Below, one piece after another: positions 1 through 32,950 of a DNA stretch of 32,950 nucleotides; within the stretch, counting starts at the first letter, position 1; every line of letters starts with the position of its first letter. Source of the DNA: a virus; IMG/VR virus record IMGVR_UViG_3300048929_000751, positions 1 through 32,950 of that record. One strand, written 5' to 3'. The position numbers and the translations under genes are program-made. The notes below the pieces were generated by a model that did not search any database, had not been told where the DNA came from, and saw only the letters and a list, made by a program, of their open reading frames with translations.

Positions 1-435
1 CTAGCGCACGAGCTCGTCGAATTTTTTAACGACGGTTGAATCGCAGTCCTTACCGGCGATAGTGAATACCTCACTGCCTGACTGGTTATCTATTAGAGAT
101 ATATCAAAAATCGAGTATCCCCCAAGGTCCCAGATGCAGGTGTCTACCTGTTGGTAAGCTACTTTCAGGGTATATCGTGTATTGAATGTGTCGTAGTGCT
201 GGAGTGAGGTTTCCTTACCCATTGTTCCTTCAATGATTGATGCGCCTTTGTAAACGCTCATTTTCCAACCATTTGACCTCAAAGATTGTTTGAGCCCCCC
301 GAGTAGACCGCTAGACCCGACGGGCACCGTTACGCTTTTAGCGGATGAATCTATCCGCTCGAAATTGTTTACGTTTTGGCTATTGCAGGCCGTCAGGGAC
401 GTCATCATTAAAACTATCGCCAGTAACCTGTTCAT
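1..435 (-). CDS. small putative lipoprotein (host side)
   Basis: The ORF is 144 residues from an ATG at 435; an upstream in-frame extension to 468 is less likely because a GAGGGA ribosome-binding site lies just before 435. The N-terminus is a short charged stretch, a hydrophobic core and a lipobox ending LTAC (Cys17), which is a type II signal peptide, so the mature protein should be lipid-anchored in the cell envelope. The rest is soluble, with two further cysteines (in VDTCIWDL and KDCDST) that could form a disulfide. I do not recognise the family. It lies outside the tRNA-Cys half-site at 850-896, so it is probably a chromosomal gene. The stop codon is the first three bases of the window. 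Confidence 0.7.
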   Translation of the reverse strand: MNRLLAIVLMMTSLTACNSQNVNNFERIDSSAKSVTVPVGSSGLLGGLKQSLRSNGWKMSVYKGASIIEGTMGKETSLQHYDTFNTRYTLKVAYQQVDTCIWDLGGYSIFDISLIDNQSGSEVFTIAGKDCDSTVVKKFDELVR

Positions 436-525
436 TGTTTCCCTCTCGATCATGAGGGCCGAAAGCACCCTGCTGCTAAGGCCTCGACCCAGTAGGACTA
501 GGCTTGGGCATTACCGGAATTTTTC

Positions 526-663
526 CTAGGCCTTGGGCTTCGGGGCTGGAGACATCAACAGCCCGCAGGTTGCGCACAAATAGGTACCATCCGGACCATC
601 TCTGAGCCCTGGATTGCCCCAGCATCGACAACCACGTCCTAACCTCGATTATCGCAGACTCAT
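526..663 (-). pseudogene. small zinc-ribbon protein broken by an ochre codon
   Basis: Reading from ATG at 663 gives MSLR, an in-frame TAA (649-651), then an open frame of 40 codons to TAG at 526. The open part contains a Cys-x-Cys pair (GRGCRCWGNPG) and, 19 residues further on, a Cys-x-x-Cys knuckle (LCATCGLL), which is the layout of a small zinc ribbon. No ATG, GTG or TTG lies between the ochre codon and the first cysteine, so the ribbon cannot be expressed without readthrough or another start. It precedes the lipoprotein gene on the same strand. It may be a decayed gene or an ORF whose true start I cannot see. Confidence 0.35.
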
Positions 664-758
664 GAGTACATCACCCGCCACCAAGATCGACAAAAAATGC
701 ACCTGACACAGGAAAACCGCTGCCAATTAAGGCTAGAGCCTCCTGTAAATCAGGCGGG

Positions 759-792
759 TTGCGGAAGCGATTCAAAAAATTGCGGAAGCGAT
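759..792. repeat. short direct repeat
   Basis: The 13-mer TTGCGGAAGCGAT occurs at 759-771 and again at 780-792, separated by eight mostly A bases. It lies in the otherwise empty 664-810 stretch between the broken zinc-ribbon gene and the tRNA terminator. No function is evident. Confidence 0.5.
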
Positions 793-812
793 CTTAAATC
801 GCAGACAATAAA

Positions 813-842
813 AAACCCCGTAGACGCTAATCTACGGGGTTT
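813..842 (-). terminator. rho-independent terminator downstream of tRNA-Cys
   Basis: The arms 813-824 and 831-842 pair perfectly over 12 bp around a 6-nt loop. Read on the minus strand, the hairpin is followed by a T-rich run. It starts 8 nt after the encoded CCA end of the tRNA-Cys half, so it is the original terminator of that tRNA transcript, now cut off from the tRNA promoter by the prophage. Confidence 0.8.
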
Positions 843-849
843 CTAAGAG

Positions 850-896
850 TGGAGGCCGAGGTCGGAATCGAACCGGCGTAGGCGGATTTGCAATCC
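850..896 (-). other. prophage attachment site: 3' half of a tRNA-Cys gene
   Basis: On the minus strand this is the anticodon loop with GCA (889-891), the 3' side of the anticodon stem, the variable loop, the T arm with GGTTCGATTCC, the acceptor 3' strand and an encoded CCA at 850. It matches the bacterial tRNA-Cys pattern up to the 5' side of the anticodon stem. Beyond about 896 the sequence becomes AT-rich and has no D arm or acceptor 5' strand, so this is not a complete tRNA gene. Duplication of the 3' half of a tRNA is the usual trace of a tyrosine integrase. The orientation puts host DNA to the left and the element to the right; the intact tRNA-Cys should lie past the right edge of the window. 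Confidence 0.85.
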
Positions 897-935
897 ACAA
901 ATTTCCAATTATTTATCAATAAGTTATCAAAAAAT

Positions 936-1124
936 CTATTCCGCATCGCCAAGATGTACACGTCGCTGGAGCCCTCTTGAATCGGGAGGCTTTATTTCGG
1001 TTGCGGAATGGATTTTCCAGCCCAGTGGATGGCTGGGCTTGGGTGTACCTGGTGCGTTTTCCGTTGTTCGTGGAGCTGGTGGTGGACGGGGTGACTTGTC
1101 GCCCTGGATGACAGCAGCCAGCAA
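936..1124 (-). CDS. doubtful small proline-rich ORF
   Basis: A 62-codon frame opens at a TTG directly after a stop and has no clear ribosome-binding site. It encodes a basic, proline-rich peptide (for example SPRPPPAPRTTENAPG) with no recognisable motif. An overlapping frame (916-1128) starts at ATG but looks less protein-like. It follows the 51-aa membrane-protein gene on the same strand and could be the remains of the last gene of that small cluster, cut short next to the attachment site. I cannot show that it is expressed. Confidence 0.2.
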   Translation of the reverse strand: MLAAVIQGDKSPRPPPAPRTTENAPGTPKPSHPLGWKIHSATEIKPPDSRGLQRRVHLGDAE

Positions 1125-1156
1125 TCATATGGGCGCGGTAGCCGCTATTTTCCTAC

Positions 1157-1312
1157 CTATTCGGGCTCTTGACCCGTACCTGGCGACTGGCGCTTTCTAT
1201 GGCAGAAAGTCACTAGAAAGAAAATGCAAACGAACACTACACACGACCAAAAAATCTTTCCGCCTGTGGGCATCTGCTCGACGCTCTTCCAGAACTCAAT
1301 TAATTTATCCAT
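1157..1312 (-). CDS. small single-helix membrane protein (51 aa)
   Basis: The start is ATG at 1312, 17 nt after the stop of the preceding gene (1330-1695) and after a purine-rich GGGAAAAGAG. An amphipathic N-terminal 17 residues (MDKLIEFWKSVEQMPTG) leads into a hydrophobic stretch of about 18 residues (IFWSCVVFVCIFFLVTF), then a basic tail HRKRQSPG. This fits a one-pass inner-membrane protein with a short cytoplasmic basic end, by the positive-inside rule. Three cysteines lie in or next to the helix. The family is not recognised. Very small membrane proteins after a slightly larger soluble gene occur in filamentous-phage modules and among prophage accessory genes; neither can be decided here. 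Confidence 0.5.
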   Translation of the reverse strand: MDKLIEFWKSVEQMPTGGKIFWSCVVFVCIFFLVTFCHRKRQSPGTGQEPE

Positions 1313-1329
1313 ATGCTCTTTTCCCGGAA

Positions 1330-1695
1330 CTATTCGTTTTCTTGTTCGCTAGGCACGGGACGCGCAAATGCACGATCCAGGACAGGTCGTGCTTCGTCGA
1401 TTGCAATGCCCAGATCTACAATGCTCTCGCTCTCTTCAGCACGAGCTTTGAACTCGCTGAGTTCGTTGAGCAAATCATCATTATTTCCAGCCGTGTACAG
1501 CGTGTGTGTCACACCTTCGAAAGTGCGCAGCACATTGTCCTTGGTGGCTGCGAAGTTACTCTCGCTACCGGACACCGTAGCCTGTGCCCAACCGGTAAGC
1601 GGGTGGTGCCTAACTTCAATTTTGTTGTCGAACATTCGGTTATACGAGCCTTGTACAAAGCCCTCGATGATCAATCCGTGGTTCTTTTCGTTCAT
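1330..1695 (-). CDS. hypothetical acidic protein (121 aa) of the att-proximal cluster
   Basis: The ATG at 1695 lies three bases after the stop of the upstream 57-aa ORF, with GGAG nine bases before it, so translation is probably coupled. The N-terminal half looks like a beta-rich fold (GLIIEGFVQGSYNRM, KIEVRHHPLTGWAQ). The C-terminal half is acidic and helical (LLNELSEFKARAEESES). There is no signal peptide or membrane segment. I do not recognise the family. Its position ahead of a tiny membrane-protein gene recalls the single-strand-binding protein slot of filamentous phages, but no motif supports that. The overlapping plus-strand ORF (1039-1704) was judged a shadow because its translation is not protein-like. 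Confidence 0.55.
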   Translation of the reverse strand: MNEKNHGLIIEGFVQGSYNRMFDNKIEVRHHPLTGWAQATVSGSESNFAATKDNVLRTFEGVTHTLYTAGNNDDLLNELSEFKARAEESESIVDLGIAIDEARPVLDRAFARPVPSEQENE

Positions 1696-1698
1696 GCG

Positions 1699-1872
1699 TC
1701 ATGACTCCGTTGCATTACGGACGCGAAAACCGTGTCCCTTTACGTCCTCAGCCCTAGTTTTTGGCCAGGGCTTGGGGTGCAGTAGCTGATCGACTTTTCC
1801 TATCAATTCACAGTCGCGGCAAGGCGTGAGAACGTCAGCGCCTCTCAGGATTCGTAGACCGTCACATCGCAC
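1699..1872 (-). CDS. small Cys-x-x-Cys protein (57 aa)
   Basis: The frame is open from GTG at 1872 to TGA at 1699, three bases before the next gene. Near the N-terminus it has PCRDCELIGKVDQLL, a single CxxC knuckle with one more Cys at position 3, then a basic C-terminal half (HPKPWPKTRAEDVKGHGFR). The start overlaps the last 28 nt of the double-amber gene upstream, and there is no good Shine-Dalgarno sequence, so it may depend on translational coupling. If so, the amber codons upstream would affect it. The family is not recognised. The call rests on frame length, protein-like composition and tight packing with its neighbours. Confidence 0.4.
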   Translation of the reverse strand: MRCDGLRILRGADVLTPCRDCELIGKVDQLLHPKPWPKTRAEDVKGHGFRVRNATES

Positions 1873-2036
1873 TCACGCGGCATGCCCCATTGCCCGTCAT
1901 TAGGCAGCCGTCCCTCCTCCGTAGTGGTCAGCTCGTTTTCGTAGAACACCCACTACCCGGCTGGATCGAGGCCGCACCAGTTCGCCCAGGAGGGCTATGA
2001 TTGAACTGGTGGAGCAATGTTGGTGCGCGTGTTCAT
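1845..2036 (-). pseudogene. small gene interrupted by two in-frame amber codons
   Basis: From ATG at 2036, after AGGA at a seven-base spacing, a 64-codon frame runs to TGA at 1845. Codons 14 (1995-1997) and 28 (1953-1955) are both TAG. The three segments read as one plausible protein: MNTRTNIAPPVQS, then PSWANWCGLDPAG, then a 35-residue part starting WVFYENELTTTEEG and containing DGQWGMPRECDV. A C-to-T change in a Gln CAG codon would explain each amber, and Gln fits the context (AG-Q-WVF). The simplest reading is a gene inactivated by two transitions. Amber suppression or recoding is the less likely alternative. It overlaps the 57-aa ORF downstream by 28 nt. Confidence 0.5.
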
Positions 2037-2154
2037 CTGACATTCCTGGGTTAAATCAGTACGGTAGTGAAGCACGTGGGAACACCTGATTTTGAGCCAA
2101 GCGAGTCAGTTCGAATTTGTGGCGGCAACCCAATAGGTCTTGTAAGACAGCCCA

Positions 2155-3051
2155 TCAACGCGAACTCACATAGATAAGGGCCTGCACTGACCACGTCTTC
2201 TGCCCCTGCGGCAATATCGGCCCATCGGTAAACCGAAAATCTTCGAACCTCTGCAATACGGCCTGGTCGACGGCGTTATCGTTTGAACTGTTCACGATGG
2301 ACAGCCGGGGCACGAGAGAACCCAGAATATATTCCAGTTTCACTGTGACCTCCTTTCCCACCGGCCCAGGCTTGAGGGCCCCTGACACACTTTCCTGAAC
2401 ACGCGATATTTTGCTCTGAATCCTGCCCTCCGTCGTCCCAATCCAGATCTTGTTGTAGCGCTGTTCTTGTTCTGCGGTTAGTTTGACTCCTCGGCCGAGA
2501 AGCCGCTGAATTCCGTCCCATTCGTCACCAAAACTGGCACGGGTTGCCTTCAAGTAAAGCGTCATGGCGCCCTCGAGATCCTGCTGACCGCCCTTGCCTT
2601 CTTCCATCAGCTTGGCCAATCTGGCCTCAGCACTGTTGCTGTTACCACCGGCGGCTGCACGCAGGTATAACCGCCTGGCCTTCTGATAATCCGGGGGCCC
2701 GTCGAGACCACTCTCGGCAAGCTTGCCGAGGAGGACATAGGCCCGCTCATCGACATCAGCCGCTGACTGGTAAAGGGTCTTTGCCTTCGCAATGTCTTGG
2801 GGGACACTACGACCGTTTTCATAAAGGTCGCCGAGCAGCATCTTGCACATCGAGTCTCCACTCTCGCTGAGGGCCAGGATGTATTCGAGTTGCTCGCGCG
2901 TCACTGAGCCATCATTTGGAGAGACCCAGCAACGCAAGCCGAAGAGGGGATCATCCTGGGGGATGCCTGCGGGAACGTTGACGCTCGGTACTGGCTCTGC
3001 TGAACAGGCGGTTAGTAATACGCAACACAATGATAAAAACACAATTCGCAT
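2155..3051 (-). CDS. Sel1-like repeat lipoprotein with a TonB-C-like end
   Basis: The start is ATG at 3051, after GAGGAAG; the frame extends upstream to 3132 without a ribosome-binding site. The 298-aa product begins with a lipoprotein signal (MRIVFLSLCCVLLTAC, Cys16). Residues of roughly 60-175 form three to four Sel1-type helical repeats (for example MLLGDLYENGRSVPQDIAKA, YLRAAAGGNSNSAEARLAKL), a fold that usually mediates protein-protein contacts. The last 65 residues (VTVKLEYILGSLVPRL to VQALIYV) resemble the alpha/beta C-terminal domain of TonB-type proteins. The protein should be lipid-anchored and periplasmic. It sits alone in the accessory arm, so it is probably cargo rather than a virion gene. 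The Sel1 call is firm; the TonB-C-like domain is tentative. Confidence 0.7.
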   Translation of the reverse strand: MRIVFLSLCCVLLTACSAEPVPSVNVPAGIPQDDPLFGLRCWVSPNDGSVTREQLEYILALSESGDSMCKMLLGDLYENGRSVPQDIAKAKTLYQSAADVDERAYVLLGKLAESGLDGPPDYQKARRLYLRAAAGGNSNSAEARLAKLMEEGKGGQQDLEGAMTLYLKATRASFGDEWDGIQRLLGRGVKLTAEQEQRYNKIWIGTTEGRIQSKISRVQESVSGALKPGPVGKEVTVKLEYILGSLVPRLSIVNSSNDNAVDQAVLQRFEDFRFTDGPILPQGQKTWSVQALIYVSSR

Positions 3052-3127
3052 GATTGCTTCCTCCGTCACTACTCGATCATAAACACAGGCACATCCATCG
3101 CGTCGGCAATCATCAGGGTTGGTGCCA

Positions 3128-3267
3128 AACAAAATATTCTGACACTGCGGCCCACATACACTGGCGCCCTAAGAGCTGCGACTGGGGCCGCGTAAAAAAA
3201 CAAATTCTGACAATCCTCCCCCCCTGGCCACCAATCTACCTCCCATGCTCGAAAAAAGATTTTGACA
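3128..3267 (-). repeat. three dispersed copies of a TGTC 17-bp motif (minus strand)
   Basis: On the minus strand, 17-mers start at 3267 (TGTCAAAATCTTTTTTC), 3212 (TGTCAGAATTTGTTTTT) and 3144 (TGTCAGAATATTTTGTT). The last matches a copy in the plus-strand array at 3479-3495 in 16 of 17 bases. The first shares its leading 11 bases, TGTCAAAATCT, with the copy at 3459. The spacings are 55 and 68 bp. All lie upstream of the Sel1 lipoprotein gene. Three spaced sites at one end and three close-packed at the other is the pattern of Tn7- or Mu-type transposase-binding ends. Confidence 0.65.
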
Positions 3268-3458
3268 CTCCGGCGCTTGAAGCTGTGATTGGCGGTGCGG
3301 ATTTCGGCGGTTCAAAAAAGGTCTAGGAAACTATTTGCAACTGAGCTAGCACCCAAAGCAGCGAGTTAAGCGGTGTTGATGCTGGTGGTCGTCGAAATCG
3401 CTTAACTGCCGGTTTCATACGAACCCTCCTACCCCAGCAAATCCGGGCTTCCGCCTAG
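3268..3458. other. non-coding spacer between the two TGTC arrays
   Basis: These 191 bases carry no convincing ORF. The only structure seen is a short inverted repeat, GTTAAGCG (3365 region) against CGCTTAAC (about 3400). If the flanking arrays are transposon ends, this is DNA outside both ends. The bases adjoining the two TGT termini (CTCCG on the left, CCTAG on the right) are not a matching target duplication. Confidence 0.4.
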
Positions 3459-3515
3459 TGTCAAAATCTATTGTCAGATGTCAGAATATTTTGTCTGGTG
3501 TCAAAATATTTTGTC
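3459..3515 (+). repeat. three tandem copies of the TGTC 17-bp motif, 20-bp period
   Basis: Copies start at 3459 (TGTCAAAATCTATTGTC), 3479 (TGTCAGAATATTTTGTC) and 3499 (TGTCAAAATATTTTGTC), separated by exactly three bases each (AGA, TGG). The 20-bp pitch, close to two helical turns, would place bound proteins on one face of the DNA. The motif has a palindromic core CAAAATATTTTG, but its outer bases (TGT and TC) are not symmetric, so it has a direction. The remaining 61 bases up to the next gene hold nothing I recognise. Confidence 0.75.
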
Positions 3516-3576
3516 AAAAACCACCAACGTGCATGCTTGTCGGCGTAGCCGCTTTAACCTTTAGGCCCATTTCCCT

Positions 3577-3798
3577 TCATTCATCAGGTTTGCGCGTTTC
3601 GAGGTAATAGCGCCGATCTGTGCGCGGGTCTTTGACATACACCGAGAAATACATCACCCACGTCACCACCGATATCACAAAGGCGATCCACCCGCCGGCA
3701 TATCCCAGCGCCATGTAGATAAGCAAACATGCTATGACGTAAAGCAATGTCACCGTCAGGGAGCGCTTAAAAGCCCAACTTAAATAGTCAAGGTCCAT
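3577..3798 (-). CDS. small two-helix membrane protein (73 aa)
   Basis: The ATG at 3798 follows AGGGAA. After MDLDYLSWAFKRS there are two hydrophobic segments, LTVTLLYVIACLLIYMALGY and WIAFVISVVTWVMYFSVYV, joined by a very short Gly-Gly turn. A charged tail with KDPRTDRRYYLETRKPDE follows. Both termini are predicted to be cytoplasmic from the charges. The family is not recognised. It stands between the TGTC arrays and the recombinase gene on the same strand, with 100 bp of non-coding DNA after the recombinase stop. Holin-like size and topology were considered, but a better holin candidate lies at 27382-27726. Confidence 0.6.
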   Translation of the reverse strand: MDLDYLSWAFKRSLTVTLLYVIACLLIYMALGYAGGWIAFVISVVTWVMYFSVYVKDPRTDRRYYLETRKPDE

Positions 3799-3901
3799 GA
3801 TTTCCCTGCTGTCTCAGCCCAGCAGCTTTACAGCTAGCGCTGGGAGCAGATGTCAAACGATTGCCGTGCAAAGCTGGATCCAATCAACAGTAATGATGTC
3901 T

Positions 3902-4582
3902 CTATGCCAGTGCAACCTCGAATGCATGTCGAATTGTCGCTTGGTCGACTGTCAAGTAAGGCTTGCTGTGATCGATACAGGAATGACCGAGTATGGTCTG
4001 CACCGTCTCAACATCGCCTGTTGCCGCCAGTACCTTAGCCGCCAGGGAACGCCTGCCGCTGTGCGACGATCCCTGCTTGATACCGGCCTGCCGGTATAGC
4101 CTGCTGATGGTCTGCTGGAGCGAATCACAGGCACGGTAAACTTCTGGCCCACTATCCAGCTCGCGGTGCTTGAACGCTAGTTCAAAGGCTTGGCCCTTGT
4201 GCGTAGTGACCAGTTTTGAACATGGTCGAAAGCCTCGGTACTCCTCTGCACCAGAAAGCCCCCATCGACGCTGGTGCCTAACCTCCAACCACGCTTCGAG
4301 CGCGGCCAGGCATCGGGCATGTGTCAGATACACATTGCGAGGTCTACAGCCCTTGGTAATGTCTGCCCGCAAGTACACCTCAGGCTTGATGGCACCACTC
4401 GGATATAGCACGTCGGCCACCTCCAGCAAGGCCAGCTCGGTGACGCGAATGCCAGTGGTGTGTGTGAGCCACAAAAGCATCACATCACGTTCCGGCAGAC
4501 GGCCAGTAACGGATGCAACGCGTATCAGGTGCTTGAATTGCCCAGGGCGAAGGGATGTTGCACGTCGGATGGGGGTAGTCAT
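3902..4582 (-). CDS. short tyrosine recombinase/integrase, catalytic domain only
   Basis: The 226-aa product carries the full tyrosine-recombinase active site: Arg46 in TTGIRVTELALLEV, Lys77 after the beta turn, His174-x-x-Arg177 in SSHSGRRSLA, His200 in TILGHS and Tyr209 in SKPYLTV. It would cut and rejoin DNA through a covalent 3'-phosphotyrosine. Most phage integrases have 300-450 residues, with an arm-binding domain and a core-binding SAM-like domain before this part. Here only about 30 residues precede the catalytic fold, so the N-terminal DNA-binding domains are missing. No upstream frame would restore them. It may act with a partner or be a stand-alone short recombinase. It is not certain that it mediates tRNA-Cys integration; another integrase may lie beyond the window. 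An inverted repeat lies just upstream. Confidence 0.85.
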   Translation of the reverse strand: MTTPIRRATSLRPGQFKHLIRVASVTGRLPERDVMLLWLTHTTGIRVTELALLEVADVLYPSGAIKPEVYLRADITKGCRPRNVYLTHARCLAALEAWLEVRHQRRWGLSGAEEYRGFRPCSKLVTTHKGQAFELAFKHRELDSGPEVYRACDSLQQTISRLYRQAGIKQGSSHSGRRSLAAKVLAATGDVETVQTILGHSCIDHSKPYLTVDQATIRHAFEVALA

Positions 4583-4587
4583 GAGGG

Positions 4588-4632
4588 CTCTCTGTCAGGA
4601 TTGATGACGAATCGCAAACGATCCTGAGAGAG
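4588..4632. repeat. imperfect inverted repeat before the recombinase gene
   Basis: CTCTC-TG-TCAGGAT (4588-4601) faces ATCCTGA-GAGAG (4621-4632): 12 paired bases with a 2-nt bulge around a 19-nt centre. It begins six bases upstream of the recombinase start, so it may be an operator for that gene or a recombinase-binding site. No T run follows, so it is not a terminator. The remaining bases up to the methylase stop at 4703 are empty. Confidence 0.5.
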
Positions 4633-4702
4633 TTGGTAGCGGGCCTCCTGAATAGCTTACATGCCCACGTGCCCTGGTGTTCACGGAAAATGCTAGCGAC
4701 AC

Positions 4703-5497
4703 TCAGAACAGCCCTCCCAAAGCAGCCGGCTCCCAGTTCATGATCACCAGTTCACCGCTAACCTCGGACCTCCCCTGTCGCTGGTTGGCCGTGCTGTACC
4801 GAATGTCCACGGTCTCAAAATGAAAGCCATCAAACACCCGCCGAATATCCGGATGATCGTTGATGCTAACCATCACCTTCCCTTTGCAGCGCCTCATGAA
4901 GTCGGCCATCCGTTCGTAGTTTTCGAACGGAAAATCCACGCCGTAACCGGCGGTCTGCCAGTAAGGCGGATCCATGTAGTGGAACGTGTGAGCGCGATCG
5001 TAACGTTCGGCGCAGTCCAACCAAGGCAGGTTTTCAACGTAGGTGCCGGACAACCGCTGCCACGCTGCAGAGAGGTTCTCCTCGATCCGCAGCAGGTTGA
5101 TAGCCGGACCAGTGGTCGCGGTACCAAACGTCTGCCCCGTCACCTTGCCGGCAAAGGCATGGTGCTGCAGGTAGAAGAATCGGGCGGCGCGCTGAATGTC
5201 GGTGAGGGTTTCGGGGCGGGTCATCTTCTGCCACTCGAACACCTGGCGCGAACTGAGCGCCCATTTGAACTGGCGCACGAACTCTTCCAGGTGGTTCTGC
5301 ACGACGCGGTACAGCGTCACTAGGTCGCCGTTGATGTCGTTGAGGACTTCAACGGGAGCGGCCTGGGGACGCATGAAGTAGAGCGCGGCGCCGCCAGCAA
5401 AGACTTCGACGTAGCATTCGTGGGGTGGGAAGAGCGGGATGAGGCGGTCGGCCAGGCGGCGTTTGCCGCCCATCCAAGGGATGATGGGTGTGGACAT
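4703..5497 (-). CDS. dam: DNA adenine N6-methyltransferase (Dam/D12 class)
   Basis: This transfers a methyl group from S-adenosylmethionine to adenine N6 in a short recognition site, probably GATC, to mark or protect phage DNA. Visible motifs: PIIPWMGGKRRLAD at the N-terminus, typical of the D12 class; EVFAGGAALYF (SAM-binding motif I region); and the catalytic DPPY in HYMDPPYWQTAGYG near residue 180. The C-terminal part has SINDHPDIRRVF. About 264 residues is the usual size for phage Dam proteins. The ATG at 5497 is chosen over an in-frame TTG at 5506, with AAAGG upstream. It lies downstream of the spanin genes with its own upstream LexA-type box, so it may be expressed independently of the late operon. 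Confidence 0.9.
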   Translation of the reverse strand: MSTPIIPWMGGKRRLADRLIPLFPPHECYVEVFAGGAALYFMRPQAAPVEVLNDINGDLVTLYRVVQNHLEEFVRQFKWALSSRQVFEWQKMTRPETLTDIQRAARFFYLQHHAFAGKVTGQTFGTATTGPAINLLRIEENLSAAWQRLSGTYVENLPWLDCAERYDRAHTFHYMDPPYWQTAGYGVDFPFENYERMADFMRRCKGKVMVSINDHPDIRRVFDGFHFETVDIRYSTANQRQGRSEVSGELVIMNWEPAALGGLF

Positions 5498-5514
5498 AGA
5501 AAGCAAGACCTTTA

Positions 5515-5530
5515 CTGTATGGATGAACAG
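5515..5530. promoter_or_regulatory. LexA (SOS) box upstream of the methylase gene
   Basis: CTGTATGGATGAACAG matches the gammaproteobacterial LexA pattern CTG-N10-CAG with a TAT start, and is preceded by TA as in the extended consensus. It lies 18 bp upstream of the methylase ATG, where LexA would block transcription until SOS induction. A TACAGT hexamer overlapping the box on the minus strand could serve as a -10 element. No clear -35 is seen. Confidence 0.65.
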
Positions 5531-5612
5531 GTGCTAGGCTCGCCGCGCTTCGTGCACGGAGTAAGAGCCTTGGCTGGACTTGCAGGGACATTCTGCAGGG
5601 ACGGCGGTCGGT

Positions 5613-5632
5613 GTGGATGTTGACGCATCCAC
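5613..5632. terminator. hairpin after Rz, without a T run
   Basis: GTGGATG (5613-5619) pairs with CATCCAC (5626-5632) around TTGACG, 15 bases past the stop of Rz. No T run follows on the minus strand, so termination would be weak. The hairpin and the repeated GCAGGGAC (5582 and 5595) sit between the lysis genes and the SOS-box promoter of the methylase gene. Confidence 0.35.
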
Positions 5633-5647
5633 CCCGGTCGCTCTTTT

Positions 5648-6190
5648 TCACTTCGGTGTTGAGACTTCTTTGGCATAGGCCTGACACGCCGCCAGGGCGA
5701 TCAGTCCTTGGTCGCCGGCATCGGTGATGCCGATAATTCGTTGAGCATGCGCTGGGTCAAGTTGGGCTCTTGTGGAGCCATGAACCACGCGGCCGGTGGC
5801 GGTGGTGGTTGGCACTGAACAGTTGCTGGTGGCGTCGGTGGCGGCGAGTACGACTGACAGCCGCAGATCAGCAGTAGCCAGGCGATCACGCAGACGAGCC
5901 TGCTTCGTTTGCTCATCAGTCAATTCCTTATGGTGGGTTTGGTCTTTGTTCTGCAGGCGCTGCTCAAGGGCAAAGCGCTTGTCCTGCTCAGTACGCTGCA
6001 GGGCGGCTGAGGCTTGTGATAACTCGTTGAGGGTGTCCGCCTGCAGCCGGGCCTGGCGCTCCAACTGCTGGCCGTAACGCCATCCTTGAACGGTCCAGGC
6101 CAATGCAGCAGAGCCGGCCGCCAACATCACCAGCGACAAGCCAACAACAGCGATACGGAACTGCACAGGGATCAAATCGAGGAGACGCAT
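5648..6190 (-). CDS. Rz: Rz-like inner-membrane spanin (i-spanin)
   Basis: The 180-aa protein starts at ATG 6190, overlapping the end of the endolysin gene by 19 nt; the longer upstream frame is out of place. An N-terminal hydrophobic helix (IAVVGLSLVMLAAGSAALAW) anchors it in the inner membrane. A long coiled-coil periplasmic region follows (QLERQARLQADTLNELSQ to KQARLRDRLATADLRL). In the phage model it joins the outer-membrane lipoprotein Rz1 to span the periplasm and disrupt the outer membrane in the last step of lysis. Two cysteines are seen, in SNCSVP and AACQAY; the latter is near the C-terminus. Rz1 is wholly nested in another frame. Confidence 0.88.
   Translation of the reverse strand: MRLLDLIPVQFRIAVVGLSLVMLAAGSAALAWTVQGWRYGQQLERQARLQADTLNELSQASAALQRTEQDKRFALEQRLQNKDQTHHKELTDEQTKQARLRDRLATADLRLSVVLAATDATSNCSVPTTTATGRVVHGSTRAQLDPAHAQRIIGITDAGDQGLIALAACQAYAKEVSTPK
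5701..5916 (-). CDS. Rz1: Rz1-like outer-membrane spanin lipoprotein, nested in Rz
   Basis: A 71-aa ORF lies entirely inside Rz in a different frame, with AAGGA eight bases before its ATG. The N-terminus MSKRSRLVCVIAWLLLICGC is a lipoprotein signal with acylated Cys20, followed by the proline-rich segment SPPPTPPATVQCQPPPPPAA typical of o-spanins. The mature lipoprotein would sit in the inner leaflet of the outer membrane and bind the periplasmic end of Rz. Embedded frames of this kind are the classical lambda arrangement. The lipobox, the prolines and the nesting make the call firm despite the small size. Confidence 0.88.
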   Translation of the reverse strand: MSKRSRLVCVIAWLLLICGCQSYSPPPTPPATVQCQPPPPPAAWFMAPQEPNLTQRMLNELSASPMPATKD

Positions 6191-6735
6191 AACACTGCCT
6201 TCGCCCTGCCCCAGAGCTGCAGCCGATCTTCCAGGCCGTTGAGCCCGCCATTGATCCGGCGGGTGATGGTGTTGAATTGCTCTTGATCCGCGAGCGCGTT
6301 CAGCCCGTTTACCGACCAAAACCAGGCAGCAGACTCTGCCGCCCACTGCGGCTGCTCAAGCAGCTCAGGCGTGCCAAGCAATCGCTCGTCGCCGAACAAT
6401 GCCAAGCTGCAGCGCAGATAGTTGTCGCGGCCGGTGATCTGGATCAGCCCGCGCCCCCGATAGCGTTGGCCGTCACCGTCGGCTGCAGGCGTGTTCCCCA
6501 GCTTGACCGCCAGCGCGCCGGTGTCGTACTTGCTGAGGTATTGATCACCCCCAAGTTCACGCACGTACTGCAACTGGCCCGACTCGTGGCCGACCTGAGC
6601 GAGGAATGCTGCCTGGCGCTTGGGTGTATCGATCTTCCTGTTGGTCATCGCTGCGTTTAAAGCAGATACAAAAACGCCCGCTTGGCGGCGGGCGTTGGGC
6701 ATGATGCGTTGGAGTTGTTGTTCGGTGATGGGCAT
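6172..6735 (-). CDS. endolysin, glycoside hydrolase family 19 (chitinase-like)
   Basis: This cleaves the glycan strands of peptidoglycan after the holin opens the inner membrane. The start is ATG at 6735, preceded by AGGAGG at a four-base spacing; an upstream ATG at 6753 is less suited. The 187-aa protein has the GH19 features QAAFLAQVGHESGQLQYVRE, containing the catalytic Glu, and RYRGRGLIQITGRDNYLRC, followed by WAAESAAWFW. There is no signal peptide, so export needs the holin, whose gene lies more than 20 kb away. The 3' end overlaps Rz. The DNA for its N-terminus forms a GC-rich hairpin (about 6673-6694) that could influence translation. Confidence 0.92.
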   Translation of the reverse strand: MPITEQQLQRIMPNARRQAGVFVSALNAAMTNRKIDTPKRQAAFLAQVGHESGQLQYVRELGGDQYLSKYDTGALAVKLGNTPAADGDGQRYRGRGLIQITGRDNYLRCSLALFGDERLLGTPELLEQPQWAAESAAWFWSVNGLNALADQEQFNTITRRINGGLNGLEDRLQLWGRAKAVLCVSSI

Positions 6736-6783
6736 GGCGCCTCCTGAGTTCATCGTTGCGGGTCGGGCAATTGCATTAATCGA

Positions 6784-7824
6784 TCACGGCACCGTCAGCA
6801 CGGTGAGCGGTTTTTTCTGTTTCTTACCTTTGGCCTTCGCTTTGCCTTTCTTGCCGGCATTGCACTCGACGGTGGTGGACCAGCCGGCCTGGGTGAACAC
6901 CTGTTCCACCGAGTCCACCAGAAAGCCCCCGTCCAATCCGTCCTTGAAGCCCTGCGCGTTGATATGGCGCTCGGCGAACAAGTCAGTGCGCCCCACCATC
7001 TCCAGCCGAACCGCTGCCGAGGAACGGTTGAACGCATTCAGCCGTGCCTTGGCGGCCTGTTCCGCTGCAGACTTGTTGGGATGGATATGCCGGTCGGTAT
7101 GTACCGGCGGCATGCCTTCCGGCGCGTCATCGTTGCCCAGCTCCAGGGTCACCAGCTCGCCGCTCTTTTTGTTCTGGTAGCGCGTCTTGACGGCTTTTTG
7201 CGTAGTGCGGTCGGCGAAACGAAACTGCCAGCGGCTGACATCGCTTTTCGTGATGGTGACCACGCCGAGTATTTTTCCACTCGCGCTCTGGCCTGCCTGA
7301 CGCTGCATCACCAGCAGCTTGCCGTCAGCGACCTTGGCGGTGCAGTCGTATTGCTTGGAGAGACGGGTGATGAAGTTGAAGTCGGACTCACCGATCTGGT
7401 CGACCCGAGGCACCACGGTGGTGATGGAACAGACCGGTTGCCACCCATTACGAGCCGCCACGTCGGCGACGATCTGCGCGAGGGTGACGTTTTCCCAACT
7501 GCCGGTACGGGTGGTTTTGCCAGAGCCGCGCATGTCGCTGGCTTTACCACGAATCACAATAGTATCCGGCGGGCCGGATGCTTCGACCTCATCCACGACG
7601 TAGCGGCCGAGGCGCGTCAGACTGTTGCCGGCGTAGCCCAGGTAGATCTCAATGCCGGCACCGCGTTTGGGCAGTGACACTGCACCATCGCGATCATCAA
7701 TACGCAGCTCGAAGTCATCCGACTCCATGCCGGGTTTATCGACGGTGCGCAGGGATAACAGGCGGTCATTGATCAGGGCCGTAATATCAGTACCGTCAGC
7801 GACAATTCTAAAAGTTGGTTTCAT
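6784..7824 (-). CDS. D: tail protein D (P2 late control D-like baseplate hub)
   Basis: The 346-aa product resembles P2 gpD, the protein that connects the tail tube to the baseplate spike, as gp27 does in T4 and VgrG in type VI secretion. N-terminal FRIVADGTDITALINDRLLSL and RTVDKPGMESDDFELRI are characteristic of the family, and SDFNFITRLSKQYDC lies mid-protein. The C-terminus ends in a lysine-rich run (KKGKAKAKGKKQKK) before PLTVLTVP, which is unusual and may be disordered. P2 gpD has 387 residues. It is the last of the P2-type tail genes in transcription order, after X, and is separated from X by an intercistronic hairpin. A 48-bp gap precedes the endolysin. Confidence 0.9.
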   Translation of the reverse strand: MKPTFRIVADGTDITALINDRLLSLRTVDKPGMESDDFELRIDDRDGAVSLPKRGAGIEIYLGYAGNSLTRLGRYVVDEVEASGPPDTIVIRGKASDMRGSGKTTRTGSWENVTLAQIVADVAARNGWQPVCSITTVVPRVDQIGESDFNFITRLSKQYDCTAKVADGKLLVMQRQAGQSASGKILGVVTITKSDVSRWQFRFADRTTQKAVKTRYQNKKSGELVTLELGNDDAPEGMPPVHTDRHIHPNKSAAEQAAKARLNAFNRSSAAVRLEMVGRTDLFAERHINAQGFKDGLDGGFLVDSVEQVFTQAGWSTTVECNAGKKGKAKAKGKKQKKPLTVLTVP

Positions 7825-7841
7825 CTCGATACCCTAGAAAC

Positions 7842-7870
7842 GACAAAGCCCCGCACTTCGGGGCTTTGTC
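7842..7870 (-). terminator. intercistronic hairpin between X and D
   Basis: The arms 7842-7853 and 7859-7870 pair perfectly (12 bp) around CACTT. On the minus strand it is followed by GTTTCTAGGG and the start of D 17 bp beyond the arm. With no long T run it is more likely an RNA-stabilising or attenuating hairpin than a full terminator. It is one of four similar hairpin plus ribosome-binding-site blocks in the late operon. Confidence 0.6.
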
Positions 7871-7905
7871 ATGAACGGGCGCTTAAATGGTTTAGCGCAC
7901 CGCTA

Positions 7906-8112
7906 TCAATCCCACAACTGCACCGTTTCCCCCGCAACCAGCGGAAGGTCAGGGAAGACAATTAGTAACCCTGCCTTAAGTGGTTGCGGCTGGTCGGCCA
8001 GTCCCTGGTTGTGAGCCAGCACTGCCTCCACCGTGCCGTTCAGATGCCCGTAAAACTGATTGCACAAGGTATCCAGCACGTCACCGTCAGACGTTCTGCA
8101 GGTCATCGCCAT
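7906..8112 (-). CDS. X: tail protein X (LysM-like)
   Basis: A small P2 gpX-type protein (68 aa, against 67 in P2), thought to help tail assembly around the hub. The core CRTSDGDVLDTLCNQFYGH, then VEAVLAHNQGLADQPQPLKAG and LIVFPDLP, is a single LysM-like fold. ATG at 8112 has GGAG ten bases upstream; ATG at 8106 is the alternative. The gene overlaps the end of U by about 26 nt, as in many P2-like clusters. Confidence 0.88.
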   Translation of the reverse strand: MAMTCRTSDGDVLDTLCNQFYGHLNGTVEAVLAHNQGLADQPQPLKAGLLIVFPDLPLVAGETVQLWD

Positions 8113-8932
8113 AACGTACAAACTCCAGAGTGAATATTTGTTTACGGGGGATCCCGCCCTGTAGCAGCGCGCTCTGCTCTTCGTCGAGAGTCTTCAGGCA
8201 CCAGGTGCCCAGCACCTCCCCGTAACCAGTAGTGAGGGTCAGTGGCAGCAACTGGGCACCGATGCTGCGCAGGGTATCCAGTTGCTTAAGCCCACCCTTG
8301 AAGCCGGGAAAGATCGAGCCCTTGAGTGTCATTTTTTCCTCGCCCATACCGATGGCCTGTTGCGCCGGCCGACGGCTGAGGCGTTCTTGCGAGGCCCAAC
8401 GAAACTCTGTCTGCCGGCGCAGTTCATCAAAGGCTGCTGTATCCAGGTTGAAGTAGTACGGCTGGGTGTTGGGCTTGAGCGGCTGGATGATCAGTAGGTG
8501 CGGGAACGGCTTCACTGCCTCAGCGAGTGGCGTCTGTGACAGCCCCAGCGCTTCGGTCGGAAAGATGTTTGCCAGCGATGGACTGACCTTGCCGGCCACC
8601 TGATTGATCGCAGCGCCCGCCTTGGCGGCTTGTTCCTTCAACACACCAAGGCGTTCGTCAATCTGCGACGCGGCCCGTGAAGCGCGGCTGTAGGTTTCCA
8701 CCACCGCGCCGACCTTGGCCTGAGCCGCACTGACACCCCGCATAACCCGCTGCAGCTTTTCCCCGACACCGTCGGGAATGAACGGCACGTTTTCAAGTTC
8801 AGCGGCGGCGCCGGTGATTTCGCTGATCGCACCATTCACCGGCCCGAGCATCCCGTCCAGACTACGTCGGCCCGCCTCGCCCGCGCTGACCAGGTATTTG
8901 AAGCCCGATTGCATCTGCTCGAGGTATTCCAT
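8087..8932 (-). CDS. U: tail protein U with a long N-terminal extension
   Basis: The C-terminal part, about residues 145-281, has the P2 gpU pattern: FPHLLIIQPLKPNTQPYYF, TEFRWASQERL, GSIFPGFKGGLKQLDTLR, then GYGEVLGTWCLKTLDEEQ and KQIFTLEFVRYGDD. P2 gpU (about 159 aa) is a tail completion/terminator protein. The first roughly 140 residues are an extra alanine-rich helical region (QSGFKYLVSAGEAGRRSL to INQVAGKVSP) that P2 lacks. This may be a fused tail-assembly helper or a lineage-specific domain. It starts ten bases after the tape-measure stop, with AAGGAGG just upstream. Confidence 0.85.
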   Translation of the reverse strand: MEYLEQMQSGFKYLVSAGEAGRRSLDGMLGPVNGAISEITGAAAELENVPFIPDGVGEKLQRVMRGVSAAQAKVGAVVETYSRASRAASQIDERLGVLKEQAAKAGAAINQVAGKVSPSLANIFPTEALGLSQTPLAEAVKPFPHLLIIQPLKPNTQPYYFNLDTAAFDELRRQTEFRWASQERLSRRPAQQAIGMGEEKMTLKGSIFPGFKGGLKQLDTLRSIGAQLLPLTLTTGYGEVLGTWCLKTLDEEQSALLQGGIPRKQIFTLEFVRYGDDLQNV

Positions 8933-8941
8933 GGTTCCTCC

Positions 8942-11806
8942 TTATGTATGGGCGTCGTCGTAAAGATTGCGCCGCGCTTCCTGCTGCGCGGCGTCGCTCA
9001 GTGCGCGCTGCATCAAGGGCAGCAACTGCTGCACAAACTGTTGAGGATCCTTGGCATCCCCCTCAACCGTGATCGGCATGCTTAGCGAGTAGCTGAACTT
9101 CTGATCCACCCGTGCTGGCTCCGGCTTGGGCGCCGTAGGTGTCTGGATAACCATGCTCGCGGGCTTGGGAAGTACAGGTGCCGCCAGTGAGCGAGTGACG
9201 TCGCCTAACTTAGGCGCCACTGGCACCATCAGCGGATCTGCCTGAGCCAACACGGGAGACTGTCGCCCAGCAAAACTATTTGCCATCGTTGCCAGACTGG
9301 GTACAGCGGGACCTGGTCGCGGCGCCAACAACATCGGCGTAATCGGCGCAGAGGGCTCTTTGGGTTTGTCACTGCCAAACATCGACAACCCGGCCCAACC
9401 ACCCAATTGCTGCCCGCCCATACTCCCGAGGTAGGCACCCACCATGCCGCCAATGGCTGTACCAATGATCGGTACCACCGAACCAATTGCAGCGCCAGCA
9501 GCGGCGCCCGCCATGGTGCCAGCGAGCGTTCCTGCAGCTTCCCCATAGCCTTGCGCTTTTTCGTCCTGGGTTTCAGCGGTCAGGTAGGTGTTAAGCACCA
9601 TGCTGCCCGCCTCGACCAAGGATCCGCCTGGAACGGATTTGACTGCTTTACCGACCTTGCCGACTCTACCAGCTACCGAGGTCAGCATCTGCGTGCCAGA
9701 ACTTGGTACCACCGGAGGCCGAGGCACAGAAACCGGTGATCGTACCGTTGGCGCGGGCGGGCGCGCTGGCCCCGCTGGACGTGGTGGCCGTGGCGATGCC
9801 GTCGTCCGTCTACGTGAAGACCGAGGAGCAGAAGATTTTCTGCCCCTTCGCCGTGCCGAGCGTGAATTACCCATACCGCCCATGGAAGCCATGTTCACGA
9901 CGAACACACGCCGAACCCCACCCTCGCCGCCGTCGGCGGATTCCGTTCCGCCACCCGCCCCCACCGCATCCTGAATCATCGATACGACATCCAACCCGGT
10001 GGCGACTGGGTCAAATCCACCGGCCTTCGGATCAGCGCCGTCCTCCGAGTTACCTTTACCTCGGACGGCGGCGAAGGCTTTAAGACCTTTCTCCACCGCC
10101 GACAACGCCGTGCCGGTCTTACCCTTGACGCCCCCCTCGCTGCCCCCTGAATCCGCGTTGGTGACAAACACCTTCTGGACGCCACCCGTTTTTCCACCCA
10201 AACCACCACGCGCGAGGTTGAGCAACCCCTTACCGATCTTGAACGTCTGAAACGCCGCAACCGCTGCGCCAATCGCACCAATAGCCACCGTCGTACCACT
10301 GACGATTTTCGGAAACTCATTGGCAAGGCCCGCCATGCTATTACCAACCTTGGTCAAGCCATCGGCCGCCAGGTCGGTAAGAGGTCGCAACGCATCCCCC
10401 AAGCTGGTCATCGTCGCCTCCATGCTCGATGTCGCTGCACTCCACTTGGAGTTGGACGTCTCGCGAGCCTTCGCCGCGTCGGCCTCGATCTTGGCCTTAC
10501 CGTCCGTTTCCTTGATGGTGGTCATGTTGTCTTTGATCGTGTTGCCGTACTTGATCTGGGCGAGCAAGCCATCACTGGCGCTCTGGTCACTGACGATATT
10601 CGCCAAGCCGGCCGCCTGGATCAGCGCGACCATCGCCTGCTCTTCCTCGGCGCTGCCATCCTTGGACGCCTTGATTTTGGCCTTGAGCGCCGCGACCTTC
10701 TTGGCCGTGGCTGGATCCTGTTTCTGGATCAACTGCTCGCTGAGCATGATGAAGGCTTCGACCGGGTTGGAAGCCTTACCGCTCTTGGTGGCGGCCAAAA
10801 TCGAGCCCGCAAGGTCATACCCCTCTTTGGCGAAACGTTCCTGACTGGTGCTGCTGATCACCGCATTGAGCAGGTTGTTCATGTTGGTCGCGGCGGCGGC
10901 CGCGTCCTGGGTTTGCGAGAATTGCGACTGCAGGCTCGCCCCGAGGAACCGCACGGCCTCCGGGCCTTCCATGCCCAGACGCTTGATCGTACCGAGCAGT
11001 GCCGGCATATACTTGGCCATGTCCTTGGGACCGAACGCGCCAATGTCACCGGCGGCGGCCACCTGGCCAAGCATGGCGCCCATGTCCTCCTTCTTGACCC
11101 CAGCCTCCTTGAACGCACTAAACAAGGTAGCGATGGTTTCCGCTTCCATGCCTTGGCCGTCTACCAGGTCAGCAATCAGTGGCGCATAGTCCACCGATTC
11201 CTCCCAGTCGATACCCTTCTCGATCAAGCCGCCGACCGCCCGGGCGAGTGCTTGCTGGCCCATGCCCTTTTTCGCGGCCACTTCGCTGATCTTATCGGCC
11301 ATCTGCTGTTCGGCGTCGGTGCCCGCGGTGTGTGCCCACAGCGCCATCTGCCGGATTTGCGTCTGGTAGTTGGCCGAAACCTTGGTGGGGATGGCGATCA
11401 ATGCAGTGGCGGCTGCCGCCTTACCCAGCGTGCCGGTCAGCCCCTCTTTACCGTCCTTGATCTGAGAGTATCCGGTGGCTTTCAGATCGGCCTTGCGGGC
11501 GACCTGCTCCATGGATTGATAAGCCTTGGCAAGGTTGCGCACCTCGACGCCCTGTTTTTTTAAGGTGCTGAGATTGGATTCCAATTTACGCAGCAGCGTA
11601 CTGGCACCGGCGGCGCCGCTGTCATTCGCTTTTTTCCATTCTTCCCGCAAACGGATGGTGTCGCCAATAGTGCGCTGCAGCACACGAGCCTTGGTGCCTT
11701 GGGCTTCGAGCTGCTTGATCCGCCCTTGAACATCCTTGAAGGCCGTGCCGACCGTGGAGCTGACGGCGCCGCCGATCACCAGGCCGAGCGCGAGTTTGTT
11801 TGCCAT
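8942..11806 (-). CDS. T: tail tape measure protein (T)
   Basis: The 954-aa protein sets tail length and probably forms a path for DNA during injection. The first 160 residues are helical (GTAFKDVQGRIKQLEAQ, LRKLESNLSTLKKQG). Residues of about 180-420 are the TP901-type core (GQQALARAVGGLIEKGIDW, FLGASLQSQFSQTQDAA). A Gly/Ala-rich hydrophobic stretch near 755-800 (GTMAGAAAGAAIGSVVPI) could insert into membrane. Two similar segments, GGVQKVFVTN near 540 and GGVRRVFVVN near 630, suggest an internal duplication. A very basic proline/serine-rich patch follows at about 640-705. AGGGAG precedes ATG 11806. P2 gpT has 815 residues. Confidence 0.92.
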   Translation of the reverse strand: MANKLALGLVIGGAVSSTVGTAFKDVQGRIKQLEAQGTKARVLQRTIGDTIRLREEWKKANDSGAAGASTLLRKLESNLSTLKKQGVEVRNLAKAYQSMEQVARKADLKATGYSQIKDGKEGLTGTLGKAAAATALIAIPTKVSANYQTQIRQMALWAHTAGTDAEQQMADKISEVAAKKGMGQQALARAVGGLIEKGIDWEESVDYAPLIADLVDGQGMEAETIATLFSAFKEAGVKKEDMGAMLGQVAAAGDIGAFGPKDMAKYMPALLGTIKRLGMEGPEAVRFLGASLQSQFSQTQDAAAAATNMNNLLNAVISSTSQERFAKEGYDLAGSILAATKSGKASNPVEAFIMLSEQLIQKQDPATAKKVAALKAKIKASKDGSAEEEQAMVALIQAAGLANIVSDQSASDGLLAQIKYGNTIKDNMTTIKETDGKAKIEADAAKARETSNSKWSAATSSMEATMTSLGDALRPLTDLAADGLTKVGNSMAGLANEFPKIVSGTTVAIGAIGAAVAAFQTFKIGKGLLNLARGGLGGKTGGVQKVFVTNADSGGSEGGVKGKTGTALSAVEKGLKAFAAVRGKGNSEDGADPKAGGFDPVATGLDVVSMIQDAVGAGGGTESADGGEGGVRRVFVVNMASMGGMGNSRSARRRGRKSSAPRSSRRRTTASPRPPRPAGPARPPAPTVRSPVSVPRPPVVPSSGTQMLTSVAGRVGKVGKAVKSVPGGSLVEAGSMVLNTYLTAETQDEKAQGYGEAAGTLAGTMAGAAAGAAIGSVVPIIGTAIGGMVGAYLGSMGGQQLGGWAGLSMFGSDKPKEPSAPITPMLLAPRPGPAVPSLATMANSFAGRQSPVLAQADPLMVPVAPKLGDVTRSLAAPVLPKPASMVIQTPTAPKPEPARVDQKFSYSLSMPITVEGDAKDPQQFVQQLLPLMQRALSDAAQQEARRNLYDDAHT

Positions 11807-11844
11807 GTCGTGGCTCCCTGTATCGAGTGTTTACGGCAGGTGGC

Positions 11845-11961
11845 TCAATCCGAGAGCCACCAGACCATCTCGGCAAACGGCATGGCCTGGATCTCGGCTG
11901 CGGAAAATCCGGTTTCCGCTGCCAAGCGTTTGGCCGCCAGTTTCAGCAGGACAGGGTTAAA
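11845..11961 (-). CDS. E' extension, expressed by ribosomal frameshift from E
   Basis: Directly after the E stop a second frame encodes 38 residues ending TGA at 11845: FNPVLLKLAAKRLAAETGFS, then AAEIQAMPFAEMVWWLSD. This matches the position and style of the P2 E' (GpE-family) tail-assembly segment, which is made as an E+E' fusion by frameshifting. It has no usable start codon or ribosome-binding site. The junction reads GAC-GAC-GGG-GTT-TAA-C. Entry requires +1 (tRNA-Gly slipping from GGG to the overlapping GGG) or -2, not the -1 shift known for P2 and lambda. The fusion should act as a chaperone for the tape measure. Confidence 0.7.
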   Translation of the reverse strand, partial: FNPVLLKLAAKRLAAETGFSAAEIQAMPFAEMVWWLSD

Positions 11962-12265
11962 CCCCGTCGTCCTGCACCAGGCGAAAATAACCGGCCTGCA
12001 GGCGGTGGTAGTCCACCAGCTTCAGGCCCTCCAGATCCTGTTGACCGGCTTCGCAAAGACCGGCAAACAGCATCAGCTCACGCTGTTCTTCGTCATCGCC
12101 TGAGGCACGATCAGCAGCACGAACTTCACGCACCGTGGGTGAACGAATGGTCAGGGTATCGACCGTGACGCCGTTGACCTCAGAGGGCCGAGACAAGGTG
12201 ATGGTGGCGTGTTCGGCGGTCAGCTTCAGCCAGGTCGGGAGCTTTTTCAGTTCAGGGGTAGCCAT
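11957..12265 (-). CDS. E: tail assembly chaperone E
   Basis: The 102-aa protein matches the P2 gpE / Mu gp41 type of tail assembly protein, placed between the tube gene and the tape measure gene as in all such phages. Typical features: LTAEHATITLSRPSEVNGV, then TLTIRSPTVREVRAADRASG, and QDLEGLKLVDYHRLQAGYF near the end. It acts with its frameshifted form to load tube protein on the tape measure and is not part of the virion. AAGGA precedes ATG 12265. The stop TAA overlaps the slippery GGGGTTTAA where the E' frame begins. Confidence 0.85.
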   Translation of the reverse strand: MATPELKKLPTWLKLTAEHATITLSRPSEVNGVTVDTLTIRSPTVREVRAADRASGDDEEQRELMLFAGLCEAGQQDLEGLKLVDYHRLQAGYFRLVQDDGV

Positions 12266-12277
12266 TCGATTAATTCC

Positions 12278-12781
12278 TTAGAGGCCCAGGTCGCTGCGCA
12301 TGGAGGCCAGTTGATCCACACCGTCGATCACACGGATCGCGGCAACCATGTCGATTTCGTAGATAAGGCGACCGGCGATTTCCAACTTGTAGTAGCTGAC
12401 GGCAATCGAGTATTTGAACTCGGCCTTATCGCCCGGCTTCCAGTCGCCTGGATCCAGCTCTTTGAGCATGCCGCGCAACGTCGCCACCACCGCGGTGGTC
12501 TGCCCCTTTTGGCCTTTAAACGAACCGCGATAAACGCCCCTGAAAGCGGTTTGATCCGCCAACCCGAAGAACTTCATCGCTTCACGGCGCACGCCGTTGG
12601 TGGTGAAACTGGCCTCCATCTTCTCCAGGCCCATGTCCATCTCGATGGGGCCTGCCATGCCGCCGCCACGATACTCGTCCGTCTTAACCACCAGCTTCGG
12701 CAAGCTCAGGCTGGGTACATCGCCAGAAAAGTTAATGCCGTCAACGAACAGGTTGGTGTTGTAAAGCACTTGAGGAATCAT
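12278..12781 (-). CDS. FII: major tail tube protein FII
   Basis: The 167-aa protein is the P2 FII-type tube subunit (172 aa in P2); hexameric rings of it stack into the inner tube. Features: IPQVLYNTNLFVDGINFSGD at the N-terminus, GGGMAGPIEMDMGLEKMEAS, and KLEIAGRLIYEIDMVAAIRV near the end. AGGAGG is seven bases upstream of ATG 12781, one of the best ribosome-binding sites in the window, as expected for a highly expressed structural protein. It follows FI by 12 bases. Confidence 0.95.
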   Translation of the reverse strand: MIPQVLYNTNLFVDGINFSGDVPSLSLPKLVVKTDEYRGGGMAGPIEMDMGLEKMEASFTTNGVRREAMKFFGLADQTAFRGVYRGSFKGQKGQTTAVVATLRGMLKELDPGDWKPGDKAEFKYSIAVSYYKLEIAGRLIYEIDMVAAIRVIDGVDQLASMRSDLGL

Positions 12782-12793
12782 TGAGCGGCCTCC

Positions 12794-13966
12794 TTAGGCG
12801 GCGGTTTCCAAGACTTCGGTGAGCCACTGATTGGTGACCTCGACCCGGAAAATCGGGTTCTCGGCAGGCGGTACGTCGGTGAAGCGAATGTTCCAGTACA
12901 CCTTGCCCTGCTCCAGCTGGCTGGCGGTGTTCAGCTCAGTGTCGGCGAACACCTCGAAGTTGATCACCGCGCCTTGGTTTTTCAGGTCCTGCATGAACGC
13001 CTGCAGGCCGTCGGTCACATCCTTGATATAGGTCTTGGTGATGCCACGGTCGACTGCCCACTTGTGCCCAGCCAGGATCGCGTCCATGACGATGTCGACC
13101 GTGCGTACACGGGTGACAAACGCCCACTTCGGATCCGACGACAGCGTGCGGTTACCCCATAAGCGATAACCGCCGTCGCGGATGATGGTGGTGATGTTGG
13201 CGTTGTTGAGCAGGTTGGCCCGGCAGGTTTCATCGCCATCCAGAAACTCGACCGGGCGCGAGGTGCCGGTGATGCCGACAAACTCTTTGTTCGACGGCGA
13301 CGACCAGAAGCCGTACTCAGTATCGGTCCAGGCGAACAAACCAGCAGCGAAGGCGGAGGCTGGCGCGTTGACGGTTTTGCTTTGCACCGTGTCCCAAAAC
13401 TGCACGCCCGGATCGACCAGGAAGCAGCGCTTACTGCCGAACTCCTGGGCGTAGGCCATAGCGGCCTCATCGGTGGTGTTCGGCCCGTCGAGAAGCGCCA
13501 TTGCTCGCAGCTTGCCGGCCAACGCATCCAGCGCTGTAGCAACAGCCTGGGTTGCGGTATGGCCTGGGGCAATCAGCAGCCGCGGCTGTGCGTTGAAGCG
13601 GCTTTTGCCATCCAGCAATGCCTGCATGCCCGTGCGCTGCCCCGACGCCAGAACACCGCCGATAATGGAGGAGGTCTGCTGGGCAGAATCTTCAACTTTT
13701 ACGACGCCGCAGCCAATAACCACTGCTTTCGCCCGAACGAAAATCGCCTTGCACGCACGCGTGATTGCCGAATCTTCACCCCACGCGGCTATAGCTTCGC
13801 GCTCGCTGGTGATCAGTGTCAGTTCGTTGGGTTTCGCGGACGCCGTGGGCAGTACTGTGAAGGTGTCGCACAGCCCAATAATGGACGACGACGGCAGCGC
13901 AATGGTCCGCGCCCCGGTATCCACCAGGGTGACGGTAACGCCGTGAAAACGACCGGAAGAGGCCAT
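12794..13966 (-). CDS. FI: contractile tail sheath protein FI
   Basis: The 390-aa product (396 in P2) is the contractile sheath. N-terminal FHGVTVTLVDTGARTIALPS and IIGLCDTF, central GFWSSPSNKEFVGITGTSRP and GYRLWGNRTLSS, and C-terminal YWNIRFTDVPPAENPIFRVE with VTNQWLTEVL are all characteristic. The sheath and tube genes show that the phage is a myovirus-type contractile-tail phage. ATG 13966 has GGAG ten bases upstream, part of a TTTCTGGAG block after a hairpin. The gene begins a new transcript segment after the fibre chaperone. Confidence 0.95.
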   Translation of the reverse strand: MASSGRFHGVTVTLVDTGARTIALPSSSIIGLCDTFTVLPTASAKPNELTLITSEREAIAAWGEDSAITRACKAIFVRAKAVVIGCGVVKVEDSAQQTSSIIGGVLASGQRTGMQALLDGKSRFNAQPRLLIAPGHTATQAVATALDALAGKLRAMALLDGPNTTDEAAMAYAQEFGSKRCFLVDPGVQFWDTVQSKTVNAPASAFAAGLFAWTDTEYGFWSSPSNKEFVGITGTSRPVEFLDGDETCRANLLNNANITTIIRDGGYRLWGNRTLSSDPKWAFVTRVRTVDIVMDAILAGHKWAVDRGITKTYIKDVTDGLQAFMQDLKNQGAVINFEVFADTELNTASQLEQGKVYWNIRFTDVPPAENPIFRVEVTNQWLTEVLETAA

Positions 13967-13987
13967 AGTGCGTATTCTCCAGAAATG

Positions 13988-14015
13988 ACAAAGCCCCGCG
14001 TGAGCGAGGCTTTGT
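13988..14015 (-). terminator. intercistronic hairpin before the sheath gene
   Basis: ACAAAGCC (13988-13995) pairs with GGCTTTGT (14008-14015), with further GC pairing inside around GTGA. On the minus strand the arm is followed by CATTTCTGGAG, the ribosome-binding site of FI. It shares its outer arms with the X/D hairpin, so it belongs to the same repeated class. Confidence 0.55.
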
Positions 14016-14037
14016 GGGGTGAAGCAGCGGATACGAA

Positions 14038-14061
14038 AACGCCCCGACGGTGCGGGGCGTT
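14038..14061 (-). terminator. rho-independent terminator after the fibre chaperone gene
   Basis: AACGCCCCG (14038-14046) pairs with CGGGGCGTT (14053-14061) around ACGGTG, and TTTTCG follows on the minus strand. The stem overlaps the stop codon of the fibre chaperone gene. With the second hairpin 22 bp further it forms a double barrier between the baseplate/fibre genes and the sheath gene, which may adjust relative expression. Confidence 0.65.
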
Positions 14062-14509
14062 ATTGGGTTTGCTGGTCGATCCATTCAGGCTTAGGTGGCC
14101 GTGAATCCGAAGCGGGAAACCCGTCAGAGCCAGGCCAATCACGTAGCGCCTGTACATAGTCCAGAAGCTCATCGGATTGCTTCACGGTTAGCGTGGTCGG
14201 CCGCTGCGAGTCGTTTTCGTCACGATGTCGCTCGCGCAGCCACTTAACGCTTTCAATTTCAGCGTCTCTCCACTGCCTGGCTTGTGCGGCTAAAACTTCG
14301 GGCGATGGTGGCAGCGGGTCTACCAATACAGGCTTTCCCTTCTTGTCTTGAGCGATCCTGCGCCCATTCGTTTCACCGTCCAAAAGCGCTAGGCGCTGCT
14401 CGTCAGTAATTTCAACACCACCGTTATCAGTTGACGAGAAGGCAAATCGTCCGTCTCCGTCCACCCATTTTGCATACACCGTTTTTACCAGTTCCTTTTC
14501 ACTGTTCAT
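14060..14509 (-). CDS. tail fibre assembly chaperone
   Basis: The start at ATG 14509 overlaps the fibre stop as ATGA, so it is translationally coupled; the upstream start at 14521 is less likely. The 149-aa product has an N-terminal part that handles a short antiparallel region (VYAKWVDGDGRFAFSST, GVEITDEQRLALLDGE), then a hydrophilic helical C-terminus (WRDAEIESVKWLRERHRDE) and DWPGSDGFP. This is the layout of the phage tail fibre assembly proteins that help fibres fold and trimerise. Its place directly after the fibre gene supports the call. Confidence 0.78.
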   Translation of the reverse strand: MNSEKELVKTVYAKWVDGDGRFAFSSTDNGGVEITDEQRLALLDGETNGRRIAQDKKGKPVLVDPLPPSPEVLAAQARQWRDAEIESVKWLRERHRDENDSQRPTTLTVKQSDELLDYVQALRDWPGSDGFPASDSRPPKPEWIDQQTQ

Positions 14510-16095
14510 TTGTTTACCCAACCCCAGGCGCGCCAGTTACATCGTGAACTTGTTGGTGCGTTAACAGCGGTATTACCGCGAATGAAAGAACACATGTTCT
14601 GAGCAACAAAACCGGTCGTTGATACAGCCGTCACCTGCCACATTGTCATCAGGGTCGCGCCCGCGTTAGTGCTGTCATAGGGAACAATGAACGGCACTTG
14701 AGAAAATTGTTCAGCAAACGTGATATTCACCGTGTCAGTGGTTGAGGCAGACATCCCCCAGCACTCAAGCATGCCACCCGGTAAGTACCGATAGCCGTTC
14801 GCAGCTTTAGACTGTCGAAAATCGGAGGACTGCTCCATCTTGATACTGCGATTTGTCGCGCACCACGTGTTAGCTCCCGTACTGGTCAGCGTTAAAAAGT
14901 CGCCGTTATTGAGTGTGACGGAAGACGTAAATGCATTGAATCCAGCGTTGATAATGTCACCCCCGGATACTCGGATGGTGTCTGGCGTCAGGAATCCATG
15001 ATCAACAAAAAAGCTGATACTCGCCCCGGCCGGTACTGAGTTAGCGGGTGGTAACGTCGCAGTGATTGAGCCATTACCCGATAGCACCATCATGAAACCG
15101 ATGTGTGCCGTGGTCAGTGCTTTCGCAGCCGTGGTGACAACCTCTAACCCCCGGTATGAGCCCTGCGCGTCACCGACAAATCTCGTGGTGGCAATGGATT
15201 CGTCTCTGTCAAATTGTTGCGGTGTTGGAGCCTTCGGATCCCCCGTGAGGACTGGGGAGTCCAGCGTTGCAAAACCGTCCGTGAAATTTCGAAAGGACAG
15301 CGCGGTGGTACCCAAGACAATCGGTGCATCTGTGGTCAACAGCCACAAGGTGTCAACGTTTTTCGAACCCCGCTCCACTGTTACCGATAGGCCGGGGGTT
15401 ACCTTATCGCTACTGTCGGCATCGACTGTACGCGTCCAACTATCGGCACTGACCAGATACAAGCCATTGTCCTTTGCCTGCGCTTGATCTTTCACCAATA
15501 CCCGCGAACCCACAGGTACAGCCAACCCGTCGACCTCTTGCACACCCGCCAAAACCATCGGCGCAGTGGTCGCTACCAGCACCGATTGCTTGGTGTCCAA
15601 CCTGTTGATCGCGTTCGCGACTGAATCATCCACATACTTACGGGTCGCTGTAACCACTGACGGGTCAATGTTGAGCACCACGTTGGTGGAGCTTTTCACA
15701 ATGAAGTTCATCCGCACGGTTTGCGTTCGACCGGAGCCCTGTGACAGCTTCGGTTTAAAGCTCGGTGCGCAGTTGGCCACCGCCACCAGATCACCGTCCG
15801 AATCGAACAGCCCCAGCTCGCGAACCCAGAACCCGCCCTCGTCAGCCGGGATAATTTGCTCAGCCACCAGGATGCCGGGGTTGGCAGGATCTGGTCCAAG
15901 GGAATTCAGCGGTGCCCTACGGCGCTCATTGATCAATACCTTTTGCAGACGGTCTGGCAATGGGTCCGTGTTGTTAGCATCTCCTACGGCCATATGGGAG
16001 ATTTTCCAGGTCAATAAACCCGCATCGGCTTTGACCTGCTTGGCCTCTCCGATAGCCGTCAGGATCGCGTAGAACTGTGAATTGGCATCAATCAT
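14506..16095 (-). CDS. H: tail fibre protein H
   Basis: The 529-aa fibre binds the host surface. The N-terminal 150 residues form the conserved baseplate-attachment domain of P2-type fibres (QFYAILTAIGEAKQVKADAG, WKISHMAVGDAN, GGFWVRELGLFDSDGDLVAV, YVDDSVANAINRL). The middle contains beta-repeat segments, including VATTAPMVLAGVQEVDG. The C-terminus (YLPGGMLECWGMSAS to CNWRAWGWVNK) is a compact receptor-binding head of the type that ends in an aromatic W-x-x-W tail. P2 gpH has 669 residues. It overlaps I by ATGA. The C-terminal half should set host range. Confidence 0.9.
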   Translation of the reverse strand: MIDANSQFYAILTAIGEAKQVKADAGLLTWKISHMAVGDANNTDPLPDRLQKVLINERRRAPLNSLGPDPANPGILVAEQIIPADEGGFWVRELGLFDSDGDLVAVANCAPSFKPKLSQGSGRTQTVRMNFIVKSSTNVVLNIDPSVVTATRKYVDDSVANAINRLDTKQSVLVATTAPMVLAGVQEVDGLAVPVGSRVLVKDQAQAKDNGLYLVSADSWTRTVDADSSDKVTPGLSVTVERGSKNVDTLWLLTTDAPIVLGTTALSFRNFTDGFATLDSPVLTGDPKAPTPQQFDRDESIATTRFVGDAQGSYRGLEVVTTAAKALTTAHIGFMMVLSGNGSITATLPPANSVPAGASISFFVDHGFLTPDTIRVSGGDIINAGFNAFTSSVTLNNGDFLTLTSTGANTWCATNRSIKMEQSSDFRQSKAANGYRYLPGGMLECWGMSASTTDTVNITFAEQFSQVPFIVPYDSTNAGATLMTMWQVTAVSTTGFVAQNMCSFIRGNTAVNAPTSSRCNWRAWGWVNK

Positions 16096-16781
16096 GGGTA
16101 TACGTCCAAAAGGTCTATGGAATGTTCGCGGCCAGGCACACCGACGTAGCAGTCGACCGAGATCAAGCTGGGTGACGGCGGATATACATCCAACGCATCA
16201 ATACAATGCTCTCGCCCACCGCCGCCTATAACGCCGGTCGACTCAATGTCCCGCAGCACTGGCGGATACACATCGATTTCGTCGCCGTCATACATACTGG
16301 CGAAGATGTTTATGGCGCCTGTGGTTTCCAGGCTGATCGCCAATCCCGTCATGTGCCGGCTGACCGGCTTGGCGTCATCAATGAGCCACGTCAGCTCCTG
16401 ATACATCTCTTCGGTGATACCGGTTTCCAGCACACCCACCTTCAACGCAAAAGTTCCTGGCACGCCCTTTGGCGTCGTCTGCCACCACTCCTGCACTTCG
16501 ATCAGATAACCGAGCGGCTCAACCACCCGGCGCAATGCACCGATGGTGCCCTTGTGGGCATGCACATAGAACGCCGAGCGAATGGCCGAGCGCTTGACCG
16601 CTTCCGACCACTTGTTGTCCCAGCGGTCCACCGACCAGGCCCAGGCCAATTGGTGCAGCAAGTGCGCCGGACAGGTGTCAGGGTTGTACAGCGTGCGCAA
16701 CGGAACATCGGTGACTTCGTCGGTGGCCGCTTCAATGGCACGTTCCAACTGGGTGCTGTTGATAGGCAGTAGGCTCTTCAC
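16092..16781 (-). CDS. I: baseplate/tail protein I with a repeated C-terminal tail
   Basis: The 229-aa protein has the P2 gpI core (LLPINSTQLERAIEAATDEV, CPAHLLHQLAWAWSVDRWDN, KGTIGALRRVVEPLGY, WWQTTPKGVPGTFAL). In P2 the protein (176 aa) connects the fibre to the baseplate. The last 60 residues are an extension with three DVYP units, in EIDVYPP, DALDVYPPSP and DLLDVYP, plus two GREH segments (GREHCIDA and GREHSIDL). This short internal repeat may provide extra fibre contacts. It is coupled to J and H by ATGA overlaps. Confidence 0.9.
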   Translation of the reverse strand: MKSLLPINSTQLERAIEAATDEVTDVPLRTLYNPDTCPAHLLHQLAWAWSVDRWDNKWSEAVKRSAIRSAFYVHAHKGTIGALRRVVEPLGYLIEVQEWWQTTPKGVPGTFALKVGVLETGITEEMYQELTWLIDDAKPVSRHMTGLAISLETTGAINIFASMYDGDEIDVYPPVLRDIESTGVIGGGGREHCIDALDVYPPSPSLISVDCYVGVPGREHSIDLLDVYP

Positions 16782-17665
16782 GGCACCCCTCCCTGCTTCA
16801 CGGTAAAGCCGACGCAGTAAGCCGCCTGGAACTTAGTAGGCTTGATGTCCTGCCAACCTGGCAGGTCCACCCGGCCAACGCCGCTAATGTGCAACTGCGC
16901 GTCAATAGCTGAGCGCGGCACCTCGACACCCAGCCGCCGCCGAGGATTGACCCAGCCCGCCAAACGCTGCTCAGCCGCTGCCAGGATCGCCTCGTTTTCC
17001 GAGCCAGTGCCGGCCATGTGCAGCACCGCATCAATGCGGTATTCAATGACCTCGGCACTTTGCACGGTGAGGCGATCCCCGACGGGGCGGATGTCGTCGT
17101 CACTGAGGTATTTCATGACCGTATCCAGCAGCGGTTGCTCGGCCGCACCATTGCCCTGTAGGTGCAGCACCGTGACCACTACCTCCGCGGGGGCCGGGCT
17201 TTCTGCCGTGGCATCGGCCACCAGCGCCGACGCATTGCGTGCGTGCAGGATGTAGCTATTACGCGGGCCTGCCGTGGTCAAACCTTCGTACACCAGCTGC
17301 ACCCGCTCGCGCAGGGCATCGTTGGATTCCATCACCCGAGGCGTCGGCGGAACCGTGTTGAGGTTTTCCTCCTGAATCACCAGGCGTTTCAGGCGCACGT
17401 TGCCGGCCAAATGATCGAGATCGCCATCAAGGGCGTAAGCCAACAGCAGCGCCTTTGCCCCGTCGTTCACCCGCGCCCGGTTCTGAATACGCCGGTACAC
17501 CCCCAGCTCCAGCAACTTGACCACCGGATCGCTTTCCAGCTCGGCGGTCCAGTTATCCCCCATGTACAAACGAAACGCGGCCAGTTCCTCAGCGTAGGCT
17601 TGCTCAAAGTCGAGTTCCTCCAGCACAGGCGGCGCCGGCAGCGCTGATAAATCCACAGTGCTCAT
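16778..17665 (-). CDS. J: baseplate protein J
   Basis: The 295-aa product (302 in P2) is the baseplate wedge protein J. Features: VLEELDFEQAYAEELAAFRL, the central YALDGDLDHLAGNVRLKRLV, PRVMESNDALRERVQL and GPRNSYILHARNAS; the C-terminal region has LGVEVPRSAIDAQLHISGVG. J subunits form the wedges with W and I around the hub. It overlaps W and I by four bases each, a tightly coupled block W-J-I-H typical of P2-like phages. Confidence 0.94.
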   Translation of the reverse strand: MSTVDLSALPAPPVLEELDFEQAYAEELAAFRLYMGDNWTAELESDPVVKLLELGVYRRIQNRARVNDGAKALLLAYALDGDLDHLAGNVRLKRLVIQEENLNTVPPTPRVMESNDALRERVQLVYEGLTTAGPRNSYILHARNASALVADATAESPAPAEVVVTVLHLQGNGAAEQPLLDTVMKYLSDDDIRPVGDRLTVQSAEVIEYRIDAVLHMAGTGSENEAILAAAEQRLAGWVNPRRRLGVEVPRSAIDAQLHISGVGRVDLPGWQDIKPTKFQAAYCVGFTVKQGGVP

Positions 17666-17988
17666 GCGGCGACCCTCACTAGCGCGTTTTCGCCCTTGAA
17701 CAGGCCCTTGAGTTCAAACTCGATTCGGCCGTCTAAGACGGCCACCACACGCACCTGGCTGATATTCAGCCGGGGCTCCCATCGCCCCAATGCCCGTGCC
17801 ACCTCAGCCTGGACTGCGCTTTTCCAACCTTCGGTAACTGGCAGGTCGACGAAGCGGCGCAGCTGACTGCCGTACTCAGGCCGTTGCCGACGGCTGCCCA
17901 CCGGGGTTGTCAGGATGTCTTCAATGCACTGACGCAGATGCTCGATGCCGGAGATGGGCTGCCCACTGCGGCGATCCATTCCGATCAT
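17662..17988 (-). CDS. W: baseplate protein W (gp25-like)
   Basis: The 108-aa protein matches P2 gpW / T4 gp25 (115 aa in P2), the wedge piece that starts sheath assembly: MDRRSGQPISGIEHLRQCIE, DILTTPVGSRRQRPEYGSQL, then RWEPRLNISQVRVVAV. The EYGS segment is a hallmark of the family. It overlaps J by ATGA and is separated by five bases from the 81-aa ORF upstream. Confidence 0.93.
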   Translation of the reverse strand: MIGMDRRSGQPISGIEHLRQCIEDILTTPVGSRRQRPEYGSQLRRFVDLPVTEGWKSAVQAEVARALGRWEPRLNISQVRVVAVLDGRIEFELKGLFKGENALVRVAA

Positions 17989-17993
17989 CTGGG

Positions 17994-18239
17994 TTACTCC
18001 GGTGCGGGTTCGAGGTCAGGATGGCTCTGGAGGAACTGGTGTTGATCAGGAGTGGTGGCTGTCACCAGCCCCCTGGCAACCGTGAGGCTCTGGCCTTCCG
18101 GCGTGATCAGCGTTCGTGAGGTAAACACCGTGTCGCGAAAGGTCCGAGGCAGGTCAGGGAATTTCGGTGACGGTTCTACCTTCGTTGCCGCCAATGGCTG
18201 GGCCACGGGCGGCTGCTCGTCTGGCTTGGGCTTGTTCAT
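17994..18239 (-). CDS. hypothetical baseplate-cluster protein (81 aa)
   Basis: ATG 18239 has a TTTCTGGAG ribosome-binding block nine bases upstream, directly after the hairpin at 18265-18281. The frame extends further upstream but the block fixes the start. The product is hydrophilic and proline-rich (MNKPKPDEQPPVAQPLAATK) with a short ordered part TVFTSRTLITPEGQSLTVA and ends in SHPDLEPAPE. There is no signal peptide or membrane helix. It lies between V and W, where P2 has no gene. A role in baseplate assembly is possible by position only. Confidence 0.65.
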   Translation of the reverse strand: MNKPKPDEQPPVAQPLAATKVEPSPKFPDLPRTFRDTVFTSRTLITPEGQSLTVARGLVTATTPDQHQFLQSHPDLEPAPE

Positions 18240-18264
18240 AAGGGCGAACTCCAGAAATGAAAAC

Positions 18265-18281
18265 GCCCGCACGCGGCGGGC
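18265..18281 (-). terminator. intercistronic hairpin after V
   Basis: GCCCGC (18265-18270) pairs with GCGGGC (18276-18281). On the minus strand it is followed by GTTTTCATTTCTGGAG, a short T run and the ribosome-binding site of the next gene. It is one of the four similar blocks. Confidence 0.5.
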
Positions 18282-18297
18282 AGTAATAAGCGATGAA

Positions 18298-18861
18298 TCA
18301 GTGCTTGTGGTTCGCGGTATTGCCACCTGCATCAATGATCTTGCCGGCGCTGTTGATATCACCCGACACCGTCAAAGGCCCGGTGATCGTCACACTGCCG
18401 ATGAGTCCAATGTCACCGGCGACCACCGTGACGGCGCTTTCACTGACGGTTGCGACGGTGCCGCCGACCTTGATGGTGACCATCCCGGAAGGCAGCGTGA
18501 TGCTGTAGCTGCTGGCCTGCCAGTCGTAGACCAGCGAGCCGCCATCGTCAAAGCGCCACACCTCGACGTGATCGCGATTGTCCGGTGGCGGGCCTGCATC
18601 GCCGTACAAGCCTGGAATAAACGTGCCCATTGCCGGGTTGCCACTGGGACTGAACAACTTGCCCTGCTCGCCCAGGCTGGGCACTCGCCAGTGCCGAGCC
18701 TTGCCGGCGGCCACGCTGTGCCAGCGCACCCAGGCGCTGACCCACTCCCCTGCCCTGACCCTGACGACCGGCGGCGAGGCCGTGGGATCAACGGCGGCCA
18801 CCACGCAATCCATCAGCATGGCGGCGATCATGCGGTCGCTCTCGCCACTCGCGAACCTCAT
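18298..18861 (-). CDS. V: baseplate spike protein V
   Basis: The 187-aa product is the P2 gpV-type membrane-piercing spike (211 aa). After an oligosaccharide-binding-type N-terminal fold (VVRVRAGEWVSAWVRWHSVA, SLGEQGKLFSPSGNPAMGTF), a repetitive beta-helix follows (SSYSITLPSGMVTIKVGG, TVATVSESAVTVVAG, IGLIGSVTITGPLTVSGD). It ends in the tip GGNTANHKH. The closing His-x-His is the iron-binding tip motif of P2 and phi92 spikes. ATG 18861 overlaps the previous stop as ATGA. Confidence 0.93.
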   Translation of the reverse strand: MRFASGESDRMIAAMLMDCVVAAVDPTASPPVVRVRAGEWVSAWVRWHSVAAGKARHWRVPSLGEQGKLFSPSGNPAMGTFIPGLYGDAGPPPDNRDHVEVWRFDDGGSLVYDWQASSYSITLPSGMVTIKVGGTVATVSESAVTVVAGDIGLIGSVTITGPLTVSGDINSAGKIIDAGGNTANHKH

Positions 18862-19388
18862 TCCAGGCGCTCCGGTGCGACGTACTGATCTCGGCTGCCT
18901 GGGCCAATGTTCGGGCTGACACCGATCAACAGCGTACCCGGTGGTTCATCCGGCCAGGGCCACTCTTCGGCGCCGAGATAGGTCGTCTGATTCCACTCCA
19001 CCAGCCAGACGGTGTAGCCATCCAGCTCAGGGCGAGTCCAGTCCTGCACCGCCTGGATAAACTCGGCACATTCGATTTCCAAGCCCCAGTTCTGCGCCCG
19101 CAGTAACACAATCAGTTGGGTCGCCAGTTGCACGACCTGGCGGTGATGATCAGTTCGAATCGGGTCAACAATGATCCGCGCTTCGAACTTGCAGACCATG
19201 GTGGTTTCACCCGTTCCGATATCGATACCAGGCTCGATCTCTGACATCTCCAGGAACACCGCCGGTAAGGGAATGTGATCCTCGATATTCGGCCAGGCCG
19301 CAACGGTTTGAACCCCCGGCAGATGCGCCTGCAGGTGCTGCTCGATAGCTTGATAAAGCTGGTCGAGGCTCAACGTTTCGTCAGACAC
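18858..19388 (-). CDS. putative neck/tail completion protein (176 aa)
   Basis: Its place between the Z-like tail protein and the baseplate operon, with an eight-base overlap with the former and an ATGA overlap with V, is that of a tail terminator or connector. The sequence fits a small alpha/beta protein: LYQAIEQHLQAHLPGVQTVA, EDHIPLPAVFLEMSEIEPG, CKFEARIIVDPI, HHRQVVQLATQLIVLL, then EWNQTTYLG near the end. I do not recognise a named family with certainty; Mu gp37 or lambda U-like functions are possible by context. Confidence 0.6.
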   Translation of the reverse strand: MSDETLSLDQLYQAIEQHLQAHLPGVQTVAAWPNIEDHIPLPAVFLEMSEIEPGIDIGTGETTMVCKFEARIIVDPIRTDHHRQVVQLATQLIVLLRAQNWGLEIECAEFIQAVQDWTRPELDGYTVWLVEWNQTTYLGAEEWPWPDEPPGTLLIGVSPNIGPGSRDQYVAPERLE

Positions 19389-20037
19389 GAGGCGTCCCCT
19401 TCAAATACTTCTGCAGCTCAAAGTTGAGTTCCTGCGTGAGGATCTCCAGCAGGCGCTCGTCGGCACGCTTTACCCAGGCATCAAAGTGCGGTCGCACTTG
19501 CTCCAGTGACACCTTGGCTTTTGCCAGGGGGAAGCGGTTGTCGTTTTCTTCGACGAAACCAGAGCGTCTGCCACCCTGCGCGGCATCTGGGTAGTCGGTG
19601 GTGTTGAAGTGTTTGCTGGACGTGCGGATCCAGATATCGGCGTTGCTGCCGTAGACCTTCTTGAAAAAGGCCCCCTGGTAACGCCGTCCGGCAACCGAGA
19701 CACCTGCGCCGGTTTGCCGTGCCCGGCCAGTGCGGCTGGCTTCAATGGCATTGATGCCGAACCACAACTTGCCGCGCATATCGCCGCCGCTCACCGGATA
19801 CGCCCGAAGACGTTGCCGGACAGCGCCGATAGCGATCCGCTCCTGCTTGCCTACCGCCCGTGCAATGTGGGTGCGCAGCCAACGGATTGTCTTGTTGATT
19901 GCACGCCGCTGGGCCGCCGCTGCCGCCTTAGGCACCAGCTCGCCGAACTCTTTCAACGCCTGAACATGCACCGCCGACGGTTGGATGGTGAGCATCCCGC
20001 CGTCACGCTTCTGCTGGGTGTAGCTGCCGATGCTCAT
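19381..20037 (-). CDS. minor tail protein Z-like (tail completion)
   Basis: The 218-aa protein has the lambda Z / prophage GPZ style: helical, strongly basic AAQRRAINKTIRWLRTHIAR in the first third, IGAVRQRLRAY, then a beta part with GRRYQGAFFKKVYG and WIRTSSKHFNTTDY. Z proteins (192 aa in lambda) help complete the tail and join it to the head. ATG 20037 overlaps the preceding stop as ATGA. It marks the border between the lambda-type head module and the P2-type tail module. Confidence 0.75.
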   Translation of the reverse strand: MSIGSYTQQKRDGGMLTIQPSAVHVQALKEFGELVPKAAAAAQRRAINKTIRWLRTHIARAVGKQERIAIGAVRQRLRAYPVSGGDMRGKLWFGINAIEASRTGRARQTGAGVSVAGRRYQGAFFKKVYGSNADIWIRTSSKHFNTTDYPDAAQGGRRSGFVEENDNRFPLAKAKVSLEQVRPHFDAWVKRADERLLEILTQELNFELQKYLKGTPRV

Positions 20038-20360
20038 GGCCGCTTCCTCAATATCAAGGCCACCAGGCCATTGCCGTTGGGCTCAAGCTGCAGCAGGTCA
20101 TAGTCGCCGCCACCATCCAACGCAGGCAGATCGACGCTGACCCGTAAGCCCTTTACCAATCCGTCCGAATCCTTGACGCGGATCTCGAAGCGTGGCTCCC
20201 GCAGACCGGTGTTGAGCTTGCCGAACTGGGGCTGTTTCCAGGGCGCCGAGAACATGCCTAACACCGGCTCAGGGCGGCCCTCAATCACGGCGCTATCGCC
20301 CAGGGTTTCGAAAACCACGTCGTCGATGTCGTCGATCAGATCGCGGAAGGCCACGGTCAC
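20034..20360 (-). CDS. head-tail joining protein (lambda FII-like)
   Basis: GTG 20360 overlaps the capsid stop (GTGA), giving 108 aa; lambda FII has 117. The frame extends upstream inside the capsid gene, but that part is clearly a shadow. The acidic N-terminal helix FRDLIDDIDDVVFETLG and the beta-rich rest, with PVLGMFSAPWKQPQFG, PRFEIRVKDSDGLVKGLR and DYDLLQLEPNGNGLVALIL, fit the FII-type connector. It should sit at the portal vertex, where the tail attaches. Confidence 0.7.
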   Translation of the reverse strand: MTVAFRDLIDDIDDVVFETLGDSAVIEGRPEPVLGMFSAPWKQPQFGKLNTGLREPRFEIRVKDSDGLVKGLRVSVDLPALDGGGDYDLLQLEPNGNGLVALILRKRP

Positions 20361-21352
20361 ATCTCCAGCAGGATCTGCGCCCGAGGTCGTGTGCAAAGAT
20401 GCAACGGGTTGGACTGGGCTTCGCCGGCCACGCCCTTGTTGAAAGGCAGCGGCTCGATCTTGCTGTAGTACGGAATGCCCTGGGTGTTGACCGTTTCCAT
20501 GTAATCGGCCGGTGCGAAGCACGAAATGTAAAGGTCAGGTACGCCCTCGGGGACCAGCAGTGCTTTGTCGTCATGGACAAACGCAACGCCGGCAACCTTG
20601 CCGCGATAGCGCTCCCAGACGATCCCGCCGAACTCGAAACTTTCACGAGCATCACCACGCAGAGACGCGGCTTGCATGGTGTTGAGGTAGGTTTCTTTAA
20701 CCGACTTATGAACGATCAGCTTGTTCCAGAAGTTCTTGCCGCACAAAGCGCGGGAGCCGGTGCTGGTGACACTACCGAGGGCCTCCTCTTGCATATCCAA
20801 CGCTTCGCCGCATTTGACCCGCAGCTCGGTATCTGGATTGTTCAAGCCCATCGGCAGCTTCTGACGATTCACGCCGAAGGATTTATAAATATCCAACAGG
20901 ATTGTCTTGCCATCGGCGTCCAGTACCTGCCCGTTCAGCGCGCCCATGCGCTGGAATTCGTGGGTGGCGTCCAACTGCCGCCGGGCCTTTGCCAGGCGCT
21001 TGTTGACCACATCCTGCACCGCCTGCAACTCGCTACGCGTGCCAAAGGCACGAATGCCCTGAATCTCATCAGCCTTGATCGTGAAGCGCTCAGGCAGATG
21101 CACGGTGTTGAACGGGATCATTTGACGCTTGGTCCCGCCAACCACCAAGCCCGACGTGCCGCGCTCGCCCGCTGGCACCAGTGCCAGGGTGTCTCCGTCC
21201 TTCTCGATCTGCACAGTCAGGGTGCTGATCCCCTCCTCACGGAACAGGCCCAGGCTGCTAATGCGGCCCGGCAGGTATTCCTGTTCATTGATTGCAGCGG
21301 TCAACGAGGAGACGCTGAACACATCGTCTTCAAAAATGGCGATATCGGCCAT
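20357..21352 (-). CDS. E: major capsid protein (lambda E-like)
   Basis: The 331-aa protein (341 in lambda) is the HK97-fold capsid subunit. Features of the lambda E family: FEDDVFSVSSLTAAINEQEY, RISSLGLFREEGISTLTVQI, PFNTVHLPERFTIKADEIQG, LARAR-like KRLAKARRQLDATHEF, MGALNGQVLDADGKTILLD, and C-terminal FAPADYMETVNTQGIPYYSK. The TTTCTGGAG block after a hairpin lies upstream of ATG 21352, which gives strong independent translation. It follows the decoration-protein gene. Confidence 0.95.
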   Translation of the reverse strand: MADIAIFEDDVFSVSSLTAAINEQEYLPGRISSLGLFREEGISTLTVQIEKDGDTLALVPAGERGTSGLVVGGTKRQMIPFNTVHLPERFTIKADEIQGIRAFGTRSELQAVQDVVNKRLAKARRQLDATHEFQRMGALNGQVLDADGKTILLDIYKSFGVNRQKLPMGLNNPDTELRVKCGEALDMQEEALGSVTSTGSRALCGKNFWNKLIVHKSVKETYLNTMQAASLRGDARESFEFGGIVWERYRGKVAGVAFVHDDKALLVPEGVPDLYISCFAPADYMETVNTQGIPYYSKIEPLPFNKGVAGEAQSNPLHLCTRPRAQILLEM

Positions 21353-21375
21353 GGGGTACTCTCCAGAAACGAAAA

Positions 21376-21394
21376 ATCCCGCACTCGGCGGGAT
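21376..21394 (-). terminator. intercistronic hairpin before the capsid gene
   Basis: ATCCCGC (21376-21382) pairs with GCGGGAT (21388-21394). On the minus strand TTTTTCGTTTCTGGAG follows: a T run and the capsid ribosome-binding site. It could partly terminate transcription or protect the capsid mRNA 5' end. Confidence 0.6.
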
Positions 21395-21414
21395 GGATAA
21401 ATGGGGTGAGCGTC

Positions 21415-21753
21415 CTAGCGGACGATCACGAAATGGGCGGCCAGAGCCTTTTCGGCAGCGGGGTCGAGGCCGGTCAAATGGGCTTCGCTGACCTCGGCCT
21501 GACGGACTATGGCGCGGCCGCGACGGACCACATCAGACTGCCCCAGCGGGCCGTAAAGAATCGCGATGGCGTTCTCAGAGCCGTCCTCAGCGGTCGGATG
21601 ATAAGGTGCAAACTCGCCCGTAGCGGTCACCAGTCCCAGGATCTGGCCCGGTTCCAGCGCCGGGCCGGCCGCGACGTTGATCGCTTCGCGGGAAATGGTG
21701 CCGGGGCCCTCGGACAGCAGGAACTCGCCCGCGTGCATCGATTCAATTTTCAT
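21415..21753 (-). CDS. head decoration protein (lambda D-like)
   Basis: ATG 21753 follows AGGAG and overlaps the protease stop as ATGA. The 112-aa product (110 in lambda) has FLLSEGPGTISREAINVAAG, LEPGQILGLVTATGEFAPYH and ENAIAILYGPLG, which is the lambda D pattern: a trimeric cap that strengthens the expanded head. The C-terminus AHLTGLDPAAEKALAAHFVI matches too. The longer frame to 21804 is inside the protease gene. Confidence 0.93.
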   Translation of the reverse strand: MKIESMHAGEFLLSEGPGTISREAINVAAGPALEPGQILGLVTATGEFAPYHPTAEDGSENAIAILYGPLGQSDVVRRGRAIVRQAEVSEAHLTGLDPAAEKALAAHFVIVR

Positions 21754-22880
21754 GCTCTTGCTCCTTTCGAGTTGCCGTTCTGCGCCGCCTGACGGGTGGC
21801 CCAAATCGCGTGGGTGTCGACCTGTTTGGCCTTGATCGTTGGGGCTGGGTCATCGTCCAGCGGCAGGCTGTTGTTGATTTCAAAGCCACCGCCACTGCCA
21901 ACCAGCTTGTCGAACAGACGCGCGCGGACTGCAGCTTCGTCCAGACCCGCCGAGATGAACTCGGCAGTCAGCTCCGGGAGTCGCGCCGCGACGCAAAGGC
22001 CGTGCAAGGCTTTGGCCTTTGTCAGCGCAGCCTGGACCACGGCTTCGCTTTCCAGCTTCGTGGTGGCAAGTAACGAATCCACCAGGTTATTGATGCCCGC
22101 CGCCGCACAACCCTGGGTGACCATTAGCGCCAGTTTGGACGAGTCCACTACCGGCGACGGATCAGGCTCCGGCGGCTGGACTTCCGGCTCTTCATCCAGT
22201 TGGGCGAGCAACTCCGGTGGGGCATGCTGGAAACGCTGTAACACACTGCCCTGACCAAGGCAGGCGCTGACCTTAAGGCCATCGCCCACTTCATCGGCCA
22301 AGCCCAGCGCCACCGCTTCATTGGCCGTGAGCCAGGTTTCAGCGTTAACCATGCGCCGCAGCTCGGCTTCGTCGATGTTCGGCGCCTTGGCTTTATAGGC
22401 CGCGATGATCGCTTCCAGGGTCTGGTCCAGCACATCGGCGACGCGGCGGAAGTCTTCGGCATCACCTCCGGTAAAGGTATAGGGGTTGTGGATCATCAGC
22501 ATGGCATTGGCCGCGATTACTACCCGGTGAGCGCCGCACACCGCGACACTGGCCGCGCTGGCCGCCAAGGCATCAATGCGACCGGTGCAGCGCTCTCCCA
22601 GGCGCGACAGCGCGTTGTGGATCGCCAGACCGTCGAACAGATCACCGCCGATGCTGTTGAACGCAACAATCACCGGCGACACGCCGTCATCCATGGCGCG
22701 CAGATCCTGCACGAACTGATTAGCAGTAACGCCCCAGGCGCCGATTTCGCCGTACACGAAGATCTCGATGCTACGTTGCTCGGCCTCGCCGCTGGCTTGG
22801 AAGGTGTACCAGCTTTTGTCGGCCACCTTGACCTGCTTGCCAGCCTTGTCATACACGCGGGGTTTCGTTTTTTTGCTCAT
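21750..22880 (-). CDS. ClpP-like head maturation protease with scaffold domain
   Basis: The 376-aa protein (lambda C is 439) combines a serine protease with a scaffold. The ClpP/S49-type domain, about residues 35-200, carries FNSIGGDLFDGLAIHNAL, the catalytic Ser108 in DALAASAAS and His131 in MLMIHNPYTF, then WLTANEAVALGLADEVGDG. The C-terminal part is acidic and helical and likely serves as the internal scaffold (as lambda Nu3, made from the 3' end of C). An internal start for a separate Nu3 form may exist but was not located. It overlaps both neighbours by four bases. Confidence 0.92.
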   Translation of the reverse strand: MSKKTKPRVYDKAGKQVKVADKSWYTFQASGEAEQRSIEIFVYGEIGAWGVTANQFVQDLRAMDDGVSPVIVAFNSIGGDLFDGLAIHNALSRLGERCTGRIDALAASAASVAVCGAHRVVIAANAMLMIHNPYTFTGGDAEDFRRVADVLDQTLEAIIAAYKAKAPNIDEAELRRMVNAETWLTANEAVALGLADEVGDGLKVSACLGQGSVLQRFQHAPPELLAQLDEEPEVQPPEPDPSPVVDSSKLALMVTQGCAAAGINNLVDSLLATTKLESEAVVQAALTKAKALHGLCVAARLPELTAEFISAGLDEAAVRARLFDKLVGSGGGFEINNSLPLDDDPAPTIKAKQVDTHAIWATRQAAQNGNSKGARA

Positions 22881-24358
22881 GGTTGTTCCTTGTCATCGAT
22901 CACCTCGATGGCTTCAAGAGTCGTGTAGTTGAGACCGAGGTCCGTGGCCCGTATCAGGTCGGCGGCGTTTTCCGTGTCCACCGTTTCAGCGTCATAGCCC
23001 GTGCGCAGGACCATCTCACTGCGTGACGCGAAGCCAGCCTGCACTTCCATCCGCCGCGCCTGTACATCCTGAACCGGCTGGATGTAGGCCCAGCCTTGCG
23101 GCACCCAACGTGTGCGCAGGTATTCGCGTCGACGTTGCGCGTAGTCCGGCAGCACCAGGGCGCCGGACAATACCGCCATGTCCATCCACGCAGCCCGCAC
23201 CGGGCGACATAGCTGATGCACATACACGCCAAATTGCAGCTGCTCCAGGCGCCGCCGGAACTCGTTGAGCACCACCCGCAGCGCCCGGTCGTTGACCTCC
23301 CGCATATCGCCGGTGAGGATCTCGTAGGGCGTGCCCGAACCGGCCGCCGCTGCCATCAGTTGCTGACGCATGAAGTCCGGGTAGTTGTTTCCGGCGTCCG
23401 GTGGTTTGGAGAACTCCACCTCTTCACCTGGCCCCAGCTCCTGCATGGTGCCGGGCTCCAGCGCTACCATCGGCGTGAAGCCATCACGGTCGGTCGTCAG
23501 CAGTTGCCCCGTGACAGGGTCGCGTGGTTGCTGCCCCATCTCCGGTGACGGCCGCTTGATGAAACCGGCGAACAGGTTTGCCACTTCCTGGCGAAACAAC
23601 ACCGCATCGTCGTAGTTGTCCAGGCTGCGCAGGCGCTTCAATACCGGCGCCAGACGCGGCACACCGCGCAGTTGCCCTGGCTCCATCGGTTCGAAGATAT
23701 GCAGCACCTGAGCCGCCGGCACACGCACCAACTGGTTGTAGCCCGTATTCAACGACGACGAATCGCGTGGGTGCGAGAGGTACATCCAATACGCCACACG
23801 CTTGCCGGCCGGGTTGAACTCGATCCCGGCACGGATGACGTTGCCGTTTTTGGCCATCTCGAATTTGTCGTGAGGGACAAACTCAGGGGCAAGTGCCTGC
23901 AGTTGCAGCGGCACCGCCAAACCCTCGCTCGGGCTGCGCGGCCGCAATCGGACAAAGCACTCACCAGCGGTTTCAACGGTGCGCGCCACCAGGGCCTGCA
24001 TGCCGTAGAAGTCCGTCAGTTCATCGGCGTCGGCCTCATCCACCCAGTCGTCCCACAGCTGCTGTTTCAACTTGCGCAGCTCAGCATCGTCCGTGGTCGG
24101 CCTGGGTGTGATGCCGGTGCCAATCAGGTTGCTGACGCGCTTGTCGATGACGTTGAAGGCATACGGGTCATTGCGCACCGCCGCCCGGGAACGAGCCCGC
24201 AGGTTGCGCAGTGCCGGGGTGTTGATGCTGTTGATGCCGTTGTCGGTGGCTTCCCAACTGGCCGAACGCCGGCCCTCCCCGGCGCCTTCGTAACTGGCCT
24301 TGATGTTCGACGGCAGCAAGAATCCATTACGGGTCAGCGTCGGATAATGTCGGGCCAT
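22877..24358 (-). CDS. portal protein (lambda B-like)
   Basis: The 493-aa protein (533 in lambda) forms the dodecameric ring through which DNA enters. Features: YEGAGEGRRSASWEATDNGI near the N-terminus, LRNLRARSRAAVRNDPYAFN, LIGTGITPRPTTDD, DFYGMQALVARTVETAGECF, HIFEPMEPGQLRGVPRLAP, and the C-terminal RTRWVPQGWAYIQPVQDVQA. Its start overlaps gpW by one base and its end overlaps the protease by ATGA. Confidence 0.95.
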   Translation of the reverse strand: MARHYPTLTRNGFLLPSNIKASYEGAGEGRRSASWEATDNGINSINTPALRNLRARSRAAVRNDPYAFNVIDKRVSNLIGTGITPRPTTDDAELRKLKQQLWDDWVDEADADELTDFYGMQALVARTVETAGECFVRLRPRSPSEGLAVPLQLQALAPEFVPHDKFEMAKNGNVIRAGIEFNPAGKRVAYWMYLSHPRDSSSLNTGYNQLVRVPAAQVLHIFEPMEPGQLRGVPRLAPVLKRLRSLDNYDDAVLFRQEVANLFAGFIKRPSPEMGQQPRDPVTGQLLTTDRDGFTPMVALEPGTMQELGPGEEVEFSKPPDAGNNYPDFMRQQLMAAAAGSGTPYEILTGDMREVNDRALRVVLNEFRRRLEQLQFGVYVHQLCRPVRAAWMDMAVLSGALVLPDYAQRRREYLRTRWVPQGWAYIQPVQDVQARRMEVQAGFASRSEMVLRTGYDAETVDTENAADLIRATDLGLNYTTLEAIEVIDDKEQP

Positions 24359-24564
24359 TAGAGTCCTTTGCCTCCGTGGGTGAGCCGAACCACGCGAGAG
24401 CGCGGCCCGGCGGCTTGGCTCAGCGACGTTCGGATCTCGTCACGGGCCTTGAGCAGTTCGTCGATGGAGCGGTACTCCACCGTGCGGTCGCTGTAGCGCA
24501 CGGTCTTTTCACCGCGTGCGATGGCGCGCTCGATGGCTTCGAGGTGCTTCGGGGTAAACGACAT
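24358..24564 (-). CDS. head-tail joining protein gpW (lambda W-like)
   Basis: The 68-aa product has exactly the length of lambda gpW. Features: PKHLEAIERAIARGEKTVRY, SDRTVEYRSIDELLKARDEI, the two-helix and small-hairpin fold of that family. It stabilises packaged DNA and forms part of the neck. It lies between the terminase and portal genes, as in lambda. Confidence 0.92.
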   Translation of the reverse strand: MSFTPKHLEAIERAIARGEKTVRYSDRTVEYRSIDELLKARDEIRTSLSQAAGPRSRVVRLTHGGKGL

Positions 24565-24565
24565 A

Positions 24566-26566
24566 TCAGCGTCTCTTCAGGTAACCGCTGGTGGAGCTGC
24601 GGCGTTGTGGGGGTGCAGCGGGTCGCGGTTGGGCGACCAAGGCAGCAGGTTGAGGCGCCAGCAGCGGCGTCACGGGAGCCTGCTCGGCGACCGTCACGCG
24701 TTCAGCTGAAACCACTTTCTCATCGAACAGACCGGCCTGGGCCAGCGAATTCCGCACCCGCTCCCAGTCGTGTTCCTGATAGCGGTTGATGCCGAGGTAA
24801 TGCGCCATCGCCAGGCAGTACACCATCAGGTCGAGCGCTTCGTTGCGCTCGGCCTTGCCCTTGATCCACTCGATACGCTTGTGGCCCCGGACGTACTTGG
24901 CGACCTTGCGCTCGGCCACGCACTGAGCGAAGAACTCGTCCGGCAGGTCGTTGGCAAAGTGCAGCGCGCCTGGGCCTGACTCGAACGGGTAGCGGTTGTA
25001 GATCCAGTCCTTTGCCGTGTCGGTACCGACAAACCACAACTCGGCGCCGCCGCGTTCGGTCTGGCCCTTCCAGGTCACGTCGACCATGGACGGCCTCTGA
25101 GCGATCACTGGTTTACCGGGTTTGCTCGCGCCTTTGATGGCGAAGATGTTGCGCCAGCGCCGCACGCGGCAAAACTGATACACCTCGTCGGTGTGATGAC
25201 CGCCAGAGTCGACGGCGACCGCGAGGATGCCCAAGCCGACACCGCAGGGGTGCCGGTAGCGTTCCTTGAGTAGTTCGTCGAGCACAGCCCAGGTGCGTTC
25301 ATCCGATGGGTCGCCCGCGATCACCCGGTGATCGATGACCCAGCGCTCCATGCCGACGCCCCAGCCCATTGCCATGAACTCCAGGCGATCAGCCTGCACG
25401 TCGACAGCCCCCGTGATCATCATCACGGCGGCGGGCATTGCACCGAGGGAGAACCCTTCCCGGCGCGCCCGTTCGATCAACACCGAAGCCTTGGTCTGCT
25501 CTTGCGCGCTGTCCCAGACCTTCGCCAAACGGGTGTTGTAGAACACCTGCATGGGTTCAAGGTCTCCCTTGGCCTGAGCCTTTTTCGCCTTCTCGAATTG
25601 CTTCGCCAGCGGCTTCCAGCCCGTCCAACCCAACGGCGAATACAGCGCGTTGAGGTGGAAGCCGACCGTCTCACCATCGCCCTTGGCATGGGCACGCCAC
25701 TCGCCACGGGCGAGCATGTCGCCCTTGTGATGTTCCTCGATCAGCACATCACAGTCAGGCCCGGCGCACTCGTAATGCACCACGCTGAAGTCCTGGGAGT
25801 AATGCAGCCGCTCCCACTCTAGGGTCTGCATGTGCCCGCAAGTCGGACACGGCACGTAGTAGTAACGCTGGTCGCTGCCTTCGAACAGATCGTCGATGCG
25901 CGAGGCGCCCTTGATCGTCGGCGAGCTGGAGAAGTAGAACTTGGCATTGCGGCCGAAGGTACTGCCCCGCGTTTCCGCTAGTTCGATAGGGTCGCCCTCT
26001 TCGCCTACGTCAACTTCCCAGCGGTCGATCTCATCACCGTACACGTAGCGCGCCGACAGCTCGGCCAAGTTGGCCGCAGAGCCGGCGGTGGTGACGTACA
26101 GCGAGCCGCCCTCGAACTCCTTGGTTTCCATGGTGTTGCGCGAATCCCGCGAGCGGTTCGCCGCCACACGTTCGCGCAGCACCGGGGTGGCCTTGATCGT
26201 CTTGCCGATACGCGACGACACCCGCTTTGCCAGGCCCAGGCTGGGCAGTAGCGTGAGGATGTTCGACGGCACCATGTGGATCAGCGCGCCGATCCAGTTC
26301 AAGGCGATCTGGGTTTTCATCAGCTGCGAGGCGACCATGGTGACCACGCGCTTGCACGGGTGCGCTGGTGACAGGCAACGCATCGGCTCGCGAGCGTAAG
26401 GCGTTCGCAAGGTGCGATATTTCCCTGGCTCGGCGGCGCCAGTGTCACGAGGGATACGCATGTACTCGTCGGCCCACTCGTCCACCCATAGGCTGGGGTC
26501 TGGACGCAGCCCACGAAAATACGCCTCACGGTACACCTCAGCGCCGTCAGGTTTTTCCGTCTGCAT
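24566..26566 (-). CDS. large terminase subunit (lambda GpA family)
   Basis: The 666-aa packaging motor (641 in lambda) has an N-terminal ATPase with RVVTMVASQLMKTQIALNWI in the Walker-A position. That loop has Met where a Gly is usual before the Lys-Thr; deviant Walker A motifs are known in GpA proteins. The Walker B-like VYGDEIDRWEVDVGEEGDP follows near 175. A zinc-like cluster CPTCGHMQTLEWE and ECAGPDCDV comes next. The C-terminal nuclease has AVAVDSGGHHTDEVYQFCRV and a conserved NRYPFESGPGALHFANDLP. It cuts at cos and drives DNA into the head. It follows Nu1 by three bases. Confidence 0.95.
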   Translation of the reverse strand: MQTEKPDGAEVYREAYFRGLRPDPSLWVDEWADEYMRIPRDTGAAEPGKYRTLRTPYAREPMRCLSPAHPCKRVVTMVASQLMKTQIALNWIGALIHMVPSNILTLLPSLGLAKRVSSRIGKTIKATPVLRERVAANRSRDSRNTMETKEFEGGSLYVTTAGSAANLAELSARYVYGDEIDRWEVDVGEEGDPIELAETRGSTFGRNAKFYFSSSPTIKGASRIDDLFEGSDQRYYYVPCPTCGHMQTLEWERLHYSQDFSVVHYECAGPDCDVLIEEHHKGDMLARGEWRAHAKGDGETVGFHLNALYSPLGWTGWKPLAKQFEKAKKAQAKGDLEPMQVFYNTRLAKVWDSAQEQTKASVLIERARREGFSLGAMPAAVMMITGAVDVQADRLEFMAMGWGVGMERWVIDHRVIAGDPSDERTWAVLDELLKERYRHPCGVGLGILAVAVDSGGHHTDEVYQFCRVRRWRNIFAIKGASKPGKPVIAQRPSMVDVTWKGQTERGGAELWFVGTDTAKDWIYNRYPFESGPGALHFANDLPDEFFAQCVAERKVAKYVRGHKRIEWIKGKAERNEALDLMVYCLAMAHYLGINRYQEHDWERVRNSLAQAGLFDEKVVSAERVTVAEQAPVTPLLAPQPAALVAQPRPAAPPQRRSSTSGYLKRR

Positions 26567-26569
26567 GGG

Positions 26570-27175
26570 TTAACTCGTAGTGATCAGATCGCGTTCAAGG
26601 TCGGCCGAGGACATGCGCTCAGCCTCTTCCAGGGACAGCCGCAGCGCCTTCGTCAGGTGCTGTTCAATTTCCCAAGGGTCAGACATAGCCGCCAGTTCAG
26701 GGGCCAGTTGCGGGGGCATGCTGAGCAGTTGATCGCGCAGCATGCGTCCAGCGTTGTAGGCCCCGGTGGTAACCGCTTTCATCTCCACCAGCGAGCCCTG
26801 CACCTTGTGGAACTCGGCTTCAGCCAACTGCGCCAGGTAGTACTCGCGGTGTGCCCGCGCCTTCTGGAAGTCGGGCTGCCCGCTCTTCGCGCCAGCAGGC
26901 TGCGGCGGCGCAGCCGTGTTAGTCGGATCGACCAGGGGGGACAGTTGGCTGTAAACGTCACGCTGGAGCCGGTCCTGCTGGTGTCGAGCCGCGACGGCGG
27001 CCTTGCTGGGGTCGGCGGTTTCGAGGATCAGTGCTTCGGTTGCCAGCACGTCAACCTTCTTGCCATCCGGCGAAAGCACCAGGCGGTTGTTGCCTTTCAG
27101 CCAGGTGATGTAGCTCGGCGTCCTGCCGATACGAACCGCGAAAGCGCTTTTAGACAGGAACAGTGGATCCGTCAT
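26570..27175 (-). CDS. small terminase subunit (Nu1-like)
   Basis: The 201-aa protein (181 in lambda) starts at ATG 27175 with AGGAGG at four bases. The N-terminal winged-helix part (FLSKSAFAVRIGRTPSYITW, LVLSPDGKKVDVLATEALI) binds the cos region. The middle coiled-coil (RAHREYYLAQLAEAEFHKVQ) and the C-terminal helices (ALRLSLEEAERMSSADLERD) contact the large subunit. The AT-rich repeats directly upstream of its start could be its own binding sites. Confidence 0.9.
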   Translation of the reverse strand: MTDPLFLSKSAFAVRIGRTPSYITWLKGNNRLVLSPDGKKVDVLATEALILETADPSKAAVAARHQQDRLQRDVYSQLSPLVDPTNTAAPPQPAGAKSGQPDFQKARAHREYYLAQLAEAEFHKVQGSLVEMKAVTTGAYNAGRMLRDQLLSMPPQLAPELAAMSDPWEIEQHLTKALRLSLEEAERMSSADLERDLITTS

Positions 27176-27185
27176 AAGCCCTCCT

Positions 27186-27381
27186 TTTCAACGGCTTTTC
27201 AATGAAAACCTTTCAATTTCAATGGATTGAATTTCAGTAAGCTGGCAGCCCTGCCGCTAACGCTTTCCCGCGGGTTTCATGCCCCGTGTCCCTCGAATGC
27301 CGCCAGGGTCCCCGGCGACCTTTCGGCGCACCATTTTGATGCGGCGCCCTAAAAGCCACGTATTCCGTGGCCTCTAGCGCA
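27186..27381. other. candidate cos/packaging-initiation region
   Basis: Between the holin and the small terminase gene, where lambda carries cos, there is an AT-rich patch with TTTCAAT at 27197-27203, 27211-27217 and 27217-27223 and its reverse ATTGAAT at 27226-27232. Next comes a GC-rich part with CGGCGACCT at 27313-27321, nine bases shared with the lambda cohesive end GGGCGGCGACCT though in the reverse orientation relative to the terminase gene. A 99-codon frame here has a shadow-type translation and is not called. Assignment rests on position and these short matches only. Confidence 0.4.
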
Positions 27382-27726
27382 TCACGCCTGACCATTGCCC
27401 GAGGGCGGCACGTCGCACACGCCCAGCCGCTTGGCGGCCCAGCGTTCGTACAGGCCGATGGCGACATCGGCGCCGGCCATCGCGGTGAGACAACCGATGC
27501 TGCCGGCCGCCAGTACCGACATGCCCGATGCATGCAGCAACATCATGGTAGAAAGCCCGCAGACCACACAGGCCCCGGATCGGAGGAGCAAGCGGCGAAC
27601 CAAGGACCAGCCGCTCACCCCTGCCTTGTCGGCCCGCCAAGCCTCGCCGGAAATCCCGCCGACCAGGGACAGTACGATCACCATCCAGATCGGCATCTCA
27701 ATAAGCGCCTGTTGCTCGTTTGTCAT
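27382..27726 (-). CDS. holin
   Basis: The start is ATG 27726; the frame extends to 27909 but that part is not protein-like. The 114-aa product has hydrophobic segments MPIWMVIVLSLVGGISG, ACVVCGLSTMMLLHASG and MSVLAAGSIGCLTAMAGADV joined by a basic loop, GWSLVRRLLLRSG, and a cytoplasmic-like tail YERWAAKRLGVCDVPPSGNG. This three-helix plan is that of LydA-type holins. It would form holes in the inner membrane at lysis time and release the GH19 endolysin, whose gene lies about 21 kb away at the other end of the late region. A strong terminator lies immediately upstream. Confidence 0.82.
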   Translation of the reverse strand: MTNEQQALIEMPIWMVIVLSLVGGISGEAWRADKAGVSGWSLVRRLLLRSGACVVCGLSTMMLLHASGMSVLAAGSIGCLTAMAGADVAIGLYERWAAKRLGVCDVPPSGNGQA

Positions 27727-27748
27727 CGCCCTACCCCATAAACGCAAA

Positions 27749-27770
27749 AACCCGGCGCAATGGCCGGGTT
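27749..27770 (-). terminator. rho-independent terminator upstream of the holin
   Basis: AACCCGGC (27749-27756) pairs with GCCGGGTT (27763-27770) around GCAATG; on the minus strand TTTTTGCG follows. It sits between the early genes and the late operon, where an antitermination protein would be needed for read-through. The gene at 28254-28619 is a candidate for that protein. Confidence 0.8.
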
Positions 27771-28253
27771 CAGTGTGGTGGTGAGTCCCGCTGCTTGCGG
27801 TCGCACCTATCGAAGATGGGTACTTTTTACAGGTGGATTCCGGTGGCAGCAAGGGAGTTTTAATGCCATGGCGCAATACGGGTGCAATACGGGCATGACG
27901 CAGGTGCAACGCAGGGACAACGCATTCAATCGGCTATCGCTTCTAGTGCCCTGTCTTACCTGTCTCACTATTCTGGATCGAAGTAGGACAGCTACAGGCG
28001 CCTGAATTCGGGGCTCTGCCCTACTGTCTTACCTTTTCTTTCTTTCTCTTGTGTATAGAGAGAAAGCTAAAAGCACGCGTGCGCGCCATGGGCGCGACTA
28101 CGTGCCCGCTATGCTCATGTGTGCGTGGGGCGGGTAAAGGTTGGACGGTAGGACAGATCAACAACGGCGCGGCCTGCGCCTGTCCAACTGCGCTAAATAG
28201 CAGTCGGACAAGGCCGGACAGAAGGACAGCGGCACGCGGATTGACGCCGAGGA
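27771..28253. repeat. repeat-rich non-coding region, possible origin or late promoter
   Basis: No convincing gene lies here. CTGTCTTACC occurs at 27951-27960 and 28024-28033, and CTGTCCTAC in reverse as GTAGGACAG at 27983-27991 and 28148-28156. Looser GGACA copies follow between 28179 and 28230. GCAATACGGG is repeated at 27873-27882 and 27884-27893 with an 11-bp period. A hairpin pairs 28042-28049 with 28059-28066, and GCACGCGTGC near 28073 is a perfect palindrome. The structure suits a replication origin served by the adjacent primase-helicase or a late regulatory region; I cannot decide between them. Confidence 0.5.
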
Positions 28254-28619
28254 TCATGCAGCCTTCCCCATCAGCATGCCGGCGATGTGCAGGTGGGCTT
28301 CGTGCAGACGCTGGTAGTAGGTATCCCGACTGCATCCGCAGTGGGTGTACTTCTGGGACAGGAAGCTCTCGTGATTGCAGTAGTGCTCTCGCACGACGAC
28401 CGATAGCTTCGGCGGCAAGTGCTTGTTGACGATCAGCTCGATGTCGGCCGACTCATCCAGCAGCACCCGACTACCACGCGTGCCGCGTATCAGCTCCCCT
28501 TTGCATTCCATCAGCATGGCGATCATGTTGCCGCCACTCGGCCCGCCAACGTTTTCTGGTACGGGCGAATGCAGATCCTGCGCCCATAGTTTGAGCATCT
28601 CGTCGATTCGCTTAATCAA
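28254..28619 (-). CDS. putative late-gene regulator/antitermination protein
   Basis: The 121-aa product ends with a helix-turn-helix-like segment LPPKLSVVVREHYCNHESFL to RDTYYQRLHEAHLHIAGML. Its phrase S-R-D-T-Y-Y-Q-R-L is the recognition-helix style of RinA/ArpU and Q-type late regulators, where the helix follows a sigma-like fold. The N-terminus MIKRIDEMLKLWAQDLHS and GNMIAMLMECKGELIRGTRG also fit that group. It overlaps the primase stop by eight bases, is last in the early operon, and is followed by the terminator and holin, the expected place for an antiterminator. The exact family is uncertain. Confidence 0.6.
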   Translation of the reverse strand: MIKRIDEMLKLWAQDLHSPVPENVGGPSGGNMIAMLMECKGELIRGTRGSRVLLDESADIELIVNKHLPPKLSVVVREHYCNHESFLSQKYTHCGCSRDTYYQRLHEAHLHIAGMLMGKAA

Positions 28620-30828
28620 AGCAAGGCTCCTCGATCACCGACTGCTGCAACGCAGACATACGGCCCCAGCCCGCAGGCTTCTCATAGGCCCAAGGTCGCA
28701 CCCCGCTTTTCGGCAATGCCGGCATTCGGCGCTTGCGCCAACCCAGCCGGTGCATGATTGCCCCTACCCGCATCTGCTCGGGCTTGCCCCAATGACCGAA
28801 GTCCAGCTTCAGCGCCTGGGTCAGGATCTCGTTGCCAGTGGCGGTTTCGCCGATCTGCGACTCTTCCATCCAGGCCAGGATCGGCCCTTCCCATTCGTCC
28901 ACCACGAAGCGTTCGTCCTGGGCCTCGGCGAACATCCAAGACTCGTCCTTAGTCACCCACCAGATATCGCCGGCCTCGAAGCAGAACAACGCCTCGGCCC
29001 ATAGCTGGTCGCGGATCTCGCGCAGTTGCTCCAGATCGACCTTGTTGCAGAACACCGGCCAGTAGCGACGGTTGCCCGTGGCGTCCTTGAGGTATTCCTC
29101 TTGGTTGGTGGTACCCACGAAAACACACTGGCGTGGCACGTCATTCGTTCTGCGGCCGTAGCTCTCGCGGTAGGTGTCGGTGGACGCGGAGAAGAACTGC
29201 TTGGCCTTGGTGCTTTCCGCCTTGTTAAAACTGTCCAGCTCGCCCAGCTCGACGATCCACTTGCCGCGAATCGCCTGGAAGCTGTCCTTGTCACCGAGGG
29301 CAAAGGGCGTGTCCATGAACCACTCCCCACCGAGGACGCCCATGGCCGTGGACTTACCCGCGCCCTGCCCGCCTTCGAGGATCATCACCGAGTCAGCCTT
29401 GCAGCCTGGGCGCATTACCCGTGCGACCGCAGAGATCAGCCAGCGCTTGCCGACCTTGGCCGAGTACTCGTTGGCCTGGACGCCCAGCACATCGGTCAGC
29501 CAAGTTTCAATGCGGGGCACGCGGTCCCACTCCAGCTTCTCCAGGTACTCGCGCACCGGGTGGAAGGCATGGTCGTGGGCAACCACGCTGACCGCCTCGA
29601 TCACATGTGAAGCCTTCACGCGCAGGTTGTACTGCTGCGCGAGCCACTTCATCACGCGCATGTCGTCAATGTCGGCCCAATCGCCGGCGCCGCCGCCGAA
29701 GGGCGCAGACCGCAACTTGACGATCTTCGAGCTGAAAACGCTGTAGCCGATGACACCGGCCCAGCGTTCGTCGTTGCCCAGGATCAGCTCGACGTTTTGC
29801 ATGTGCGCGATCAGAGAGCCGTTTTCGGTGCGGGCCAACTGGTCTTTCCAACCACCAGCTGCAGGAGGTTTTACCACCGCCAGCACCTGGCGGCGAACGG
29901 CCTCCAATCCCTCGGCGACGTGCAGGTCGTTGAAGTCGGTCCACTTGACCTCGCGCTCGCCAGAGAACACCGGAGCGACTACCTGACCGCCGACAACCAG
30001 CGCGGCATTGTTAGCCTTCTCTTCGCCTGGGTTCCAAGGGTCGCCGTTGGGGCGCTTGGTCTTCCAGTCATCATCGCGGCAGATGATCAGCGGGCAACCG
30101 GGGAAACGCTCGCGCATGGCCTTGGAGACCGGCAGCAGGTTGCCCGCGTCGAAGGCGATGGCAACAGTAAGCGACGTCGCCATGTGCAGGCTGGCGCCCG
30201 TGGCGTAGCCCTCACACACCAGCACCGGCTCGCCGGGTTCAGGATGCGGGCCAATCAGGTGGAAGGCGCCGTCCTTCGACATGCCGTAGGGCCAGTAAGC
30301 CTTGTCGCGGCCGGTGTCCTCTTGCTTCGAGGGGAAAATCACCTGCAGGCCGACGATCTGGTCGCGCACATTGCACATAGGCACCAAAAATGCGCCAGTA
30401 CGTGGCGCATAGCGAACCTTGAAGCCGACAATCTGCTTTCGATCCAGATAGGCGCTCTTGCCCTTCTCCGGCATGCGCTTGAACAGGCCGGCAGCACGGC
30501 TGGCCGCTCGGCGCGAGGCGTTGGCCGCAACCTCGGCAGCCTTACGCTTGGCTTCTTCCTGCCGAGCGCGCATGACCTCGCGCTCTTCGGGGCTCATGCG
30601 CGCGGCCTTGACCTTGATCTTTTGGGTGTCGCCGGAGCGCCAGTCACCGAAGCTGCCGAAGATCAGCGTTTCGTTTTTTTCGGTACGGTGTTCGTGGATG
30701 ACGTACCAGCCGTTTTTTTCCTTGCCCTTGTCCTGGGCGGTTTTGCAGCGGGTGAGTTTGCCGAAGGCCAGGGGCTGAGCGGGTTCCAGACCGTAGTCCG
30801 CGAACTGATTGAGCACGTCATCGAGCAT
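28612..30828 (-). CDS. primase-helicase (P4 alpha/VapE type)
   Basis: The 738-aa replication protein starts phage DNA synthesis. The N-terminal zinc-less primase part is followed by a Toprim domain near 190-300 (EPVLVCEGYATGASLHMATS with the catalytic Glu, and CPLIICRDDDWKTKRPNGD with the Asp cluster). The C-terminal VapE-type AAA+ helicase has Walker A ILEGGQGAGKSTAMG near 485-495 and Walker B WIVELGELDSF near 530, with the FVGTTNQEEYLKDATGNRRY sensor/arginine segment. It overlaps the TraR-like gene by 11 bases at its start. Such primase-helicases replace separate primase and DnaB loader genes in many Pseudomonas prophages. Confidence 0.9.
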   Translation of the reverse strand: MLDDVLNQFADYGLEPAQPLAFGKLTRCKTAQDKGKEKNGWYVIHEHRTEKNETLIFGSFGDWRSGDTQKIKVKAARMSPEEREVMRARQEEAKRKAAEVAANASRRAASRAAGLFKRMPEKGKSAYLDRKQIVGFKVRYAPRTGAFLVPMCNVRDQIVGLQVIFPSKQEDTGRDKAYWPYGMSKDGAFHLIGPHPEPGEPVLVCEGYATGASLHMATSLTVAIAFDAGNLLPVSKAMRERFPGCPLIICRDDDWKTKRPNGDPWNPGEEKANNAALVVGGQVVAPVFSGEREVKWTDFNDLHVAEGLEAVRRQVLAVVKPPAAGGWKDQLARTENGSLIAHMQNVELILGNDERWAGVIGYSVFSSKIVKLRSAPFGGGAGDWADIDDMRVMKWLAQQYNLRVKASHVIEAVSVVAHDHAFHPVREYLEKLEWDRVPRIETWLTDVLGVQANEYSAKVGKRWLISAVARVMRPGCKADSVMILEGGQGAGKSTAMGVLGGEWFMDTPFALGDKDSFQAIRGKWIVELGELDSFNKAESTKAKQFFSASTDTYRESYGRRTNDVPRQCVFVGTTNQEEYLKDATGNRRYWPVFCNKVDLEQLREIRDQLWAEALFCFEAGDIWWVTKDESWMFAEAQDERFVVDEWEGPILAWMEESQIGETATGNEILTQALKLDFGHWGKPEQMRVGAIMHRLGWRKRRMPALPKSGVRPWAYEKPAGWGRMSALQQSVIEEPCFD

Positions 30829-31045
30829 AACGGGAAGCCCTCAGATCATCAGCGGTTTTACACCCAATGCAGAGCGTGCAACCGGGTTGTGCCAAGCGGC
30901 GCGCCTCAGGAATAGGTTCGTCGCACTCATCACAGAACATCAGGGAGTGCGGTGCCGTGCTGGACATCAGCGCCAGGCGTGCAGCCACTGCTTGATCGAT
31001 CCGTTCCTGCACCAGGTCATTTGCAAAATCAGCGATATCAGCCAC
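30818..31045 (-). CDS. TraR/DksA-type C4 zinc-finger protein
   Basis: GTG 31045 overlaps the end of the CII-family gene and follows GGGGTGGAA. The 75-aa product has a helical N-terminus (DIADFANDLVQERIDQAVAA) and the C4 zinc finger CDECDEPIPEARRLAQPGC with CIGC after it. This is the TraR pattern, a half-size DksA that binds in the RNA polymerase secondary channel and mimics DksA plus ppGpp. It could reset host promoters during early growth. The longer frame upstream overlaps the CII gene and is a shadow. Confidence 0.85.
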   Translation of the reverse strand: MADIADFANDLVQERIDQAVAARLALMSSTAPHSLMFCDECDEPIPEARRLAQPGCTLCIGCKTADDLRASRYAR

Positions 31046-31556
31046 GTTCCACCCCGCGAGTCGTCTGGTTGACGTAGCGGGCGCGGTTGTACATGCCCAA
31101 CAATCCCTGAATGCCGCGAAACACCAACTGGCGGATCTCGGCCAGCTCGCCGTCATCGACCTTGCCGTCGCCAATGTGCTTGGCCCAGGTCTCGGACAGA
31201 TCGGCAACCTGCCGAAAGAACTGCGCGATCCCCGTGGTGAGAGTTTCAGGCATGTCATTCGTGTACGCCTCGGCCAGCTCTTGCCAGATCGTGTCACCGA
31301 CAAGACCATGCACCGCATCGAGAATGCGACGGTCCTTGGTCAGTTCAAGGATCTCGCCGAACTCCTGGACATTGACGGTGTGAGAGGGATGGGTAGGAGA
31401 CAACTTGTGCTGCAACGTGGTGGCATTACGGCCGGTGGTGGCGGCGATTGCAGCGGCACCGCCGGGATAGTCCCGTGCGGCGTGGTACAGGGCTAATTCG
31501 AGCGTCAGGACTTCCCTTTGCGCTCGATCAACACAGCTTAAAGCTACTCGGCTCAT
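31038..31556 (-). CDS. phage regulatory protein, CII family
   Basis: The 172-aa protein has the P2/186-type CII features: VDRAQREVLTLELALYHAAR, DYPGGAAAIAATTGRNATTL and LQHKLSPTHPSHTVNVQEFG, a helix-turn-helix with the D-Y-P-G-G signature. LTKDRRILDAVHGLVGD follows. CII promotes repressor synthesis and lysogeny establishment in phage 186. A C-terminal half rich in helices (FFRQVADLSETWAKHIGD, LVFRGIQGLLGMYNRARYV) may mediate oligomerisation. It heads the early operon after the cro region; TAGGA lies nine bases before ATG 31556. Confidence 0.88.
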   Translation of the reverse strand: MSRVALSCVDRAQREVLTLELALYHAARDYPGGAAAIAATTGRNATTLQHKLSPTHPSHTVNVQEFGEILELTKDRRILDAVHGLVGDTIWQELAEAYTNDMPETLTTGIAQFFRQVADLSETWAKHIGDGKVDDGELAEIRQLVFRGIQGLLGMYNRARYVNQTTRGVERG

Positions 31557-31789
31557 GGCATTAATCCTACTAAGTTGCCAGTGCCCCGCGACATGCAGTG
31601 GTGTTACATTTGCCGCGTGGCTTGAAAGGGCCCAAACGCCGGCCAGATCTTAGGGATCGAAACCGGCACCGTGCCGAGGCGAACAATCCGTTGCTCACCT
31701 CTGGCGCAACAGCTGCCTAATCTGTGGTGGAAAAGGCAGCAACCTAAGACATCCGTGTCTTGGGAGCGCGATAAGGGGAGGTGGTTTGC

Positions 31790-31885
31790 ATGTGGTGTGC
31801 CCTCCTTCCTACATCGCGACCCGACAGCACTGTGGTGGTGTGTGCCGGGAGGAACTGGGCGGCCCTTGGGTCGCCTTTTTCTTGA
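31790..31885 (+). CDS. possible 31-codon small ORF on the opposite strand
   Basis: ATG 31790 follows GGGGAGGTGG, a strong Shine-Dalgarno with an eight-base spacing to ATG, and the frame runs to TGA at 31885. The peptide begins MWCALLPTSRPDST and continues VVVCAGRNWAALGSPFS. A terminator overlaps its 3' end. It would be antisense to the cro-cII mRNA and co-directional with cI, so an antisense RNA or leader peptide is possible. No promoter was clearly identified, and a small ORF by chance cannot be excluded. Confidence 0.3.
   Translation: MWCALLPTSRPDSTVVVCAGRNWAALGSPFS
31858..31880 (+). terminator. plus-strand rho-independent terminator
   Basis: GGCG-G-CCC (31858-31865) pairs with GGG-T-CGCC (31868-31875), with one GT pair, and TTTTTC follows. 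The T run is present in the plus direction only. It ends the possible small plus-strand unit and would stop read-through towards the cro gene's 3' end. Confidence 0.6.
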
Positions 31886-31888
31886 CTA

Positions 31889-32116
31889 TTAAGCGCTGCG
31901 CAGGCAGTCCTCTGTAATTCTGAAGTGCTCAAGAACCTCGGCAAGAGAAACCTTTCCCTCGCTCTCGCGAGCCAGAGACTTAATCAGAGAGACGCTTGGG
32001 TCCTTGCTAGCATATTTGACGTGAAGCCGCAGATAGCTGAGAGCGATTTGGCACCGCTGGGCGTAACAGTCAAGAGACTTGGCGTCGAGCTGTTCAATAT
32101 AGTCACGTAGATTCAT
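31889..32116 (-). CDS. Cro/YdaS-like repressor
   Basis: The 75-aa product has MNLRDYIEQLDAKSLDCYAQ and RCQIALSYLRLHVKYASKDP, then SLIKSLARESEGKVSLAEVL, a small five-helix DNA-binding protein of the Cro/YdaS group. The helix-turn-helix region is CQIALSYLRL. GGAGG precedes ATG 32116. It is divergent from the CI gene with both operators between them, so it should repress cI transcription and promote lytic growth. Confidence 0.8.
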   Translation of the reverse strand: MNLRDYIEQLDAKSLDCYAQRCQIALSYLRLHVKYASKDPSVSLIKSLARESEGKVSLAEVLEHFRITEDCLRSA

Positions 32117-32136
32117 AAAAATTCCTCCATGCCAAT

Positions 32137-32165
32137 AAATTAACCTATGAGGTTATTTTTTTCAA
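32137..32165 (-). promoter_or_regulatory. cro (early lytic) promoter
   Basis: On the minus strand TTGAAA (32165-32160) and TAATTT (32142-32137) are separated by exactly 17 bp. It drives cro and probably the CII, TraR and primase genes. Operator 32141-32155 lies across its spacer and -10, so bound repressor would block RNA polymerase. Confidence 0.7.
32141..32155. promoter_or_regulatory. repressor operator 1
   Basis: TAACCTATGAGGTTA is a perfect 5-bp inverted repeat (TAACC/GGTTA) around TATGA. It overlaps the cro promoter. The matching second site is 40 bp away, about four helical turns, which would allow cooperative binding by dimers. Confidence 0.7.
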
Positions 32166-32180
32166 CACCTTCCAGGACAT

Positions 32181-32195
32181 TCACCCATAAGGTTA
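32181..32195. promoter_or_regulatory. repressor operator 2
   Basis: TCACCCATAAGGTTA matches operator 1 at 12 of 15 bases and keeps the same half-site GGTTA. It lies 20 bp before the cI ATG, where it could act on the cI promoter. No strong -35/-10 for cI was seen; the pair TTCAAC and CCCATA with 17-bp spacing is a weak candidate. Confidence 0.65.
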
Positions 32196-32214
32196 ATCGA
32201 GACAGAATTGGCTA

Positions 32215-32862
32215 ATGAAAATCTCAGACACGCGTCTACAAAATTTCCGAAGGCTCCTCGTTGAGAAAAAGCTTCGGCTCACTGACATTGCCGACCGCTT
32301 AGGCAAAGCACCTGCGCAAGTGAGTGCTTTCGGAGGAAAAAATCCTACGAAAGGGATCGGGGATCAAATAGCTCGTGAAATTGAGAGCGCACTAGGCCTC
32401 CACAATGGCTACCTAGATATGCCGTATGGACTCGGGGAGTTAAGCAACGCGACCGTGTTAAGCCACACAGGCAGGAAACTGCCAGTGATTGGATCAATAG
32501 TGGCAGGCGCTTGGTGCGAGCTACAGGAGGCTTTCGACCCTAGAGATGCAGAGGAGTGGATCGATGCTCCGGGGCCAGTCGGCCCCAGGGCTTTCATACT
32601 ACGAGTCGAGGGAATGAGCATGGAGCCTAGATTCGTCGAAGGCGACAAGGTGGTTATTGACCCTTCCCTAGAGGCGCTTCCAGGACATTTCGTAGCAGCT
32701 AAACGAACACGAGATCAGGCAGCAACGCTCAAACAGCTAAAGCAAGAAGGTAATGAGCTTTACCTTTTTGCTTTAAACCCCGACTGGCCTGAACGGATCA
32801 TACGAATGACAGAAGAATGGAGCATCTGCGGAAGAGCCCGCTGGAAAATATCCGATTTATAA
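32215..32862 (+). CDS. cI: CI-type repressor with S24 autoprotease domain
   Basis: The 215-aa repressor keeps the prophage silent. The N-terminal 65 residues hold the helix-turn-helix (RLTDIADRLGKAPAQVSAFG). The C-terminal LexA/CI-type domain has the Ala-Gly cleavage site in IGSIVAGAWCE (97-98), the catalytic Ser135 in VEGMSMEPRF and the Lys173 in ATLKQLKQEG. Activated RecA should trigger self-cleavage and induction. It is the only large plus-strand gene, divergent from cro. There is no clear Shine-Dalgarno before ATG 32215, as is common for repressor genes read from a maintenance promoter. The 88 bases after it hold nothing recognised. Confidence 0.92.
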   Translation: MKISDTRLQNFRRLLVEKKLRLTDIADRLGKAPAQVSAFGGKNPTKGIGDQIAREIESALGLHNGYLDMPYGLGELSNATVLSHTGRKLPVIGSIVAGAWCELQEAFDPRDAEEWIDAPGPVGPRAFILRVEGMSMEPRFVEGDKVVIDPSLEALPGHFVAAKRTRDQAATLKQLKQEGNELYLFALNPDWPERIIRMTEEWSICGRARWKISDL

Positions 32863-32950
32863 ACCAGCGACAACCTCATACATACAGCTTATGCGGAGAC
32901 AGCACATATTGATTGCACAAGGGGAACAGGATATAGAGCGTCTCCAACTC

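Follow-up and report, generated by a model that had tools for sequence, protein, structure and literature searches.

Tn7-like ends are well known, as are mini-Tn7 tools. In Tn7 of Escherichia coli three spaced TnsB sites at the left end are matched by packed sites, four in number, at the right end, the tips read 5'-TGTGGG, the right tip lies near the stop codon of glmS and insertion is accompanied by a 5-bp duplication. The 404-bp unit described here has the same three spaced left sites and packed right sites, but its tips begin 5'-TGGT and its right end holds three sites, and the duplication is paralleled in its relatives. Miniature elements that are mobilised in trans are known as MITEs or TIMEs (e.g. 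the Tn3-derived TIMEs), and these resemble the unit in being short and transposase-less with ends that match an autonomous family. They are, however, single-transposase elements, whereas the ends of the unit hold several sites each and are those of a heteromeric TnsA/TnsB system. Laboratory mini-Tn7 and VchCAST mini-transposons have minimal ends of nearly equal length to those of the unit, carry no transposase and are moved in trans (PMC10201428), but they are engineered and the unit is natural. In their survey of Tn7-like elements Benler et al. took tnsB as the starting point and searched outward from it for the ends (PMC8649781), so that elements consisting of ends only are invisible to such a scan. 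A search of the open-licence literature turned up no natural Tn7-like element described as miniature or non-autonomous, which is weak evidence as most subscription journals lay outside its scope.

The window, i.e. the whole stretch of DNA analysed (32,950 bp), is a linear IMG/VR record made up of a tailed prophage, with genes for terminase, portal and sheath, and some 4.7 kb of accessory DNA on its left. We consider it quite probable, from sequence comparison, that positions 3120-3523 are a miniature non-autonomous, MITE-like element of the Tn7 family, which would have originated by internal deletion and been mobilised in trans as a unit. The features are as follows.

1794-3119, no strand: DNA flanking on the left, including the Sel1 lipoprotein gene (99.8% identity to Pseudomonas genome G031, 99.7% to P. 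veronii)
3115-3119, no strand: left flank AGGGT (target side), compared with the right flank CCAAC at 3524-3528
3120-3523, no strand: putative miniature element of Tn7-like type without tns genes, from tip to tip (from the P. costantinii tips and the flank breaks)
3120-3267, plus strand: left end, with tip 5'-TGGTGCCAAACAAAAT and three spaced sites of TnsB type (from similarity to P. costantinii and genome G251)
3120-3144, minus strand: left-end site 1 (terminal), TGTC at 3144 (17-mer and weight matrix)
3193-3212, minus strand: left-end site 2, the most degenerate, TGTC at 3212 (weight matrix)
3248-3267, minus strand: left-end site 3 (innermost), TGTC at 3267 (17-mer and weight matrix)
3268-3458, no strand: interior, 191 bp, no gene
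3459-3523, minus strand: right end, with its tip 5'-TGGTTTTTGACAAAAT at 3523 and three packed sites of TnsB type at 20-bp pitch
3459-3478, plus strand: right-end site 3 (innermost), TGTC at 3459 (17-mer and weight matrix)
3479-3498, plus strand: right-end site 2, TGTC at 3479 (17-mer and weight matrix)
3499-3523, plus strand: right-end site 1 (terminal), TGTC at 3499 (17-mer and weight matrix)

The repeat sites

A sequence-only reading of this DNA had reported six directional sites between 3128 and 3515, starting at 3144, 3212 and 3267 on the minus strand and at 3459, 3479 and 3499 on the plus strand, and the positions, the strands and the exact 20-bp pitch of the plus-strand trio were all borne out; the sites are about 20 bp long and the rest of the window has none. 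The 17-mer TGTCARAATATTTTGTC gave six matches in the window with ≤3 mismatches against 0.07 expected from shuffles, two of the six being a single near-palindromic site read both ways; the site at 3212, with four mismatches, lies beyond that limit. A weight matrix trained on sites from other genomes only, and then run on the window, placed all six sites within the top seven places, with scores of 18.0-29.7, the maximum in 60 random windows being 20.6. The seventh place (20.6, 3516, minus strand) is the 3499 site read in reverse. In 399 Pseudomonas genomes the exact tip pattern was met seven times, and the same pattern reversed, as a control, not once.

A number of other matches were discarded. 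Ten viral contigs with a single-site match each held one isolated copy and no array, and these were taken as chance, while in 14 viral contigs with a tip-pattern match there was no array around the matches. A search of a phage collection for the sites gave no match, and a match in genome G130 was judged to be due to chance, being inside a gene and only 32 bp long, with no site found.

The reference element and the direction of the ends

When bacterial genomes were scanned for two packed units, one locus was returned, in Pseudomonas costantinii, where three packed sites with 89% identity over 65 bp to window positions 3459-3523 form a right end lying between glmS and a tnsA-tnsB-tnsC operon. 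Two tnsD/tniQ genes follow tnsABC, and with the spaced left-end sites at the far end the complete Tn7-like transposon measures 20.5 kb. A distance of 25 bp separates its right tip from the stop codon of glmS (attTn7), as in Tn7, both outer flanks read AGTGG, a perfect 5-bp target duplication, and its TnsB matches the E. coli Tn7 TnsB (PDB 7pik) with an E value of 7e-92. Window-type right ends also adjoin tnsA and tnsB beside glmS in genomes G540, G604, G579 and G576 and lie next to tnsA/tnsB in G464, and right ends of a sister specificity are placed likewise in many more genomes. The suggestion that the three spread and three packed sites are TnsB-binding-type ends of the Tn7 kind is thus supported both by P. 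costantinii, whose tnsABCD element occupies attTn7, and by the further genomes in which the same right end accompanies tnsA/tnsB.

In P. costantinii the body of the element is on the TGTC side of the sites and the 5-bp duplication directly adjoins them on the ...TTTTTGACA side, the tips being 5'-TGGTGCC(A/G)AACAAAAT on the left and 5'-TGGTTTTTGACAAWAW on the right. Judged by this element, TGTC is the inner side of each site and the tips, 5'-TGGT..., are on the opposite side of each array. The tips and the duplication together place the tips of the window unit at 3120 and 3523, with its ends directed inward.

Anatomy of the 404-bp unit

The unit has a left end of 148 bp, an interior of 191 bp and a right end of 65 bp, in which ~20-bp TnsB-type sites form asymmetric inverted arrays, spaced on the left and packed on the right. 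For comparison, a VchCAST mini-transposon has a left end of 147 bp and a right end of 57 bp, where three sites at the left and two at the right suffice (PMC10201428); the sizes in the window, 148 bp with three sites and 65 bp with three sites, agree with these. Its tips are homologous to those that bracket tnsABC and tnsD in P. costantinii, the left tip being identical at 24 of 26 bases, and the left end is 70% identical to that of G251 from the tip to the inner site. Of the interior, 3268-3332 is common to the P. veronii plasmid NZ_CP142042.1 and 3333-3458 is unique. The P. costantinii transposon is thus like the unit in its tips, TGGTGCC on the left and TGGTTTTTGACA on the right, and in its asymmetric site layout, but unlike it in being 20.5 kb long and in having tnsABC, two tnsD/tniQ genes, cargo, a glmS site and a duplication.

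Neither Tns homology nor decayed tns coding was detected by tblastn in the window or in the interior of the element. The gene set of an autonomous Tn7-like element (TnsA, TnsB, TnsC, TniQ/TnsD) is therefore absent from the window and the unit is non-autonomous at most. No glmS adjoins the window copy. Since gene set, duplication and attTn7 site were each sought at this copy and not found, we class the unit with MITE-like elements of the Tn7 family rather than with Tn7-like transposons in the strict sense; at 404 bp it falls below ~0.8 kb, has no transposase and has both ends of an autonomous family.

Boundaries and flanks

The 99.8% match of G031, which is element-free here, to positions 1794-3119 ends exactly at 3119, one base before the tip; G031 reads AGGGT up to the break and CGATCAG past it, and the uninserted left target as found in G031 is AGGGTCGATCAGC. 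On the other side, BLAST similarity of the right end to P. costantinii and G298 stops at 3523-3524, and that to G540, G579, G576, G464 and G525 at 3523. The right flank carries CCAACGTGCATGC, and as positions 3524-3900 were not found in 399 Pseudomonas genomes the right half of the uninserted site is not shown. Comparison with an empty site, which had been proposed as a check, therefore succeeded for the left flank but not for the right, and the 5-bp duplications proposed along with it were found in P. costantinii, in G251 and, with one extra T, in G184 but not at the window copy, where AGGGT on the left faces CCAAC on the right. As the duplication is missing, one flank, the right, was probably exchanged after insertion; a deletion, or a recombination event involving two units of this kind, could have done this. 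Sequence comparison establishes the ends, the tips, their homology to autonomous elements and the exact left-flank boundary, but with AGGGT opposite CCAAC it does not demonstrate insertion at this locus as a 404-bp unit. Insertion with a 5-bp duplication is evident, on the same kind of comparison, for the sibling in G251 and not for the window copy.

Relatives with and without tns genes

The sibling in G251 (L059 6589-7240) is 652 bp long, has CTCGG duplicated on both sides and carries no tns gene, its one ORF being of 111 aa. A P. syringae plasmid provides a related, diverged uninserted site, which aligns through the junction and has one copy of the duplicated bases. The 111-aa ORF has ~79% DNA identity to a cassette gene of the P. 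veronii plasmid NZ_CP142043.1, and cassette capture is possible.

A still smaller miniature, of 227 bp and of the sister specificity, occurs tip to tip at unrelated loci in G031 and in a P. rhodesiae plasmid, the copies being 92.5% identical; the P. rhodesiae plasmid locus is also present in genome G106. Both copies are without a target duplication, which the current model does not explain. G031 carries in addition an autonomous element with a full tns operon and ends matching those of the 227-bp unit, its TnsB being 54% identical to that of P. costantinii. In G031 (L096 16817-17100), moreover, the right end of a Tn7-like element is followed 14 bp on by the left end of the next, i.e. the elements are in tandem.

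At the other end of the size range, genome G184 (L088 4829 to L090 3306) carries at attTn7 an island of 17.5 kb that lacks tns genes and is bounded by Tn7-like ends, with AGTGT on both sides and one extra T at the left. The genes of the island are biosynthetic (decarboxylase, radical SAM, P450, RND). In G247 a right end is present at attTn7, and no TnsB homologue was found in the genome of either G184 or G247. The recurrence of paired arrays flanking mobile DNA in other genomes, which the sequence-only reading had called for, was looked for and found; recurrence at more than one locus is seen for the 227-bp sister unit, and the 404-bp unit was seen once.

Alternative readings

The P. veronii plasmid NZ_CP142042.1 shares with the window the left tip, its outer flank and the left 213 bp of the unit, after which it continues into ICE genes, and a two-site right end lies 8 kb off, across a block of cassette genes that includes Sel1, in the opposite direction. 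A search for a second copy of the 404-bp unit found none, the plasmid search giving only this left half in P. veronii. To judge from this layout, such ends get separated and rejoined, and the pairing of ends by chance or recombination is for that reason the main rival to a miniature element. On this reading the left end of one Tn7-like element and the right end of another, both of them remnants, would have been brought together by recombination or deletion, and the unit would never have transposed as a whole. Such an origin fits the lack of a target duplication at the window copy, the P. veronii identity that covers the left 213 bp only and ends inside the element, and the neighbouring right and left ends 14 bp apart in G031, from which it follows that end-to-end reshuffling does occur. 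We nevertheless think it unlikely, as the left and right ends face inward, the whole is of minimal Tn7-type size with full site sets on both sides, the 652-bp relative of the same build has both a duplication and a related uninserted site, and the 227-bp unit repeats tip to tip at two loci.

The remaining possibilities fare much worse. In the sequence-only reading the ends faced away from each other, the 191-bp gap being the space between two elements whose bodies lay outside it and carried the Sel1 gene, the membrane protein gene and the recombinase gene. The direction of the TGTC motif agrees with this, and in P. veronii arrays of both kinds bracket the 8 kb of cassette genes, Sel1 included, in that sense, but in P. 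costantinii the TGTC side faces tnsA, and the tip and the adjoining duplication are found on the far side. The duplications of P. costantinii, G251 and G184 contradict this reading, genome-to-genome identity ends precisely at 3119 and at 3523-3524, and bodies outside the gap are thus very improbable: the gap is the interior of one unit and, given the orientation in P. costantinii, all three genes are flanking DNA. The sites might instead be arm-type sites of a phage or cassette tyrosine integrase, in an attP-like region serving the 226-aa recombinase encoded at 3902-4582, since an integrase gene is nearby and attP regions too have clustered and spread arm sites. This seems hardly credible when the same arrays adjoin tnsA and glmS in many genomes, and when relatives of the integrase in plasmid pA506 and in G031 (L057) adjoin cassettes without these arrays. 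Directional repeats at 20-bp pitch would also suit operators or iterons of a regulator or replicon, an option that the sequence-only reading had left standing and to which we attach next to no weight: the sites keep a conserved position at transposon tips with target duplications outside them, as the tips and duplication of P. costantinii make plain, and no regulator or replication gene travels with the array.

Origin and wider significance

A miniature Tn7-family element at 3120-3523 would most likely derive from a Tn7-like transposon that targeted glmS, as the P. costantinii type does, and that underwent an internal deletion; a full-length relative supplying TnsAB(C) and a target selector in trans would have moved it. 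Mobilisation of the 404-bp unit in trans is probably a past event and present mobility is not implied; of the host's DNA, the search for Tns homology covered this 33-kb contig. The relatives of the same build indicate that such units have been inserted and retained in gene-cassette regions of Pseudomonas plasmids and islands. A broader proposal, which in our estimate could equally well prove right or wrong, is that the accessory regions of Pseudomonas hold a population of miniature or tns-less Tn7-family elements, of ~0.2-17 kb, that are mobilised in trans by resident glmS-targeting transposons, insert in plasmid and island cassette arrays and escape surveys in which tnsB is the starting point. 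If this is true, the TnsABCD of one element can move DNA without any tns gene, and attTn7 cargo islands without transposition genes would be accounted for. Natural miniatures offer a direct test of end specificity and of cross-mobilisation among sister Tn7-like families, and they also define minimal natural ends.

The cassette-like region

Positions 1-4650 of the window resemble a gene-cassette array, with small same-strand genes, a recurring intergenic repeat (near 1020-1160 and at 1741-1782) and the 226-aa tyrosine recombinase (integrase, 3902-4582, minus strand). Just to the left of the cassettes, positions 850-900 resemble the 3' part of a tRNA-Cys gene on the minus strand; ARAGORN found no tRNA there, and the sequence is possibly an integration scar. 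The intergenic repeat recurs in dozens of Pseudomonas plasmids, the P. fluorescens plasmid pA506 has the same set of rulB, integrase, small ORFs and repeats, and the cassette set of the window resembles the integron-like elements described in PMC4542609.
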